DNA of 64,000 nt from Polaribacter sp. SA4-10 (GTDB lineage Bacteria; Bacteroidota; Bacteroidia; Flavobacteriales; Flavobacteriaceae): NCBI RefSeq assembly GCF_002163835.1, contig NZ_CP019331.1, positions 930,001-994,000 of the forward strand, given 5' to 3'. Below, one piece after another: positions 1 to 64,000 of this stretch. Within the stretch, counting starts at the first letter, position 1. Every line of letters starts with the position of its first letter. A model generated the notes under the pieces. It was not told the origin of the DNA, made no database searches, and saw nothing but the letters and a program-made list of their open reading frames with translations. A program made the position numbers and the translations under genes.

Positions 1-205
1 GAAGAATTTGAAGGTTAATATTTTTGGCATTTGAAAAGGCTTGATGTACTATTTTTTAATTGCCATCATTACAAATCACCTCTTTTTTATGTGATACTAC
101 AATTTATTCTTAATCAATAGATTACTTCGTACACTCTTGATTAAGAATATTAAATAAGCTACAAAAAGGTTTAAGTATCAATACTAGACCCACACACTAA
201 AATCA
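1..205. other. Window edge, no complete gene
   Basis: The first 18 bases read EEFEG-stop on the plus strand and could be the 3' end of a gene that starts before the window, but this is too short to prove. A perfect 12-bp inverted repeat (106-117 and 137-148, 19-nt loop) follows; it has no T-run on either side, so it is more likely an operator-like or RNA-structure element than a terminator. Nothing else is recognisable. Confidence 0.25.
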
Positions 206-208
206 ATA

Positions 209-243
209 AAAAAACTCGTTCAATTTCTTGAACGAGTTTTTTT
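209..243. terminator. Bidirectional rho-independent terminator
   Basis: A strong stem (AACTCGTTCAA / TTGAACGAGTT, loop TTTC) is flanked by A-runs on the left and T-runs on the right, so it can end transcription from both sides. It lies just after the stop of the minus-strand gene at 264. Confidence 0.8.
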
Positions 244-263
244 ATATAAATATAATTAAAAGC

Positions 264-437
264 TTACTTACCTTCCGCAGCTCTTTTTGCTTCTTTTTTT
301 AATTTCATATTTTCCCAAATAGTTCCACCAATCCAATAAGGAACAACAAACGTTAATAAGAATATTAACAACCAAAAACCTGTTGTAAAAATAAACATGA
401 ATAAAACTAATCCTGAAAATTGTGAAAAATCTAACAT
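264..437 (-). CDS. Small conserved membrane protein
   Basis: A 57-residue protein when started at the internal Met (437); a longer form would start at 485. It has one or two hydrophobic stretches (around residues 8-36), then a charged tail rich in Lys/Glu (KKEAKRAAEGK). I do not recognise a named family; small proteins of this kind are common beside housekeeping genes in flavobacteria. It is divergent from fumC and ends at a strong terminator. The shorter start is preferred because the extra 16 residues (MKIYLIFAVINFQKKQ) run into the AT-rich promoter region. Confidence 0.55.
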   Translation of the reverse strand: MLDFSQFSGLVLFMFIFTTGFWLLIFLLTFVVPYWIGGTIWENMKLKKEAKRAAEGK

Positions 438-563
438 TTGCTTTTTTTGAAAATTTATTACTGCAAAAATAAGATATATTTTCAAAAAATAGGCATCAAA
501 AAAATATTTTTTTTTGTTCTTTAAAAATGATAATTATCAACTATCTGTGATCATAGTTTTTTG

Positions 564-571
564 TAATTTTG
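564..571 (+). promoter_or_regulatory. Putative -7 element of the fumC promoter
   Basis: TAATTTTG matches the Bacteroidota -7 consensus TAnnTTTG and lies 26 nt before the fumC start codon. No good TTG is found 19 nt further upstream, so only the -7 part is supported. Confidence 0.5.
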
Positions 572-597
572 CCGCATCATAAATTTACATTTAAATC

Positions 598-1995
598 ATG
601 AAATACAGAATAGAAAAAGACACTATGGGACAAGTAAATGTTCCTGCTGATAAATATTGGGGTGCTCAAACAGAACGTTCAAGAAACAATTTTAAAATTG
701 GTGCATCCGCTTCAATGCCATTAGAAATAGTCTATGGTTTTGCGTATCTAAAAAAAGCAGCTGCATTTACAAATGCAGAATTAGGTGTTTTAACAAATGA
801 AAAACGTGATTTAATTGCGCAAGTTTGTAATGAAATTTTAGAAGGAAAATTAGATGATCAATTTCCTTTGGTAATTTGGCAAACAGGTTCTGGTACACAA
901 TCTAACATGAATGTGAATGAAGTTATTGCAAACAGAGCTCATGAAATTGCTGGTAAAATAATTGGTGAAGGAGAAAAAACCATTCAACCAAATGATGATG
1001 TCAACAAATCTCAATCATCTAACGATACATTTCCAACAGGAATGCATATTGCTATTTATAAGAAAATTATAGAAACTACAATTCCAGGTATAGAACAATT
1101 AAGAGATACTTTACAAACAAAAGTTGACGCTTTTAAAGATGTTGTAAAAATTGGAAGAACCCATTTAATGGATGCAACTCCATTAACTTTAGGTCAGGAA
1201 TTTTCTGGTTATGTAGCGCAATTAAACTTCGGTTTAAAAGCGTTAAGAAACACTTTAGAACATTTGTCTCAATTAGCTTTAGGAGGAACAGCAGTAGGAA
1301 CAGGATTAAATACACCCGCTGGTTATGATGTTTTAGTAGCAAAATATATTGCTCAATTTACTGAAATGCCATTTATTACAGCAGAAAATAAATTTGAAGC
1401 TTTAGCTGCACATGATGCTTTAGTAGAAACGCATGGAGCATTAAAACAAGTTGCAGTTTCTTTAAACAAAATTGCAAACGATATTAGAATGTTGGCTTCT
1501 GGTCCTCGTTCTGGAATTGGAGAAATTATTATTCCAGCAAACGAACCAGGAAGTTCTATTATGCCTGGAAAAGTAAATCCTACGCAAGCAGAAGCAATTA
1601 CAATGGTTTGTGCACAAGTAATGGGAAATGATGTTGCAGTGACCGTGGGTGGAATGCAAGGACATTATGAATTAAATGTTTTTAAACCAATGATGGCTGC
1701 AAACGTTTTACATTCTGCTCAATTAATTGGAGATGCATGTATTTCTTTTGATGTAAATTGTGCTGCAGGGATTGAACCAAATCATACAAGAATTACAGAA
1801 TTGGTAAATAATTCTTTAATGCTAGTAACTGCTTTAAATACAAAAATTGGATATTACAAAGCTGCAGAAATAGCAAATACAGCGCATGAAAACGGAACAA
1901 CCTTAAAAGAAGAAGCAGTTCGTTTGGGGTATGTAACACCAGAACAATATGACGAATGGGTAAAACCTGAAGAAATGACTGGAGGTTTGAAATAA
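598..1995 (+). CDS. fumC: Class II fumarate hydratase
   Basis: Converts fumarate to L-malate in the TCA cycle; cytoplasmic homotetramer, iron-independent. The 465-residue length is standard. The fumarase/aspartase signature [11 protein letters not shown] is at about residues 317-327, the substrate loop [10 protein letters not shown] at about 97-106, and [10 protein letters not shown] at about 186-195 carries the catalytic histidine. It starts at ATG 26 nt after a -7 element and is followed by its own terminator, so it is probably monocistronic. Confidence 0.97.
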
Positions 1996-2017
1996 AAAAA
2001 TTCCAACTAAATTTTAA

Positions 2018-2047
2018 AAGCTGCAATTTATTTTGCAGCTTTTTTAT
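2018..2047 (+). terminator. fumC terminator
   Basis: Inverted repeat AAAAGCTGCAA / TTGCAGCTTTT with a T-run, 20 nt after the fumC stop codon. Confidence 0.75.
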
Positions 2048-2066
2048 CTAAAAAAATTAATAAAAA

Positions 2067-2540
2067 ATGACAAATCACGAAGATTTTATGAGTGAAGCAG
2101 TAAAAGCTGCTTTAAAAGGAATGAATAATAATGAAGGAGGCCCCTTTGGGTGTGTTGTTGTAAAAGCGGGAAAAGTTATTGGTATCGGAAATAACAAAGT
2201 TACTTCAACGAATGATCCAACTGCGCATGCAGAAGTTACTGCAATTAGAGATGCTTGTAAAAATATTGGTTCTTTTCAATTAGATGGTTGTATTATTTAC
2301 ACTTCTTGTGAACCTTGCCCTATGTGTTTAGGTGCCATTTATTGGGCTAGACCAGATAAGGTGTTTTATGGAAGTAATCAAATTGATGCTGCAAATATTG
2401 GTTTTGATGATGAATTTATCTATAAAGAAATTCCATTACCATATGAAAAAAGAAGTATTCCTTTTCAACAAGTTGGAAGAGAAATTGCTTTAGAACCTTT
2501 TCAGAAATGGTCTGAAAAAGAAGATAAAACAGCATACTAA
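2067..2540 (+). CDS. guaD: Guanine deaminase (CDA-fold nucleobase deaminase)
   Basis: Deaminates guanine to xanthine in purine salvage. The zinc motifs of the cytidine-deaminase fold are present: HAE (residues about 54-56, with the proton-shuttle Glu) and PCPMC (about 83-87). The 157-residue length, the GGPFG motif and the downstream blocks AIYWARP and FDDEFIYKEI fit the Bacillus-type guanine deaminase better than tRNA adenosine deaminase TadA, which shares the same motifs. TadA is the main alternative. It has its own terminator and no operon partner. Confidence 0.8.
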   Translation: MTNHEDFMSEAVKAALKGMNNNEGGPFGCVVVKAGKVIGIGNNKVTSTNDPTAHAEVTAIRDACKNIGSFQLDGCIIYTSCEPCPMCLGAIYWARPDKVFYGSNQIDAANIGFDDEFIYKEIPLPYEKRSIPFQQVGREIALEPFQKWSEKEDKTAY

Positions 2541-2545
2541 AAAAA

Positions 2546-2575
2546 ATCCGAAGTTTAAACTTCGGATTTTTTTGT
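2546..2575. terminator. Terminator between converging guaD and dinB-like genes
   Basis: AATCCGAAGTTTAAACTTCGGATTT-type palindrome with a T-run on the right and an A-run on the left; it serves both convergent genes. Confidence 0.8.
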
Positions 2576-2576
2576 T

Positions 2577-3086
2577 TTATAAATAGTGTTCTTTAATTAT
2601 ATCTAAATGATGATTTTGATGTCCAGAAATAATAATTCCAACTGCTCTTACAGACATGTTTTTTCCAGAACCTACTCCTATTCTTAACAAATCTTCATCT
2701 GAGAAACTTTTAAATAGTTGAATTGTACTTTTTCTAACCACGATCATTTCATCTAATAAATCTTTATAATTTCTTTTATTAGCGTTACAATTATCAGTAA
2801 ATAAATCATGATCAAAACCCGGTAGCGCTGTTTTATCATTTCTAGCAAAACACATTGCTCTATAGCTAAAAACACGTTCTGTATCAATTAAATGCTGTAT
2901 TAATTCTTTAATTGTCCATTTTCCTTCAGCATACGCATATGCTTGTTTTTCTTTAGGTAAATTCTCTAAAATTGACATGAATTTCTCTTGAACGTCAACT
3001 AAGTTTTCTATAATTGATTTATCATTTTCTAACAATGTTTTAATATAAGGTGCATAATAGGATGCATATTCATTTGTTGTAATCAT
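2577..3086 (-). CDS. DinB/DfsB-family four-helix protein
   Basis: A 169-residue cytoplasmic protein of the DinB superfamily, a four-helix bundle that often binds a divalent metal through three histidines. Candidate ligands are in ELIQHLIDTERVFSYRA (about residues 60-80) and near the C-terminus SGHQNHHLDIIKEHYL (about 154-169). Members act in thiol-dependent transfer reactions or have no known role; the substrate cannot be read from the sequence. It is divergent from hutI. Confidence 0.8.
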   Translation of the reverse strand: MITTNEYASYYAPYIKTLLENDKSIIENLVDVQEKFMSILENLPKEKQAYAYAEGKWTIKELIQHLIDTERVFSYRAMCFARNDKTALPGFDHDLFTDNCNANKRNYKDLLDEMIVVRKSTIQLFKSFSDEDLLRIGVGSGKNMSVRAVGIIISGHQNHHLDIIKEHYL

Positions 3087-3101
3087 GTTGCAGTTTTATT
3101 G

Positions 3102-3109
3102 TAAATTTG
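3102..3109 (+). promoter_or_regulatory. Putative -7 element of the hutI promoter
   Basis: TAAATTTG matches TAnnTTTG and lies 23 nt before the hutI ATG. The nearest upstream TTG triplets (3077-3079 and 3088-3090) are not at the ideal spacing. Confidence 0.4.
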
Positions 3110-3132
3110 TGAACCAAATTTAATCATTTTTT

Positions 3133-4371
3133 ATGACCAAGTTATTCATCAATATAAAAGAATTAATTCAAGTTAGAGATATTTCTGTAAAAAAAGTAGC
3201 TGGAACAGAAATGAGCATGCTACCAACTATTAAAAATGCTTTTTTATTAATTAAAGATACTATAATTTCTGATTTTGGTTCTATGGATAATTTACCAAAA
3301 ACTTCTGTTGATGAAACAATTGATGTAACTGATAAAATGATTTTACCAACTTGGTGTGACAGTCATACACATATTGTTTATGCAGGAAATAGAGAACAAG
3401 AATTTGTTGATAGAATTAACGGATTATCTTATGAAGAAATCGCTAAAAACGGTGGTGGTATTTTAAACTCTGCAAAGAAATTACAAGAAACTTCTGAGAA
3501 AAAATTATACAAGCAATCTGCTAAAAGACTTGAAGAAGTTATTGCTTTAGGAACTGGTGCAATTGAAATAAAATCTGGATATGGGTTAACGTTAGAAGCA
3601 GAACTAAAAATGCTGCGAGTTATAAAAAAACTGAAAGAGAATTATAGCATTCCAATCAAAGCTACATTTTTGGGTGCTCATGCAATTCCTCAAGAATATA
3701 AGAGTAATAAAGAAGGTTATATCAATTTAATTATTGATAAAATGTTACCACAAATTGCAAAAGAAAATCTAGCTGATTTTATAGATATTTTTTGTGAAGT
3801 TGGTTATTTCTCTGTTGAAGATACTGATCGCATTTTATCAGCAGCAAAAAAATATGGATTCATTCCAAAAGTACATGTAAATCAATTTAATTCGATAGAC
3901 GGAATTGAAATTAGTGTAAAACACAATGCTTTATCAGTTGATCATTTAGAAGTATTATCAGATAAAGATTTAGAGATTTTAAAAAATTCTAGTACAATTC
4001 CGGTTGCTTTACCTTCTTGCTCTTATTTTTTAAGCATTCCTTATACGCCTGCAAGAAAAATTATTGATAATGGTTTACCTTTAGCTTTAGCTACAGATTA
4101 CAACCCTGGTTCTACGCCATCTGGAAATATGAATTTTGTAGTATCTACTGCTTGTATAAAAATGAAAATGACGCCCGAAGAAGCAATAAACGCAGCAACA
4201 ATAAACGGCGCTTTTGCAATGAACTTAGAAAACAATGTTGGTAGTATTTGTAAAGGAAAATTAGCAAATTTTATAATAACGAAAGAAATTCCTAGCTATG
4301 GTTTTATACCTTATAGTTTTGGAACTAATTTAATAGAACGTGTTTTTATAAACGGAAAAACTATTGACTAA
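3133..4371 (+). CDS. hutI: Imidazolonepropionase
   Basis: Hydrolyses 4-imidazolone-5-propanoate to N-formimidoyl-L-glutamate, the third step of histidine breakdown. It belongs to the amidohydrolase superfamily. The metal motif DSHTH is at about residues 76-80, GAHAIP and HVNQF supply later ligands, and the block ATDYNPGSTP is typical of HutI. Length 412 is normal. No hutH, hutU or hutG gene is adjacent, so the pathway must be dispersed or incomplete here. Confidence 0.93.
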   Translation: MTKLFINIKELIQVRDISVKKVAGTEMSMLPTIKNAFLLIKDTIISDFGSMDNLPKTSVDETIDVTDKMILPTWCDSHTHIVYAGNREQEFVDRINGLSYEEIAKNGGGILNSAKKLQETSEKKLYKQSAKRLEEVIALGTGAIEIKSGYGLTLEAELKMLRVIKKLKENYSIPIKATFLGAHAIPQEYKSNKEGYINLIIDKMLPQIAKENLADFIDIFCEVGYFSVEDTDRILSAAKKYGFIPKVHVNQFNSIDGIEISVKHNALSVDHLEVLSDKDLEILKNSSTIPVALPSCSYFLSIPYTPARKIIDNGLPLALATDYNPGSTPSGNMNFVVSTACIKMKMTPEEAINAATINGAFAMNLENNVGSICKGKLANFIITKEIPSYGFIPYSFGTNLIERVFINGKTID

Positions 4372-4406
4372 ATTTTTTGTTATTTTAATTTTTATAGTAC
4401 TCAACC

Positions 4407-4997
4407 TCAGATTTTATTAATCCTAAAAATAAGTAAAATCGTTTTAAAAATAATTTTAAAATCATTCATTAAGCTCCAATTTTTAACATAATCTATATTT
4501 AATTGTACTTTTTGAGGCCATAAAACCTCATTATTGTAGACTATTGGTTTTTTTTGCTTCTTTAGTAATTCTTCTTCATTTACAAATTTTAAAGTAGCCA
4601 TTGAGGTTAAACCAGGCTTAACAGAAAGAATTATTTTGTTACTTCCTTTTAATTTATCTGCATAACCTAAAACATCAGGTCTTGGACCAACAATACTCAT
4701 CTGACCAAAAAGTACATTAAAAATTTGTGGAAGTTCGTCTAATTTTGTTTTTCTTATAAATGCGCCAAAAGAAGTAATTAAAGGCTCTTCACCAGACTTC
4801 ATTGACTTAATCTTGTAAATGGTAAATAGTTTTCCGTTCTGCCCTACTCTTTTTTGAAAGAAAACTCCAAGTTCTTTATTAATAATTGTAGAAATAATAA
4901 ACAAAATAAAAATTGGAATTATAAAAAATACAATCCCAATAAGTGATAAAAAAAAATCGCTGAATCTCTTAATTAGTTTTTGCTTATGAGAAAGCAT
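4407..4997 (-). CDS. Initiating sugar transferase (PglC/WcaJ-type phosphoglycosyl transferase)
   Basis: Transfers a sugar-1-phosphate to the lipid carrier undecaprenyl phosphate at the inner membrane and so starts a polysaccharide repeat unit. It is the short monotopic form (196 residues): one hydrophobic re-entrant segment at about 13-38, then FFQKRVGQNGKLF, the catalytic DELPQ region (87-91) and SIVGPRPD (101-108). Its ATG overlaps the wzc stop (TAATG), so the two genes are translationally coupled. It is the last gene of the wza-wzc operon. Confidence 0.92.
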   Translation of the reverse strand: MLSHKQKLIKRFSDFFLSLIGIVFFIIPIFILFIISTIINKELGVFFQKRVGQNGKLFTIYKIKSMKSGEEPLITSFGAFIRKTKLDELPQIFNVLFGQMSIVGPRPDVLGYADKLKGSNKIILSVKPGLTSMATLKFVNEEELLKKQKKPIVYNNEVLWPQKVQLNIDYVKNWSLMNDFKIIFKTILLIFRINKI

Positions 4998-7465
4998 TAT
5001 TTTTTTAGCTTAAAAAAGTTTATAAACTTAGTAAATATGCTCTGAGACTCTTCACTTTCATGATACCCATAACTATATTTTCCATAGCCGTAACCATAGC
5101 CGTATCCATAGCCATAACCATAGCCGTATTTATTTTTAATAGAAAAGTCATTTAATACATAACTTATATTAGTAACTTCTTTATTTCTATATTTATCATC
5201 AATCATTTTCATCATTCCTTTTTCAGAATAATTCTGACGAATAACATATACAATTGCATCAGAGTACTTAAACAACTCTAAAGCGTCAGATACTAACCCA
5301 ACAGGAGGTGTATCAATAATTACATAATCGTAGTCTTTTTGAAGCTGCTTAATCATATTATCAGCATTCTTATTTAATAATAGTTCTGATGGATTTGGTG
5401 GTATTGGACCAGAAAGGATTAAGTCTAAGTTAGGAACCTTAGTTGGTATAATAATTTCTTCTAATGTTTTTTGATTAATTAAGTAATTAACAACTCCAAC
5501 ATCATTAGTTAAATCAAAATCGGCATAAATTTTTGGCTTTCTTAAATCTAACCCAACTAAAACCGTCTTCTTTCCACTTAAGGCAAAAACAGTTGCCATA
5601 TTTATAGAAATCATGGTTTTTCCTTCACCACTTACAGAAGATGTTAATATTAATGTTTTGGACCCTTCTTCCTGAGCATTTTTAAATAAAAATTGAATAT
5701 TAGACCTTATTGCTCTAAAGGATTCTGCTACAGAAGATTTTGGTCTTTCAAAAACTGCTAAATTATTTTTAGATAGATTTCTACCAACAACACCCAATAC
5801 AGGAATTGCATAATTATTTTGAATCTCTTCTGCGGTATGTATTTTATTATCTAAAACTTCTCTTATAATTATATAAAATAGCGGAAAAATAACACCTAGC
5901 ATTAATCCCAATAAATAATTAAAATTGGGTTTAGGATAAATTGGCTTATTCCCTAAATCTTTAGCTGTATCAATTATTTTAACATCAGAAACATTTGCTG
6001 CTATAGCAGTACCCGCTTCATAACTTTTCTGTTTTAAATAACTATAGTTCGTTTCAGAAATCTCATAATTTCTTTGATACTTTAATAAACCTTGTTCTCT
6101 TTTTGGAAGTTTTTTAAGCTTACTTTTATAGGTAGACAATCTCGAACTCAGCTTATTTAATCTATTTTTATTTACAACCTTTAATGTTGATATATTTTCA
6201 AGTAAAGAATTTTTTGCTAGATTTATTTCATTACTTAATCTTATTATATCTGGATGATTGTCAGTTATTATATTTCTTAACCTTTCTCTAAGTGTAGATT
6301 TTTGGATTAGAACAGTAATTTCTTCAGCTATTTTAACATCTTGAACAATAACCAAAGCAGGAATAGGTATGTTATTCTCTATAAACTCATTATGAGTTAA
6401 AATATAATTTCTTAAATTATTTAAATAATCATTAAAACTTAAAATCTCTTTTTTTTCTTTTTCTAAACCTATAGTCTCATCATAAATAGCATTTCCTTCT
6501 GTAGATAAATCAAAAATATTATTTTCTTGTTTATAAATTCCTAATTCTTTCTCTATACTATTTAAACTATCTTGTTCTCTTGCGAACAACTTATCTATAT
6601 ATTCTTTTGTTTTTTTAGCGTATAATATTTTTTGCTCTTGCTTAACTTCATCAAGTATTTGGACAGTAGCATTTAAATAATCTACAATCCTATTTTTATT
6701 TGTACCCTGTTTCGTTAATCTAAGCATTGATGCTGCATTTGTAATACTTGCAACACTTATAGATCTGTTTCTTCCTACAGTTCCATCAAAACTACCAAAT
6801 TTAATTAAGTACTTTTCTCCAATTATAAAATCACCAACTTTATCAACTGAAAAGTTTAAAAAAGGCGTATTAATTTCTTCATTAACTTTAAATTCTTTTG
6901 AAAAAACTGCTGTTGATGAAGTATATAAACTTGTAGAATTATTATCATAATTTATTAATGTATTTGCGTTTAACCCATTAAAATCAAATGATAATTTAAA
7001 TGTATTTTCTCCTGTAATTTCAAATTCTATAAGCTTTCCATATAATTGAGATTTATCAGTTTTTAGATTAATTACAAATGGTGTATAACCATAAACGTCT
7101 TCTAACCTATATCTCCCTTCTTTAAGATAATCTATAAAAAAGTTTAATTTTTTTACAACTTTTTCGTTATGAGATCTAGATGTTAGAATGACTTTAATTG
7201 TTTCAACTTCATCACTAGAACCTCCCCAATTAAAAGCAATATTTGTACCCGTTGAAAATAAAGGATTATTCTCTTCTTTTACAGATAGTGTTGTATTTAA
7301 ACTATAAACCTTAGGTTTATAACCATTCATGAATTTTGCAACAATTAGCCCAAGAATAATAGTTACAAAAAAAAGTTTCCAGTATGATAAAACTTTAAAA
7401 ACATACCACTTAACATCAACATTATCTTGAATTTTACTGCTATTAAGTTTATTTTTTATATCCAT
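4997..7465 (-). CDS. wzc: Wzc-type polysaccharide co-polymerase / tyrosine autokinase
   Basis: An inner-membrane protein that controls exopolysaccharide chain length and export. Domains in order: first membrane segment (about 27-46), Wzz periplasmic domain, a long coiled-coil region, second membrane segment (about 515-535), then a cytoplasmic BY-kinase with Walker A SGEGKT (about 610-616) and Walker B VIIDTPP (about 712-718). The tail carries an unusually regular Tyr-Gly repeat (about 778-800), which would be the autophosphorylated tyrosine cluster. It follows wza by 3 nt and overlaps the sugar transferase start. Confidence 0.93.
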   Translation of the reverse strand: MDIKNKLNSSKIQDNVDVKWYVFKVLSYWKLFFVTIILGLIVAKFMNGYKPKVYSLNTTLSVKEENNPLFSTGTNIAFNWGGSSDEVETIKVILTSRSHNEKVVKKLNFFIDYLKEGRYRLEDVYGYTPFVINLKTDKSQLYGKLIEFEITGENTFKLSFDFNGLNANTLINYDNNSTSLYTSSTAVFSKEFKVNEEINTPFLNFSVDKVGDFIIGEKYLIKFGSFDGTVGRNRSISVASITNAASMLRLTKQGTNKNRIVDYLNATVQILDEVKQEQKILYAKKTKEYIDKLFAREQDSLNSIEKELGIYKQENNIFDLSTEGNAIYDETIGLEKEKKEILSFNDYLNNLRNYILTHNEFIENNIPIPALVIVQDVKIAEEITVLIQKSTLRERLRNIITDNHPDIIRLSNEINLAKNSLLENISTLKVVNKNRLNKLSSRLSTYKSKLKKLPKREQGLLKYQRNYEISETNYSYLKQKSYEAGTAIAANVSDVKIIDTAKDLGNKPIYPKPNFNYLLGLMLGVIFPLFYIIIREVLDNKIHTAEEIQNNYAIPVLGVVGRNLSKNNLAVFERPKSSVAESFRAIRSNIQFLFKNAQEEGSKTLILTSSVSGEGKTMISINMATVFALSGKKTVLVGLDLRKPKIYADFDLTNDVGVVNYLINQKTLEEIIIPTKVPNLDLILSGPIPPNPSELLLNKNADNMIKQLQKDYDYVIIDTPPVGLVSDALELFKYSDAIVYVIRQNYSEKGMMKMIDDKYRNKEVTNISYVLNDFSIKNKYGYGYGYGYGYGYGYGKYSYGYHESEESQSIFTKFINFFKLKK

Positions 7466-7468
7466 AAT

Positions 7469-8281
7469 TTAGAAGTTTCTTGCTAAGATAAAAGTTGAGG
7501 TTATCAAAGTAAAAATAGAAACTATTGTTGTTAGCGTTTGTAAGCCAGTAGTTCCTGTACCCCATGCCTTTTGTTTTAGAGGAATAACATTTATATAATC
7601 GTTAGGTTTTATATAAAATACATTTGAGTTGAATGCATTTATATCTGTTAAATCAATTACAAACTTTTCTGTCCCTGTTATAGAATTTCTTATAACTTCA
7701 ACTTTTTTTCTATTTCCTACAATTGTAATATCACCTGAATTAGCAATTGCCTCTATAATAGATACTCTATTTTGATAAATTATTCTTGGTCCTGGATTAT
7801 TTATTTCACCTATTATTGTATATCTAATTCCTGATAACTTAACAGATACAAAAATATCTTCTTGTTTTTTTATATATTTTCTTAGTTCTTTTTCAATTTT
7901 TTTTCTAACCTCAACTGTTGTATAACCAAGAACATTAATCTCACCTAAATTAGGTATTCTAATATTTCCATAACTATCTATACTATAATCTAAAAAATAA
8001 CTTCCACCTCCATTAAAACTTTGTCCAGAATTTCCTGATCCACTATTACTCCCACCAGTACCTACACTTTCTACTTTCTTAAATATTTTTACCAAATCAT
8101 CATCGTTAGATTTTATAGCGATATTAATCATATCATCAACCTGTAACTTATAGGGTATATTGTTTATACGTTGAATTTCAGTTTTTTGAACTGGATTTCC
8201 CTGAAGATAAATTAAATCCTTACTTGGAACACAAGAACCTAAAAAAAAGGAAACTAAAAATAATAAATAGTAGTATTTCAT
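7469..8281 (-). CDS. wza: Wza-type polysaccharide export lipoprotein
   Basis: An outer-membrane export protein with a polysaccharide biosynthesis/export domain (around LQVDDMINIAI) followed by SLBB repeats (YTIIGEINNPG). The lipoprotein signal ends in LGSC with Cys17 when started at 8281. A start at 8323 would place 14 extra residues before the signal peptide and is less likely. A hydrophobic helix ends the protein, as in Wza where it crosses the outer membrane. A Gly/Ser-rich stretch (about 75-95) interrupts the first domain. It is the first gene of the operon. Confidence 0.9.
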   Translation of the reverse strand: MKYYYLLFLVSFFLGSCVPSKDLIYLQGNPVQKTEIQRINNIPYKLQVDDMINIAIKSNDDDLVKIFKKVESVGTGGSNSGSGNSGQSFNGGGSYFLDYSIDSYGNIRIPNLGEINVLGYTTVEVRKKIEKELRKYIKKQEDIFVSVKLSGIRYTIIGEINNPGPRIIYQNRVSIIEAIANSGDITIVGNRKKVEVIRNSITGTEKFVIDLTDINAFNSNVFYIKPNDYINVIPLKQKAWGTGTTGLQTLTTIVSIFTLITSTFILARNF

Positions 8282-8369
8282 TATAAAATAATCAAGAATA
8301 GACACAAATATACTTTTTATCAACGTAATGCTATAATTTTATTTTAATTTCGTTTTTCATTTTTTTCAA

Positions 8370-9146
8370 ATGCTAAATATAACAATAGAGTACCTTACCT
8401 TTTTACTTAAATCTACAAATCAGCATGGAGTCCATTCTCCATTTTCTTACAAACTGATAACTAAATGTTTATACAAAAAAACAACTAGCAGTTTATGGGG
8501 GAAATTTAAGGAAATAAAGCAACAATTATTAGATAATAAAGAAACTGTTAAAGTCACTGATTTTGGTTCTGGTTCTAAAATTTTTAAAAATGATGAGCGC
8601 CAGATATCAAAAATTGCTAAAGTTGCTGGAATATCAAATAAAAAAGCAAAATTATTAATTCGATTAGTTGACTATTTTCAACCTAAAAATGCTTTAGAAA
8701 TTGGTACTTCTTTGGGTTTATCTACTTCTGCTATAAAATTAGGTAATCCTAATTGCAAAATAGTAACATTAGAAGGTTGTCCAGAAACAAGTAACGTTGC
8801 ACAAAATTTATTTAAAAAAAACAATTTTAAAAATATTCAAGTAATATCTGGAGAATTTAAAAACACAGTACCACAATCTGTAAAAAATGAACAGTTTGAC
8901 TTTATTTATTTTGATGGAAATCACAATAAAAAATCAACATTAGAATACTTTAATAGTTGTTTAGAAACAATAAATAATGATGCTATTTGGATTTTTGATG
9001 ATATTTATTGGAACTCAGAAATGAAAGAAGCTTGGAAAGAAATTAAAGCACATCCAAAAGTTACTGTAACTATAGATATTTTTCATTGGGGAATTGTTTT
9101 CTTCAGAAAAGAACAAGCAAAAGAACATTTTAAAATAAGAGTTTGA
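8370..9146 (+). CDS. Class I SAM-dependent methyltransferase
   Basis: A 258-residue protein with SAM-binding motif I ALEIGTSLGLSTSAI (about 108-122), an acidic residue after the next strand (VTLEG) and FDFIYFDGNHNKKST, which resembles the class I O-methyltransferase type (MTF24). The N-terminal 75 residues are unusual for the family. It is divergent from the polysaccharide operon. The substrate is unknown; neither a polysaccharide nor a small molecule can be excluded. Confidence 0.8.
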   Translation: MLNITIEYLTFLLKSTNQHGVHSPFSYKLITKCLYKKTTSSLWGKFKEIKQQLLDNKETVKVTDFGSGSKIFKNDERQISKIAKVAGISNKKAKLLIRLVDYFQPKNALEIGTSLGLSTSAIKLGNPNCKIVTLEGCPETSNVAQNLFKKNNFKNIQVISGEFKNTVPQSVKNEQFDFIYFDGNHNKKSTLEYFNSCLETINNDAIWIFDDIYWNSEMKEAWKEIKAHPKVTVTIDIFHWGIVFFRKEQAKEHFKIRV

Positions 9147-9218
9147 TAAAAGGTGTAAGTGTTTATTATTTAAATGTTAAATGATATAAAAGGTAAACGC
9201 TACAACTTTGAAACTTTG

Positions 9219-9226
9219 TAACTTTG
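9219..9226 (+). promoter_or_regulatory. -7 element of the cobalamin adenosyltransferase promoter
   Basis: TAACTTTG (TAnnTTTG) sits 21 nt before the ATG at 9248. It overlaps an upstream TTG codon (9224), which argues against the longer reading frame starting there. Confidence 0.55.
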
Positions 9227-9247
9227 TTTCTTTACAATAAGAAAAAA

Positions 9248-9820
9248 ATGAAAATATATACAAAAACTGGAGATGAAGGTACAACCGCTTTATTTGGAGG
9301 CACAAGAGTTCCTAAATACAATTTACGCATAGAAAGTTATGGAACTGTAGATGAGTTAAATTCTTACATCGGTTTAATTAAAGATCAGGAGATAAGTCCA
9401 ATTATTAAAGAATCTTTGTTGAAAATTCAAAATGAATTATTCACTTTAGGTGCAATGTTAGCAACACCTCCTGATAAAGAAACTCTAAAAAGTGGAAAAG
9501 AGCGTTTAAATATTCCTAAAATTAATGAAAGTTCTATTCTTTTTTTAGAAAATGAAATTGATAACATGGAGCAAGAACTTCCACAAATGACTCACTTTAT
9601 ACTTCCAGGAGGTCATCAAGCAGTGTCATTTTGTCACATTACAAGATGTGTTTGCAGACGTGCAGAACGCTTATCTGTAGAATTAAATGATCTAGAAACT
9701 ATAAATAATGATATCTTAAAATACTTAAACAGACTTTCTGACTACCTTTTTGTGTTGGCACGAAAATTGTCTAAAGACTTATCAATAGAAGAAATCAAGT
9801 GGATTCCTACTAAAAATTAA
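9248..9820 (+). CDS. Cob(I)alamin adenosyltransferase, PduO type
   Basis: Transfers adenosyl from ATP to cob(I)alamin to make coenzyme B12. The N-terminal ATP-binding motif YTKTGDEGTTALFGG is at residues about 4-18 and the C-terminal CRRAER block at about 138-143, as in PduO/MMAB enzymes. The ATG at 9248 gives 190 residues and follows a -7 promoter element. It stands alone. The FecCD permease and ATPase at 28-30 kb could supply corrinoid, but that link is only an inference. Confidence 0.92.
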   Translation: MKIYTKTGDEGTTALFGGTRVPKYNLRIESYGTVDELNSYIGLIKDQEISPIIKESLLKIQNELFTLGAMLATPPDKETLKSGKERLNIPKINESSILFLENEIDNMEQELPQMTHFILPGGHQAVSFCHITRCVCRRAERLSVELNDLETINNDILKYLNRLSDYLFVLARKLSKDLSIEEIKWIPTKN

Positions 9821-9939
9821 TACGTTCTTTTTTTTATCGATTTGAAGAATTTTTAAATTTTATTTTCAATTTAAATCACTGATATTTAATATGTTATAAA
9901 ATAATAAAAATACTTTACAATAAATTTCTTAAAAAAGAC

Positions 9940-9969
9940 TTGCATAATTCAGCAAAAAAATTATTTTTG
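9940..9969 (+). promoter_or_regulatory. Consensus Bacteroidota promoter for the DUF2795 gene
   Basis: TTG (9940-9942), exactly 19 nt, then TATTTTTG (9962-9969): a perfect match to TTG-N19-TAnnTTTG. The start codon follows at 9992. This is the clearest promoter in the window. Confidence 0.85.
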
Positions 9970-9991
9970 CACAAAATTAAACAATTAAGAA

Positions 9992-10213
9992 ATGTATTGG
10001 ACATTAGAATTAGCATCTTATTTAGCAGATGCACCTTGGCCAGCAACCAAAGACGAGTTAATAGATTATGCTATTAGAACTGGATCTCCTTTAGAAGTAG
10101 TAGAAAACCTACAAGATATTGAAGATGAAGGAGACGCATATGACTCTATTATTGAAATTTGGCCTGATTACCCGACTGAAGATGATTATCTTTGGAACGA
10201 AGATGAATACTAA
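9992..10213 (+). CDS. DUF2795-type small acidic protein
   Basis: A 73-residue, strongly acidic soluble protein (MYWTLELASYLADAPWPATK start, tail rich in Asp/Glu). This sequence type is highly conserved in Bacteroidota and is usually annotated as DUF2795. Function unknown. It has a perfect promoter and its own terminator, so it is probably transcribed strongly and alone. Confidence 0.85.
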   Translation: MYWTLELASYLADAPWPATKDELIDYAIRTGSPLEVVENLQDIEDEGDAYDSIIEIWPDYPTEDDYLWNEDEY

Positions 10214-10232
10214 AAAGTAATATTAAAAATAT

Positions 10233-10262
10233 AAAAAGTCTCTAAAGAGGCTTTTTTTTTGT
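10233..10262 (+). terminator. Terminator of the DUF2795 gene
   Basis: Stem AAGTCTC / GAGGCTT (one G-U pair) with loop TAAA and a run of ten T residues. Confidence 0.75.
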
Positions 10263-10364
10263 TTTTTTTCTATTCATTAAATAAGAAATATCAATCTTTT
10301 TTAAAAGACTGATTTACAGTTGAATAATACAGTTATTTTTAAAACTGAAAAAAAATATAAATCT

Positions 10365-13300
10365 ATGAGTATCTTAAATTCAGTAATTAAACTTTTTGTA
10401 GGTGATAAACAGCAGAAAGATTTAAAAATTTTACAACCAATTGTTGAGGATGTAAAGAAATTTGAAGCAGCACTTGCTAAGTTATCGCACGATGAATTAC
10501 GTGCAAAAACGCAAGAATTTAAAAACAAAATAAAAGAAGCTACTAAAGAATTTAATGATAAAATTATAGCTTTAGAAGAAGAGGCAAAAACAGCTAACAT
10601 AGATAGACAAGAAGATATTTACACAGAAATAGATTCTTTAAAAGATGAAGCATACAAAGTATCTGAAGAAACCTTAAGTGAAATTATGCCAGAAGCTTTT
10701 GGTGTGGTTAAAGAAACGGCAAAACGTTTTGTTGAAAATAAAGAAATAGAAGTTACCGCTTCTACTTACGATAGAGAATTATCTGGAATTAGAGAGAACG
10801 TAATTTTAGAAGACGATAAAGCAATTTGGCAAAACTCTTGGGATGCATCAGGAAAACCTGTTACTTGGGATATGGTTCATTATGATGTTCAATTAATTGG
10901 TGGTTCTGTTTTACATCAAGGAAAAATTGCAGAAATGATGACTGGTGAAGGAAAAACGTTGGTTTCTACTTTACCTGTTTATTTGAATGCTTTAACAGGA
11001 AATGGAGTTCATTTAGTAACTGTAAATGATTATTTAGCAAAACGTGATAAAGCGTGGATGGGACCAATTTTTGAGTTTCATGGTTTTACAACAGACTGTA
11101 TCGATTATCATCAACCAAATTCTGACGAAAGAAGAAAAGCATATAATGCAGATATAACATACGGAACAAATAATGAATTTGGTTTTGATTATTTGCGTGA
11201 TAATATGGCAAGTTCTAAAGATGATTTAGTGCAAAGACCACCAAATTATGCAATTATAGATGAGGTAGATTCAGTTTTAATTGATGATGCAAGAACACCT
11301 TTAATTATTTCTGGCCCTGTTCCTCAAGGAGACAGACATGAATTTAACGAACTAAAACCTTTAGTTTCTGACTTAGTTTCTTTACAAAGCAAGCATTTAG
11401 TTAGTGTTTTAGCTGAAGCCAAAAAATTAATTGCAGATGAAAACACCAAAGATGGTGGCTTCTTATTATTAAGAGTTTACAGAGGTTTACCAAAAAATAA
11501 AGCATTAATTAAGTTTTTATCTCAAGAAGGAATTAAACAAATTCTTCAAAAGACAGAAAACTTTTACATGCAAGATAATAACAAACTAATGCCAGAAATA
11601 GATGAAGATTTATGGTTTGTTATTGAAGAAAAAAACAATCAAATAGATTTAACAGATAAAGGAATTGCGTTATTATCAGAAAAAACAGAAAACGAGAACT
11701 TCTTTGTTTTACCAGATATTGGTGTAAAAGTTGGTGAAATTGAGAATGCAGAAACTACTGCAGAAGAAAAAACAGCTCTAAAAGAAGACTTATACAAAGA
11801 TTTTAGCATAAAAAGTGAACGTATTCATACAATGAATCAACTTTTAAAAGCATATACTGTTTTTGAAAAAGATGTTGAATATGTAGTGATGGAGAATAAA
11901 GTAATGATTGTAGATGAACAAACGGGTCGTATTATGGACGGTCGTCGTTATTCAGATGGTTTACACCAAGCAATTGAAGCAAAAGAAGATGTAAAAATTG
12001 AAGATGCTACTCAAACTTTTGCAACGGTAACATTACAAAATTACTTTAGAATGTATCGTAAACTTTCTGGAATGACAGGAACTGCGGTTACAGAAGCTGG
12101 TGAATTATGGGAAATCTATAAATTAGATGTTGTAGAAATTCCTACAAACAAACCAATTCAAAGAGATGATAAGCAAGATTTAGTTTATAAAACTGCACGT
12201 GAAAAATACAATGCAGTTATTGATGATATTGTAATATTAGTTGCAGAAAATCGTCCTGTTTTAGTAGGTACAACTTCTGTAGAAATCTCAGAATTATTAG
12301 GAAGAATGTTACAAATGCGTAAAATTCCTCATAATATTTTAAATGCAAAACTACACAAACGTGAAGCAGATGTTGTTGCAGAAGCTGGTAAACCTGGTGT
12401 TGTAACAATTGCAACAAACATGGCGGGTCGTGGAACAGATATTAAATTAACAGACGAAGTAAAAAAAGCTGGTGGTTTAGCAATTGTGGGTACAGAACGT
12501 CATGATTCTAGACGTGTAGACAGACAGTTACGTGGTAGAGCTGGTAGACAGGGTGATGTTGGTTCAACTCAATTTTATGTAGCATTAGATGACAATTTAA
12601 TGCGTTTATTTGGTTCTGATAGAATTGCTAAAATGATGGATAGAATGGGGTTAAAAGATGGTGAAGTAATTCAGCATTCTATGATTACCAAGTCTATTGA
12701 AAGAGCGCAAAAGAAAGTTGAAGAAAATAACTTTGGTATTAGAAAGCGTCTATTAGAATATGATGATATTATGAACTCTCAACGTGAGTTTGTTTATAAA
12801 AGAAGACGTAATGCTTTAGATGGTAAACGTTTGCAAGTTGATATTGCAAATATGATTTATGACACTTGTGAATCTATCATCAACAGTAGCAAAGCTGCAA
12901 AAGATTTTCAGAATTTTGAATTCGAATTAATTCGTTTTTCTTCTACAAGTTCTCCATTTTCTGAGGATGAATTTGAGAAATTATCAGAAAAAGAATTAAC
13001 AGATAAATTATACGATATTGTTTCTGAACATTACAAAAACAAGATTGAAAGAAATGCAGTTTTAGCATTTCCAGTAATTAAAGATGTTTTTGAAAATGAA
13101 GGTGATAGATATGAAAGAATTATTGTTCCTTTTACAGACGGAGTTAAATCTTTACAAGTTGTTACCAACTTAAAAGAGGCTTATGAAAGTAACGGGAAAA
13201 GTTTAGTTACAGATTTTGAAAAAAACATCACGCTAGCAATTATTGATGAAAACTGGAAAGACCATTTACGTAAAATGGATGAGTTAAAACATTCTGTACA

Positions 13301-13706
13301 AAATGCTTCTTATGAACAAAAAGATCCTTTGTTAATTTACAAGTTTGAAGCTTTTGAATTATTTAAAATTACGGTTGATGAAATAAATAAAGAAGTATTA
13401 TCCTTCTTATTTAAAGGAGAATTACCAACACAAGATAGCTCTCAAATTTCTGAAGCTCGTCAACAAAAAAGAGAAAGCTTGAATGCGAGTAAAGCAGATG
13501 TTCAAAACTCTACAGAACAAGCAATTAAAAGCTCTAGACAACAACAAGAACCTGTTGAAACAATTGTGCGCGATCAACCAAAAATTGGTAGAAATGAACG
13601 TGTTACAATTAAAAATGTAATGAGTGGTGAAGAAAAAGAAGTGAAGTTTAAACAAGCGATTCCTTTAATTGAAAAAGGAGAATTTGTTTTGGTGAAAAAT
13701 AATTAG
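10365..13706 (+). CDS. secA: Preprotein translocase ATPase SecA
   Basis: The motor of Sec export at the inner membrane. Started at the ATG 10365 ([19 protein letters not shown]) it has 1113 residues, the long form typical of Bacteroidota. Walker A MTGEGKT is at about 193-199, the [15 protein letters not shown]alker B/helicase block at about 298-312, and the second motor domain has [10 protein letters not shown] and [12 protein letters not shown]. The cysteine-rich zinc tail is absent; instead it ends in a block ([15 protein letters not shown]) typical of this phylum. A start at 10320 would add 15 residues without family support. Confidence 0.97.
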
Positions 13707-13770
13707 TCCTAAAGGTTATCGATACAAATTTCTTAAAATAGAAATTCAGGCAAACTATCTATAAATAATA

Positions 13771-13803
13771 AAACCGTTTAGAAAATTTCTAAACGGTTTT
13801 TTA
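13771..13803 (+). terminator. secA terminator
   Basis: AAACCGTTTAGAAA / TTTCTAAACGGTTT inverted repeat followed by T-rich sequence, about 65 nt after the secA stop. Confidence 0.8.
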
Positions 13804-13819
13804 CATTTTATTTATAGAA

Positions 13820-14105
13820 TTATTCTTTTATAAACTTGGTTGTAATTTTTCCTTTATGAGAAGAAAATTTTATAAAATACAATCAGCTTGATAATTCTTC
13901 TATATTTATCTTTTCAGCATTATTATTGAATTCCATAAATTTTAAACCACTAAGTATTTTAGTGATTTTTTTCCTCCAACATTATCCATTTGAACCTCTC
14001 CAAAAGGAGATTATTTCCATAAATAAGCAATAACTCCTGTTTTAATAGCACCTAACAGCTCAAAAGTAAATATTAAATTTGTTATAGTAGAACTATTTAT
14101 AAGTT
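13820..14105 (-). pseudogene. Decayed C-terminal piece of a T9SS-secreted protein
   Basis: Reading the minus strand gives broken but recognisable T9SS sorting-domain sequence: VQMDNVGGKK, then in another frame ITKILSGLKFMEFNNN, AEKINIEELSS, an in-frame TGA where GGA (Gly) is expected, and LYFIKFSSHKGKITTKFIKE before a stop at 13820. A run of seven A residues marks the frameshift. Further upstream pieces (GAIKTGVIAYLWK) also end in stops. This explains most of the 13.8-14.1 kb intergenic space. It lies directly downstream of an intact T9SS gene and could be the tail of an older neighbour. Confidence 0.75.
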
Positions 14106-14126
14106 TAAAAAACTTGAGTACATAAC

Positions 14127-17100
14127 CTACTTTTTAATCAGCTTTATACTCTTAACACCTGATACTGTTTTTATTTGAGCAAAATACAATCCCGCTTTTA
14201 GACTAGAACCGTCAATTACTGTTTCACTTGTATTTGGTGATAATGACATCACTTTTTTACCTTGTATATCAAACACTTTAATAGCTGATATCTTTAAATT
14301 ATCCGTTTTAATTGTCCAACTATTTTTAGAAGGATTCGGAAATGCTTTAAAGTTTGAAATTTCAAAATCATTAGTGCCAAGTGATGGTTGTTTCCAGAAG
14401 TATATATTATCTACATAAATAGCCGTTGAAAAACCATTACCACCAGTAAACTTCAAATGAATCGCTTTTGTAATATCTTCTGTTATACCTGCAACAGCAA
14501 TATCTATACCTTGCCACGCTCCATCTCCATTTGTAATCGCATGTGGAATTTCGGTACCCGAACTTAAGACTGTTATATTAGGGACTACACCATTAACAGT
14601 CCAAATATCTAAATGTAAAAATTCCATAGAAGTAAGATCTAGAACTCCATTAAATTCAATTCCTTGATAATTGAAGTTTGGATACGCTAGTACGGTATTT
14701 CCAGTATTTGCAGGTTCGAATATTGAACTTGCAGAACTAAAACCACTTTGTTGCCAATCTGGTGTGTAACTAGCACCTATAATATTGTTATATGAATCAC
14801 TATATATTGAAATTACATCTATCGCCTCGCGCACTGGTGGTTCTGGTGCATCTATATTAGGTGCCCCTATATAAAACGATACCGAATACGTTTTAGTCGT
14901 TGTACCGTCTTGTGCGGTTACTAATACAGTGGCATCACCAGGTATTGAAGTAGCTTGCGTTATAGATGCAGAAGCTAAAGTATCTGAAGTTGTAGCCAAT
15001 GTGATTTGAGGTACTATAGTTGTTCCTCCAGGCAATGACACTAAATAAGATTCAGAATTTGGTGTAAAACCTGCAATTGAAGTCCCATCGACTTTTAAAG
15101 AACTTAAAGTTGCATCTGATCCTTCAGCTGTTGGGCTTTTATAAAAATAAAGATTATCTACATAAATAGCGTTTGATGAACCATTACCACCAGTAAACTT
15201 AAACTGAATAGCTCTTGTAATATCTCCTGTAATTCCGTTTACCGGAATATCGATACTTTGCCATGCACCATCCCCGTTTGCAATTGTATGAGGAATTTCT
15301 GATCCCGAACTGATAACAGATATCGTTGATTTTACACCATCAACAGTCCAAATATCTAAATGTAAAAACTCCATCGCAGTAATATCTTGAGCTCCTTTAA
15401 GTTCTATACCTTGGTAACTAAAGTTTGAATATGCTAATACTACATTTCCAGAACCTGCAGGTTCAAATGTTGAACTTGCAACGCCAAAACCACTTTGTTG
15501 CCAATCTGGATTATAATTTGCATTTGATATATTATTATAGGTATCACTAAAAATTGAAATTACATCTAAGGCTTTGCGTCCCGGTGGTGTTGGTGCGTTT
15601 ACATTTGGTGAACCAATATAAAAAGAGACTTTATACGTTTTAGTTGTTGTACCATCTTGTGCAGTTACTAAAACAGTAGCATCACCAGGTATTGAAGTAG
15701 CTTGCGTTATCGTCGCTGAAGCTAAAGCATCTGCTGTTGAAGCCAATGTAATTTGTGGTACTATCGTTGTTCCTCCTGCTAAGGGTACTAAATAAGATTC
15801 AGAATTTGGTGTAAAACCTGCAATTGAAGATCCATCGACTTCTAAAGTACTTAAGGTTGCATCTTCACCTGAAGCTGTTGGGTTTTTATAAAAATATAGA
15901 TTATCTATATAAATAGCAGTTGAAGAACCATTACCTCCTATAAATTTTAATTGAATTGCTTTTGTAGTATCACCTGTTATGCCGGCAACAGGAATTTCTA
16001 TACTTTGCCATTTACCATCTCCATTTGTAATTGTATGAGGAATTTCTGCACCTGAGCTTATAACAGATATCTTTGGAATTACACCATTAATAGTCCAAAT
16101 ATCTAAATGTAAAAATTCCATAGCTGTAATATCTTGTGCAGAATTAAATTCTATTCCTTGATAATTAAAGTTTGGATATGCTAATACTACATTTCCAGAA
16201 CCTACAGCTTCGAATGTTGAACTTGCAGCACCAAAACCACTTTGTTGCCAATCTGGATTATAATTAGCACCAGATATATTATTATAGGTATCACTAAAAA
16301 TTGAAATCACATCTAAAGTCTTACGCACTGGTGGTGTTGGTGCATCTATATTTGGCGCACCAATATAAAAAGAGACTGTATAGCTTTTAGTAGTTGTACC
16401 ATCTTGTGCAGTTACCAAAATAGTAGCATCACCAGGTATTGAAGTAGCTTGCGTTATAGATGCAGAAGCTAAAGTATCTGAAGTGGAGGCCAATGTAATT
16501 TGAGGTACTGTTGCTGTTCCTCCTGGTAATTCTATGGAGTAGGATCCTTTATTAGGTGTAAAGCCTGTAATTGAAGACCCATCTACTTCTAATTCTTTTA
16601 AGGTTGCATCTGTTCCTGAAGCTGTTGGACTCTTATAAAAATAAAGATTATCTACATAAATAGCACTTGATGAACCATTTCCTCCATCAAACTTAAATTG
16701 AATAGCATTTGTAAGATCTCCTGTAATACCTGCAATAGGAATGTCAATACTTTGCCATTCACCATCTCCATTTGAAATTGCATGAGGAATTTCTGTACCT
16801 GAACTTATAACAAATATTCTAGGTGTTACACCATCAACAGTCCAAATATCCATATGCAAAAATTCCATGGAGGTAATATCCTGAGCTTCATTAAATTCTA
16901 TTCCTTGATAATTAAAGTTTGGATATGCTAGCACCACATCTCCAGAACTTGTTGGTTCGAATATTGAACTTGCAGAACTAAAACCACTTTGTTGCCAATC
17001 TGGATTATAATTAGCACCAGATATATTATTATAGGTATCACTAAAAATTGAAATCACATCTAATACCTCACGCACTGGTGGTGTTGGTGCATCTGCTACT

Positions 17101-17228
17101 GGGGCTGTTAAGATACTTGTAGATTTATTTTGAGTAGAAGATTTTATTGTTCCCTTAAGAGCAATATTCTGTGATTGCCCATTTGCAAAAAATAATAAGG
17201 CAATTAAAAATAGTATACTTTTTTTCAT
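14127..17228 (-). CDS. Giant T9SS-secreted repeat protein with carbohydrate-binding-like modules
   Basis: A 1033-residue protein with signal peptide (MKKSILFLIALLFFANGQSQ) and a C-terminal sorting domain ending VSGVKSIKLIKK, so it should cross the outer membrane by the type IX system. The body has four copies of a 249-residue unit. Each begins near PPVREVLDVISIFSD, contains DWQQSGF, YPNFNYQGIEF, FLHLDIW, GNGSS.AIYVDNLYFYK, and (in the first three) ends with a second beta-sandwich GTDATL.. to TTTK.YTVSFYIG, resembling cadherin-like/Ig modules. The first half resembles the ISIFSD modules that follow laminarinases and other glycoside hydrolases in flavobacteria. No catalytic domain is visible, so a glycan-binding or adhesin role is inferred. 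Confidence 0.85.
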   Translation of the reverse strand: MKKSILFLIALLFFANGQSQNIALKGTIKSSTQNKSTSILTAPVADAPTPPVREVLDVISIFSDTYNNISGANYNPDWQQSGFSSASSIFEPTSSGDVVLAYPNFNYQGIEFNEAQDITSMEFLHMDIWTVDGVTPRIFVISSGTEIPHAISNGDGEWQSIDIPIAGITGDLTNAIQFKFDGGNGSSSAIYVDNLYFYKSPTASGTDATLKELEVDGSSITGFTPNKGSYSIELPGGTATVPQITLASTSDTLASASITQATSIPGDATILVTAQDGTTTKSYTVSFYIGAPNIDAPTPPVRKTLDVISIFSDTYNNISGANYNPDWQQSGFGAASSTFEAVGSGNVVLAYPNFNYQGIEFNSAQDITAMEFLHLDIWTINGVIPKISVISSGAEIPHTITNGDGKWQSIEIPVAGITGDTTKAIQLKFIGGNGSSTAIYIDNLYFYKNPTASGEDATLSTLEVDGSSIAGFTPNSESYLVPLAGGTTIVPQITLASTADALASATITQATSIPGDATVLVTAQDGTTTKTYKVSFYIGSPNVNAPTPPGRKALDVISIFSDTYNNISNANYNPDWQQSGFGVASSTFEPAGSGNVVLAYSNFSYQGIELKGAQDITAMEFLHLDIWTVDGVKSTISVISSGSEIPHTIANGDGAWQSIDIPVNGITGDITRAIQFKFTGGNGSSNAIYVDNLYFYKSPTAEGSDATLSSLKVDGTSIAGFTPNSESYLVSLPGGTTIVPQITLATTSDTLASASITQATSIPGDATVLVTAQDGTTTKTYSVSFYIGAPNIDAPEPPVREAIDVISIYSDSYNNIIGASYTPDWQQSGFSSASSIFEPANTGNTVLAYPNFNYQGIEFNGVLDLTSMEFLHLDIWTVNGVVPNITVLSSGTEIPHAITNGDGAWQGIDIAVAGITEDITKAIHLKFTGGNGFSTAIYVDNIYFWKQPSLGTNDFEISNFKAFPNPSKNSWTIKTDNLKISAIKVFDIQGKKVMSLSPNTSETVIDGSSLKAGLYFAQIKTVSGVKSIKLIKK
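14751..17001. repeat. Four tandem 747-bp coding repeats
   Basis: The motif TTGCCAATCT (encoding DWQQ on the minus strand) occurs at 14751, 15498, 16245 and 16992, exactly 747 bp apart each time. The flanking sequence is also closely conserved between copies. The exact, gap-free period means no indels have accumulated between repeats, which suggests recent amplification or homogenisation by recombination. Confidence 0.9.
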
Positions 17229-17518
17229 TTTTTTATCGTTTAGTTAATAATCGTGTTGATTGTGATTGTTAACTGGAAAAATGATAATTTTAATATTAAT
17301 TAAAGAAGCATGAATCATATAAAAACCATACAAAAACATAAATTGCACAGAAAACTATTAAAACAATTAAAGGCAAGGGCTTTAAGTTTTAAAAAAAAAA
17401 ACGAAATCGAATAAATAGTATGAAATGCTGTAGAGTTGTTATGGAAATGTTGTGGAAATCTTGTGGGAATAATTATTTTAATTAAAAAGAAGAGAACATT
17501 TTATAGCATACAAAACAA
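17229..17518. other. Intergenic region upstream of the repeat protein gene
   Basis: About 290 bp before the folE terminator. It must hold the promoter and leader of the minus-strand repeat-protein gene. I see no open reading frame, RNA gene or clear promoter consensus in it. A purine-rich stretch with repeated GTTGTGGAAAT-like words lies at about 17430-17470. Confidence 0.5.
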
Positions 17519-17557
17519 AAAACTCCATTTAAAATTAATTTTAAACGGAGTTTTTTG
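17519..17557 (-). terminator. folE terminator
   Basis: AAAAACTCC..TTTAAAATTAATTTTAAA..GGAGTTTTT hairpin with A-run and T-run, placed after the minus-strand folE stop at 17585. Confidence 0.75.
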
Positions 17558-17584
17558 TTTTGTAAAAGAAAAGAACTAGATGCT

Positions 17585-18283
17585 CTAATCGAAATTAGTT
17601 TCCATTTTTAGATAATCTAGAAACTCACGTTTTCTATCTTTTTCTTTAAACTTACCACCAAACTCAGCAGTAACCGTAGAACTTTCTATGTCTTTAATTC
17701 CTCTAGAATTAACACATAAATGTTTTGCATCTATAACACAAGCAACATCTTGCGTTCCTAAAGCTTCTTGCATTGCTTGTACAACCTGCATCGTTAAACG
17801 TTCTTGAACCTGTGGTCTTTTTGCAAAATATTCCACGATTCTATTCATTTTAGAAAGTCCAATTACTTTTCCGTCAGAAATATAAGCAACATGTGCTCTA
17901 CCAATAATTGGTAATAAATGATGTTCACAAGTAGAATACACAACAATATTCTTCTCTACCAACATTTCACCGTAATTATAATTATTGTCAAACGTAGATG
18001 CTTTTGGCATATTTTTAGGATTTAACCCCATAAATAGCTCATTTACAAAAGATTTAGCAACTCTTTTAGGAGTTCCTTGTAAACTATCATCTGTTAAATC
18101 CATTCCTAAAGTGGTTAAAATATCTTTAACACTTTCTTGGATTCTATTAATTTTTTCTTCGTCAGAAATATCAAAAGCATCTGCTCTTAACGGAGTTTTG
18201 GCTGATGTACCAACGTGGTCCTCTCCTATTTCTTCACTTCTTTCGTCATTCATTTTGCTGCTCAATTCAAACATTTCATTCAA
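17585..18283 (-). CDS. folE: GTP cyclohydrolase I
   Basis: Converts GTP to 7,8-dihydroneopterin triphosphate, the first step of tetrahydrofolate/pterin synthesis. Zinc and active-site motifs are present: STCEHHLLPIIGRAHVAYI with the Cys and His ligands, and CVINxxH-type CVIDAKHLCVNSRGIKD with the second Cys. The 232-residue length includes an N-terminal extension of about 35 residues rich in charged residues. In-frame Met codons at 18283, 18274 and 18253 make the exact start uncertain. It lies 80 nt downstream of hisS on the same strand side, with hisS reading toward it from beyond. Confidence 0.95.
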   Translation of the reverse strand: MNEMFELSSKMNDERSEEIGEDHVGTSAKTPLRADAFDISDEEKINRIQESVKDILTTLGMDLTDDSLQGTPKRVAKSFVNELFMGLNPKNMPKASTFDNNYNYGEMLVEKNIVVYSTCEHHLLPIIGRAHVAYISDGKVIGLSKMNRIVEYFAKRPQVQERLTMQVVQAMQEALGTQDVACVIDAKHLCVNSRGIKDIESSTVTAEFGGKFKEKDRKREFLDYLKMETNFD

Positions 18284-18362
18284 TAATTAAAGTGCAAATT
18301 TACGTGTTTGCAACGTATTATTTTAGTTTATTAATAAATTAAACTTATCAAACTATAATTTA

Positions 18363-20024
18363 TTATGACTTTAACTTATTTATTAATTCTATTAATGAAC
18401 AATTAGCTTGCTCGCCAGAGTTCATGTCTTTTAACGTAAAAACATCGTTTTCTACTTCAGAAACTACAAATTTTATTTCTCTAGAAGAAACATATTTCCA
18501 TTGTCGTTTTTGTTGCTTATTACTTTCACCTAAATCAGGATAAAATTCAGATTTTATGTTATTTTCTCTCAAACTTTTTATCGCTTTCATTTTAATAACA
18601 TCAGTAGTTGCATCAAAGTTTAAGAAAATAACTTTCGGTTTTGGGCTGTCAACAGCTTTAAATAAACCTAACTCTTCAAGAACTAAGTAAATTCTGTCTA
18701 ATCCAAAAGAGATTCCAACTCCAGAAACATCTTTTAAACCAAATATTCCTGTTAAGTCATCATATCTTCCACCACCACCAATAGAACCCATTTTTACACC
18801 TTCTGGAGCAGCAACTTCAAAAATTGCACCTGTATAATAGTTTAATCCTCTTGCTAAAGTTACATCTACTACTAAAGCTGCTGTTTCTAAACCTAATTCT
18901 TCAATAGCATTAATTACAAAACGCAACTCTTCTACGCCACTTATTCCTTCTTCAGAGGTTGATAACATGCTTTCTAAAGAAGCTAACTTCTCTAAGTTTG
19001 AACCAGAGAAATCGAATAAAGGTTGAACTTTTTCAATGGCTTCTTCAGTAATTCCTTTAGAAATCATTTCTTTTACAACTCCTTCTTTACCAATTTTATC
19101 TAACTTATCTAAAGCAACCGTAAAATCGATTAATTTGTCTTGTGCACCAATAACTTCTGCAATTCCAGATAATATTTTTCTATTATTGATTTTGATTGTT
19201 GTTCCTTCCAAACCTAACTTGGTAAAAACAGCATCATATAACTGAACAAACTCTACTTCTTGCCATAAAGATTTACTTCCAACAACATCTGCATCACATT
19301 GAAAAAACTCTCTAAAACGTCCTTTTTGTGGCTTATCTGCTCTCCAAACAGGCTGCACTTGATATCTTTTAAAAGGAAATGTGATTTCGTTTTGATGTTG
19401 TACAACGTATCTTGCAAAAGGAACTGTAAGGTCATATCTCAATGCTTTTTCACTTACATAATTACCCACATATTTATTTCCTAATTGATAATAAAAATCT
19501 GCAAAGACAATATTTGTTAATTCATTCAACTTATTTTTATCTTCTCCTGATATTTTATCATTTAAATGTGGAACTTTTAAAATTATTTCGGAAATTCTAA
19601 ACCAAATATCTTCTGTTAATTTAACTAAATCTATTCTACTTTCATCAAATTTTATATCTTTAATAACTCTTAATGCATTTGGAAATTCTCTAATAAATTT
19701 TTCTTCGAAAATATTTACATCAAATTTGTCTTTTTCTTTATTTATTTCTTCTCTTAAATTAAAAACTGCCGTTTTAATGGATTTTAGCAAATTATCATTA
19801 AAACTTCTCAAAAATTCTCCAGAATCTAAAATCTTAAAAATAAGTCGATCTCCTTCTTCACCATATTTCCCCATTAAGGTTGATGAATTTTCAAAACTTG
19901 GCGTTTCTATTGGTTGAAATCCGAAAGTTTCAAAGGCAGTTTTAATCGTGTTCATAATATAGGTACGATTTGCTACTTCTGTTGGCGAAAAATCTCTTGT
20001 TCCTTTTGGGATACTTGGTTTCAT
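18363..20024 (-). CDS. hisS: Histidyl-tRNA synthetase with an internal insertion
   Basis: Charges tRNA-His. Class II motifs are intact: PSIPKGTRDFSP start, SEKALRYDLTVPFARYV (191-207), VWRADKPQKGRFREFFQCDAD, and GSIGGGGRYDDLTGIFG. The protein has 553 residues, whereas related enzymes are about 455-460. The extra length lies between SGE (68-70) and SEKALRYD (191): about 120 residues here against roughly 25 in relatives I remember. The insert is helical and charged (LREEINKEKDKFD, IIDLVKLTEDIWFRISEI-like text). Since all catalytic motifs remain it should be active. Confidence 0.93.
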   Translation of the reverse strand: MKPSIPKGTRDFSPTEVANRTYIMNTIKTAFETFGFQPIETPSFENSSTLMGKYGEEGDRLIFKILDSGEFLRSFNDNLLKSIKTAVFNLREEINKEKDKFDVNIFEEKFIREFPNALRVIKDIKFDESRIDLVKLTEDIWFRISEIILKVPHLNDKISGEDKNKLNELTNIVFADFYYQLGNKYVGNYVSEKALRYDLTVPFARYVVQHQNEITFPFKRYQVQPVWRADKPQKGRFREFFQCDADVVGSKSLWQEVEFVQLYDAVFTKLGLEGTTIKINNRKILSGIAEVIGAQDKLIDFTVALDKLDKIGKEGVVKEMISKGITEEAIEKVQPLFDFSGSNLEKLASLESMLSTSEEGISGVEELRFVINAIEELGLETAALVVDVTLARGLNYYTGAIFEVAAPEGVKMGSIGGGGRYDDLTGIFGLKDVSGVGISFGLDRIYLVLEELGLFKAVDSPKPKVIFLNFDATTDVIKMKAIKSLRENNIKSEFYPDLGESNKQQKRQWKYVSSREIKFVVSEVENDVFTLKDMNSGEQANCSLIELINKLKS

Positions 20025-20136
20025 ATTTTTAATTATGAGTTATGAGTTTTTAATTTTTAGTTGCATCACTAAAAACTTAAAACTTAAAATTTAAAACTCG
20101 CAATTGGAAATTGCGCACGCAAATATCGTGAAAAAG

Positions 20137-21084
20137 TTATAATTTTTTAGCTGTTCTAAAGGTTTTATTTTGGCGTTTTAAACTATACAAAGAAGCATTC
20201 AACTCAAAACCCAATAATAGAATTATTGCATTTAACCAAGCAAATAGCATTAAGATAAGTAACGTACCAATAGAACCATATAATTGATTGTATTGAGCAA
20301 ATTTTACAACGTAAATTCCGAATAAATAAAAGGTAAATAATGAAACTACAGTTGTTAAAATGGCACCTGCAGAAAAGAATTTAATATTTTTTCCTTGTTT
20401 TGTACCAAATCTAAAAAGCAAAGAAACAATTGTAAAAATCATTACTAAAAAGATAAAGCTACGTCCTAATAAAAATAAATTTAAATCGTCTGTATTAAAC
20501 CACCCTTTTTCATCAATTTTAGATAATGCTACTTGATATAAAATAATTAAAGTGACTGCAATTATTAAAAATAATGACATTAATAAAGAAACCCCAAGCG
20601 AAATAAAATACGCTCTAAAAACGTTTCTAAACTCTTTTACATGGTACGAATATTCAAAACTACCAAAGATTGCATTTACACCGTTTGTCATTAAAAAAAT
20701 GGAGACTAAAAAACCAAAAGACAGCAATCCACCGTATTGATTATTAATAATATCTTCTAACACAACATTAACAGCTTCAAAGGTTTGTGGTGGTAAAACT
20801 TCTTTTATAAAAGAAAATAACCCCTCTTGAAAACCTTCTATTGGGATATATGGAATTAGGGTTAAAATGAAAAGTAAAAAGGGAAAAACAGCCATAAAAA
20901 AACTAAAGGCAATCCCACCTGCTCTTGTTGTTAAAGCGCCTCTAACAATACCAATAACATACATTTCTAGAACGTCATATAAAGACATTCCCTCTAAACC
21001 CGGAATTTTAATTTTCTTCAAAAATCTTACCAAAACATTAATAATTGGTATTTTTTCTAGTTTATCTTCTATTGGTTTTGTCAT
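20137..21084 (-). CDS. YihY/BrkB-family membrane protein
   Basis: A 315-residue inner-membrane protein with about six hydrophobic segments and the family landmark GGIAFSFFMAVFPFLLFIL near residue 58. The family was once called ribonuclease BN, but that assignment was wrong; its role is not settled. It follows the pentapeptide-like gene by 3 nt and is likely the last gene of the dcp operon. Confidence 0.88.
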   Translation of the reverse strand: MTKPIEDKLEKIPIINVLVRFLKKIKIPGLEGMSLYDVLEMYVIGIVRGALTTRAGGIAFSFFMAVFPFLLFILTLIPYIPIEGFQEGLFSFIKEVLPPQTFEAVNVVLEDIINNQYGGLLSFGFLVSIFLMTNGVNAIFGSFEYSYHVKEFRNVFRAYFISLGVSLLMSLFLIIAVTLIILYQVALSKIDEKGWFNTDDLNLFLLGRSFIFLVMIFTIVSLLFRFGTKQGKNIKFFSAGAILTTVVSLFTFYLFGIYVVKFAQYNQLYGSIGTLLILMLFAWLNAIILLLGFELNASLYSLKRQNKTFRTAKKL

Positions 21085-21087
21085 AAA

Positions 21088-21657
21088 TTATTCAATAACA
21101 ATATTGTATTTCTGTAACAGTCCTACACTATTTTCTTTGGTAAATTTCGCACCTTTTATTTGATTTTCATCAGGGTATATTGAAAAATTAAACGCTGACC
21201 TAAAATCTACTTTTTCAAGATTTGTTCTATCGAAAATCGCCAATTTTAAATCGCAATTATCTAAAACTGAATTGGTCAAAATCGTTTCTGTAAAATCTAC
21301 TTCTTGCAAATTGCAATTATTAAATTTTGTATTCGGAATTTTCAATTGATAAAAAGACGAGAAATTTAATTGACACTCTATAAATGAAAATTGTAATAAA
21401 AAAGGATCACATTCATTAAACTTCACTCCAATCATTTTACAGTTGATAAAGTTTACGTCTTTAAAAGCAGTATCATTTACAATAGTATTACTAAAATTAC
21501 ATTCAATAAATTCACATTCTACAAACTGAAAATTTGATGCGTGAATTGCTTCAAAATTACAATTTATAAATATACAATTATCATATTCTCCTTTCTTGAT
21601 TTTCGTTTTACTGAAATCAATTTTTGAATATTCTTCACTATCAAAATAGGTCTCCAT
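21088..21657 (-). CDS. Pentapeptide-repeat-like protein
   Basis: A 189-residue soluble protein with many A(N/D)LxF-like pentapeptides, for example CIFINCNFEAIHASNFQFVE and FTETILTNSVLDNCDLKLAIF, which predict a right-handed quadrilateral beta-helix. Some family members (Qnr, MfpA) mimic DNA and protect gyrase, but most have no known role and nothing here indicates a target. Its ATG directly follows the dcp stop (TAAATG), so it is co-translated with dcp. Confidence 0.85.
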   Translation of the reverse strand: METYFDSEEYSKIDFSKTKIKKGEYDNCIFINCNFEAIHASNFQFVECEFIECNFSNTIVNDTAFKDVNFINCKMIGVKFNECDPFLLQFSFIECQLNFSSFYQLKIPNTKFNNCNLQEVDFTETILTNSVLDNCDLKLAIFDRTNLEKVDFRSAFNFSIYPDENQIKGAKFTKENSVGLLQKYNIVIE

Positions 21658-23760
21658 TTATTTTAATCCTCTAGCTTTTAACATTGGAGCTGCTTCTGGA
21701 TTTCTCCCAGCAAAGGTTTTATACATTTCTGCATAATCCATTGTATTTCCTTTTGATAAAACTTGCTCACGGAATTTCTGTCCGTTTTTACGTGTTAATA
21801 ACCCATTGTCTCTAAACCAATCATATGCATCATGACTCAACATTTCTGTCCATAAATACGAATAATAACCTGCAGCATAACCACCACTAAAAATATGTGC
21901 AAAATAAGTTGAACGATATCTTGGTGGAACTTCATCAACATTTAATTTCATACTTTTTAAAGCTCTTGATTCAAACTTAGCTACATCTTCAATTTTTTCA
22001 TCAGCAGAAATTGTGTGCCATTTCATATCTAAACTAGAAGAACATAAGTTTTCAATCATAGAATACCCTTGATTAAAAGTACCTGCATCTTTAATTTTTT
22101 TCAATAATTCTGCAGGAATAACTTCTCCTGTTTTATAATGTAATGCGTAGTTTTTTAAGATTTCTGGATGTGTAGACCAATTCTCATTAAATTGAGATGG
22201 AAATTCTACAAAATCTCTTGCTGTACTTGTTCCTGATATTGAAGCATACTTTTGATTTCCGAAAAAACCATGCAATGCATGTCCAAATTCATGAAACATG
22301 GTTTCTACACCATCAAAACTAATTAATGCAGGTTCTCCTTGTGCCGGTTTTGGCGAGTTACAAACATTATAAATTACAGGTTTTTGATTACGTAATTTAG
22401 ATTGTTTCACAAAACTACTCATCCACGCGCCACCACGTTTACTGTCTCTTGCAAAGAAATCACCAAAGTACAATCCTAATTTACTCCCATCTTCTTCAAA
22501 CAACTCATAAACAACTACATCTGGATGATATGTTGGAATATCTGTGCGTTTTTTAAAAGTGATTCCATACAACTTTGTTGCTGCATAAAAAACGCCTTTT
22601 TCTAAAACATTCGTTACTTCGAAATACTGTTTCACCTCTTCTTCATCTAAATTGTATTTAGATTTACGAACTTTTTCTGCATAACGATTCCAATCGTATG
22701 GCGTTAATTTAAAGTCATTTCCTTCCTTATTAATTTCTTCCTGAATTTCTTTTATTTCAGATATTGCTTTCTCTAAAGAACCAGGAATTAAGTTTTCAAA
22801 CATATTAAAAACTTTACCTGGTGTTGCAGCCATTGTTCCTTGCAAACTCCAACTTGCATAATTATCAAAGCCTAAAATTTGTGCTTTTTCAGCGCGTAAC
22901 AAAACCATTTTTTTTACTAAATCACTTGTGTTGTATTCTCCAACATCGGCTCTATGTATAGATTTCTCAAATAATTGCTCTCTAATTTCTCTATTTTCTA
23001 AAATTTGTAATGAAGGCTGTTGCGTGGTATTTATTAACTGAATTTCATACTTACCCTCTTTTTCTAAAGACTTTATTTTTTCTTCAGAAAAACCTTTTAA
23101 TTGTGCCTTCTCAGAAACTACAATTCCGCCCTTTTTACTTGCGTCTAACAACTTCTTCCCAAAATCATTTGACAAACTGGCTATTTCAGAGTTTATTTCT
23201 TTTAATTTCCCCTTTTTATCTTCAGATAAATTTGCACCTGCTTTAGAGAAGTTTTTAAAATATTCTTTTACTAAGTGATCCGATTCTGCATCTAAATCAG
23301 CAGCAGACAAATTATCATAAACCGTTTTAATTTTCCTAAATAACTTTGTATTTAATAAAACTTCATCACTGTGTTTAGAGAATTTTGGTGCTAATTCTGT
23401 TTGATTCTCCTTTATGGTATCATTTGTATGTGCACTTGCAAGCCCATAAAAAACAGCAGTTACATTATCTAATACCTTGCTACTCTCTTCTAGAGCTAAA
23501 ATGGTATTTTTAAATGTTGGCGTTTCTTTATTTATAGTAATTTTTTCAATTGCTTCATTCTGTAATTTCATTCCTTCTAAAATAGCCGGTAAAAAATGAG
23601 ACGTTTTTATTTTATTGAAATCTGGAGTACCATATTCCAACGTATTTTTAATTAATAAAGGATTGCTAGATAACTCCATATTATTTTCTTTTTTCACTTC
23701 TTTAGTATCGCAAGAAATTACGAGTACTAAGCAGGCTACTATCATTATATATTTTTTCAT
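21658..23760 (-). CDS. dcp: M3-family peptidyl-dipeptidase (Dcp-like) lipoprotein
   Basis: A zinc metallopeptidase that removes dipeptides from peptide C-termini. The HEFGH zinc motif is at about residues 486-490, followed by the expected glutamate region (MIENLCSSSLDMKWH). A lipoprotein signal with Cys17 (LVLVISC) indicates a periplasmic enzyme anchored in a membrane; the classic E. coli enzyme lacks this anchor. Length 700 is normal. It is the first gene of a dcp-pentapeptide-YihY operon. Confidence 0.93.
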   Translation of the reverse strand: MKKYIMIVACLVLVISCDTKEVKKENNMELSSNPLLIKNTLEYGTPDFNKIKTSHFLPAILEGMKLQNEAIEKITINKETPTFKNTILALEESSKVLDNVTAVFYGLASAHTNDTIKENQTELAPKFSKHSDEVLLNTKLFRKIKTVYDNLSAADLDAESDHLVKEYFKNFSKAGANLSEDKKGKLKEINSEIASLSNDFGKKLLDASKKGGIVVSEKAQLKGFSEEKIKSLEKEGKYEIQLINTTQQPSLQILENREIREQLFEKSIHRADVGEYNTSDLVKKMVLLRAEKAQILGFDNYASWSLQGTMAATPGKVFNMFENLIPGSLEKAISEIKEIQEEINKEGNDFKLTPYDWNRYAEKVRKSKYNLDEEEVKQYFEVTNVLEKGVFYAATKLYGITFKKRTDIPTYHPDVVVYELFEEDGSKLGLYFGDFFARDSKRGGAWMSSFVKQSKLRNQKPVIYNVCNSPKPAQGEPALISFDGVETMFHEFGHALHGFFGNQKYASISGTSTARDFVEFPSQFNENWSTHPEILKNYALHYKTGEVIPAELLKKIKDAGTFNQGYSMIENLCSSSLDMKWHTISADEKIEDVAKFESRALKSMKLNVDEVPPRYRSTYFAHIFSGGYAAGYYSYLWTEMLSHDAYDWFRDNGLLTRKNGQKFREQVLSKGNTMDYAEMYKTFAGRNPEAAPMLKARGLK

Positions 23761-23813
23761 TTTTATTTATTTTAAAGTGATAAACTCAAACTGTGCAACT
23801 TTTTTACTTATTT

Positions 23814-24671
23814 TTAAAAAGCTTTTAAGCTCAAATCTAAATTATAAACGGAGTGTGTTAATGCGCCAGATGAAATAAAATCGACACCACATTCTGCGTA
23901 TTTTCTAATTGTATCTTCGTTAATTCCGCCAGAAGATTCTGTTAAACAAGTATCACCAATTAAAGCAACTGCTTTTCTAGTATCTTCATAATTAAAATTG
24001 TCTATTAGAATTCTATAAACTCCTTCATTAGAAAGAATTTCTTTAATTTCTTCTAAACTTCTAGCTTCAACAATAATCTTTATATCAAGATTTTTCTCAG
24101 CTAAATATTTCTTTGTTTTTGTAATTGCTGCTGTAATTCCGCCAGCAAAATCGATATGATTGTCTTTAATCATTACCATATCATACAATGCAAAACGATG
24201 ATTTTCTCCACCACCAATTTTTACAGCCCATTTTTCTATAGCTCTAATTCCTGGAGTTGTTTTTCTAGTATCTAAAACTTTGGTTTTTGTACCTTTTAAT
24301 AAATCAGCAAAAAAAGCAGTTTTTGTAGCAATTGCGCTCATTCTCTGCATCGCATTTAAAACCAAACGCTCTGCCATTAAAATAGATTGAGATTTCCCTG
24401 AAACATGAAAAACAATATCTCCGTATTTCACTTTATCTCCATCATTTATAAACGTTTCTACTTCTAAATCTGCATCTACATGGTTAAAAACCATTTTTGC
24501 AAATGCCACTCCAGCAATAATTCCATCCTCTTTTACTAATAGTTTTGCTTGTCCTTTTGCAGCTGTAGGAATACAAGAAAGTGATGTATGATCCCCTTCT
24601 CCAATGTCTTCTCTTATGGCATTTTTAATAATTAACTCAAGTTCTTTTTCAAATTGCGCTTTAGATATCAT
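23814..24671 (-). CDS. nadC: Nicotinate-nucleotide pyrophosphorylase (quinolinate phosphoribosyltransferase)
   Basis: Makes nicotinate mononucleotide from quinolinate and PRPP in NAD synthesis. The signature DTRKTTPGIRAIEKWAVKIGGGxNHRF and MIKDNH are present, and SGGI near residue 245 contacts phosphate. Length 285 is normal. It is divergent from rlmH with only 62 nt between, so the two promoters overlap or lie side by side. Confidence 0.96.
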   Translation of the reverse strand: MISKAQFEKELELIIKNAIREDIGEGDHTSLSCIPTAAKGQAKLLVKEDGIIAGVAFAKMVFNHVDADLEVETFINDGDKVKYGDIVFHVSGKSQSILMAERLVLNAMQRMSAIATKTAFFADLLKGTKTKVLDTRKTTPGIRAIEKWAVKIGGGENHRFALYDMVMIKDNHIDFAGGITAAITKTKKYLAEKNLDIKIIVEARSLEEIKEILSNEGVYRILIDNFNYEDTRKAVALIGDTCLTESSGGINEDTIRKYAECGVDFISSGALTHSVYNLDLSLKAF

Positions 24672-24721
24672 AAGTTTTCTTTATTCTGATGTAAAAATAG
24701 TAATTCGTAACTCATAATTCA

Positions 24722-24729
24722 TAATTTTG
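24722..24729 (+). promoter_or_regulatory. -7 element immediately before rlmH
   Basis: TAATTTTG matches TAnnTTTG and ends only 4 nt before the rlmH ATG. A transcription start at the usual distance would fall at or next to the start codon. No good -33 TTG was found at 19 nt spacing. Confidence 0.45.
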
Positions 24730-24733
24730 CAGC

Positions 24734-25207
24734 ATGAAAATTAAACTTCTTGCCATTGGTAAAACTGATAATAAAAATTTAATTCAGTTAATTGATGAAT
24801 ATCAAAACCGATTAAAATATTATATAAAGTTTGAACTGGAAATTATTCCTGACATTAAAAATGTAAAGAATTTAAGTGAAGTTCAACAAAAGGAAAAAGA
24901 AGGAGAATTAATTTTAAGTAAACTACAAAACACAGATCATTTAGTTTTGTTAGATGATAAAGGGAAACACTTTACTTCAATTGAATTTTCTAAGTATTTA
25001 CAAAAGAAAATGAACTCTGGTATAAAACAATTAGTCTTAGTAATTGGCGGACCTTATGGTTTTTCTGATGCGGTTTATAAAAAATCTATTGGAAAAATAT
25101 CACTATCTAAAATGACATTTTCACATCAAATGATTCGTCTTTTTATTGTAGAACAACTCTATAGGGGTTATACAATTTTAAAGAATGAACCCTATCATCA
25201 TGAATAA
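24734..25207 (+). CDS. rlmH: 23S rRNA pseudouridine(1915) N3-methyltransferase
   Basis: SPOUT-class methyltransferase that modifies pseudouridine 1915 in helix 69 of 23S rRNA. The 157-residue length and the SAM-binding knot sequence LVIGGPYGFSDAVY, followed by LSKMTFSHQMIRLFIVEQLYRGY and the terminal EPYHHE, are diagnostic. It converges on the AraC-type regulator gene. Confidence 0.97.
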   Translation: MKIKLLAIGKTDNKNLIQLIDEYQNRLKYYIKFELEIIPDIKNVKNLSEVQQKEKEGELILSKLQNTDHLVLLDDKGKHFTSIEFSKYLQKKMNSGIKQLVLVIGGPYGFSDAVYKKSIGKISLSKMTFSHQMIRLFIVEQLYRGYTILKNEPYHHE

Positions 25208-25218
25208 AAAAGGGTTAA

Positions 25219-26412
25219 TTATTTTTTAGCTTTCACATAGTCAAGAGGTGAATATGTAGTTATCTTTTTAAAAGCAATAAAAAAAGGATTATAAGAAGAA
25301 AAACCTGTTGTATACGCTACAGACTCAAAAGTTTCTGTTTGTAAAAAACCTGTTTTTATGAGCGAAATTGCATCTTGTATTCTACTATTCATCCTATATT
25401 CAGAAAAAGATAATTTAGAATGATATTTAAATAAATATACAATGTGACTTGCAGGAACACCTAGTTTCACGGCGATATCACTTTGTGAGGTTTTTTGATT
25501 ACGAAAAATCAATTTTTCTGCAGTTAATTTTTCAACTTCATTGATATAACTAACAATATTACTTCTAACCTTTTCTTGTAATTTTTTATCTTGACTATTT
25601 TGTGGAATATCTGTTTCAAATACCCAATTATCATCAATTTCTATAACAACTTCCTCTTCTTCCTGTTCCTCCTCTTCTTCAGATAAAGGATCATTAAATC
25701 TAATTAAGGTTTTATTTAGTATTGGAAGACCAAATAATATTTCTGGAGATGTTAAAATTTTAAAAAAAATAAACAACCAAAAAAGTAATGAAAAAATAGC
25801 CATCGATTTTCCTGAAAGACTAACACCATTATTAGATTCTGTATATAAAGAGACTAGTACCATAACACTACTAAGCGTGTTAATTGTAAACAAATACATT
25901 GTCCAATTTTTAACTAAATTAAAATGTTTGCTATTAAAAACCTTATTTTTTCTAAACCATATACTCTTACTTAATAAAGCAAAGGCCACTATTAAATAGA
26001 ATAGCATAAATATTCCTATCAAAAAGAAATTGGTTATAGGGCCAAAATAAAAGATAAAACTATTTTCTAAAGTTTCATTTGAATTAATAAAATAGAGAAA
26101 TAGAATAAAAATAAGGTGTTTTAAATCTTTATAGCTATATGCTTTTTTTTGAAGTGTTAGATATTTATAATATAAATAATAACAAGGAACAATAATTAAA
26201 TACAATATCGAATGTACACCTCTATCAGGTTTTAAAAGTACTTGTAAACTTAAATCATAACTTCCATGCACTAGAAAACGAAAAGAAACTAAACCTATAA
26301 CTAAAACTAAAAAAAAATTATAGAAAGGATTGGACCTGTAAGATCTTATCATTAAGGAAAAGGTAACAATACCTATAATACCAGTAAAAAAAAATAAAAG
26401 AGATTCTATCAA
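25219..26412 (-). CDS. Membrane-bound AraC-family regulator
   Basis: About seven hydrophobic segments fill residues 1-240, then a highly acidic linker (run of Glu near 255-265) and a C-terminal AraC/HTH_18 domain with TSQSDIAVKLGVPASHIVYLF and FESVAYTTGFSSYNPFFIAFKKIT. It resembles membrane-anchored AraC regulators of flavobacteria that sense a signal at the inner membrane; ligand and targets are unknown. An upstream TTG at 26439 gives 9 more residues but lies inside a -7 promoter motif, so the TTG at 26412 (MIESLLFFF) is chosen. No adjacent transporter gene suggests a target. Confidence 0.8.
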   Translation of the reverse strand: MIESLLFFFTGIIGIVTFSLMIRSYRSNPFYNFFLVLVIGLVSFRFLVHGSYDLSLQVLLKPDRGVHSILYLIIVPCYYLYYKYLTLQKKAYSYKDLKHLIFILFLYFINSNETLENSFIFYFGPITNFFLIGIFMLFYLIVAFALLSKSIWFRKNKVFNSKHFNLVKNWTMYLFTINTLSSVMVLVSLYTESNNGVSLSGKSMAIFSLLFWLFIFFKILTSPEILFGLPILNKTLIRFNDPLSEEEEEQEEEEVVIEIDDNWVFETDIPQNSQDKKLQEKVRSNIVSYINEVEKLTAEKLIFRNQKTSQSDIAVKLGVPASHIVYLFKYHSKLSFSEYRMNSRIQDAISLIKTGFLQTETFESVAYTTGFSSYNPFFIAFKKITTYSPLDYVKAKK

Positions 26413-26436
26413 ACTATTGCCACATATTTTATTGTA

Positions 26437-26444
26437 CAAAAGTA
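26437..26444 (-). promoter_or_regulatory. -7 element of the AraC-type regulator promoter
   Basis: Minus-strand TACTTTTG fits TAnnTTTG. It covers the TTG codon at 26439, which therefore cannot be the translation start if this promoter is used. Confidence 0.5.
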
Positions 26445-26473
26445 AGCAACTTTGATAATTCTTTTTATATTAA

Positions 26474-26523
26474 ATTCAATTTTATTCAATTTTATTCAAT
26501 TTCATTCAATTTTATTCAATTTC
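26474..26523. repeat. Five tandem 10-bp repeats
   Basis: ATTCAATTT(T/C) is repeated five times head to tail, 30-80 bp upstream of the AraC-type regulator. It is non-coding. The 10-bp period equals one helical turn, so it could be an operator array or simply slipped-strand expansion. Confidence 0.85.
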
Positions 26524-26974
26524 TAATAAATCCACCTTACTGATTCGTTAAAACACTTATTGATTCCCTTAAAAATTAAACTTTTCAATTTATTAAGAAA
26601 GATTAAACATGTTTTTTGTTTTATGTTTGCAGTCAGTAACAAGTTCATGCAAAAAAATAACTGCATTTACTACAAAAAATTAACTGCCAGTATAAAATGT
26701 TTTTAGAAGAGGATCTTACAATTATTTTATAATAATACTTTTGGGGGAAAGTTTTTAATATAAATTAAACAATCTTATTTAAACATTTTCTGGCAGATTT
26801 TTTTTCTACTTATCACAAATTAAAGAAAGTGTAATATAATTTTACGCTACTACTCTAAACAGGTAAAAACTATCCTTTACAATTCTTAAATTAAGTAGTA
26901 TTAAAACTAAATCTTCTCTATAAATAATTAGGAATTCAAAACAACAGGCTACAAAATTTTACTGTTAATTTCCT
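26524..26974. other. Long intergenic region with no recognisable gene
   Basis: About 450 bp between the tandem repeats and the rdgB promoter. A lone TACTTTTG (26736-26743, plus strand) fits a -7 element but no open frame follows it. CTGCCAG (about 26692) and CTGGCAG (about 26790, followed by eight T residues) form a weak inverted pair that could bound a small transcript. No coding sequence is seen on either strand. Confidence 0.4.
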
Positions 26975-26982
26975 TACATTTG
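26975..26982 (+). promoter_or_regulatory. -7 element of the rdgB promoter
   Basis: TACATTTG fits TAnnTTTG and ends 14 nt before the rdgB ATG. No TTG at the expected -33 position. Confidence 0.45.
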
Positions 26983-26996
26983 CTTAAATTAAACAA

Positions 26997-27572
26997 ATGA
27001 AATTAGTTTTTGCAACCAATAACCTCAACAAACTTTCCGAAGTTCAAAAAATGTTACCAGACTCAATTGAATTATTGAGTTTAAAAGACATTAATTGTTT
27101 TGATGAAATTGATGAAACTGAAACCACTTTAGAAGGAAATGCACATTTAAAAGCAGACTACATTACCAATAAATTTGGTTATAACTGTTTTGCTGATGAT
27201 ACGGGGTTAGAAGTTGAAAGTTTAGGTGGAAAACCCGGAGTATATTCTGCTCGTTTTGCTGGTGAACCTTCAAACTCTGAAAATAATATGCAAAAACTAT
27301 TAGTAGATTTAGAAGACAAAGAAAACAGAAAAGCACAATTTAGAACTGCAGTTGTATTAAATTTAGATGGAAAAAAACATCTTTTTGAAGGCATTTGTAA
27401 AGGTGAAATTTTAACAAAAAAACAAGGAGAAAAAGGTTTTGGCTATGATCCTATTTTTAAACCAGCAGACTTTTCTAAATCTTTTGCAGAAATGACTTCA
27501 GAAGAGAAAAATATTATTTCTCATAGAGGGATTGCCATTAAAAAATTGGTTGCCTTTTTATCAAAAACATAA
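26997..27572 (+). CDS. rdgB: Non-canonical purine NTP pyrophosphatase (RdgB/HAM1)
   Basis: Hydrolyses dITP, XTP and similar aberrant purine nucleotides to keep them out of DNA and RNA. Start [15 protein letters not shown], catalytic block [23 protein letters not shown] and [18 protein letters not shown] with SHRG near the end are all standard. Length 191 is normal. It is followed 3 nt later by the Dabb lipoprotein gene. Confidence 0.97.
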
Positions 27573-27575
27573 AAC

Positions 27576-27959
27576 ATGAAAATAAACACCTTAATAATAC
27601 TTGCAGCAATTCTAATTAGTAGTTGTACAACAAAACCAGAAGTAACTACCAATACAAAACAATTAAGACATATTGTTTTATTTAAATTTAAAGAAGCCTC
27701 CTCTCATGTAGATGTTAAAAAAGTAGAAGCTGCATTTGTAAATTTACCTACTAAAATTAAAGAAATAAAAGGTTTTGAATGGGGACTAAACAATAGTACA
27801 GAAGATTTAAATAAAGATTTTACACATTGTTTTATGGTTACTTTTAAGAGTGAAGAAGATAGAAACACCTACCTACCTCATCCAGATCATTTAGCTTTTG
27901 TAGAAGTTTTAAAACCACATTTAGAAGATGTTTTGGTTTTAGATTATTGGGCAAAATAA
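27576..27959 (+). CDS. Dabb-domain lipoprotein
   Basis: A 127-residue protein with a lipoprotein signal (Cys17 in LISSC) and a stress-responsive alpha/beta-barrel (Dabb) domain: LRHIVLFKFKEASS at about 31-44, GFEWGLNN, and YLPHPDHLAFVEVLKPHL near the end. Dabb proteins are ferredoxin-like dimers of mostly unknown role. It probably shares a transcript with rdgB. Confidence 0.88.
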   Translation: MKINTLIILAAILISSCTTKPEVTTNTKQLRHIVLFKFKEASSHVDVKKVEAAFVNLPTKIKEIKGFEWGLNNSTEDLNKDFTHCFMVTFKSEEDRNTYLPHPDHLAFVEVLKPHLEDVLVLDYWAK

Positions 27960-27992
27960 TTTTAAACAACTACAATTGTCGTTAATAAATAG

Positions 27993-29021
27993 ATGAATCA
28001 AAAAAATTACAAAAAACAGTTTATTATATTATCAGTTTTACTGATAATCTTGTTCTTTTTGAACATCAGTTTTGGCTCTGTTTCCATTCCGTTTAAAGAT
28101 ATCTTTAATAGTATTTTTGGTGGCAATGTAACCAAAGAAAGTTGGCAAACCATTATTCTACAGTTTAGACTACCTAAAGCAATTACCGCTGTTTTAGTAG
28201 GTTCTGGCTTGTCTATTTGTGGTTTATTAATGCAAACTTTATTTAGAAACCCTTTAGCAGGACCTTTTGTTTTAGGTATTTCTTCTGGCGCAAGTTTAGG
28301 CGTTGCACTATTAATTTTAGGGTCATCCGTTTTTGGAGGCTTCTTTCTTACCAATTCATTTTCAAATTGGTCTTTACCAATTGCTGCAAGTTTAGGTGCT
28401 TTTTTAGTATTATCGGCGGTAATTATAGCGGCTAATAAAGTTAGAAATACCATGTCTATTCTTATTATTGGATTAATGTTTGGTAGTCTTACAGCTGCAG
28501 TTATAAGTGTTTTAGCTTATTTTAGTGAAGCAGATCAAATTCAGCAATATTTATTTTGGAGTTTTGGTAGCTTAGGGAATCTTTCTTGGAAAGAACTTTG
28601 GGTGTTTATACTTATTTATTGTGTTGGCATTTTAGGAACCATTTCTATTATAAAACCTTTAAACAGTTATTTACTAGGTGAAAATTACGCAAAAAGCTTA
28701 GGAATTAACATCAAAAAAAGTAGGTATATTATTTTACTAATTACAAGTTTATTAACGGGAGTAATCACGGCATTTTCTGGTCCAATTGCTTTTATAGGCT
28801 TGGCAATTCCTCATATTTCTAGATTGATTTTCTCGAGCTCAAATCATAAAATATTATTACCTGCTGTTGCAATTATTGGAGCCATTGTACTATTAATTTG
28901 CGATATTATTGCACAATTACCAACAAGCGAATTTACATTACCAATAAACGCAATTACCTCTATTTTTGGTGCACCAATTGTAATTTGGCTATTAATTAGA
29001 AAAAAGAGAATTTTTGTCTAA
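27993..29021 (+). CDS. FecCD-family ABC transporter permease
   Basis: An inner-membrane permease of the BtuC/FecCD family for iron-siderophores, haem or cobalamin. It has about nine hydrophobic segments and the family blocks RLPKAITAVLVGSGLSICGLLMQ and FSGPIAFIGLAIPHISRL (about 255-272, the coupling region). Its last codons overlap the ATPase gene. No substrate-binding lipoprotein gene is next to it, so the substrate is open. Confidence 0.93.
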   Translation: MNQKNYKKQFIILSVLLIILFFLNISFGSVSIPFKDIFNSIFGGNVTKESWQTIILQFRLPKAITAVLVGSGLSICGLLMQTLFRNPLAGPFVLGISSGASLGVALLILGSSVFGGFFLTNSFSNWSLPIAASLGAFLVLSAVIIAANKVRNTMSILIIGLMFGSLTAAVISVLAYFSEADQIQQYLFWSFGSLGNLSWKELWVFILIYCVGILGTISIIKPLNSYLLGENYAKSLGINIKKSRYIILLITSLLTGVITAFSGPIAFIGLAIPHISRLIFSSSNHKILLPAVAIIGAIVLLICDIIAQLPTSEFTLPINAITSIFGAPIVIWLLIRKKRIFV

Positions 29022-29821
29022 TGAATACATTAAAAGAAAAAAACATCATTCTAAATACTGAAAACCTATCTATAGGGTATCAGCATAAAAAGAACCCAAA
29101 AATTGTTGTTTCAAATATTAATTTAGAAATAGAAAAAGGGAAATTAATTACTATTTTAGGGAAAAACGGAATCGGAAAATCAACTTTATTAAGAACGATT
29201 TCTAACGTACAAGCACCTATTTCTGGTCGTGTTTTTTTGAAGGATAAAAATCTTAATCAATATTCAGAAAAAGAACTTTCTACACAATTAAGCTTCGTTT
29301 TAACAGAACGTTTACCAGAAAGCCAATTAACCGTTTTTGAACTCATTGCACTTGGCAGACAACCTTACACAAATTGGATTGACACACTTTCTAATGAAGA
29401 TATACAAAAGGTAAATACAGCTATTGAACAAACTGAAATTGAGCATCTTAAAAACAATCGTTTTTATGAATTAAGTGATGGGCAATTACAAAGAGTTCTC
29501 ATTGCTAGAGCTTTGGCGCAAGACACCGCTATTATTATTTTAGATGAGCCCACGGCACATTTAGACATGCATCATACAATCAAAATATTTTCGCTGTTAA
29601 AAAGATTGGTAGCAACCACTTCAAAAACAATTATCATTTCTTCTCATGAAGTTAATTTATCCATTCAACTTTCAGATGAAATTATAATTCTAACAGAAGC
29701 TCATTTTTATGCAGGAACGCCTGCGGAGTTAATCTCTAAAAATGCTTTTGAGAACTTGTTTCCTAAAGGACTTATTAATTTTAACAGAACATTACAGCAA
29801 TTTGTCATTAACAAAATATAA
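29021..29821 (+). CDS. FecE/BtuD-type ABC transporter ATPase
   Basis: The ATPase partner of the upstream permease. Walker A GKNGIGKST (about 47-55), signature LSDGQLQR with D in place of the usual G (LSDGQ instead of LSGGQ, common in this family), Walker B IIILDEPTAHLD and the switch His in ISSHEVN. Start overlaps the permease stop (TAATG), indicating coupling. Confidence 0.93.
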   Translation: MNTLKEKNIILNTENLSIGYQHKKNPKIVVSNINLEIEKGKLITILGKNGIGKSTLLRTISNVQAPISGRVFLKDKNLNQYSEKELSTQLSFVLTERLPESQLTVFELIALGRQPYTNWIDTLSNEDIQKVNTAIEQTEIEHLKNNRFYELSDGQLQRVLIARALAQDTAIIILDEPTAHLDMHHTIKIFSLLKRLVATTSKTIIISSHEVNLSIQLSDEIIILTEAHFYAGTPAELISKNAFENLFPKGLINFNRTLQQFVINKI

Positions 29822-29871
29822 CTTTGAAGCAATACTAACTTTTATAAACAAACTAAACACTCTTTTAATCG

Positions 29872-30924
29872 ATGAAAAAAATATTTTTTATTGCTAGTAC
29901 ATTTGCATTTTTGGCATGTAGCACTAGTAAAGATGCTTCTAAAAATACGGATGCAAACATAGATCAAGCTGCAAAATATGCTGCTACAATTACTGCAAAA
30001 GATTTAAGTAAACACTTATTTATTTATGCTTCAGATGAATTTGAAGGAAGAAATACCGGCGAACCTGGTCAGAAAAAAGCAGTAGCATATTTAAAAAACT
30101 TTTATGTACGTGAAGGAATTGCTTCTGCAATAGGTGGCGATGATTATTTTCAGGAAGTTCCTGCAGAATGGCTAAACAAAAATGCAAGAAGAGGAGAATT
30201 AAAAGCTTCTGAAAATGTGGTTGCTTTTATAAAAGGAACTGAAAAACCAGATGAAATTGTAGTTATTTCTGCGCATTTAGATCATGAAGGAATTAAAGAT
30301 GGTGAAATATATAATGGTGCAGATGATGATGGTTCTGGAACCGTTGCTCTCTTAGAAATTGCACAAGCTTTTAAAGAAGCTTCTAAAGCAGGAAAAGGAC
30401 CAAAACGTTCTATTTTAATCTTACATGTTACTGGTGAAGAAAAAGGATTATTAGGTTCTAAATACTATACAGAAAACCCATTATTTCCTCTTGCAAATAC
30501 TGTTTGTGATCTAAATATAGACATGGTTGGTAGAATTGATGACAGACATAAAGAAAACCCTAATTATGTGTATTTAATTGGTTCCGATAAATTAAGTACA
30601 GAGTTACATAACTTGTCTGAAGAAATGAACACGAAGTACACTAATATAACGTTAGATTATAAATATAATGATGAAAATGATCCTAATCGTTTTTACTACA
30701 GATCAGACCATTATAACTTTGCAAAACACAATGTGCCAATTATTTTTTACTTTAATGGTACACATGCAGATTACCACAAACCAACAGATACACCAGACAA
30801 AATTAATTACGAATTGTTAGAAAACAGAACGCGTTTGGTTTTTCATACGGCTTGGGAAGTTGCAAATAGAGAAGCAAGAATTTTTGCTGATAAAGCAGAA
30901 GTTAAAAAAGAAGAAAGTAAATAA
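29872..30924 (+). CDS. M28-family zinc aminopeptidase lipoprotein
   Basis: A 350-residue peptidase with a lipoprotein signal (Cys16 in FLACS). Co-catalytic zinc ligands are visible: H in ISAHLDHEG, D in GADDDGSGT, the EE of HVTGEEKGLLGS, D in LNIDMVGRID and H near GTHADYHKPTDTPDKI. Acts in the periplasm on peptides. It is followed by a very strong terminator that marks the left edge of the accessory region. Confidence 0.93.
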   Translation: MKKIFFIASTFAFLACSTSKDASKNTDANIDQAAKYAATITAKDLSKHLFIYASDEFEGRNTGEPGQKKAVAYLKNFYVREGIASAIGGDDYFQEVPAEWLNKNARRGELKASENVVAFIKGTEKPDEIVVISAHLDHEGIKDGEIYNGADDDGSGTVALLEIAQAFKEASKAGKGPKRSILILHVTGEEKGLLGSKYYTENPLFPLANTVCDLNIDMVGRIDDRHKENPNYVYLIGSDKLSTELHNLSEEMNTKYTNITLDYKYNDENDPNRFYYRSDHYNFAKHNVPIIFYFNGTHADYHKPTDTPDKINYELLENRTRLVFHTAWEVANREARIFADKAEVKKEESK

Positions 30925-30943
30925 TTTTTCTTTTTATTGATGT

Positions 30944-30976
30944 AAAGAAACCGAGCTAAAAGCTCGGTTTCTTTAT
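30944..30976 (+). terminator. Strong terminator after the M28 peptidase gene
   Basis: Perfect 14-bp stem AAAGAAACCGAGCT / AGCTCGGTTTCTTT with a 3-nt loop. It separates the core genes from the cassette region that starts downstream. Confidence 0.85.
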
Positions 30977-31079
30977 GTTTATTTTTTTAATAAATAGACC
31001 AAAGCAAGAGAATAGTCATCTGTAGAATCGCATTAAAAAAATTACTTTTAATTTATTATGAAATAAGTCTTTTAACCTA

Positions 31080-31111
31080 TTGATTTTTTGACTAAAAAAA
31101 AACTAACTTTG
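31080..31111 (+). promoter_or_regulatory. Putative promoter at the head of the cassette region
   Basis: TTG (31080-31082) and TAACTTTG (31104-31111) are 21 nt apart, near the Bacteroidota consensus of 19. It is followed by GCGTTAACG (31151-31159) and by the MBOAT gene at 31224. It could drive the leading cassette. Confidence 0.45.
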
Positions 31112-31223
31112 TCCACTTCTGATATAAGAAATTAAAACTAAGTTATATCAGCGTTAACGTTGTGCCTATCCCCCCTAAAAACAACAAAACTAGTTATCAA
31201 ACTACAAAGAATAGACAGAATTT

Positions 31224-32675
31224 ATGCTTTTTAACTCAATTGACTTTGCTATATTCCTACCCATAGTATTTATACTTTATTGGTTTGCAACAAACAACAA
31301 CTTGAAACTGCAAAACTTTCTAATAGTTGCAGCTAGTTATTTATTTTATGGTTGGTGGGATTGGAGATTTTTATCGCTAATTTTATTCAGCACTTTGATT
31401 GATTATTCAATTGGAATTAGATTATCAAAAGAAGATAATATATCAAAAAGAAAGATATTGCTTTGGATAAGTATTTTGGTAAATCTTGGATTTTTAGGAT
31501 TTTTTAAATACTATAATTTCTTTCTCGATAACTTTGTGACAGCATTTTCATTTTTTGGATCTTCAATAAATCCACAAGGATTAAATATAATCTTACCTGT
31601 TGGTATTAGTTTTTATACTTTTCAAACGTTAAGCTATACAATCGATGTTTACAAGCGAAAACTTGAACCTACAAAAGACTTTATAGCATTTTCAGCATTT
31701 GTTAGTTTCTTTCCTCAACTAGTTGCAGGACCAATTGAGAGAGCGTCAAATCTTTTACCTCAGTTTTATAGAAAAAGAGAATTTGATTACTCTAAAGCTG
31801 TAGATGGAATGCGTCAGATTCTATGGGGACTATTTAAAAAAATTGTTATCGCTGATAACTGTGCTCAATATGCTAATGAGATATTCAATAATTCAGCTGA
31901 TTTCTCAGGAAGTACATTAGTACTTGGTGCTGTTTTCTTTACATTTCAAATATATGGAGACTTCTCAGGGTATTCGGATATTGCAATTGGTACATCAAGA
32001 CTTTTCGGATTTAATTTAAAACAAAACTTTGCATTCCCTTACTTTTCAAGAGACATTGCAGAATTTTGGAGACGTTGGCATATTTCATTGTCAACTTGGT
32101 TTCGGGACTATTTATATATTCCATTGGGCGGAAGTCGCGGTGGTACTTGGATAAAAGTTAGAAATACTTTTATCATTTTTATAGTCAGTGGATTTTGGCA
32201 TGGTGCGAATTGGACATTTATTGTTTGGGGAGCATTGAATGCCATTTACTTCTTACCACTTTTATTGACCAACAATAATCGTAATAATCTTGAAACAGTT
32301 GCTCAAGGAAAGTTTTTTCCTAATATAAAAGAACTTTCTTTTATGTTGCTGACGTTTGGTTTAACAGTTTTTGCTTGGATATTCTTCAGGGCAGAGAACA
32401 TCGGTCATGCATTCAACTATATTTCGGAGATTTTATCAAGCTCACTTTTTGAAATCCCAAAGTTTGCAGGAAGGAGAAGTGCATTTACAACAATATTAAT
32501 TATTGGAATTTTTGTTTTAATTGAATGGCAAGGTCGTGAAGGTCAATATGCCATTTCGGACATTGGGCAAAAATGGTATAGACCATTAAGATGGACATTT
32601 TATTCATTACTCATTTTTGCAATAGGAATGTTTATGCCCTCAGTCGAATCACCTTTTATCTATTTTCAATTTTAA
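31224..32675 (+). CDS. MBOAT-family O-acyltransferase (AlgI/DltB-like)
   Basis: A 483-residue polytopic membrane protein. The family's conserved blocks are present: SFYTFQTLSYTIDVYK, AEFWRRWHISLSTWFRDYLYIPLGGSRGG (about 279-307) and SGFWHGANWTFIVWG (about 320-334) with the catalytic His. It would move acetyl groups from the cytoplasm to an exported glycan or other acceptor. It is followed by an SGNH-like gene 9 nt later, the usual partner. The region 32591-32788 in another frame is a shadow. Confidence 0.92.
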   Translation: MLFNSIDFAIFLPIVFILYWFATNNNLKLQNFLIVAASYLFYGWWDWRFLSLILFSTLIDYSIGIRLSKEDNISKRKILLWISILVNLGFLGFFKYYNFFLDNFVTAFSFFGSSINPQGLNIILPVGISFYTFQTLSYTIDVYKRKLEPTKDFIAFSAFVSFFPQLVAGPIERASNLLPQFYRKREFDYSKAVDGMRQILWGLFKKIVIADNCAQYANEIFNNSADFSGSTLVLGAVFFTFQIYGDFSGYSDIAIGTSRLFGFNLKQNFAFPYFSRDIAEFWRRWHISLSTWFRDYLYIPLGGSRGGTWIKVRNTFIIFIVSGFWHGANWTFIVWGALNAIYFLPLLLTNNNRNNLETVAQGKFFPNIKELSFMLLTFGLTVFAWIFFRAENIGHAFNYISEILSSSLFEIPKFAGRRSAFTTILIIGIFVLIEWQGREGQYAISDIGQKWYRPLRWTFYSLLIFAIGMFMPSVESPFIYFQF

Positions 32676-32684
32676 GCATTAGCA

Positions 32685-33638
32685 ATGAAAAAATTCATTT
32701 CCAATACGATTTTATTTCTTCTTTTTACATCATTATTTTATTTGACATTCTTGTTTGTTTGGGGGAGTTACGCACCTTCAATATCTAAACAAAATATTAA
32801 TTATAAAATTGGCTCATATGGGCATATGTACTCAAGGCTTTCTGAGATTAAAAATCACGGAGATGTAGATATTCTATTTTTAGGGTCATCTCATGCATAT
32901 AGGGGTTTTGATACAAGAATATTCTTAGATAATGGATATAAATCATTTAATTTAGGTTCGAGTGCTCAAACACCTTCTCAAACAAAAGTTTTACTTAAAA
33001 GGTATTTGGAAAGTTTAAATCCAGAAATAGTGATTTATGAAGTTTATCCAGAAACGTTTACTATAGACGGTGTTGAATCATCTCTTGATATAATTGCTAA
33101 TGACAAAAATGATTCACATTCTTTGAATATGGCATTAAAAATCAACAATATAAAAACATATAATACGCTAATTTACGGTTTAACTCGTGATTTACTTGGA
33201 TTAAATAAATCGTTTTCTGAACCTATCATTAAAGGGAATGACAAATATATCTCTGGTGGTTATGTGGAAAAAGAAATAGGTTTTTATCAACCTACTGAAT
33301 TCGAAAAAAAAGAAATTTCATTGAGAGATTATCAACTTGAATCTTTTTCTGAAATAGTACAAATGGTTAAAAATAAAAATATTGAATTAATTCTAGTATA
33401 TGCCCCAATTCCAAGTGCTAATTATATCAGTTATAGTAATAATCATTATTTTGACAGCATAATGAGAAGGTATTCAGAATATTACAATTTCAATGAAATA
33501 TTAACCTTAAATGACTCATTATATTTTTACGATTCTAGTCACTTAAATCAAAATGGTGTTAACATATTTAATAAAAAACTAATTGAATTATTAAATGAAA
33601 ATAAAGCACGAACGCACAACAATGTATATAAAAAATAG
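32685..33638 (+). CDS. SGNH-hydrolase-like acetyltransferase partner of the MBOAT protein
   Basis: A 317-residue protein with an N-terminal membrane anchor (about 5-27), the GDS-like block ILFLGSSHAYRGFD (about 62-75, nucleophile Ser) and a C-terminal DSSHLNQNG (about 282-290) with the Asp-x-x-His pair. This matches AlgJ/AlgX/DltD-like partners that finish O-acetyl transfer in the periplasm. Its last codons and stop lie within the left arm of the CGTTAGC repeat that follows, as in integron cassettes. Confidence 0.85.
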   Translation: MKKFISNTILFLLFTSLFYLTFLFVWGSYAPSISKQNINYKIGSYGHMYSRLSEIKNHGDVDILFLGSSHAYRGFDTRIFLDNGYKSFNLGSSAQTPSQTKVLLKRYLESLNPEIVIYEVYPETFTIDGVESSLDIIANDKNDSHSLNMALKINNIKTYNTLIYGLTRDLLGLNKSFSEPIIKGNDKYISGGYVEKEIGFYQPTEFEKKEISLRDYQLESFSEIVQMVKNKNIELILVYAPIPSANYISYSNNHYFDSIMRRYSEYYNFNEILTLNDSLYFYDSSHLNQNGVNIFNKKLIELLNENKARTHNNVYKK

Positions 33639-33744
33639 GCGAAAGAGTAATAAATTCAAGGCTTTTGGCTCGCATCAAACTTTGTGCTTAACCGAAAGCT
33701 TTGTGCTTCGAAATCGCCTACTTTTCATATACTAACCGTTAGCC
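33612..33744 (+). repeat. attC-like repeat A (long form)
   Basis: Left arm CACAACAATGTATAT..AATAGGCGA pairs imperfectly with TCGCCTACTTTTCATATAC..AACCGTTAGC on the right, forming a long hairpin. The left arm contains the stop of the SGNH gene; the right end CGTTAGCC lies 14 nt before the next gene's ATG. Confidence 0.75.
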
Positions 33745-33758
33745 ATCATTTACATATC

Positions 33759-35306
33759 ATGAAATTGTTTAACACCAAACTCCAACATAAAACACTCGAA
33801 ATCGTAGGTTTATTTCTAATTATTGTAATTTTCTTTTTTGGTTTTAGTATTTCTTATAATGAAATGGATGTAATTCCATATGCAAGAGCCACTTTTAATG
33901 ATAATTGGATACCAAATGATTGGTACCTAAATCTTAACATCACATACCGTTATTTATTCAGCTATATTATTGGTTTCTTTGCAGAAACCTTTGGAACTAT
34001 CCCAACAATCATAGCTGGAAGACTCATCTCATATGTCTTAATTTCCTTATCACTTCTCCTTTTAATAAGGCTAGTTTATGGGAAATCTTATAACGCTATA
34101 ACTTATTTAGCACTTGTTCTTTTATTTACCTTTTTCCCAAATGGAAATGGCGCTGAAGAATGGATGGTAGGAGGTTTAGAAACCAAAGTATTTTCATACG
34201 CATTTTCAATATTGGCACTAGCCATGTTCCTTGAAAAAAGGATGAAATTGGGATTTCTGTTTGCAGGTTTGATGCTGTCCTTTCATCTATTGATCGGTAT
34301 TTATAGCATATTTTGCCTTATTCCAATCTTCTTTTTTTATCAACGGGATGCAAAAAAGTTTTATTTAGATGCTGTAAAAGCATTTCCAATTTTTATTATC
34401 ACTGGAAGCATAGGTATTTATGGTATTGTGCATCAATTGTTTTTCTCAGAAAGCTCTGCATCAAATATTGGATGGGATATATACGTAAACCTGAGAGTGC
34501 CACATCACACTTTGCCTAATTTTTTTCCATTTGAACTTTGGATCAAAATGATGGTTTTTACAGCAATAAACATCGGATTTACAATAAAATTGCGGAATCA
34601 AAAAATCAAGTTGATTTCCTATTATGCTCTTTTTTCAGTAATTATTAGTTTGATTGGAATAATTGTCTTTTGGATTTCGGACGCCAATCACAACTTGAAA
34701 TATTACTTCTTTAGATTTAGCGATACCACACTACCTTTAATAACACTATTAAATGTCAGCTATTTTCTCAATGAAAAAATAAAGAAATCTCCTCGAAAAG
34801 TTCAAAATATATTAAGCTATACAGCTTGTGTGATTATGCTTCTATTTGTAGCTGCAAAGGCAAAAGGTTTTACTGCAAACTTCACAAGTAACAATATAAA
34901 GTTTAAGACGCATACCAGTGACGATGTTGCAATGGAAAATTGGGTGAAAAACAACACCGATAATACCAAGACTTTTATTGTCCCACCTAATATGAGCTTC
35001 TTCTATATCAATTTTGAACGATCTGCATTTGTTACATGGAAGCACTCACCACAAAACGAAGCAGATATAGTTGAATGGTATTGTCGACTAAAGCTCCTCA
35101 ATCAAAATGAAGACTTTAAGTATCAATCAGAAATCTATGATAACTATTACAAATTGACCAAGAAGGATATCTTAATCATTGCCAAAAAATATCCAAATGC
35201 CAATTATTTTTTGACCTCTAGCGCAACAAACTTAAGTTTTCCAGTACTATTCAAATCCGACAAGTTTACGTTATATAAAATTAGAACGTTGGCTAACAAA
35301 ACCTAA
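33759..35306 (+). CDS. Large polytopic membrane protein, GT-C-like
   Basis: About 515 residues from the ATG at 33759, with ten or more hydrophobic segments and a soluble C-terminal part from about residue 390. An NEMDVIPYARATFND motif after the first helix recalls the first periplasmic loop of GT-C glycosyltransferase-fold proteins, and it resembles DUF6798-type proteins, but no catalytic function can be assigned. The longer GTG frame from 33684 would run through repeat A and is rejected. Its stop codon lies inside the next CGTTAGC repeat. Confidence 0.75.
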   Translation: MKLFNTKLQHKTLEIVGLFLIIVIFFFGFSISYNEMDVIPYARATFNDNWIPNDWYLNLNITYRYLFSYIIGFFAETFGTIPTIIAGRLISYVLISLSLLLLIRLVYGKSYNAITYLALVLLFTFFPNGNGAEEWMVGGLETKVFSYAFSILALAMFLEKRMKLGFLFAGLMLSFHLLIGIYSIFCLIPIFFFYQRDAKKFYLDAVKAFPIFIITGSIGIYGIVHQLFFSESSASNIGWDIYVNLRVPHHTLPNFFPFELWIKMMVFTAINIGFTIKLRNQKIKLISYYALFSVIISLIGIIVFWISDANHNLKYYFFRFSDTTLPLITLLNVSYFLNEKIKKSPRKVQNILSYTACVIMLLFVAAKAKGFTANFTSNNIKFKTHTSDDVAMENWVKNNTDNTKTFIVPPNMSFFYINFERSAFVTWKHSPQNEADIVEWYCRLKLLNQNEDFKYQSEIYDNYYKLTKKDILIIAKKYPNANYFLTSSATNLSFPVLFKSDKFTLYKIRTLANKT

Positions 35307-35341
35307 ACTGCATTAAAACGCAGTTTAGCCGAAGCGTTAGC
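35291..35341 (+). repeat. attC-like repeat B (short form)
   Basis: GGCTAAC (35291-35297) pairs with GTTAGC (35336-35341). Inside, CTAAACTGC (35303-35311) pairs perfectly with GCAGTTTAG (35320-35328) around an 8-nt loop. The two helices are separated by an unpaired internal loop (5 and 7 nt). This R''-L''-loop-L'-R' layout is that of an integron attC site. The stop of the upstream gene (35304-35306) is inside it. Confidence 0.8.
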
Positions 35342-35370
35342 AGTAATTTAAGAACTAAAAATAAATAAAA

Positions 35371-36069
35371 TTGAAAGCATACTTTTCAAATGTCATTCCA
35401 AAAATTCAGCAATTTTCAAAAAAATTTGATGATTTAACTTTATTAAAAAATCAAAATTGGGTTTTAATTGATGAATCTAATGACACTAAAAATGTTTTTA
35501 TTTTTCGTGATAAAAACCAAGTTTTAATCTCAAGAAACGGAAAAGTTAAAAGAGAAAATTGGGAATATATAGGAGAAAATAATTTACTAATTGATATAGA
35601 TGGTGAGAGTTATTTATTCAAACATGGTTTTTTAGACGAAAATATATTTGCCTTAAAAATGGATAGTAAAGACACTTATGTTTTTTTGATTAATGAATCT
35701 AAATATGGGTTTGAAATTAATAGCGTCGCAGACATAAATGAATTTTTAATTGAAAATTACTTAATAAATAAACAGCAAATCACTAATAATCAATTAAGTA
35801 ATAATTATGAAATTAAAAAAGTAAAAAGTAAAAAAGCTTTTTTTGCCCCTATACGGGAAACTTTTAAAGTTCGTTTCAATGATAAATTAAAAGGAGAAAT
35901 ATATGTGAGTAAAACTAGTAAAAAGTCATATTTTATTGACAGTATCAACTATACCTCAGAAATGAAACGATATTATATTAATTCTGATTACTGTATTTCC
36001 GCATTACATCAATTTTTGAAAACAGGTGAAATATCAAAAGTTGGATTAGTTGAGTCAATAATATCATAA
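35371..36069 (+). CDS. Unknown 232-residue cassette protein
   Basis: A soluble, lysine-rich protein of about 232 residues starting at TTG 35371 (MKAYFSNVIPKIQQFSKKFD). The N-terminal half has alternating hydrophobic strands (WVLIDE, NVFIFRDKNQVLISRNGKV, WEYIGENNLLIDIDGESYLFKHG) that suggest a beta-sandwich or barrel. I recognise no family or catalytic motif. It lies between two CGTTAGC repeats and so forms a single-gene cassette. Confidence 0.7.
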   Translation: MKAYFSNVIPKIQQFSKKFDDLTLLKNQNWVLIDESNDTKNVFIFRDKNQVLISRNGKVKRENWEYIGENNLLIDIDGESYLFKHGFLDENIFALKMDSKDTYVFLINESKYGFEINSVADINEFLIENYLINKQQITNNQLSNNYEIKKVKSKKAFFAPIRETFKVRFNDKLKGEIYVSKTSKKSYFIDSINYTSEMKRYYINSDYCISALHQFLKTGEISKVGLVESIIS

Positions 36070-36080
36070 TAAAAAATACT

Positions 36081-36208
36081 GCCAACAATGGCTATAAATA
36101 ATAGCTTGTTCTCGCCTACTTCTAAAAATTCTAGCGGATTTTCAGTTTGATCCGTACTACAAAGTTTAGTGCTAAACCAACGCAACATATCAAATACAAA
36201 CCGTTAGC
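36081..36208 (+). repeat. attC-like repeat C (long form)
   Basis: Begins GCCAACAATGGCTATAAATAATAG and ends CATATCAAATACAAACCGTTAGC. The ends are imperfect inverted repeats and an inner AAAATTCTAGCGGATTTT stem is visible. It follows the 232-residue protein gene. Confidence 0.75.
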
Positions 36209-36282
36209 GAAAAAATCAATTTTTAAATACAAAACGTTATCAAACAACAAAACCCAATGATTTCTCATTGGGATTTTTTTAG
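36203..36282 (+). repeat. Shared array-exit sequence, copy 1
   Basis: GTTAGCGAAAAA then TCAATTTTTAAATACAAAA and a hairpin CCCAATGA / TCATTGGG with T-run. The same sequence occurs at 38870-38950 and, more diverged, at 44222-44300. In each case it follows the last CGTTAGC repeat of a cassette block. The hairpin also serves as terminator. Confidence 0.8.
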
Positions 36283-36470
36283 CCTTTAATTTCTAAATGA
36301 ATTTCGAGTAATAATCACTTTTAGTTTTTGTTTAAAAACCTGCCCTGCATCATAGATCATTTGTTTATTGGTAGGAAGAAACCACACGCAATCTAATTAA
36401 ATCTATGTCAGCCAATTCTAAGGCTCTTTTATCACCTTTAAAGTTTGCATATGCGTGCTAAAATGTAATG
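36283..36470 (-). pseudogene. Decayed duplicate of the 3' end of the lipoprotein gene at 38954
   Basis: About 190 bp here align with 38951-39140 at roughly 90% identity by eye (for example GAATTTCGAGTAATAATC, CATAGATCATTTG and ACCACACGCAATCTAATTAAATC occur in both), in the same orientation. Only the last 60 or so codons are present. Similarity stops at GTGCTAAAATGTAATG, just where an IS3-like remnant begins. Confidence 0.85.
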
Positions 36471-36594
36471 ATAGAAAGCGTTAACGGAATATTAAAAAAA
36501 AGGCATTTAATCTAGACCAAACCTTTATGAACGTAGCACATGAAAAGAGAGCTGCAAAAAATGCAATTAATTGATACAATGAAGTAAGGTTCTA
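36471..36594 (+). pseudogene. IS3-family transposase remnant
   Basis: Fragments read IESVNGILK, then after a frameshift in an A-run AFNLDQTFMNVAHEKRAAKNAIN, then a stop followed by YNEVR. This matches the C-terminal part of the rve integrase domain in IS3-family OrfB proteins (ERVNGILK.EF..D...AxxAI..YN..R). Only about 40 codons remain and no terminal inverted repeats were found. Confidence 0.65.
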
Positions 36595-36741
36595 TTTTTT
36601 TTTAGACTAAAATACCCCAAATAGGGTATATAAATTAACAGCGTAAATCAATTTTAACCTGTAACCGTATTTCAGGACAAGCCATTAAGAAATAAATGAA
36701 ATTTGTTTTTTAATTTAACATTTCTTAAAAAAAGCTTTCAT
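36595..36741. other. Leader of the spondin_N cassette gene
   Basis: AT-rich non-coding sequence between the IS remnant and the next gene. CCCCAAATAGGGTA forms a small palindrome near 36612. No clear promoter consensus is visible. Confidence 0.4.
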
Positions 36742-37656
36742 ATGAATAAGCCTACTATTTTCATTATTATTTTATTATCTATTTTTTTGAGGGTCCAATC
36801 TTTTGGTCAATCTTCTGCTACTTATGATATCACTTTTACAAGTATTTGGAATGAAGCTGATCATACCAGTGTACCAAGTGGAAGTCATTGGTCTAAGTTA
36901 GTGGGAGCTACTCATAAAACAACCAATACCTTTTTGCAAATTGGTGATTTAGCCAGTATCGGCATTAAGAACATTGCTGAAACTGGAAATAATACTGTTT
37001 TCAACACTGAGGTTTCTACAGAAATAACAAATGGTGAAGCAGATCAATATGTAAATGGTTCTAATTTAGCAACCGCAACAGGTAATATCTTAATTTCAGA
37101 TCTAGTAGTTACAGAAGAATTTCCATTATTAACCTTAGTATCTATGATCGCACCAAGTCCAGATTGGATTATTGCAATTAATAGTTACAATTTATTGGAT
37201 ACTGGAGGTAATTTTAAAACTTCCGTTATTCTAGATGTATTTGCTTACGATGCTGGAACGGATAGTGGTACTGATTACAGTTCTAGCAATATTGTTACAG
37301 ATCCTTTTGAAGTAATTTCAATGATCGGTGGATTTCCAATAAATGGAAATAAAATGGGTACTTTAACAATTACATTGAAAACACTTTCAATTATAAATGA
37401 ACTTCCTTTTGACCAGGTTAAAATATTTCCGAATCCGGTATCGGATGGAAATATTCATATTAAGAATCTTGAAAATAGTTCTCTTAATAAGGTTGAAATA
37501 TTTAATGTAACTGGCTCGAAAACAAAAACATTTAATCAAATAGAAAATAAAAACACCTTAGATTTAGGCATCCACTTCTTACCAACAGGAATATATATAC
37601 TAAAGTTAACGGATGATAAGAATAACAACTTAGTAAGGAAATTTGTGGTTGAATAA
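36742..37656 (+). CDS. Secreted spondin_N-domain protein with T9SS sorting domain
   Basis: About 304 residues from the ATG at 36742 with signal peptide (MNKPTIFIIILLSIF..SFGQ). The middle is a spondin N-terminal domain: ATYDITFTSIWN, SGSHWSKLVGATH, GDLASIGIKNIAETGN, LVSMIAPSPDWIIAINSYNL, and DVFAYDAGTDSGTDY, which supplies the conserved acidic calcium-site residues. The last 80 residues are a T9SS C-terminal domain (IFPNPVSDG to LVRKFVVE). It is probably displayed on or shed from the cell surface. An upstream in-frame start at 36703 is less likely. Confidence 0.85.
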   Translation: MNKPTIFIIILLSIFLRVQSFGQSSATYDITFTSIWNEADHTSVPSGSHWSKLVGATHKTTNTFLQIGDLASIGIKNIAETGNNTVFNTEVSTEITNGEADQYVNGSNLATATGNILISDLVVTEEFPLLTLVSMIAPSPDWIIAINSYNLLDTGGNFKTSVILDVFAYDAGTDSGTDYSSSNIVTDPFEVISMIGGFPINGNKMGTLTITLKTLSIINELPFDQVKIFPNPVSDGNIHIKNLENSSLNKVEIFNVTGSKTKTFNQIENKNTLDLGIHFLPTGIYILKLTDDKNNNLVRKFVVE

Positions 37657-37663
37657 TAACTAT

Positions 37664-37784
37664 TTTCAACAATGGGTATAAAAAATTGCTTAATTCAGTA
37701 AAATAGCATGTTTCTAAAACTTAAATTTAAACATCAGAAAATAACGGTTTCAAAACCGCAAATTTCCTTAAAGTAATCGTTAGC
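37664..37784 (+). repeat. attC-like repeat D (long form)
   Basis: Left arm TTCAACAATGGGTATAAAAA.. and right end AGTAATCGTTAGC. An inner stem CGGTTT / AAACCG (37745-37758) is visible. It is more diverged in the middle than A, C and E. Confidence 0.65.
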
Positions 37785-37972
37785 CAATTAATGAAAATTG
37801 AACAATTGGAAATAAGATTTCACTTATAAAACTTTACAAATTTCACTTCCTCAAAATACTTGTTGTCTCAAACAATTGTTCTATAAAAAGTTTATGTATG
37901 CACGTAAAAATAGCATAAAGTCATTTAGTGTATAGTTTTGAGTGTTATTGAATTATATTTGAGAAAAAAACT

Positions 37973-38743
37973 ATGATACTTTTAAATCCAAATCTCATAC
38001 AAATTGATTCAAACTTAATATATGAAATTGAGGAGAAGTCTAAATCAATTTTTAGATCGATAACTTTTTGCAAAAAGACATCCTCTAAAAACCTATTAGA
38101 TTCTTTTATTAATAGCACCAATAACTTAACGGAGTTACTGAGTATAAAGAATGCTCAAATGGAAGCTGAAACCGAAGAAGATATAAAAATCTATCAACGA
38201 AATTTGAATAAGGTTATTCTTTATATAGTTAACGAAATAAAAAACGAAAGACCTTTTGAGTCCCAAATTCAGTTATTTCAGATATTCAGAATTATTTCGC
38301 CAGAAGCTCATCAGCTCCATCCCAATAGATATAGAGATCGCTTAGTGCAAGTTGGAGGTCATTTATGTCCTGAACCAGAAAGAGTTCCTGATTTGATAGG
38401 AAACTTATTCTATAATATAGAACAAATAAAAAACCCGTTAATTAAGGCAATATATTTACATCATGAAATGATAAGAATACATCCTTTTGTTGATGGTAAT
38501 GGACGAATAACAAGGATTGCAAAAAATTGGATACTAATGTATAATCTGTATCCTCCAATTTTTATTAAAGATGAAATAGAAAAGAAGGATTATATAAAAT
38601 CATTAAGTGGTAGCTTTAAAGCTATTGAAACAAATCAAGAAGTTTGGCATATAGAAACCAATAAGTTCTTTCAACAAGAATTAAATCGCGTTATGCTTAG
38701 CATAAATTATATTCTTGATAAAATAAAAACGGAAAGCAACTAA
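37973..38743 (+). CDS. Fic-family protein (predicted AMPylase)
   Basis: A 256-residue protein with the intact catalytic motif HPFVDGNGR (about 170-178), whose His and Asn/Arg residues act in transferring AMP from ATP to a protein hydroxyl. The Fic core is preceded by helices with NAQMEAE (about 59-65) in the place where class II Fic proteins have the inhibitory (S/T)xxxE(G/N) helix; the Ser and Gly are missing, so autoinhibition may be weak or use another element. No antitoxin-like gene is adjacent. It is a single-gene cassette with a 190-bp leader. Confidence 0.88.
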   Translation: MILLNPNLIQIDSNLIYEIEEKSKSIFRSITFCKKTSSKNLLDSFINSTNNLTELLSIKNAQMEAETEEDIKIYQRNLNKVILYIVNEIKNERPFESQIQLFQIFRIISPEAHQLHPNRYRDRLVQVGGHLCPEPERVPDLIGNLFYNIEQIKNPLIKAIYLHHEMIRIHPFVDGNGRITRIAKNWILMYNLYPPIFIKDEIEKKDYIKSLSGSFKAIETNQEVWHIETNKFFQQELNRVMLSINYILDKIKTESN

Positions 38744-38746
38744 CTA

Positions 38747-38875
38747 CAGCAACATGTATAATTAATTGCCGGGTTCACGCCTACTTGGAAGTTCCTTCGG
38801 AATTTTCTCTGGTTCGTTCCATTTCTGCTAACTTAGTGCTTGCCCACGCAACTACTCATAGCCGAAACCGTTAGC
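38747..38875 (+). repeat. attC-like repeat E (long form)
   Basis: Starts AGCAACATGTATAATTAATTGC and ends CATAGCCGAAACCGTTAGC. An inner stem GAAGTTCC / GGAATTTTC with loop TTC is clear. It is the last repeat before a native minus-strand gene. Confidence 0.8.
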
Positions 38876-38951
38876 GAAAAATCAATTTTTAAATACAAAA
38901 TGTTGTTAAACAAAAAATCCCAATGATTTCTCATTGGGATTTTTTTTTATC
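38870..38951 (+). repeat. Shared array-exit sequence, copy 2, with terminator
   Basis: GTTAGCGAAAAATCAATTTTTAAATACAAAA and a perfect 10-bp stem ATCCCAATGA / TCATTGGGAT (38917-38940) with T-run. The same hairpin terminates the minus-strand lipoprotein gene. Confidence 0.8.
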
Positions 38952-38953
38952 CT

Positions 38954-40141
38954 TTAATTTCGAAATGAATTTCGAGTAATAATCGCTTTTAGTTTTTGTT
39001 TTAAACCTTGGCCTGCGTCATAGATCATTTGTTCGTTGGTAGGAAAAGAAACCACACGCAATCTAATTAAATCAATATAAGCCGATTCTAAGGCTCTTTT
39101 ATCGCCTTTAAAGTTTGCATACGCGTGCTGAAACGCAAATGCACTTACTATTGGATATGTTTGTATCGTTTGCTTTGAACTTAAGTTCATATACTTTACT
39201 TGTCCTGTTACTTCTGCTGATTTAAATTGTGTAAACTGGTATAATTCACAACGGACACTTACAAGCTTATCTACCTTAATTTTATTTCCTTCCTCATCTA
39301 AAACTTGATCTCCATTTTTATCTAAAAGATATTCAAAGCCATCTTTCACCTCTTTTTCTTTGATAAATTCCTTTTCTCTAACTTGTTCTGGCGAAACCTC
39401 AATTTTTCTCAAGTTTAATTCCAAACCAAAATCATACGTTATTTTTACATCTTTCGCACCATGATAAACCGTCCATAATTCATTTAATCCATAGGTGTTA
39501 AAGTTTAATACATCCTCTTCTAATCTTTTAGGAAGTACTTGTTGCGTTTGGTTTTTCATAGAAACCAACACAAAGTCTACTCCTCTTTCATGCGCAATAG
39601 CTATTAAATTACGAACATCTTTAAAGTTAGGGTTTACCTTTTCTATATACTCTAAATCGTTATAAGCAGCTCTGTAATCAAATTTATTATTTGCATTGAA
39701 AAGTTTTTTTGCTTTTGAATATAAATATACTGACAGTTGGTTTTTATTTGCTATAATTTCATCGTCATAATTAGTAAACTGAAACACAGCATTTCTTTTT
39801 TCTGCTAAAATAAATAATGGCAACAAAGGTTTTAAGATTTCTTGCCTTCTTTTCAAATTCTCATATAAAACAAAAATAGTTTCTATTTTTTCAGGGTTGT
39901 TCTCTTTTTTTAAAAAATTGATACGTGCTAAATCTTTCGCAGTTGCTTTTGTAAAAGCCTCCTCTAAAAGTAAAATATAAGGCTGATTCTTTTTTTTAGT
40001 TTTATTTCTTTTTAGGTTGTCAACGGCAGTATTAATTGCACTGTCGTAATTTCCGTTACTAATATCCTCTTGTGTATTTTTGATACTACTACAAGAAGTT
40101 ATTAGAAGAATAAATGCTATAAAAAGTATACAATTTTTCAT
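38954..40141 (-). CDS. Conserved flavobacterial lipoprotein of unknown function
   Basis: A 395-residue protein with lipoprotein signal (Cys17, LLITSCSS). The N-terminal third is helical and TPR-like (GNYDSAINTAVDNLKRNK, KLFNANNKFDYRAAYNDLEYIEK). The rest is mixed alpha/beta with an Asp-rich loop LLDKNGDQVLDEEGNKIKVDK. I cannot name a family. It is on the minus strand, unlike the cassette genes on each side, and a decayed copy of its 3' end lies at 36283-36470. Confidence 0.8.
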   Translation of the reverse strand: MKNCILFIAFILLITSCSSIKNTQEDISNGNYDSAINTAVDNLKRNKTKKKNQPYILLLEEAFTKATAKDLARINFLKKENNPEKIETIFVLYENLKRRQEILKPLLPLFILAEKRNAVFQFTNYDDEIIANKNQLSVYLYSKAKKLFNANNKFDYRAAYNDLEYIEKVNPNFKDVRNLIAIAHERGVDFVLVSMKNQTQQVLPKRLEEDVLNFNTYGLNELWTVYHGAKDVKITYDFGLELNLRKIEVSPEQVREKEFIKEKEVKDGFEYLLDKNGDQVLDEEGNKIKVDKLVSVRCELYQFTQFKSAEVTGQVKYMNLSSKQTIQTYPIVSAFAFQHAYANFKGDKRALESAYIDLIRLRVVSFPTNEQMIYDAGQGLKQKLKAIITRNSFRN

Positions 40142-40237
40142 AATTAGTAGTGTTATTGAATTTTATAATAGATATTAAAATTTAAAGCTTCATTTTTCAC
40201 TTTTCACCGCCTAAAGATACTTTTTTATAAATAAAAA

Positions 40238-40267
40238 ATCCCGATGATTTCTCATCGGGATTTTTAT
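40238..40267 (-). terminator. Terminator after the ychF fragment
   Basis: Perfect 10-bp stem ATCCCGATGA / TCATCGGGAT with loop TTTC and T-run (A-run on the other side). It probably is the original ychF terminator, since the intact ychF now has a different downstream sequence. Confidence 0.75.
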
Positions 40268-40286
40268 GATTTATTTTCAAAGAGAA

Positions 40287-40530
40287 TTACACGTTAAAAC
40301 GAAAGTGCATTACATCACCATCTTTAACAATATATTCCTTACCCTCTACTCTCATTTTACCAGCTTCTTCTATACCAATATCTGCCAAAAACATTTGTCT
40401 TTCTTCATAATCGTCTAATTCTGTAACATCTACTAACACAATAACTTCTGCATTTTTATCTTTTACAACTTCTCTTATTCTTGCTACATAATCATTTCCA
40501 GAAACTGCAGCACTTTCATCCACATTAAAA
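40287..40530 (-). pseudogene. Partial, deleted duplicate of ychF
   Basis: Matches the last part of intact ychF (44341-45432). The final 79 bp are identical to 44345-44423; the rest is about 90% identical. Codons for about 75 residues are missing between EEAG and KMRVEG, exactly where ACCAGCTTCTT-like direct repeats occur in the intact gene, and five codons are lost at VGTEAD. Homology ends at about 40530, within the codons for VCNVDEDA. No start or GTPase domain is present, so the 78-residue frame is not a working gene. Confidence 0.9.
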
Positions 40531-40537
40531 ATACAAG

Positions 40538-40813
40538 CATGTTAGCACACTTTTGGTCAATCCAACAATGACAGGGCAATATTTATAGAATCAGATGTTT
40601 CTTTTTTATTCGGACGCGTTTTGGAAACAACTCGAATACCATTGTATAATGTGTAAAAAAGAGTTGCAAGGGACTTTAAATCTAGTGTTGTATTTCATTC
40701 ACCACTCTCTTGACCTATTTTAAGATAATTATAAATAAGAATAACAGAACGATTGTTCCAAATAAAAATTGAACTTTTTTTAAAAAAAATAAAAAAAGTG
40801 TGCTCACAACATG
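40538..40813. repeat. 276-bp segment with 17-bp terminal inverted repeats
   Basis: CATGTT-AGCACACTTTT (40538-40554) is the reverse complement of AAAAGTGTGCT(CAC)AACATG (40794-40813), apart from a 3-nt bulge. The interior has no open frame. The left arm contains GTTAGC and the right arm runs into half of a CGTTAGC-type repeat. Confidence 0.65.
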
Positions 40814-40838
40814 TATAATTCATTGCTAGTTATAGCCA
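40805..40838 (+). repeat. Orphan left half of an attC-like repeat (F)
   Basis: CACAACATGTATAATTCATTGC matches the left arm of repeat E (CAACATGTATAATTAATTGC). No CGTTAGC right end follows within 130 bp, so the repeat is truncated. Confidence 0.65.
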
Positions 40839-41604
40839 ACTAAAGAAAGTCCACACTCTAAATTACCGTTTACTGCAGCATTATTCTTGTGCGTCCTCGT
40901 AAATTTAAACTCCTTGAAGACAAGAACAACAAAAAAGCAAAAAAATACGATTTACCAAATCGTTTTTTTTGGTAATTTGTGTTATTCAATAAAAAGTTTT
41001 AGATTGCTAACGCTATTAAATTGAATGAAGATAAATTGCTATATCCAACTATTTTATTAGAAAAAAAACACCTAGAAAAGAACTTCAGTTTTTTTTAAAG
41101 GTACTACAGTAGATGCTTATGTTTTAGCCAGAAAGTTACCGGGTAACACATGCAAACAAAGTAACCTCCCCCCCACAAAATGTGCTGCTTTTAAAAAAGT
41201 AGCGCTATTCATTTTAACTACCTTTTTAAGAAAGAGTTTGTTGAAAATAAATTGTACCCCACAAAAAAAAGGAATGCTATAGCAAAATTTATAGCAACAG
41301 GTTTTAAAAAATAAAGCATCTTTTGATGCTTTATTTTTTAAAATTGATAGAAAAAACGGCAGTGCATAAACGGATAAAACTTCCGCTTATACTGTAAAAA
41401 ACAAAGGTAAGCAGACAGAAAATCTGCATATAAACAGGTTATGGGCAAGTTTACAAACAAAGACTTTCTGTGAAAGTCAAAGGACTGACATCCCAAAGTA
41501 AAAAAAGTGTTATTGAAATGAGAAAGTGGAATCTAGAAACCACTCAAAAAACTGGGTGTATTCTGAAAAACCTTATGAGTAGGAACAATTTAAATAAAAA
41601 AAAT
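40839..41604. other. Region of decayed coding remnants
   Basis: No intact gene. Short plus-strand frames look like former protein: RPRKFKLLEDKNNKKAKKYD (ends at 40976), EDKLLYPTILLEKKHLEKN (about 41024-41085), GTTVDAYVLARKLPG (about 41101-41145) and FNYLFKKEFVENKLYPTKK to a stop at 41313. None was matched to a family. A terminator-like hairpin CGATTT-ACC-AAATCG with eight T residues lies at 40948-40970 and another (TAAAGCATC / GATGCTTTA) at 41312-41336. The last 270 bp lead into the next gene. Confidence 0.45.
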
Positions 41605-42312
41605 ATGAGAAATTTAGTTAAACTTTTTTTAGTAGTTATTGCAATTACGATGACCACAGATGCGCTTTATGCTCAAAAATTTGGAATAAAGGCAGGTTTT
41701 AATTTATCAAACATGCTCGCAAAAGACAACGAAGAAACCTATAGTGATGATTTTAAAATGAAACCTGGTTTTCATATAGGTGCAACTGTAGAATTTCCAT
41801 TAACAGAAATGTTTTCGTTTGAAACAGGTTTGTTATTATCAACCAAAGGACTTAAGTCTAGTTATGAAGAAACATTTGCGGGTGAAACCTATAAGGAGGA
41901 ATCACAATTAAACCTTCTATATCCAGATATTCCTCTAACAGCTAAAGCTTCGTTTGATATGGGTAGTGGAAAAATCTATGGTCTTTTTGGGCCATATTTA
42001 GGTGTTGGACTAAGCGGTAAATCAAAGTATGAAAGTAGCTATGACGATGAGACTGAATCGTCAGAAGAAGATATTGAATGGGGATCTAATGAAGATGAGT
42101 CTGATTTAAAAAGAATGGATTTTGGTTTAACTATGGGAGCAGGGGTAGAGCTAAATCCAATTCAGATTGGCTTAACCTATACTTTAGGTTTAGCAAATAT
42201 TTCACCGCATACAGATGGCGGTACTAAGATTAAAAATCGAGTTTTAGGTATTTCTCTTGGTTATAGATTTGGAAAAAACAGAAAACCAGCACATAACAAG
42301 GTGTATAGTTAA
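41605..42312 (+). CDS. Outer-membrane beta-barrel protein (PorT-like OMP_b-brl domain)
   Basis: About 235 residues from ATG 41605, with a signal peptide (MRNLVKLFLVVIAITMTTDALYAQ). The opening KFGIKAGFNLSNM and alternating strands ending in NRVLGISLGYRFGK are typical of the small barrel proteins of Bacteroidota. An acidic loop (DDETESSEEDIEWGSNEDESD) is a distinctive insertion. The frame continues upstream to 41470 but those 45 residues precede the signal peptide and are rejected. The stop lies within repeat G. Confidence 0.8.
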   Translation: MRNLVKLFLVVIAITMTTDALYAQKFGIKAGFNLSNMLAKDNEETYSDDFKMKPGFHIGATVEFPLTEMFSFETGLLLSTKGLKSSYEETFAGETYKEESQLNLLYPDIPLTAKASFDMGSGKIYGLFGPYLGVGLSGKSKYESSYDDETESSEEDIEWGSNEDESDLKRMDFGLTMGAGVELNPIQIGLTYTLGLANISPHTDGGTKIKNRVLGISLGYRFGKNRKPAHNKVYS

Positions 42313-42419
42313 TGGCGGTTATATGCTAAATACCAAAATTTTTTCAATTAACAAACCAAGTGCTAAACCGAAAGTTAGTACTTCGAAATTCGACACTAAC
42401 CATGCACTAATACGTTAGC
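42290..42419 (+). repeat. attC-like repeat G (long form)
   Basis: Left arm CATAACAAGGTGTATAGTTAATGGCG pairs closely with the right arm CGACACTAACCATGCACTAATACGTTAGC (about 15 of 18 positions in the inner part). The upstream stop codon (42310-42312) is inside the left arm. The centre GTGCTAAACCGAAAG..TACTTCGAAAT resembles the centre of repeat A. Confidence 0.75.
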
Positions 42420-42464
42420 AAAGATTATCAATCAAAATAGAAATAAAATAAAAAAATTACAAGT

Positions 42465-43199
42465 ATGAAAAAAATTTACATCCTATTTATATTAATATCA
42501 TCAATATCCTATTCACAATGCAGTATAAATCATGTTCCAAGTTCCCCTCTAATTTTTACCATAGAGTTTGGTAATGTCTTTCTTTGGGGCCAGGGATTTA
42601 CTGCTGAATGCGATGGATATCTGGAATACGTAGAATTATTTTCTGCTGAAGCAGGAGTTGTTTCTGCTGGAACACTTAACATATATTCAGGTAATGGCGT
42701 AAGTGGTACACCTATACATACGCAACAATACGAAGAAATAACGATTTCTCAAATAGGTGATCCTATTAGAATTACTTTGACTGGAAATTTAGCCCTATCC
42801 AAAAATTCACAGTATACATTTGAATTTCCTGTTGATAATGTCTCTGTTTATGGGGGCATAAACGATGAGTATTCTGGTGGTTCAATTTGGCAAAACACTA
42901 ATACTGAATATCCAGATCACGATTTTTCTTTTACTGTCGCAATTTCAGAAACTTCTTTAAGTATTAATGAATATAATGAAGACGCAACAACATTTATATT
43001 CCCTAATCCTGCAGAAAGTTTTATTAAAATTTACAACTTAATTAAACCTCAATACTATAAAATTTATAATATGTTAGGAAAAGAAGTAAGTAGTGGAATT
43101 ATAACTGATAATGAAAATATTAATATTGAAAACTTAACTAGTGGGGTCTATTTCTTAAAATTAGAAAATGCTAATGCATTAAAATTTATAAAGAGTTAA
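42465..43199 (+). CDS. T9SS-secreted protein of unknown function (cassette)
   Basis: A 244-residue protein with signal peptide (MKKIYILFILISSISYSQC), a beta-rich domain of about 140 residues (LWGQGFTAECDGYLEYVELF, GTLNIYSGNGVSGTPIHTQQY) that looks like a jelly-roll or choice-of-anchor module, and a T9SS tail (IFPNPAESFIKIYN to ALKFIKS). No enzyme motif is seen. It is the gene of a single cassette between repeats G and H. Confidence 0.8.
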   Translation: MKKIYILFILISSISYSQCSINHVPSSPLIFTIEFGNVFLWGQGFTAECDGYLEYVELFSAEAGVVSAGTLNIYSGNGVSGTPIHTQQYEEITISQIGDPIRITLTGNLALSKNSQYTFEFPVDNVSVYGGINDEYSGGSIWQNTNTEYPDHDFSFTVAISETSLSINEYNEDATTFIFPNPAESFIKIYNLIKPQYYKIYNMLGKEVSSGIITDNENINIENLTSGVYFLKLENANALKFIKS

Positions 43200-43215
43200 A
43201 CTAACTAAAACATTT

Positions 43216-43280
43216 ACGAATACCGTATAAAATTAACTGCTAGTTTCTAGCCTACTTACAAAAGTCCTTGTGGACTTTTT
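43216..43280 (+). repeat. Truncated attC-like repeat H
   Basis: ATACCGTATAAAATTAACTGCTAGTTTCTAGCCTACTT resembles the left half of the long repeats, followed by a perfect 8-bp stem AAAAGTCC / GGACTTTT (43260-43279). The right half with CGTTAGC is missing. Confidence 0.55.
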
Positions 43281-43482
43281 ATCTGTAATTTATTTACTAA
43301 ATTTAGTATTTAAATCACAAAACTAATCTTATAAAAACTCATTAGTAAACATAAAAAAAGGCATTTGAGTTTCCCCAAAAACATGTAAGCGATTTGAAAG
43401 CGGAAGATTTTATTGTTGCTACAATGCAATTAAAATTAAATTAATATAATTTTATACTTAATATAAACTAAATTTACCCCTT

Positions 43483-44172
43483 ATGAAAAAAATTCTATTT
43501 GCACTAGTTATTCTTTTAGGGCTAACTCAAACAACACAGGCACAAGTTAGTTGCGACACGATGAACTTAATAGTTAATGTAGGTTCTGACACGAATATGG
43601 TCAATATATATCATCCTGGAGGTTACTTGACTTCACCTAGTGAATACAATGTTATTGCTTGGGAGATTAAAGATTCACAAGGTAACATTGTTGCTGAAAA
43701 CACTTTAGTAGATGAAAACTTTTATCAATTTTCTCACAACATTCCAATTACAGACATCATGAATGTTACTGCACTTTTATCAAATGACGCTGCTGAAATT
43801 TCATGTTTGATAGAAGACCAATTGTATTGGAAAATAACAGAAGTTATTCCAGATGTTTTTACAGGAAGATGGGAGTTTGTTCATGGTAATACAGGTGTAG
43901 ATGTAACAAATACCCTAGGTACCGATGATATAGAACCTACCATTGCAAGTGTATATCCAAATCCATCAAATGATTTAGTAAATATAAGCTTAGAGAAAGG
44001 TCAACTTTTAAAAATAGAACTATTTAGTATGACAGGTAGGCTACTATTTAAAAAGGATTTAAATTCTAAAACATATGCATTAAATATTAGTGAATATCAA
44101 TCTGGCGTATATCTAGTGAGGGTTTTTAACCAAAATAATGACGTAGTAAACACAACGATATTAAAAAAATAA
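43483..44172 (+). CDS. T9SS-secreted protein of unknown function (cassette)
   Basis: A 229-residue protein with signal peptide (MKKILFALVILLGLTQTTQAQ), a central beta-rich part of about 120 residues without known motifs, and a T9SS sorting domain (SVYPNPSNDLVNISLEKGQ to NTTILKK). It is the last cassette gene. Its stop codon lies 6 nt before the GCTAAC of repeat I. Confidence 0.8.
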   Translation: MKKILFALVILLGLTQTTQAQVSCDTMNLIVNVGSDTNMVNIYHPGGYLTSPSEYNVIAWEIKDSQGNIVAENTLVDENFYQFSHNIPITDIMNVTALLSNDAAEISCLIEDQLYWKITEVIPDVFTGRWEFVHGNTGVDVTNTLGTDDIEPTIASVYPNPSNDLVNISLEKGQLLKIELFSMTGRLLFKKDLNSKTYALNISEYQSGVYLVRVFNQNNDVVNTTILKK

Positions 44173-44176
44173 TGTT

Positions 44177-44227
44177 TGCTAACACCACCTAAACTGCATT
44201 GAAACGGAGCTTAGCTAAAACGTTAGC
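44177..44227 (+). repeat. attC-like repeat I (short form)
   Basis: Same layout as repeat B: TGCTAAC, then CTAAACTGC-ATTGAAAC-GGAGCTTAG inner hairpin (44189-44214), then AAACGTTAGC. The inner stem has one mismatch and one wobble, so it looks older than B. Confidence 0.75.
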
Positions 44228-44300
44228 GAAAAAATTAATTTTTAAATATAAAACGATATTAAACAAAAAATCTCAATGAATTTACATTGAGATTTTTTTA
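44222..44300 (+). repeat. Shared array-exit sequence, copy 3, with terminator
   Basis: GTTAGCGAAAAAATTAATTTTTAAATATAAAA matches copies 1 and 2. The hairpin AATCTCAATG / CATTGAGATT (44269-44294) with T-run has diverged from theirs. It is the terminator for the cassette side and for ychF on the minus strand. Confidence 0.75.
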
Positions 44301-44340
44301 TTCTGAGCTTATGTCAGCATTTAACTTTTTATAATTGCTT

Positions 44341-45432
44341 TTACACGTTAAAACGAAAGTGCATTACATCACCATCTTTAACAATATATTCCTTACCCTC
44401 TACTCTCATTTTACCAGCTTCTTTTACTTTCGCTTCAGAACCAAAAGCAACGTAATCTTCGTAAGCAATCGTTTCTGCTCTAATAAAACCTTTTTCAAAA
44501 TCGGTATGAATTACACCAGCAGCCTGTGGCGCAGTAGATCCAACAGGAATTGTCCAAGCTCTCACTTCTTTTACACCTGCTGTAAAATACGTTTGTAAGT
44601 TTAATAATTTATATGCAGAACGTACTAATCTAGCAACACCAGCTTCTTCTAAGCCAATATCTGCCAAAAACATTTGTCTTTCTTCATAATCTTCTAATTC
44701 TGTAATATCTGCTTCTGTACCCACTGCTAACACAATAACTTCTGCGTTTTCATCTTTTACAGCTTCTCTTATTCTTTCTACATAATCATTTCCAGAAACG
44801 GCAGCATCTTCATCAACATTACAAACATATAATACAGGTTTTAATGTGATAAATTGTAATACTTGTACAAACTCCATTTCTTTTTCAGAAAAGTCGAGTG
44901 TTCTTACAGAAACTCCTTTAAGTAACGTTTCTTCAATTCTTAATAAAACAACCAATTCTGCTTGCGCTTCTTTATTCCCTGTTTTTGCAGTTCTTTTTAC
45001 GCGCTCTAAACGTTTTTCAACAGTTTCTAAATCTTTTAATTGCAATTCAATATCAATCGTTTCTTTATCTCTAACAGGATCTACAGACTCATCTACATGA
45101 ATAATGTTATCATTATCAAAACAACGAATTACATGTAAAAGTGCATCTGTTTCTCTAATATTTGCTAAAAACTGATTTCCTAAACCTTCTCCTTTACTTG
45201 CTCCTTTAACAAGACCAGCAATATCTACAATCTCTACAGTTGCAGGTAAAACTCTTTCTGGGTTTACCAATTCTTCTAATTTCTCAATTCTCTTATCCGG
45301 CACATTTACAACGCCTAAATTAGGTTCTATTGTACAAAAAGGAAAGTTTGCACTTTGCGCTTTTGCATTTGATAAACAGTTAAATAAAGTTGATTTTCCT
45401 ACGTTTGGTAATCCTACAATTCCAGCTTTCAT
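44341..45432 (-). CDS. ychF: Redox/translation-linked GTPase-ATPase YchF (OLA1)
   Basis: A universally conserved Obg-family P-loop protein of 363 residues that binds ribosomes and prefers ATP. G1 GLPNVGKST (6-14), [20 protein letters not shown] (G3 and switch), the G4 region CNVDED (in place of NKxD), and a C-terminal TGS domain ending [10 protein letters not shown]. Intact and standard in length. A partial copy of its 3' end lies 4 kb away at 40287-40530. Confidence 0.96.
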
Positions 45433-45499
45433 GTAAATAAATTTTGCGAGTGCAAATATAACTGATTTACTTCAAAAATCAATCTGTTATAAAAACAAA

Positions 45500-45530
45500 A
45501 AATCCCGCTAAAAGCAGGATTTTTAAATAG
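45500..45530 (-). terminator. Ferredoxin gene terminator
   Basis: AAATCC(C)GCT-AAAA-AGCAGGATTT hairpin with A- and T-runs, just after the minus-strand ferredoxin stop at 45545. Confidence 0.65.
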
Positions 45531-45544
45531 GATACTATTTTTTA

Positions 45545-45895
45545 TTATTCGTTATGCATAAAACGTTGTTTTTCTAACAACTCTTCTTCTGTTTCTACAT
45601 TATCATCATCTGGCACACAACAATCTACAGGACAAACTGCTGCACATTGAGGCTCGTCATGAAAACCTTTACATTCTGTACACTTATCTGCAACAATGAA
45701 ATAAATTTCATCTGAAACGGGTTCTTGATCCTCATTAGAATCTACAGCTTTACCATTTGGTAAAACTACATTTCCTTTTAAATCTGTACCTTGTGAATAT
45801 TTCCAATCATCTGCGCCTTCATAAATTGCTGTATTTGGACACTCAGGTTCACAAGCTCCACAATTTATACATTCATCTGTTATTATAATTGCCAT
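45545..45895 (-). CDS. 2[4Fe-4S] ferredoxin
   Basis: A 116-residue electron carrier starting at ATG 45895 ([20 protein letters not shown]). It has two cluster motifs: [12 protein letters not shown] (residues about 9-20) and [18 protein letters not shown], separated by a 40-residue insert with [13 protein letters not shown], the pattern of Azotobacter FdIII/YfhL-like proteins of this phylum. A longer frame to 45961 overlaps its own promoter and is rejected. Divergent from the acyl-CoA reductase gene. Confidence 0.92.
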
Positions 45896-45930
45896 AATTT
45901 TCTTTACTGTTTTTTGTACATTTGCAATTG

Positions 45931-45961
45931 CAAAAATAAAGCCAAAATTATAGACAACCAA
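45931..45961 (-). promoter_or_regulatory. Ferredoxin promoter
   Basis: Minus strand: TTG (45961-45959), 20 nt, TATTTTTG (45938-45931). Close to TTG-N19-TAnnTTTG, and 35 nt before the ATG at 45895. Confidence 0.6.
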
Positions 45962-45966
45962 AATAA

Positions 45967-47028
45967 ATGAATAGTATTCAAAATAGAATTGCTGCTTTTG
46001 TAAAATTAGGCCATTTTTTAAGTCAGTTTTCAGCAGATAAAATTGAAAAAAAAGAGACTGCAGAATTCAATGATTTATTTTTTGATGGATTTAAACATCA
46101 ATTAAAAGTTGCCCAAGAAAACAACTCTTGGTTTACAAAAGAGAACATTTTTTTCTCGCTAGAAAGCTGGTCTAAATCACTAACAACTAACAATTTAGAT
46201 AACTTGATTAAAAATGAAGATCTCACATCAATAAAACCTAAAAAGGTGGCTATTGTTATGGCAGGAAATATTCCTTTAGTTGGTTTTCATGATTTTTTAT
46301 CGGTACTTATTTCTGGTCATTCTGTAGTAGTGAAACAATCTTCTAATGACAAACATATTTTACCTTTTTTAGGTAAGTATTTAGAATACGTTTATCCTAG
46401 TTTTAAAGAAAAAATCACTTTTACGGAAGAAAAGTTAGAAGACTTTGATGCCGTTATTGCTACCGGAAGTAATAATACAGCGCGTTATTTTGAATATTAT
46501 TTTAAAAATAAGCCAAATATTATTAGAAAAAGCAGAAATTCTGTTGCTGTTTTAACAGGAAAAGAGTCTGAAGCGGATTTAGAAAAATTAGCTGATGATG
46601 TTTTTCAATATTTTGGTTTAGGTTGTAGAAGTGTTTCTAAATTATACGTACCAAAAGGGTATAATTTTGATGCTTTCTTTACAGGAATGTACATCAAAAA
46701 AGAAATCATTAACAATGCCAAATATGCAAATAACTACGATTATAACAAGGCGGTATATTTAATGAGCGAATTTGATTTATTAGAAAACGGATTTTTAATG
46801 ATAAAAGAAGATGCAAGTTACTCCTCTCCTATTGCTACCGTTTTTTATGAATATTATGAGAATGAAATAGATTTAAAAATAAAATTACATCTAGAAAAAG
46901 AAAAAATTCAATGTATCGTTTCTAAAGGATTTATAGAAAATGAAATCGCTTTTGGAGAAACACAAAACCCTGAATTGGCAGATTATGCAGACGGAATTAA
47001 CACATTAGATTTTTTATCAAAAATTTAA
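45967..47028 (+). CDS. LuxC-like acyl-CoA reductase
   Basis: A 353-residue member of the acyl-CoA reductase (LuxC) branch of the aldehyde dehydrogenase superfamily. Recognisable blocks are [32 protein letters not shown] (about 93-124, nucleotide binding) and [15 protein letters not shown] with the candidate catalytic Cys (about 221). It would reduce an acyl-CoA to an aldehyde with NADPH. It stands beside serC in the order often seen in flavobacteria. Substrate unknown. Confidence 0.82.
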
Positions 47029-47050
47029 ACAACAGGTAACAACATTTATA

Positions 47051-48118
47051 ATGAAAAAGCACAACTTTAGCGCAGGTCCTTGTATTTTACCACAAGAAGT
47101 ATTGCAACAAGCTTCAGCCGCAATCATCAATTTTAATAATGATGATTTATCTTTAATAGAAATTTCTCACAGAAGTAACTCTTTTGTAGCTGTTATGGAA
47201 AAAGCGAGGAATTTAGCTTTAGAATTACTTGGTCTAGAGAATAAAGGGTACAAAGCACTGTTTTTACAAGGGGGTGCAAGTTTAGAGTTCTTAATGGTTG
47301 CTTATAATTTATTAAATAAAAAAGCAGCGTATTTAAATACAGGAACTTGGGCTGATAAAGCCATTATAGAAGCAAAACATTTTGGTAAATTAGTAGAAGT
47401 TGCTTCTTCTAAAGACAAAAAATACAATTATATTCCTAAAGGATATGAAATTCCTACAGACGCAGATTATTTTCACTGTACAAGTAATAATACCGTTGCA
47501 GGAACACAAATGAAAGAATTTCCGGAAACGAATGTTTCTTTAGTTTGTGATATGAGTTCAGATATTTTTTCTCGTCAATTAGATTTTTCTAAATTCGATT
47601 TAATTTATGCTGGTGCTCAAAAAAATATGGGTCCTGCAGGCGCAACTTTAGTAATTATAAAAGAAGATATTTTAGGAAAAGTTGAAAGACACATCCCTTC
47701 TATGTTAGATTATCAAATTCATATAGATAAAGACAGTATGTATAATACACCTTCTGTTTTTGCTGTTTATGTTTCTATGTTAACATTGCAATGGTTAAAA
47801 GATTTAGGTGGAATTCCGTTTATTGAAGAAGTAAACAACAAAAAAGCGGCACTTTTATATACTGAAATTGATAGAAATCCGCTTTTTAAAGGAATTGTTG
47901 CAAGAGAAGACAGAAGTACAATGAATGCTACTTTTGTTTTAACAGATAAAAGTTTAAAAGATACGTTTGATAAAATGTGGACTGAAGCTGGAATTAGCGG
48001 TATAAACGGCCACAGAAGTGTTGGTGGTTATAGAGCTAGTATGTACAATGCTTTGCCTTTATATAGCGTTCAAACATTAGTTGATGTAATGAAAGCATTA
48101 GAAAGAGCGCAAGCTTAA
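47051..48118 (+). CDS. serC: Phosphoserine aminotransferase
   Basis: PLP-dependent transamination of 3-phosphohydroxypyruvate to phosphoserine in serine synthesis; also used in pyridoxine synthesis. HNFSAGPCILP start, GGASLEF phosphate loop and the PLP lysine in YAGAQKNMGPAG (about 193-204) are present. Length 355 is normal. Likely co-transcribed with serA. Confidence 0.97.
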   Translation: MKKHNFSAGPCILPQEVLQQASAAIINFNNDDLSLIEISHRSNSFVAVMEKARNLALELLGLENKGYKALFLQGGASLEFLMVAYNLLNKKAAYLNTGTWADKAIIEAKHFGKLVEVASSKDKKYNYIPKGYEIPTDADYFHCTSNNTVAGTQMKEFPETNVSLVCDMSSDIFSRQLDFSKFDLIYAGAQKNMGPAGATLVIIKEDILGKVERHIPSMLDYQIHIDKDSMYNTPSVFAVYVSMLTLQWLKDLGGIPFIEEVNNKKAALLYTEIDRNPLFKGIVAREDRSTMNATFVLTDKSLKDTFDKMWTEAGISGINGHRSVGGYRASMYNALPLYSVQTLVDVMKALERAQA

Positions 48119-48197
48119 TTCTTTAGTAAAGTGAAGAAAAAATATGAAAGTTTAAAATTTAAACTTTCAATTATTAAATTTTTGAATAAAAATAAGA

Positions 48198-49148
48198 ATG
48201 AAAATATTAGCAAACGATGGAATTTCTCAAAGCGGAATTGATGCTTTAGAAAAAGGAGGATTTGAAGTAATAACTACAATGGTTGCACAAAATCAATTAG
48301 AAAATTATATTAATACAAATTCTATAGATGCCCTTTTAGTAAGAAGTAATACACAAGTTAGACAAGAATTAATTGAAGCTTGCCCAAGTATAAAATTAAT
48401 TGGTTGTGGCGGAGTTGACATGGATAATATTGATGTAGATTACGCAATAGACAATGGTTTACATGTAATAAATACGCCTGCAGCTTCTTCTAATTCTGTT
48501 GCAGAATTAGTTTTTGCACATCTTTTTGGAATGGCTCGTTTTTTACATTCTTCTAACAGAGAAATGCCTTTAGAAGGAGATTCTCGTTTTAAAGAATTGA
48601 AAAAAGCCTATTCATCTGGAATTGAATTACGTGGTAAAACTTTAGGAATTATTGGTTTTGGAAGAGTTGGCCAAGAAGTTGCAAAAATTGGTTTAGGAAT
48701 AGGAATGAATGTAATTGCAACAGACGCAGTTATTAAAAGTGCTCCTATTTCTATAGATTTTTTTAACGGACAGAAAGTAACAATACATATTGATACTATT
48801 CCAAAAGAAGAATTGTTAAAAGAAGCAGATTTTATTACTTTACATGTCTCAGAACAAGACGACTACCTTATAACAGCAAAGGAAATCGAAAAAATGAAAG
48901 ATGGTGTTGGACTTGTAAATACAGCTAGAGGTGGTATTTTACATGAAGTAGATTTAGTAAAAGCAATACAAAGTGGTAAAGTGCAATTTGCTGGTTTAGA
49001 TGTTTTTGAAACAGAACCTACACCTGCTGTTCAACTTTTAATGAATCCAGAAATCTCTTTAACACCGCACATCGGAGCAAGTACAATAGAAGCACAGGAA
49101 CGAATTGGAGTAGAGTTAGCACAACAAATCATTCAGCTTTTAAGATAG
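48198..49148 (+). CDS. serA: D-3-phosphoglycerate dehydrogenase, short form
   Basis: Oxidises 3-phosphoglycerate with NAD, the first step of serine synthesis. Rossmann motif GFGRVGQEV (about 152-160), the Arg in VNTARGGILHE, and HIGAST near the C-terminus carry the usual catalytic residues. At 316 residues it lacks the ACT regulatory domain, so serine feedback is not expected. Its place next to serC supports the specific assignment among 2-hydroxyacid dehydrogenases. Confidence 0.9.
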   Translation: MKILANDGISQSGIDALEKGGFEVITTMVAQNQLENYINTNSIDALLVRSNTQVRQELIEACPSIKLIGCGGVDMDNIDVDYAIDNGLHVINTPAASSNSVAELVFAHLFGMARFLHSSNREMPLEGDSRFKELKKAYSSGIELRGKTLGIIGFGRVGQEVAKIGLGIGMNVIATDAVIKSAPISIDFFNGQKVTIHIDTIPKEELLKEADFITLHVSEQDDYLITAKEIEKMKDGVGLVNTARGGILHEVDLVKAIQSGKVQFAGLDVFETEPTPAVQLLMNPEISLTPHIGASTIEAQERIGVELAQQIIQLLR

Positions 49149-49151
49149 TTT

Positions 49152-50390
49152 ATGGCAAGTATAAAACCTTTTAAAGCAGTTAGAGCAACAAGAGATAAAG
49201 TGGCTATGGTTTCGTCTAAATCATATGAGGTTTATACTCCTGAAATGCTGGACTCTAAATTGGCTTTTAATCCGTATACCTTTTTACATGTAATTAATCC
49301 AGGTTATAAATACCATAAACAAGATTTAAGTGGTGAATTGCGGTTTAAATTGGTGCATAACCGCTATTTAGAGTTTAAAGAAAACGAAATATTTGCGCAA
49401 GACGAGACACCCGCTTTTTATATTTATCAGAAAATAACGCCAACAAAATCTTTCTGTGGAATAATTGCTGCAACTTCTGTTGCTGATTATCATAATAATA
49501 TTATTAAAAAACACGAAGGGACTCTTAGAAAAAGAGAGTTATTATTTGAAAACTATTTAAAAAATACTGGTTTTAACGCAGAACCTGTGCTATTAACCTA
49601 TCCTGACAATGATGTGGTTACTGCTATTGTTGAAAAATATACACAAGAAAGGGCAGAATATGAGTTTTCTACGACAGATAAAATTTCACATGCCCTCTGG
49701 CTTGTAAACGATCCCAGCGATATTGAGCAAATAACTACTGAATTTAAAGAAATAAACACCTTATATATTGCAGATGGGCACCACAGATCTACCTCTTCTT
49801 GCTTATTGGCAGAAAGATTGGCTAAAGAAAACCCCAAGCATACAGGAACCGAAGATTATAACTTTTTCATGAGTTATTTATTACCGGAAAGCCAATTGAG
49901 TATCCATGAATTTAATCGCTTTATAAAAGATTTAAATGGATTTACTCCGGATGAGTTTTTAATAGAATTAGATACTTTTTTTAGAATCGAACGTTGGAAC
50001 CAAGAATTGTACAAGCCTCAAGAAAAGCATCATTTTAGTATGTATTTAGACGGGGCATTTTACGGGTTGTACTTGCGTAAATCTCTCTATAATTTTACCG
50101 ATGCTTTGAGTAAACTAGATGCTCAGATTCTTTATACAACCGTATTGAAACCCATATTAGGTATCAATGATATAAGAAATGATTCTAAAATTGTGTATTC
50201 TCAAAATAAATCTGATAGTTTAGAACTGAAAACAAAAGTAGATTCTGGCGCCTTTAAAGTCTCTTTCGGAATGTTACCAGCAAGCATAAAAGAGCTAAAA
50301 GAAATTGTAGACGCAGGTCTATTAATGCCTCCAAAAACAACGTATATCGAACCAAAACTAAGAAGTGCTTTGACTATTTATGAATTTTAA
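49152..50390 (+). CDS. DUF1015 family protein
   Basis: A 412-residue protein of the DUF1015 family: SIKPFKAVRATRDKVAMVSSKSYEV near the start and the conserved LYIADGHHRSTSS block (about 205-217). Members often sit beside serA/serC, and some have been suggested to act as HTH-containing or kinase-like serine-related proteins, but this is not established here. It begins 3 nt after serA. Confidence 0.88.
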   Translation: MASIKPFKAVRATRDKVAMVSSKSYEVYTPEMLDSKLAFNPYTFLHVINPGYKYHKQDLSGELRFKLVHNRYLEFKENEIFAQDETPAFYIYQKITPTKSFCGIIAATSVADYHNNIIKKHEGTLRKRELLFENYLKNTGFNAEPVLLTYPDNDVVTAIVEKYTQERAEYEFSTTDKISHALWLVNDPSDIEQITTEFKEINTLYIADGHHRSTSSCLLAERLAKENPKHTGTEDYNFFMSYLLPESQLSIHEFNRFIKDLNGFTPDEFLIELDTFFRIERWNQELYKPQEKHHFSMYLDGAFYGLYLRKSLYNFTDALSKLDAQILYTTVLKPILGINDIRNDSKIVYSQNKSDSLELKTKVDSGAFKVSFGMLPASIKELKEIVDAGLLMPPKTTYIEPKLRSALTIYEF

Positions 50391-50442
50391 CGCAGCGTTT
50401 AATTCAGAACTTATTCGATTATTTAATTAAAAAGAAAACTTC

Positions 50443-51105
50443 ATGGAAATACAAAAAAAAATACAGGACATAAAAAAGTTAATTCCTGATAATGTAAGCT
50501 TAGTAGCGGTTTCTAAAACAAAACCTATTGAAGATTTACAAGAAGCTTATGATGCAGGTCAGCGCATCTTTGGTGAGAATAAGATTCAGGAAATGGTTGA
50601 AAAATATGATGCATTACCCAAAGACATAAAATGGCATATGATTGGTCATTTACAAAGTAATAAGGTAAAGTATATGGCTCATTTTGTAGATTTAATTCAT
50701 GGTATTGATCGATTTAAAACATTGAAAGAAATAAACAAACAAGCCAAAAAAAATAATAGAATTATTAATTGTTTATTACAAGCCAAAATTGCGAAAGAAG
50801 AAACTAAATTTGGATTGTCTTTTGAAGAAATTTCATCAATTTTAGAATCTGAAGAGTTCGCCGAGCTACAAAATATAAATATTGTTGGTTTTATGGGAAT
50901 GGCAACCTTTACAGATGATAAAAATCAATTAACTGAAGAATTTACAGCACTTAAAAACTTTTTTGATGCTCTTAAAAGCAAACATTCTAATTTAGAAATT
51001 TTATCAATGGGAATGAGTGGTGACTATGAACTAGCAATAGAAAATGGTAGTACTATGATTCGTGTTGGTAGCGCTATATTTGGCAATCGTAATTATAAAC
51101 CTTAA
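50443..51105 (+). CDS. yggS: YggS/PLPBP family pyridoxal-phosphate homeostasis protein
   Basis: A 220-residue TIM-barrel PLP carrier without known enzyme activity. The PLP-binding Lys is in LVAVSKTKP (about 22-30), followed by FGENKIQEM, WHMIGHLQSNK and the phosphate-binding LSMGMSGDYELAIENGSTMIRVGSAIFG. Length normal. Confidence 0.95.
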   Translation: MEIQKKIQDIKKLIPDNVSLVAVSKTKPIEDLQEAYDAGQRIFGENKIQEMVEKYDALPKDIKWHMIGHLQSNKVKYMAHFVDLIHGIDRFKTLKEINKQAKKNNRIINCLLQAKIAKEETKFGLSFEEISSILESEEFAELQNINIVGFMGMATFTDDKNQLTEEFTALKNFFDALKSKHSNLEILSMGMSGDYELAIENGSTMIRVGSAIFGNRNYKP

Positions 51106-51126
51106 TTTTACCCTAAAGAAGATAAT

Positions 51127-52206
51127 TTGTACGCTATTTTAGATATTGAAACCACAGGAGGAAAATTTAATGAAGAAGGAATCACAGAGATTGCTATCTA
51201 TAAATTTGACGGACATGAAGTTGTAGATCAGTTCATTAGTTTAGTGAACCCTGAAATACCTATTCAAGAATTTGTTGTTAAACTTACAGGTATAAACAAC
51301 AACATGTTGCGCAATGCGCCTAAATTTTATGAAGTTGCAAAAAGGATTGTAGAGATCACTAAAGATTGTACACTTGTTGCTCATAATACTTCATTTGACT
51401 ACAGAATATTAAGCACAGAATACGGTAGATTAGGTTTTGATTTTGATAGAAATACACTTTGTACTGTAGAATTAAGTCAGAAACTAATTTTAGATCAACC
51501 TTCTTATAGTTTAGGTAAATTAACTAGAGCTTTAGGAATACCAATGACAGATAGACATAGAGCTTCTGGAGATGCGTTGGCAACTGTACAACTTTTTAAA
51601 CTACTTTTAGAAAAAGATATTAATAAGGCCATCATACAGAGTTCTATAAAATACCACGACAAAAGATTAGAAAAAGAAAAAGTAAAAAACTTAATAGACT
51701 CTATTCCTCAAGTTTTAGGCGTTTTTTATGTTCATGATTCTGAAGGAAAAGTTATTTTTATTGGAAGAGGAAAAAATATAAACTCTGAAGTAAATAAGCT
51801 CTTTTTAAAAACAACGAAAAGAGCCGTTAAAGTTCAAGATAGAGCAACTACTATTTCTTTTGAAAAAACAGGAAATGAGCTTTTTACACGTTTAAAATAT
51901 GATGTTGAACTAGAAGCGTTATCTCCTAAATATAACTTTAAAAAGAAACGCAAAATAACTACTCAGAACTTTAATAATGAAGACTTTATTATTATTGATA
52001 AAGGAAGAGAAATTGAAGAACATGCTATTGTTTTAATACAAAATAATGAAGTATTTGGTTTTGGATACACCAATTTAGCGTATCAAGAAAACCAAATAGA
52101 CATACTTAAAACAATACTTACACCTTTAGAAGATAAAGAAATAGCAAAAACTATTGTTAAAAATTATTTAAACAAAAATAAAGTTCAGAAAATTATTCGC
52201 TTGTAA
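51127..52206 (+). CDS. DEDDh exonuclease (DnaQ-like) with a degenerate GIY-YIG half
   Basis: A 359-residue protein that starts at TTG. The N-terminal exonuclease domain has ExoI AILDIETTGGKFNEEGI (3-19), ExoII LVAHNTSFDYRIL (about 86-98) and ExoIII HRASGDALAT. From about 195 a UvrC/Cho-like GIY-YIG module follows (GVFYVHDSEGKVIFIGRGKNI), in which the usual GVYYF/YIGKS tyrosines are changed to Phe. It probably trims or repairs DNA; it is not the replicative epsilon subunit for certain. Confidence 0.85.
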   Translation: MYAILDIETTGGKFNEEGITEIAIYKFDGHEVVDQFISLVNPEIPIQEFVVKLTGINNNMLRNAPKFYEVAKRIVEITKDCTLVAHNTSFDYRILSTEYGRLGFDFDRNTLCTVELSQKLILDQPSYSLGKLTRALGIPMTDRHRASGDALATVQLFKLLLEKDINKAIIQSSIKYHDKRLEKEKVKNLIDSIPQVLGVFYVHDSEGKVIFIGRGKNINSEVNKLFLKTTKRAVKVQDRATTISFEKTGNELFTRLKYDVELEALSPKYNFKKKRKITTQNFNNEDFIIIDKGREIEEHAIVLIQNNEVFGFGYTNLAYQENQIDILKTILTPLEDKEIAKTIVKNYLNKNKVQKIIRL

Positions 52207-52440
52207 ATAAACAAGTTACAGCTAACCCTACTTCTACTATTTATTTGTAATATCATTTTTACGCAAAAATAAAAGCCCTCTCAAATAGGAATAATTTTAT
52301 ACGTTTTAGCACGAGTAAAAAAGAATATTCTGTTCAAGCATATTCATATTTATAAGAATTTTACAAACAAATTATTATAGCTAAAAATTCTTATTTAATC
52401 TATTTAATTAAGGTAGATTAGCACAAATTACGTAAAAACT

Positions 52441-52971
52441 ATGTCAACAGAATTACTAATATCACAATTTCAAAATAAAGATTCTAAAGCTTTTGAGAAG
52501 TTATATATGATGTACAGTAATAGCATTTTGGGTATTATAAACAACATTGTAAGAAATAATGATGTTGCAGAAGAAATTGTACAAGATGTATTTATTAAAG
52601 CTTGGAATAATTCAGAAAAATATTCTGCAAAAAAAGGCCGTTTCTTTACCTGGATTTTAAATATAGCAAGGAATTCTGCAATAGACCACACAAGATCAAA
52701 AGCATTTAAAAATTCTAAACAAAACCAAAATGCAGATTATTTCGTAGATATATTAGAGAACAATGAAAGTTTAGATTCTCAAACTAACGGTATTGGAATA
52801 AAAGAGTTTGTAACAAAATTAGCTAAAAAGTGTAAAGAAGTAATAGAGCTTATCTATTTTAAAGGCTATACTCAAAAAGAAGTATCAGAAACTTTAGAAA
52901 TACCTTTAGGAACTATTAAAACTAGAAATAGAAACTGTATTAATGAACTAAGAAAACAACTTAGAGAATAA
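52441..52971 (+). CDS. ECF-type RNA polymerase sigma factor
   Basis: A 176-residue sigma-70-like factor with region 2 (FEKLYMMYSNSILGIINNIVRNNDVAEEIVQDVFIKAW, about 18-55) and region 4 (VIELIYFKGYTQKEVSETLEIPLGTIKTR, about 139-167) but no region 1.1 or 3, as in extracytoplasmic-function factors. The anti-sigma gene follows 3 nt after its stop. Targets may include the TonB/DUF4331 cluster next door, but this is only inferred from position. Confidence 0.93.
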   Translation: MSTELLISQFQNKDSKAFEKLYMMYSNSILGIINNIVRNNDVAEEIVQDVFIKAWNNSEKYSAKKGRFFTWILNIARNSAIDHTRSKAFKNSKQNQNADYFVDILENNESLDSQTNGIGIKEFVTKLAKKCKEVIELIYFKGYTQKEVSETLEIPLGTIKTRNRNCINELRKQLRE

Positions 52972-52974
52972 ATT

Positions 52975-53763
52975 ATGGAAGCACAAGAATACATAAAATC
53001 TGGAATTTTAGAGTTGTACGTAGCTGGATCACTTTCTAATAAAGAAAATGAAGAAGTTTATGAGATGATAAAGAAACACCCTGAAATTTTAAATGAAATT
53101 GAAGGTATAGAAAACTCAATTGTTACTTTAACTGCCGCATTAACATCAAAAGATGCCAAAGGTTTTTTTAAGAAAATTAAAACAAAACTAAGTTTACTTG
53201 ATGAAACAAAAGTGATTTCATTAACTAATAGAAAAAATAACTGGGTTAATTATTCTGGTTGGGCAGCTTCTATTTTAATTGGAAGTACACTTATTTGGTC
53301 TATAAATAAGAATAACGCCTTAAAAAACCAATTAACTGGAGAAAGACAACAAATGGAACTTCAGATAGAAAAATCTTCTAATAGCTTAGCTGAAGCAGAA
53401 AAATTAATAACTATTTTTAGAGATAATGATATTATTTCTATTCCACTTAAAGGACAAACGGTTGCGCCAGAAGCATATGCTAAAGTATATTTAGATAAGA
53501 AAACAAAAAGTATTTATTTAGATGTAAAAGGGTTACCAGATCCACCAAAAGGAAAAGTATACCAAGTTTGGTCTTTAAAATTAAACCCATTAACTCCAAC
53601 GAGTATGGGAACTTTAGATACTTTTATCACAGATACAAACAAGATTTTTACGTTTGATTCTAATGATGGTGAACAAGCTTGGGGAATCACTTTAGAACCA
53701 GCTGGAGGAAGTAAAACTCCTTCATTAGACCAATTATATACATTAGGAACAATACCTGCTTAA
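52975..53763 (+). CDS. RskA-like anti-sigma factor
   Basis: A 262-residue membrane protein: a cytoplasmic zinc-less anti-sigma part (about 1-85, start EYIKSGILELYVAGSLSN), one membrane helix (about 90-110, WAASILIGSTLIWSI), and a periplasmic anti-sigma-K (RskA) domain with VYLDKKTKSIYLDVKGLPDPPKGKVYQVW. It should hold the upstream sigma factor at the membrane until released by proteolysis. Confidence 0.9.
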   Translation: MEAQEYIKSGILELYVAGSLSNKENEEVYEMIKKHPEILNEIEGIENSIVTLTAALTSKDAKGFFKKIKTKLSLLDETKVISLTNRKNNWVNYSGWAASILIGSTLIWSINKNNALKNQLTGERQQMELQIEKSSNSLAEAEKLITIFRDNDIISIPLKGQTVAPEAYAKVYLDKKTKSIYLDVKGLPDPPKGKVYQVWSLKLNPLTPTSMGTLDTFITDTNKIFTFDSNDGEQAWGITLEPAGGSKTPSLDQLYTLGTIPA

Positions 53764-53786
53764 AGTAAGACATAACAAACATAAAA

Positions 53787-53820
53787 AGATCCGTTAAATA
53801 ATTTTAACGGATTTTTTTTC
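53787..53820 (+). terminator. Anti-sigma gene terminator
   Basis: Perfect 10-bp stem ATCCGTTAAA / TTTAACGGAT with a 4-nt loop and eight T residues, 25 nt after the stop. Confidence 0.85.
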
Positions 53821-54042
53821 ATCACTTTTTCATTGTACTACTAGATGGAATAATAAGAATGGAGTTAAACAACTCAAAAAAGAGTCTCCTAAATCTTTAG
53901 ACCCCTCTTACAGAAAGTAGTATTTAAAGTAAATAGGTTGGTAAAGGAAAAAAAGCGTCAGCAAAGTAAAGACTGACACTTCAACTTAAAAATCACCACA
54001 ATTTATAGGTAATAATTAAAATATTAGGGGCTATTAACAATT

Positions 54043-56274
54043 TTAAAATTGATAGCTAATTGTTGCTTTTGCAAAAAATGGAGATCCTGGTGTAAAATGA
54101 ATTTCTTCTACAGAAGCTACTTCATTTTGTAATCTTGATTCGGTTGCAAATTGAGTTTCATTCCATGCTACATCAAATAAGTTTTCAATAGCAATTCCAA
54201 AATTCATGTTTTTTACTTTGTAGTTTATATTTAAATCACTCACAAAATATCCTTCTGCAACAATTGAATTGTCTTCATTTGCTGGTCTATCATCTATAAA
54301 ACGGTATCTTATTGCTCCCGAAAATCCATTTGTATTTGTGTATGATAATCCTCCAGACATTGTAAAATCTGGCGCTAAAGGAATATAATTTTCTCCAGCT
54401 ATGTTTTCTAAACTTCTTGCTTTAGTATAGGTAGCATCTGTATCAAAAAATAATTTATCAGTTAATTGATAACGCAAACCTAAATCAAATCCAACTCTTT
54501 CTGATTTTCCAGAAGGCTCAATAACTCCTGCATCACCAACATACACCAATTCTTCTTCAGATAATAAATACCAAAATGCTGTATTTAAAACCAATTTTTT
54601 TGCTGGTTTCCAAATATTTCCAAAATCCATTCCATAAGCTCTTGGCAGAATTTTGCTTGCATCTTGTTGTAGAATAACTCTTGTATCATTAGAATGAAAA
54701 CCAATTCCTGATTTTACAAACCATTGTAAATTATCATTTTGATTGTATAAGAGGTTTAATTTTGGATTGACAATTGCTTTTGTTTTTGACAATGTTTGGT
54801 AATTGGTTTGCAAGTCATCATTATATATAAATTTGAAATAATCTAATCTTACCGATGGAGAAATTTTAAAATCTCCAATTTCAAATTCAGAATTAAAAAA
54901 TGTATAAAAATTACTTAGTACTACTTTTCCTAATTGAATTTCTTCTAAAGTTTCTCTTCTATTTAATGTGTGCGATAACTCTATATCATCTACATTATCA
55001 TACCTAAGTCCAATTCCTTTAATAAACTTAGCATCAATATCTCCATATGTTTTATCAGAAATAATTTGAGCATTCATTCCAAAAATATTTCTGTCTTCTT
55101 TTTGTTTAATTTGATCTCCATTTATAGGATCCTCTAAATAAAAAGTAAAATTTGAATACAATTCAAAATCGTATTTAGAATAAAAAATATTCGTTTTTAA
55201 AATAGATTCGTTTGCAAGTCTTTTAAAAAACTCAACATTAAAATTTGTTCTAGAAGTAAATCCTCCTTCTGTATCATCAATAGATCCAAAACGAGAAATG
55301 TTTCCATTAGCCACTTCTCTTTGAGGAATTTGACCAGAAGCGTCCCAATTACTTGTAAAATGCGATGCCGTAACTGTTACTCTATCTGTGCCGTTTATAA
55401 AAGCGCTGTATTTGCTAAAAATATTAATTCTGTTAAAACTTTGTGGCGACTCAAAAGGACCATCATTTTCTATGTACTCTAGTGCAACATAAGCATCTTG
55501 CTTCTTTGTTTCCTCTAAAATATTAAACATTCCTAAAGTTCTGAAGGAATTAAAGTCTCCAAAACCAACAGAAATTTCATTATTTTTAAGACTTGTTTTT
55601 GTTGAAAAATCGACAAAACCTGCCGTTGCAAAATCTCCCTTATTAGAATAATAAGGACCTTTACCAAAGTTTATCTTTTTAATCGTTTCTGGAATAATAA
55701 AATGCAAGTCACTATAACCTTGTCCATGCGCATGAGAAACCATATTTACAGGCATTCCATCAACAGAAATTGCTAAATCTGTACCGTGATCAATATCAAA
55801 ACCTCTTAAAAAAATCTGTTCTGCTTTTCCTCCTCCAGCATGCTGACCAATAAATAATCCTGGAACTTTTCTTAAAATTTCTTGTGATGATTTTACAGGA
55901 TTCACTTTTAAATCAATCATTGCAATTGTGTTAATCGCATTAATTTCTTTTCTTAAAACGAGTTCCTCTAATTGAAAAACTTGCGTTTCAAGAGTTATTA
56001 TTATTGGATCTCCAAAATTGGTGTCAGAAACAATAAATTGTATTTTCTTAAATCCTAAAATTCCTACTTCTATAGTATTTCCTACAAACGTTTTTTCTAA
56101 AATAAAATTACCATTTACATCTGTATGAGTGTGTGAATTTGTTGTAGAATTATACACATACGAATTTTCAATTAATTGATTATCAGAATCTAAAACCCTT
56201 CCCTTTAATGTTTGTGCTTTAATTTGCGTACAGAACAATGCCATAAAAAGGCAAGTAATTATAGTTGGTTTCAT
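54043..56274 (-). CDS. TonB-dependent outer-membrane receptor
   Basis: A 743-residue receptor with signal peptide, an N-terminal carboxypeptidase-regulatory-like domain (LKGRVLDSDNQLIENSYVY), plug domain (about 110-225, with SQEILRKVPGLF and IFLRGFDIDHGTDLAISVDGMPVN) and a barrel ending AKATISYQF. The plug loop has a cluster of His (SHAHGQGYSDLHF), which could contact a metal or ligand. It ends a minus-strand cluster with a TPR lipoprotein and two DUF4331 proteins, which suggests uptake of one unknown nutrient. Confidence 0.92.
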   Translation of the reverse strand: MKPTIITCLFMALFCTQIKAQTLKGRVLDSDNQLIENSYVYNSTTNSHTHTDVNGNFILEKTFVGNTIEVGILGFKKIQFIVSDTNFGDPIIITLETQVFQLEELVLRKEINAINTIAMIDLKVNPVKSSQEILRKVPGLFIGQHAGGGKAEQIFLRGFDIDHGTDLAISVDGMPVNMVSHAHGQGYSDLHFIIPETIKKINFGKGPYYSNKGDFATAGFVDFSTKTSLKNNEISVGFGDFNSFRTLGMFNILEETKKQDAYVALEYIENDGPFESPQSFNRINIFSKYSAFINGTDRVTVTASHFTSNWDASGQIPQREVANGNISRFGSIDDTEGGFTSRTNFNVEFFKRLANESILKTNIFYSKYDFELYSNFTFYLEDPINGDQIKQKEDRNIFGMNAQIISDKTYGDIDAKFIKGIGLRYDNVDDIELSHTLNRRETLEEIQLGKVVLSNFYTFFNSEFEIGDFKISPSVRLDYFKFIYNDDLQTNYQTLSKTKAIVNPKLNLLYNQNDNLQWFVKSGIGFHSNDTRVILQQDASKILPRAYGMDFGNIWKPAKKLVLNTAFWYLLSEEELVYVGDAGVIEPSGKSERVGFDLGLRYQLTDKLFFDTDATYTKARSLENIAGENYIPLAPDFTMSGGLSYTNTNGFSGAIRYRFIDDRPANEDNSIVAEGYFVSDLNINYKVKNMNFGIAIENLFDVAWNETQFATESRLQNEVASVEEIHFTPGSPFFAKATISYQF

Positions 56275-56293
56275 TATTAGGTAGTTTACTATT

Positions 56294-57592
56294 TTAAATA
56301 TTTTGAATCTCTTTTTCAGTCAATGGACCTAATTCATAAATACTTCCTAATAATTCTTCTTTTAGTTTAATTGTTTCAGAATCCTTGCCATTTACTTTTA
56401 AAATATGAGCAGCATGTAATAAAGCTTGTGGTTCAAAAGTGTGACCAATTACGTGATTTTCTGTAATTTCTAATGCTTTTTTATAATCGCCTTTTTTGTA
56501 ATAAGACCATGCTAACAAATCATAAGATTGTGCTGTTGGTCTATTTTTAACTTCAATTTTTGCAATTTCTAAAGCTTTATCTATGGTTTTAAAATCATCA
56601 GCTAATAAAATTGAGTTGTATTTATTATACATATCTCCATACATTTCAGTATCAATTGCAGAAAAATATAAGGCTAAATTAGTCTCCTTCTTCTCTTCAT
56701 CGTTCATAAATTCTGCTATTTCTGCTTTTAAAAGATAATAATCTGGTGATGCATTCTTTTTAGAAACTTCATCTAAAATTCTTAATGCTTCTTCTGGGTT
56801 TCTTTCATAAGAATAGACAATCCAAGCAATTCCTTTTTTTGCATAAGCGTCATTAGAATCAATTTCTAACGCTTTTAAATAAGCATTATACGAATCTTTA
56901 ATCCTACCTGCATGTCCATAATAATCTGCTAAATTTGTATAATTCCATTTTAAAAGAGATGCATTCTTTTTTGATTTTGCAATTGCTAAAGATTTTTCTA
57001 AATAATTAATTGCATCCTCTAGATTTCCTAAGTGATCATTATATTTTGAAATTCTGATTAAATAATCAAAATCATTTATGTCTCTTATTTCGGTTAAATA
57101 ACTTTCTACTTTTGCATAGTTACCTAGCTCTAAGTATACATCAATTAACATTTTTTGAGTTCCTTTTAAGTTTTGTCCAAGCTTTTCTGCTTTTAATAAC
57201 AAAGCTAAAGATTCCTTAAAACGGTGTTGAGAAATATAATTTCTGGCTAAACTTCTTAAATAACCTGAATTTGTATAATTGATTTTTTCATTAGCAACAA
57301 TCAAATTTTTTTCTGCTTTCTTTAAAAAATCTATTTTACCTGTAATTTTAAAAAGCGTATTATAATTTGACGCTAATTTTACATTATAAGGGTATTGATT
57401 AGGAGTTTCTTTAAGTTTTGACTCCCAAAAATTAAAATCAGCTTGTACTGTTTTCAACTGATTGTTTTCAGAAGACTTTAAATACCCTTCATAATCTTTG
57501 GTACTTGTAATTTTGTTTTTTTCTAAAGAAGGTGAACAACTTACTAAAAAAACAAAAGAGATTAGAAAAAATATTTGTGTTCTATATTTCAT
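56294..57592 (-). CDS. TPR-repeat lipoprotein
   Basis: A 432-residue protein with lipoprotein signal (Cys19, VFLVSC) and many tetratricopeptide-like helical pairs, for example YLEKSLAIAKSKKNASLLKWNY, AYNAYLKALEIDSNDAYAKKG and SYYKKGDYKKALEITE. It is a predicted periplasmic protein-protein interaction scaffold. It lies 19 nt upstream of the TonB receptor gene and is probably co-transcribed. Confidence 0.85.
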   Translation of the reverse strand: MKYRTQIFFLISFVFLVSCSPSLEKNKITSTKDYEGYLKSSENNQLKTVQADFNFWESKLKETPNQYPYNVKLASNYNTLFKITGKIDFLKKAEKNLIVANEKINYTNSGYLRSLARNYISQHRFKESLALLLKAEKLGQNLKGTQKMLIDVYLELGNYAKVESYLTEIRDINDFDYLIRISKYNDHLGNLEDAINYLEKSLAIAKSKKNASLLKWNYTNLADYYGHAGRIKDSYNAYLKALEIDSNDAYAKKGIAWIVYSYERNPEEALRILDEVSKKNASPDYYLLKAEIAEFMNDEEKKETNLALYFSAIDTEMYGDMYNKYNSILLADDFKTIDKALEIAKIEVKNRPTAQSYDLLAWSYYKKGDYKKALEITENHVIGHTFEPQALLHAAHILKVNGKDSETIKLKEELLGSIYELGPLTEKEIQNI

Positions 57593-57676
57593 GGGATAAA
57601 ATTTTAATTGTTGATATTTTATTTTAATAGAAAGTACATCTAAAGAGTAAATGCACTTTCTATTAATTTTAATTTT

Positions 57677-58243
57677 CTACCAAGGAGATGCTAAATAAGG
57701 AAAAGAAGTTGAAAATTCTTTGTCATTTGCATCTACATTATCATTAGATAATGTAGGGTTTTCAGTAAAGTCTTCTCCACCAAAAATTAATAATAACTCT
57801 ACAGTAATTACATCATCTGCAAGCGCTCTTCCTGTTAATACGTTCTCACCATCAAAAAAAGTTGTTTTGCCATCTAAGGTAACTGTTAAAACATCTGTTG
57901 CTAACACACCAGAAAAAGCATCTGAAGTAAGACCTAAAGCATTCGCATCAGTTTCGTTATTAAAAGCTGGACTTAGTCCTTCTAAATTAGCTTGAAACAT
58001 TGCTTTAAATGCTGCTCCTTGTTCAGAAGGAATTGTTGTGTTAAACATGTCCTTACTATCACTAGATACAAATACTGTATTTACAGCAGGTCTTCCCATT
58101 TGATCTGCTTGAGCATAAGTACCACTATAATCTGGTCCTTCTATTACTACTGGTGCCATAGTATCGTCATTATTATTACATCCAATTAGTATAAATGATG
58201 ACATTAAAACTAGTGCTGTATATTTTAATATATTTAATTTCAT
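57677..58243 (-). CDS. DUF4331 C-terminal-half lipoprotein
   Basis: A 188-residue lipoprotein (Cys22, FILIGC). After a short linker it reads QMGRPAVNTVFVSSDSKDMFN, then LTVTLDGKT, GRALADDVITVELLLIFGG and NVDANDKEFSTSFPYLASP. These are the blocks that close normal DUF4331 proteins. The N-terminal half is encoded by the gene just upstream, so the domain is split across two genes 25 bp apart. Function of DUF4331 is unknown. Confidence 0.75.
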   Translation of the reverse strand: MKLNILKYTALVLMSSFILIGCNNNDDTMAPVVIEGPDYSGTYAQADQMGRPAVNTVFVSSDSKDMFNTTIPSEQGAAFKAMFQANLEGLSPAFNNETDANALGLTSDAFSGVLATDVLTVTLDGKTTFFDGENVLTGRALADDVITVELLLIFGGEDFTENPTLSNDNVDANDKEFSTSFPYLASPW

Positions 58244-58268
58244 AATCGTTTATTTTATAAGTTTATAA

Positions 58269-58925
58269 TTATTGTTTGTTTTTTGCTTCTACCCAAGTAT
58301 TTATAGAACCAGAACCACCTATCAAAGATTTTGGTACTTCAACTACTATAGACATTACATTTGATCCTGCAAATGTATCTGCTCCAGGGCTATTAAAAGC
58401 TGTTGCATTACCTGCAATAATTTCTCCGTATTGTGCAAAGTCCATAAAGAAAGGATCATCTCTTGGGCCTGCAAAAAACTTCATTCCAGCTGAGTTTGTA
58501 GAAGTTATTGCTGCAGCTCCATAAGAACTTATTTCTACAACTCCTGTAATTGATGCATCTTCTAATATAGTACTGTTTAACCCTGTTGCATTAGGTGCAA
58601 CTGGCCCAAAAAAGTACATTTTGCCATCTCTAGCAATTGCTTGAATTACTAATTCTTCAACAGCATCGCCATTTGTATCAATATTAAACTCAATTAATAC
58701 ACCTTCATCAAAAGCTGCTGATGAAGTTGCTGATGGAGACAATAAACCTTGCGTATTTACTACAAAAGCAATTGTACTTGTGTCTTCTCCTTGGAAAGCA
58801 TAAAAGTCTGTAATGTCTGCAGAACCTCCTGCAACTGCAGGCGCATCAATATGATCTGCTGCAATTGAAATTAAACCAGCTATTGATAATAAACCGGCTA
58901 CTAATAAAATTTTTGTTTTTTTCAT
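58269..58925 (-). CDS. DUF4331 N-terminal-half secreted protein
   Basis: A 218-residue protein with a cleavable signal peptide and mature start ADHIDAPAVAGGSADITDFYAF, the typical opening of DUF4331, followed by the strand-rich section with DTNGDAVEELVIQAIARDGKMYFFGP and FAGPRDDPFFMDFAQYGEI. It ends before the blocks found in the next gene. It is the first gene of the minus-strand cluster and divergent from the channel gene. Confidence 0.82.
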   Translation of the reverse strand: MKKTKILLVAGLLSIAGLISIAADHIDAPAVAGGSADITDFYAFQGEDTSTIAFVVNTQGLLSPSATSSAAFDEGVLIEFNIDTNGDAVEELVIQAIARDGKMYFFGPVAPNATGLNSTILEDASITGVVEISSYGAAAITSTNSAGMKFFAGPRDDPFFMDFAQYGEIIAGNATAFNSPGADTFAGSNVMSIVVEVPKSLIGGSGSINTWVEAKNKQ

Positions 58926-59076
58926 GGTGAGTGTTTTTAGTTTTTAAATTATTCTCACATATACTTACGCAACAAAAGAAGTTTCGGTTTTATAAAAGTT
59001 GCTTTTTTTTATTTATTTTTTAAAAACCCTTTAAAACATTGAGGAAAATTGATTAAAAAAATTAATTTTTATACCA

Positions 59077-59084
59077 TACCTTTG
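59077..59084 (+). promoter_or_regulatory. -7 element before the ion channel gene
   Basis: TACCTTTG fits TAnnTTTG and lies 18 nt before the TTG codon at 59103. It is inside the longer frame that opens at 59049, which therefore is unlikely to be the true start. Confidence 0.5.
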
Positions 59085-59102
59085 TACAAAATAAAAATAT
59101 TT

Positions 59103-59927
59103 TTGAAAGAAAAATTAAAAACATCCTGGAAAGAGAGACTTCATGAAATTATTTATGAAGCAGATACAAGAGCTGGAAAATTATTTGATGTTATTTTATT
59201 AGTAGCTATTCTTGCTAGTATATTGTTGGTAATGTTAGAAAGTGTAGAGCATTTAGATAATAAATATCATAATTTCTTAAATATTTCTGAATGGATTATT
59301 ACCATCCTTTTTTCAATAGAATATATTTTAAGGGTTGTTTCTATAAAAAAGCCTCTAAAGTATATTTTTAGCTTTTATGGTATTATAGATTTACTATCTA
59401 CCATACCTAAATATCTTTCATTATTTTTTATTGGTTCACATCATTTTGCAGCTTTAAGAGCACTAAGGTTATTAAGGGTTTTTAGAATTTTAAAATTGGC
59501 AAGATATATAGGAGCATCTAATAAATTACTAATTTCATTAAAAGCAAGTAGAGCAAAAATTCTAGTTTTCTTATTTTTTGTAATTATTCTATGTGTAATT
59601 TTAGGGACCATTATGTACATGATAGAGGGTGCTGAAAACGGGTTTACAAGTATCCCTAGAAGTGTTTATTGGGCAATTGTAACAATGACCACAGTTGGTT
59701 ATGGAGACATTGCACCACATACACCTTTTGGTCAGTTTATTGCAAGTATTATTATGATTTTGGGGTATGGTATTATTGCTATTCCAACGGGTATTGTTAG
59801 TTCAGAAATAACAAAAAACAATTCTAATTCAATAGATATTAATACACAGTCTTGTTCACATTGCGCAGCTGAAGGCCATAAAGATGGCGCAGAATTCTGT
59901 TATAATTGCGGAAGTAAATTAAATTAA
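59103..59927 (+). CDS. Voltage-gated-type potassium channel with C-terminal zinc ribbon
   Basis: About 274 residues from the TTG at 59103 (MKEKLKTSWKERLHEIIYEAD). Six hydrophobic helices, an S4-like segment with regular Arg residues (ALRALRLLRVFRILKLARYIG), and the selectivity filter TMTTVGYGDI (about 194-203) mark a K+ channel. The cytoplasmic end has a zinc-ribbon, CSHC...CYNCGSK, which is uncommon for the family. It is followed 1 nt later by miaA, so the two are co-transcribed. A longer start at 59049 is possible. Confidence 0.88.
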   Translation: MKEKLKTSWKERLHEIIYEADTRAGKLFDVILLVAILASILLVMLESVEHLDNKYHNFLNISEWIITILFSIEYILRVVSIKKPLKYIFSFYGIIDLLSTIPKYLSLFFIGSHHFAALRALRLLRVFRILKLARYIGASNKLLISLKASRAKILVFLFFVIILCVILGTIMYMIEGAENGFTSIPRSVYWAIVTMTTVGYGDIAPHTPFGQFIASIIMILGYGIIAIPTGIVSSEITKNNSNSIDINTQSCSHCAAEGHKDGAEFCYNCGSKLN

Positions 59928-59928
59928 A

Positions 59929-60846
59929 ATGAATTCTAAAAATTTTTTAATTACTATTGTTGGTCCAACAGCAATTGGTAAAACCGCTTTAAGTATTCAA
60001 CTTTCAAAACATTTTAAGTCGGATATAATTTCTTGTGATTCTAGACAATTTTACAAAGAAATGACGATTGGAACTGCTGTACCTGAAGAAAAGGAATTAG
60101 CAGCTGCAAAACACCACTTTATACAAAATAGAAGTATTTTTGAGGATTATAATGTTGGTGAATTTGAAAGAGATACACTAACTAAACTCGATGAACTTTT
60201 CTTAGAAAACCCAATTCAAATTATGGTTGGTGGAAGCGGATTGTATGTAGATGCCGTTTTAAAAGGATTGAATTATTTTCCAAAAGTTGACCTAAAGATT
60301 AGACAACAATTAACCTTAGAGTTAGAGGAAGAAGGTCTAGAATTTCTTCAAAAAAAATTAAAAGAATTAGATATTGAAACGTACAATACAATTACAATTG
60401 ATAATCCTAAAAGAGTAATTAGAGCTTTAGAAATCTGTATTGGAACAGGAACTCCCTACTCCACTTTTAAAAACAAACCTAAAACGCCAAGAAATTTCAC
60501 TTCAATAAAAATTGGTTTAAATACCGATAGAGAAATTATTTACACAAGAATAAATAAACGTGTAGATAGTATGATAGAAAATGGCTTGTTAAAAGAGGCT
60601 AAAAACTTACATCAAAACAAAGATCTAAATGCCTTACAAACTGTTGGCTACAGAGAGTTATTCTCTTTTTTTGATGGCGATTTTACAAAAGAATTTGCAA
60701 TTTCTGAAATTAAAAAAAACACAAGACGTTTTGCTAAAAGACAGTTAACTTGGTTTAAAAAAGATAAAGAAACAGTATGGTTTGACTATCAAACTGATGT
60801 AAATACTATTATTTCTAAAATTTCTGATAAAATTAACGCTTTTTAA
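59929..60846 (+). CDS. miaA: tRNA dimethylallyltransferase
   Basis: Adds a dimethylallyl group to A37 of tRNAs that read UNN codons. P-loop GPTAIGKTAL (about 12-21), the DSRQFYKEMTIGTA block, GGSGLYVDAVL and the later VGYRELFSFFDG region are standard. Length 305 is normal. Confidence 0.97.
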   Translation: MNSKNFLITIVGPTAIGKTALSIQLSKHFKSDIISCDSRQFYKEMTIGTAVPEEKELAAAKHHFIQNRSIFEDYNVGEFERDTLTKLDELFLENPIQIMVGGSGLYVDAVLKGLNYFPKVDLKIRQQLTLELEEEGLEFLQKKLKELDIETYNTITIDNPKRVIRALEICIGTGTPYSTFKNKPKTPRNFTSIKIGLNTDREIIYTRINKRVDSMIENGLLKEAKNLHQNKDLNALQTVGYRELFSFFDGDFTKEFAISEIKKNTRRFAKRQLTWFKKDKETVWFDYQTDVNTIISKISDKINAF

Positions 60847-60879
60847 AGCTTTCAGATTTTCATAATTCATTCACTTTTA

Positions 60880-60887
60880 TATCTTTG
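60880..60887 (+). promoter_or_regulatory. -7 element of the ompH-like gene
   Basis: TATCTTTG fits TAnnTTTG and ends 18 nt before the ATG at 60906. No TTG at the expected -33 distance. Confidence 0.45.
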
Positions 60888-60905
60888 CCACACTAAAATT
60901 ATAAC

Positions 60906-61424
60906 ATGAAATCTAAAATTATTTTTATTTTTATTGCTTTTTTAAGCACAATTTCTATTGCACAATCTAAAGTTGGTACTGTAGACAGTGAATATATAAT
61001 TCAGTTAATGCCAGAAAGACAAGTTGTTTTAAAAAAATCACAAGAGTATGGTGCTAAATTAGATTCTTCTTTTTCTATTAAGGTAAAAGAATACCAAACA
61101 AAAGTTGAAACTTTTAAAAAGGAAGAAGAAACTCTTGGACCGCTTATGAAGAAAACAAACTTAAAAGAATTAGGTGAACTAGAAGCTGATATTAATAAAT
61201 ATCAAAAAAATGGAACTCAATTAATGCAATTGAGGCAAAATGAATTAATGCGACCATTGTATAAAAAATTAAGTGTTGCTATAGAAACAATTTCAAAAGA
61301 AAATGGGTACACTCAAATATTAACGCTTACAGGAAATGAATTTGCTTATATTGATGAAAAATTTGATATTACAAATAGTGTTATTGAAAAATTAGGAATA
61401 AAAGTTCCTGAAGTGAAAAACTAA
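60906..61424 (+). CDS. OmpH/Skp-family periplasmic chaperone
   Basis: A 172-residue secreted protein with signal peptide (MKSKIIFIFIAFLSTISIAQ) followed by KVGTVDSEYIIQLMPE, the usual opening of Skp-like proteins, then a long charged helix pair (about 40-115) that forms the tentacles and a closing strand block EKFDITNSVIEKLGIKV. It should guard outer-membrane proteins in the periplasm. Alone on its transcript. Confidence 0.9.
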   Translation: MKSKIIFIFIAFLSTISIAQSKVGTVDSEYIIQLMPERQVVLKKSQEYGAKLDSSFSIKVKEYQTKVETFKKEEETLGPLMKKTNLKELGELEADINKYQKNGTQLMQLRQNELMRPLYKKLSVAIETISKENGYTQILTLTGNEFAYIDEKFDITNSVIEKLGIKVPEVKN

Positions 61425-61458
61425 TTTTCTGAAAAACATACCTAAAAATACTTCATAA

Positions 61459-61494
61459 AAAAAATGGCTTGAGTTTTCTCAAGCTATTTTTTTA
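61459..61494 (+). terminator. ompH terminator
   Basis: AAAATGGCTTGAG / CTCAAGCTATTTT stem with TTTT loop and T-run. Confidence 0.75.
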
Positions 61495-61518
61495 TATAAA
61501 TTATTCATAAGATTAATT

Positions 61519-61912
61519 ATGATTTAAACGAATAGAAATATTGTACTCTTTTTAGTACCAATACCATCTTTTGTAATTGCACAAAAAACAACCATTTAAA
61601 TTTGAATCTAGTTTATAATACAGTAGTTCCTTGAGTCGCACCTGCGTTTACAGATGTGTATAAATTTCAAGCACGCTTAAGAGACTATAAACGTGTAGAT
61701 TTGGGTATTCCTTATGTTTTTACAGATGCAAATAAACACAACTCTCTCAATTTAAATAATTTAAAGCGGGTTTAAAGCTTTTTAATCTGTTTGATATTCA
61801 AAACTCAATTACCAATACTTGGGTTAGAGATGTATATTCTAAAAATCAATTTAGAGTTCCGAATTTTATGACCGGTAGCGTTTTAAACTTTAAAGTTGGA
61901 ATGAAATTTTAA
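61519..61912 (+). pseudogene. TonB-dependent receptor pseudogene with internal deletion
   Basis: Starts MI-stop-TNRNIVLFLVPIPSFVIAQK, a signal peptide, then jumps to receptor C-terminal text: NLVYNTVVP (stop) VAPAFTDVYKFQARLRDYKRVDLGIPYVFTDANKH and, after another break, NLFDIQNSITNTWVRDVYSKNQFRVP and GSVLNFKVGMKF before a stop at 61910-61912. The middle, including the plug and most of the barrel, is gone. At least three stops or frameshifts are visible. It fills the gap between ompH and the next gene. Confidence 0.8.
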
Positions 61913-62035
61913 ATGGACTTTGAAATTTACTTTTTAGACCTATCTATACGTAATTTCAACATCCACAAATTTTAGACAATATGGATATCTATTCAATTAA
62001 AAATAAAACTTTATTTTTAATAATAGTAAGAAACA

Positions 62036-62070
62036 AAAAAAAGAGCAGATTTTCATCCACTCTTTTTTTA
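62036..62070 (-). terminator. Probable terminator of the minus-strand lipoprotein gene
   Basis: AAAAAAGAG..CTCTTTTTT flanks an imperfect stem just after the minus-strand stop at 62107. The stem is weak. Confidence 0.4.
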
Positions 62071-62106
62071 CGATTTAATTCATAAGTAATTAAAACCTAC
62101 TTTATA

Positions 62107-63735
62107 TTATAAACCTAATTCTGCACAAACATTACCTGGTAATGGATAATTTAAGATATCCATTACCGTTTTATTAAAAGTATAAGTCCCCTTACCAGAG
62201 TTCCCATCATAAAATAATTGTAAATTATATTGCTTATTTAAGGTAACACCTGGAATTGAAATTTTACCGTCTTTTATCAAACCTACATCAGAATACTCAC
62301 CAGAACCTGATACATATTCTATTTTCATTCTAACCTGATTAGGCACTATAGAAGAACTACCACTACATTTAGCTGAAATATTTAATTCAACCGTATCACC
62401 ATCTGGTATTGCCTGGTCTAAAGTGCCTTGAGATACATTAGCATTTCCTGAACACCAATCGATAAGATCAGTAGTCATAGATGTTCCAGTACCATTAAGC
62501 GTAAGTGTAGCTTGCACCGAAGGAGCATTATTTATTTCTAAAAAAGTTTCACCAGACACCGTTTTCTTTACTGCGGTACCTTCTGCTAATTTATTACCTT
62601 GAGCATCCTTAAATACTGCTTCATAAGATGCTTCAAAATAAGCACCTTTGCTTCCCAAATTAATATATGCTTTTTTGCTATTACATAATGTAACAACCGC
62701 ACCTATTGTAAACGTACTTAAATGATCTGTTTGTAAATCTACCACTAATTTACCATTTCTAGAAATCACTGCTGCTTTATTTTCAAATACCCAATTTCCA
62801 TTATCACTTGTAGAATAAATGCTAAATTCATCTCCAGCTTTTACAGCTTGCCCTGTCTTTGGGTTTATATAAGTCGCACTAATATCCATAGAAACCGTTA
62901 TTTCTTTTTCAAATTTCTTTACTTCCGTAGCTCCTACAAACATATTAATATCTGCTGTTGCCACTGGCTTTATAATAGCATTTGTTAAAGTATCTCCATT
63001 TTCATCTACGATAGATTTTGCGTTACCATTTATAGAAGACCTACTTGCCTCTTCATCGTTACCGTCAAAATATACAACTTGTGCCGTTAAATCACCGGAA
63101 GTAATTTTAGATTCATTAGCATCTAAAAAAGAATTATCTGCAGGTACTACTATTTCTGCCGCTGTATTGGTAGAAGAGGCTTCTGTAGCTACAGTAATTG
63201 CTGCTGTATTAGAGCCACCACTAGCAAGTGCAGCCGTTTGTTGTGCAACTGCGACACCTGATGGCACTTCTTTAATATTTAAAAACGTTGCTCTAATTTC
63301 TGTTATAGAATCTGCTGGAGAAATCGTTATTTCAAGATTTTTCGTTAAATAATCTTTACCAGAAATTTCCAAATTAAAAGTTATAGGCTCAGTAAAACCT
63401 CTGTAACTTGGATTTACGGCGAAGGCAGCGATACCGTCATTTATATCCCAAGTATCCTTAAAAAAACCTCCTTCAGTAACTAAAAAATTTGGTCTAGAAT
63501 CGTCTGTAATAACTTTAGCTGTTAATGCAGTACCCGCTAAATTATCCTGATCTGCTAAATCTGTTATCGCTATAAAACCTTTATGAGTAAAGACATTAGT
63601 ATCTAATCTTAATTCGATGATGCCTGTTGGATCTGTTGGTATTTCACAAGAAACCATAAAAACTGTTAGTGCTAAGAAAGCAAAAGAGAAAATTTTCTTA
63701 ATTTTTTTTATTGTTATTCTGTAAGTATTTTTCAT
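62107..63735 (-). CDS. Large lipoprotein of unknown function
   Basis: A 542-residue protein with a lipoprotein signal (Cys30, VFMVSC). It is beta-rich with several Ig-like or fibronectin-like stretches (TGIIELRLDTNVFTHKGFIAI, FTEPITFNLEISGKDYL, HLSTFTIGAVVTLCNSKKAYI, KISIPGVTLNKQYNLQLFYDG) and a Ser/Ala/Thr-rich linker at about 165-185. I recognise no named family. It lies 14 nt downstream of an outer-membrane barrel gene, so the two may form a surface complex. Confidence 0.7.
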   Translation of the reverse strand: MKNTYRITIKKIKKIFSFAFLALTVFMVSCEIPTDPTGIIELRLDTNVFTHKGFIAITDLADQDNLAGTALTAKVITDDSRPNFLVTEGGFFKDTWDINDGIAAFAVNPSYRGFTEPITFNLEISGKDYLTKNLEITISPADSITEIRATFLNIKEVPSGVAVAQQTAALASGGSNTAAITVATEASSTNTAAEIVVPADNSFLDANESKITSGDLTAQVVYFDGNDEEASRSSINGNAKSIVDENGDTLTNAIIKPVATADINMFVGATEVKKFEKEITVSMDISATYINPKTGQAVKAGDEFSIYSTSDNGNWVFENKAAVISRNGKLVVDLQTDHLSTFTIGAVVTLCNSKKAYINLGSKGAYFEASYEAVFKDAQGNKLAEGTAVKKTVSGETFLEINNAPSVQATLTLNGTGTSMTTDLIDWCSGNANVSQGTLDQAIPDGDTVELNISAKCSGSSSIVPNQVRMKIEYVSGSGEYSDVGLIKDGKISIPGVTLNKQYNLQLFYDGNSGKGTYTFNKTVMDILNYPLPGNVCAELGL

Positions 63736-63749
63736 GTTTTTATTTTATT

Positions 63750-64000
63750 TTAAAATGCGTATGCTAATCTAAATTGAAACAAAGGTATAAATTCCCAAGT
63801 TTTAAATGTTTGTTGTACTTTTTCTTCTTGACTTGCTGTAGGTGCTAAAAGTTTAGTTGCATCTAAAGAAATATTTGGAGATTGACTATAATAGTAACCT
63901 AACTCTACACCAAAACCTAATTTTCCTTTTGGTACAGCTCTACCAAAACCAAAACCTAAATACGGCGCCACTTTTTCCCAAGAAAAACCAATGTTTAAAT
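63750..64000 (-). CDS. Outer-membrane beta-barrel protein, C-terminal part (cut by window edge)
   Basis: The frame stays open to the end of the window, so the 5' part is missing. The visible 83 or so residues have barrel-like strands (APYLGFGFGRAVPKGKLGFGVELGYYY) and end in a Phe after LFQFRLAYAF, the usual C-terminal signal of outer-membrane barrels. It is upstream of, and probably in an operon with, the large lipoprotein gene. Confidence 0.7.
   Translation of the reverse strand, partial: LNIGFSWEKVAPYLGFGFGRAVPKGKLGFGVELGYYYSQSPNISLDATKLLAPTASQEEKVQQTFKTWEFIPLFQFRLAYAF

Follow-up and report, generated by a model that had tools for sequence, protein, structure and literature searches.

Integrase-less cassette clusters of a probable integron-type gene-capture system in the chromosome of Polaribacter sp. 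SA4-10

The stretch of DNA analysed here, called the window, comprises 64,000 nt of Polaribacter sp. SA4-10 (GCF_002163835.1, NZ_CP019331.1, positions 930,001-994,000, forward strand). A sequence-only reading had described nine plus-strand genes separated by hairpin repeats, with lipoprotein and ychF genes on the minus strand and upstream stop codons inside three left arms. The gene list agreed with both sets of genes, and the stops were confirmed for repeats A, B and G. All seven plus-strand copies of CGTTAGC in the window were found between 33737 and 44221. The whole genome (3.44 Mb) contains 68 forward and 62 reverse copies, so that a 10.5-kb stretch would carry approximately 0.2 copies per strand by chance. 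Because the word was not enriched genome-wide (68 + 62 compared to 89 + 67 for the reversed word), it could not serve as a detector by itself, and a structural model was required. Rfam gave nothing above the gathering score at the repeat sites.

The covariance model R1 was trained entirely outside the window, on 43 sites, of which 41 belong to other genomes and 2 to integrase locus L011 of the SA4-10 genome. They were long-type sites, 43 of the 57 cassettes scoring at least 5 in the comparison described below. R1 found nine sites (A-I) in the window, all nine in one orientation, with E-values from 2e-14 to 0.037. The next six matches were at chance level, since their E-values were 0.19 or higher and they lay on both strands. 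The plus-strand sites were A (33618-33742, 50.7 bits, E 1.6e-9), B, a short-type site with a hairpin fold (35295-35340, 21.6 bits, E 0.0077), C (36084-36207, 65.9 bits), the weak site D (37668-37783, 25.5 bits, E 0.001), E (38748-38874, 71.8 bits, E 2.3e-14), F (40806-40912, 18.6 bits, E 0.037), G (42295-42418, 51.4 bits), H (43219-43345, 70.1 bits) and the short-type site I (44181-44226, 23.6 bits). F and H had been taken for halves; F is partial and weak, whereas H matches all 127 model positions and has a complete stem with the right box lost. Terminator-like repeats adjoin the sites. The right boxes were mostly GTTAGC., GTTGGC., GTTGTG. and GTTGTA., a GTTRK.. pattern that does not fit GTTRRRY, the consensus of classical integrons.

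Cassette 1 (31160-33738, plus strand, as are all cassettes here) begins at G31159^TT and holds an MBOAT acyltransferase gene (31224-32675, Pfam MBOAT), a second gene without a Pfam match (32685-33638) and attC A. Its start, GTTGTGCCT, agrees with the end box ACGCACAAC at 33612 in 5/6 variable bases. Cassette 2 (33739-35336), with a DUF6798 protein gene (33759-35306) and attC B, has the start GTTAGCCAT and the end box TTGGCTAAC at 35289 (5/6), and cassette 3 (35337-36203), with a gene lacking a Pfam match (35371-36069) and attC C, has the start GTTAGCAGT and the end box ACTGCCAAC at 36078 (5/6). Then comes a decayed segment 4 (36204-37779, plus strand) composed of a duplicated lipoprotein 3' end (about 36207-36470, repeats D1, D5 and D6), a spondin-N/T9SS-tail gene (36742-37656, plus strand) and attC D; no end box was found to fit its start, the best agreeing in 3/6. 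In cassette 5 (37780-38870), which carries a Fic/DOC gene (37973-38743) and attC E, the end box at the expected place does not match the start. An outer-membrane beta-barrel gene (41605-42312, plus strand) is followed by attC G. The two-gene cassette 7 (42415-44222), with T9SS-tail genes at 42465-43199 and 43483-44172 and the decayed attC H inside, has the start GTTAGCAAA, which agrees in 6/6 with the end box TTTGCTAAC at 44175 compared to 3/6 with the internal box of attC H. Matching boxes were thus kept in the window only by cassettes 1, 2, 3 and 7.

The relation between end box and cassette start was examined in 76 cassettes, 57 of which scored at least 5 and were used for structure and folding (two of these were mis-assigned long ones). 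The mean agreement of the end box with its own start was 5.08/6, compared to 3.10 ± 0.10 with shuffled starts and 2.97 with the start of the next cassette. Exact 9-mer complements of end box and own start were found in 226 cassettes, compared to 17 with a control word. Covariation in the attC stem was 0.561, compared to 0.163 ± 0.016 for shuffled and at most 0.132 for slid alignments. Since this stem was taken from the alignment in which it was tested, the slid versions are at a disadvantage. In integrons, extrahelical bases determine the choice of strand; in the sites examined here G.T pairs and an asymmetric spacer were seen, the bottom strand folds more stably in 56/57, and the excised form is more stable than the in-array form in 55/57. 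As in integrons, the cassettes end in an imperfect hairpin with paired outer boxes (R''/R').

Cassette-precise mobility with a G^TT crossover, likewise an integron feature, was observed in 16 families (42 copies) in which the same cassette stood behind different left neighbours; identity was 0.66 just left of the border and 0.99-1.0 from C|GTT on. Two cassettes of the SA4-10 genome are common to an integrase-linked array and to clusters at 85 kb and 561 kb. Neither a fixed order lacking cassette-precise gains nor random orientation was found in the relatives' arrays. These findings show, at the level of sequence, that the repeats are attC-like recombination sites and where the cassette borders lie. 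They bear out the earlier proposal of an integron-type mobile cassette system, as do the own-start boxes, the G^TT borders and the five relatives without the second array described below.

The R1 counts in whole genomes are lower bounds. In the SA4-10 genome at least 62 sites were found at E<=0.001 when 150 of 6823 candidates were scored, and 57/58 genomes of the genus had at least one site (at most 36 candidates scored per genome). Two relatives carried 137 sites in 200 kb and 104 in 120 kb, all one way, and in stretches of three relatives 287/287 sites lay on one strand. Along the SA4-10 chromosome the attC orientation switches in blocks. As regards replication polarity, neither dnaA, which lies at 3.41 Mb, nor the GC skew, taken in 20 stretches sampled along the chromosome and in parts of the window, marked out the origin and terminus. 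IS110-family copies sit inside other arrays of this genome.

The window array had been described as lacking an integrase. This holds locally, as tblastn at E 1e-3 found no family integrase in the window, but the chromosome carries two related integrase genes approximately 210 kb and 470 kb away. Both are copies of a tyrosine recombinase gene, and behind each copy lie an attI-like site and cassettes. The two are 94-100% identical for 1.7 kb, as far as ...CAATTG^TT, past which they are unrelated, and both have an exact end box for the first cassette. An attI beside the integrase gene is an integron feature, and an attI-like start lay 33-158 bp past the integrase stop in 13/25 loci, compared to 1/25 for a control word.

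Linkage was counted at loci with at least 1.5 kb downstream (31/50 family, 19/25 Xer-like and 9/10 IntI loci). Cassettes were found downstream of 25/31 family integrases (103 cassettes), upstream of 6/31 (7 cassettes) and with the control word at 7/31 (9 cassettes); by the 9-base rule, L019, L028, L034, L044, L067 and L069 (6/31) had no downstream cassette. Xer-like loci had cassettes in 4/19 downstream and 4/19 upstream, with five at L078. At true IntI loci, own-start 9-mers were found at 1/9 downstream, at 2/9 upstream on the same strand and at 3/10 divergently upstream, where only two loci gave more than 2.5 kb. Divergent integrase and cassettes are the common case in known integrons. The 9-base own-start box had been considered special to the flavobacterial system; this was dropped because true IntI loci have it too, so that it constitutes no difference from known integrons. 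The attI and the linkage of cassettes to the family integrases are thus shown at the level of sequence.

The family integrases are, judged from their predicted domains, not standard IntI proteins. The IntI additional domain was found in 0/29 family rows compared to 10/10 true IntI. TIGR02249 scored 177-223 bits in 5/5 proteins scanned, below the cut-off of 265, and its match is split in two, with about positions 183-233 passed over. It was rejected as a stand-alone integron marker, as it matched 94/97 genomes and all 14 controls with none over the cut-off, and the integrase-cassette linkage test took its place. NF040815, the XerA model ('site-specific tyrosine recombinase/integron integrase'), was passed by 3/5 proteins. 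In profile and fold searches the catalytic part was nearest to XerA (PDB 5hxy, 4a8e) and IntI, and the N-terminal domain had a modest likeness to SMARCAL1 HARP and archaeal XPB recognition domains (4o66, 5tnu, 6p4f). Among the XerA, XerD and IntI matches listed, none was described with such an N-terminal domain, and the matches start after it. A 2001 study by Messier and Roy is said, by its title, to have found the additional domain necessary for integrase activity. The system appears to work like an integron yet fails one defining IntI test, the additional domain, and the earlier suggestion that the right box might mean a different integrase is borne out by this non-standard family.

The window in all likelihood holds mobile cassettes of a gene-capture system of the integron type that belongs to Flavobacteriaceae and relatives, and an unusual recombinase, with its genes at other places on the chromosome, would drive it. 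This recombinase, of approximately 350-410 aa, would act in vivo on the folded bottom strand of attC (approximately 45-135 nt) and join it to a double-stranded attI just past the integrase gene, to another attC or to a dispersed landing element, with the crossover falling between G and TT. Because the 9 nt of the end box, the last three being AAC, are complementary to the cassette's own start (GTT + 6), the circular excised cassette would regain a fully paired attC. The HARP/XPB-like domain may help the recombinase to recognise the hairpin, and we infer that the system is currently active.

The origin of the recombinase can be read in two ways. Bacteroidota may have evolved integron-style capture a second time, at close to an even chance, through a XerA-like recombinase that lacked the additional domain and gained a HARP/XPB-like one. 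If so, superintegrons of more than 100 cassettes and dispersed landing sites would have arisen in this way in Flavobacteriaceae and beyond. It is also conceivable, if somewhat doubtful, that the integrase is a true IntI that has diverged and lost the additional domain, in which case the system would be an offshoot of known integrons and share a single origin with them. The searches placing it near both XerA and IntI are compatible with this. IntI systems also share the position of the crossover, the attI, the own-start boxes and the bias towards the bottom strand, and the AU test rejects neither a clade of family and IntI (p 0.214) nor the same clade with five short Xer-like proteins of Bacteroidota included (p 0.439). 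In a quick tree with SH-aLRT support only, however, the 10 IntI form one clade (100) with the Bacteroidota family outside, grouped with the short Bacteroidota Xer-like proteins (83), and the absence of the additional domain from all 29 family rows, compared to its presence in 10/10 IntI, also speaks against it.

At the left end of the window array lies a landing element, site0 (about 31100-31159, plus strand), which is homologous to a dispersed attC/attI-like element and was not named in the earlier reading. Six related elements, five in relatives and one in the SA4-10 genome, had 50-57/76 positions identical in gapped pairwise alignment. Empty elements are L163, L164 and L166; at L165 a different sequence comes next, and L161 and L106 appear filled, judged from the start sequence alone. 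R1 did not detect the landing element itself, and among the related elements an R1 site was found downstream only at L162 and in the window. The right flank, GTTAGCGAAAA... (38870-38953, plus strand), is as at empty site0 elements and recurs at 36203 and 44222. The left-end element matches one half of the empty landing elements seen elsewhere, and this flank matches the other half. The second window array is missing from five relatives, and the left neighbour gene of the first was in none of the relatives' loci compared. The comparison shows, at the level of sequence, a lineage-specific gain of the second array.

The lipoprotein and ychF 3' ends are duplicated in the window, which shows that homologous recombination also shaped the locus. 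That exchange between arrays, through homologous recombination together with IS transposition, and not the integrase, mainly built the array here is unlikely: these duplications, the three right-flank copies and the IS110-family copies in other arrays speak for it, and the halves of a landing element at either side and the own-start boxes retained by cassettes 1, 2, 3 and 7 speak against it. Insertion at landing elements by the recombinase, followed by partial decay, would instead have given rise to the window arrays. A chance cluster of terminators or of REP/BIME-like or MITE-like intergenic hairpins, which the position at gene 3' ends, the hairpin folds and the adjoining terminator-like repeats might suggest, is highly improbable because the end box matches the start of its own cassette, and also in view of the single orientation, the tie to one integrase family, the precise reuse of cassettes and the single site found over 400 kb sampled in the SA4-10 genome.

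With sites in nearly every genome of the genus and arrays of 137 and 104, the system points to a large mobile-gene pool in common marine bacteria, and a natural integrase without the additional domain would make recombinase use of folded single strands directly testable. Among the literature matches listed, with subscription papers and preprints outside the scope, none dealt with integrons in the chromosomes of Flavobacteriaceae. The phylum is named among others in PMC8618304 and PMC2426708, the genomic survey in PMC2426708 took in integrases only where the additional domain or patch of IntI was present, and a Tenacibaculum genome is reported to have given no integrons with IntegronFinder 2.0 (PMC10013915).

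CALIN are described in PMC9024848 as attC clusters lacking integron-integrases. The window likewise has at least two attC-like sites, nine by R1, with no family integrase in it; very probably it represents CALIN-like clusters of the Bacteroidota integron system, as defined by sites of the R1 model. In Polaribacter phage P12002L (NC_028924), 9 sites reach E<=0.002 with R1 and several of them adjoin methyltransferase genes, in coordinates not matched to the site names of PMC9892861. That paper reports that P12002L_attC2 recombined with attI1 via IntI1, a foreign integrase, when its bottom strand was used, that no recombinants came from the top strand, and that attC1 was without a verified junction. 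Cassette clusters away from the integrase also occur at attG secondary integration sites (Loot 2024, as cited in PMC12444791); unlike attG as presented there, the landing element here is a conserved attC/attI-like sequence with paired boxes. The sedentary chromosomal integrons or superintegrons of Vibrio, the subject of PMC11023631 and PMC11551772, likewise have an integrase, attI, large one-way arrays, folded end sites, own-start boxes, a G^TT crossover and a more stable bottom strand. The differences are that the IntI additional domain is absent from the integrase here, which carries an extra domain at its N-terminus, that the right box is GTTRK.. and not GTTRRRY, and that the cassettes run in the integrase's own direction.

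The nine plus-strand genes of the window were separated by repeats ending in CGTTAGC, a heptamer found seven times on the plus strand of the 64 kb, every time at 33.7-44.2 kb. A covariance model of the attC-like site (R1) was trained on 43 integrase-adjacent sites, 41 from other genomes, two from the integrase locus L011 of the same genome and none from the window. It matched nine sites in the window, A to I, in a single orientation with E values of 2e-14 to 0.037, recovering every repeat described in the sequence-only reading. That reading had also taken F and H for halves; F was partial, and H was structurally complete according to R1. A match to RF03081 (DUF805 RNA motif) above the gathering score was present at window 41521-41589, immediately 5' of the beta-barrel gene of the second array, the right-hand group of cassettes between the lipoprotein and ychF genes.

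Aligned sequences showed compensatory change that conserves the inner stem, with both sides altered in 13 of 16 pairs, and the stem covariation score was 0.561 compared to 0.163 ± 0.016 in shuffles and at most 0.132 with partners slid. Regular A.C mismatches of the top-strand reading were G.T pairs at the same positions of the bottom strand. When the excised form was modelled, 56 of 57 sites folded more stably as bottom strand than as top strand (mean -24.7 and -20.9 kcal/mol, respectively), and for 55 of 57 sites the excised form was more stable than the modelled in-array form.

Excision of a cassette as a circle would require its end box to pair with its own start. Among 76 cassettes, the end box matched the own start at a mean of 5.08 of 6 variable bases, compared to 3.10 ± 0.10 for the starts of other cassettes (1000 shuffles, highest 3.45) and 2.97 for the start of the next cassette. 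For 226 cassettes, stem and right box were accompanied by an end box that matched the own start exactly over 9 bases, compared to 17 with a control word (19 stretches, 10 genomes). Own-start matches in the window were 5/6 for cassettes 1, 2 and 3 and 6/6 for cassette 7, and comparison of end box and own start in segments 4 and 5 gave no match, indicating that the window array is partly decayed.

Sixteen cassette families (42 copies) were found behind unrelated left neighbours. Identity among copies was 0.31-0.35 far left, approximately 0.66 just left of the border, where the conserved arm of the site lies, and 0.99-1.0 from C|GTT onward. Two cassettes of the integrase-linked array of the own genome (1188-1190 kb) had further copies at positions 85 kb and 561 kb. 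Some insertion sequences are known to target attC sites; an IS110-family transposase gene was present at L012:616-1608, corresponding to 484.6-485.6 kb of the own genome, with near-identical stretches also in L128 and L132, and the IS110-bearing stretch was 99.9% identical at three places in own-genome arrays, with its end abutting a CGTTGTG box.

R1 matched the own genome in at least 62 places at E<=0.001; 400 kb of samples spread along it held one match. Scoring was limited to 36 candidates per genome in a wider scan, and within the genus at least 57 of 58 genomes had matches, four of these with one match, as did at least 11 of 39 other genomes. Stretches of three relatives held 287 sites in 400 kb, on one strand throughout, including 137 sites in 200 kb of one genome and 104 in 120 kb of another (E<=0.0005). 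On the own chromosome, attC orientation was largely constant within blocks: one direction over 0.06-0.91 Mb, the opposite over 0.96-1.89 Mb and the first again over 2.7-3.35 Mb, with a few exceptions.

The own chromosome carried two copies of a tyrosine recombinase gene, at 1186.7 kb (+) and 491.8 kb (-), which together with their upstream DNA were 94-100% identical per 100-base block over 1.7 kb; the next block was 87% identical and no similarity followed. Identity ran to ...CAATTG^TT, past which the sequences were unrelated, and at each copy the end box of the first cassette was exact, with an attC-like left arm behind it. The CAATTG^TT border marks the attI site. By the same argument, 13 of 25 scanned loci had attI-like starts 33-158 bp past the stop codon of the integrase gene, compared to 1 of 25 with the control word. 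Among 31 family integrases, 25 had cassettes downstream (103 cassettes) and six upstream (7 cassettes); the control word gave 7 of 31 (9 cassettes), and Xer-like proteins gave 4 of 19. Hosts with downstream cassettes included Lutibacter, Algibacter, Winogradskyella, Seonamhaeicola, Flavobacterium, Algoriphagus, Rufibacter, Arundinibacter and one Chitinophaga MAG. A 118-aa gene was divergent from each own integrase copy (L011:3958-4314 and L012:8767-9123); a Pfam search with the L012 copy gave no match.

The lipoprotein and ychF genes were adjacent in five relatives (L141, L143, L146, L147, L148), with approximately 70-170 bp between aligned ends, and were separated by 1.4-5.0 kb of other sequence in L142, L144 and L145. 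R1 found no site in any of the eight loci (150 kb). The second array, to which this comparison applies, was therefore gained in this lineage. To the left of cassette 1, at approximately 31100-31159, lay an element of about 60 bp that occurs elsewhere in the genus (L161-L166, and L106 at ~13984). It was empty in L163, L164 and L166, where GTTAGCGAAAA followed (the L164 boxes are 9 bases long and perfectly paired), and apparently filled in L162, with an R1 site downstream, and in L106 and L161 as judged from the start sequence alone. The GTTAGCGAAAA flank was found three times as the end of the window's arrays. In our reading, the window arrays would be an insertion at this dispersed landing site, rearranged later by homologous recombination, with gene ends partially duplicated in or beside them (lipoprotein 3' end, 36207-36470; ychF 3' end, 40287-40532).

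The family integrases are 350-410 aa long. All five scanned proteins matched the integron integrase model TIGR02249 at 177-223 bits, below its cut-off of 265, and three of the five passed the cut-off of NF040815, a model for XerA that carries the description 'site-specific tyrosine recombinase/integron integrase'. The N-terminal ~80 residues formed a separate domain (model pLDDT 86) with weak yet concordant signals to HARP and XPB recognition domains. The bovine SMARCAL1 homologue is reportedly most active on stem-loop DNA (PMC4673416), and annealing is reportedly dictated by HARP domains, the second being required (PMC3409536). The N-terminal domain may aid recognition of folded attC.

Among the matches listed from the open-access literature, none described the flavobacterial chromosomal system. 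PMC9024848 describes a complete integron in the Bacteroidetes member Salinibacter ruber, and PMC8618304 lists Bacteroidota among integron-bearing phyla. R1 found nine sites (E<=0.002) in Polaribacter phage P12002L (L167), several of them adjoining methyltransferase genes, and the phage seems to carry cassettes of the flavobacterial system. Its cluster is reported in PMC9892861, with one site recombined by IntI1 via the bottom strand. A site of this kind may therefore already have been demonstrated active with a foreign integrase. True IntI genes had an own-start match divergently upstream in 3 of 10, so that the box logic is common to known integrons. The additional domain was aligned in 10 of 10 true IntI and 0 of 29 family members, and a quickly built tree placed the ten IntI in one clade (SH-aLRT 100) separate from the family; a joint clade of family and IntI was not rejected (p 0.214, and p 0.439 once five short Bacteroidota relatives were added). 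Our verdict, from sequence comparison, is that the system would function as an integron, yet is non-IntI-based by the defining domain test, possibly a second origin of integron-type capture.
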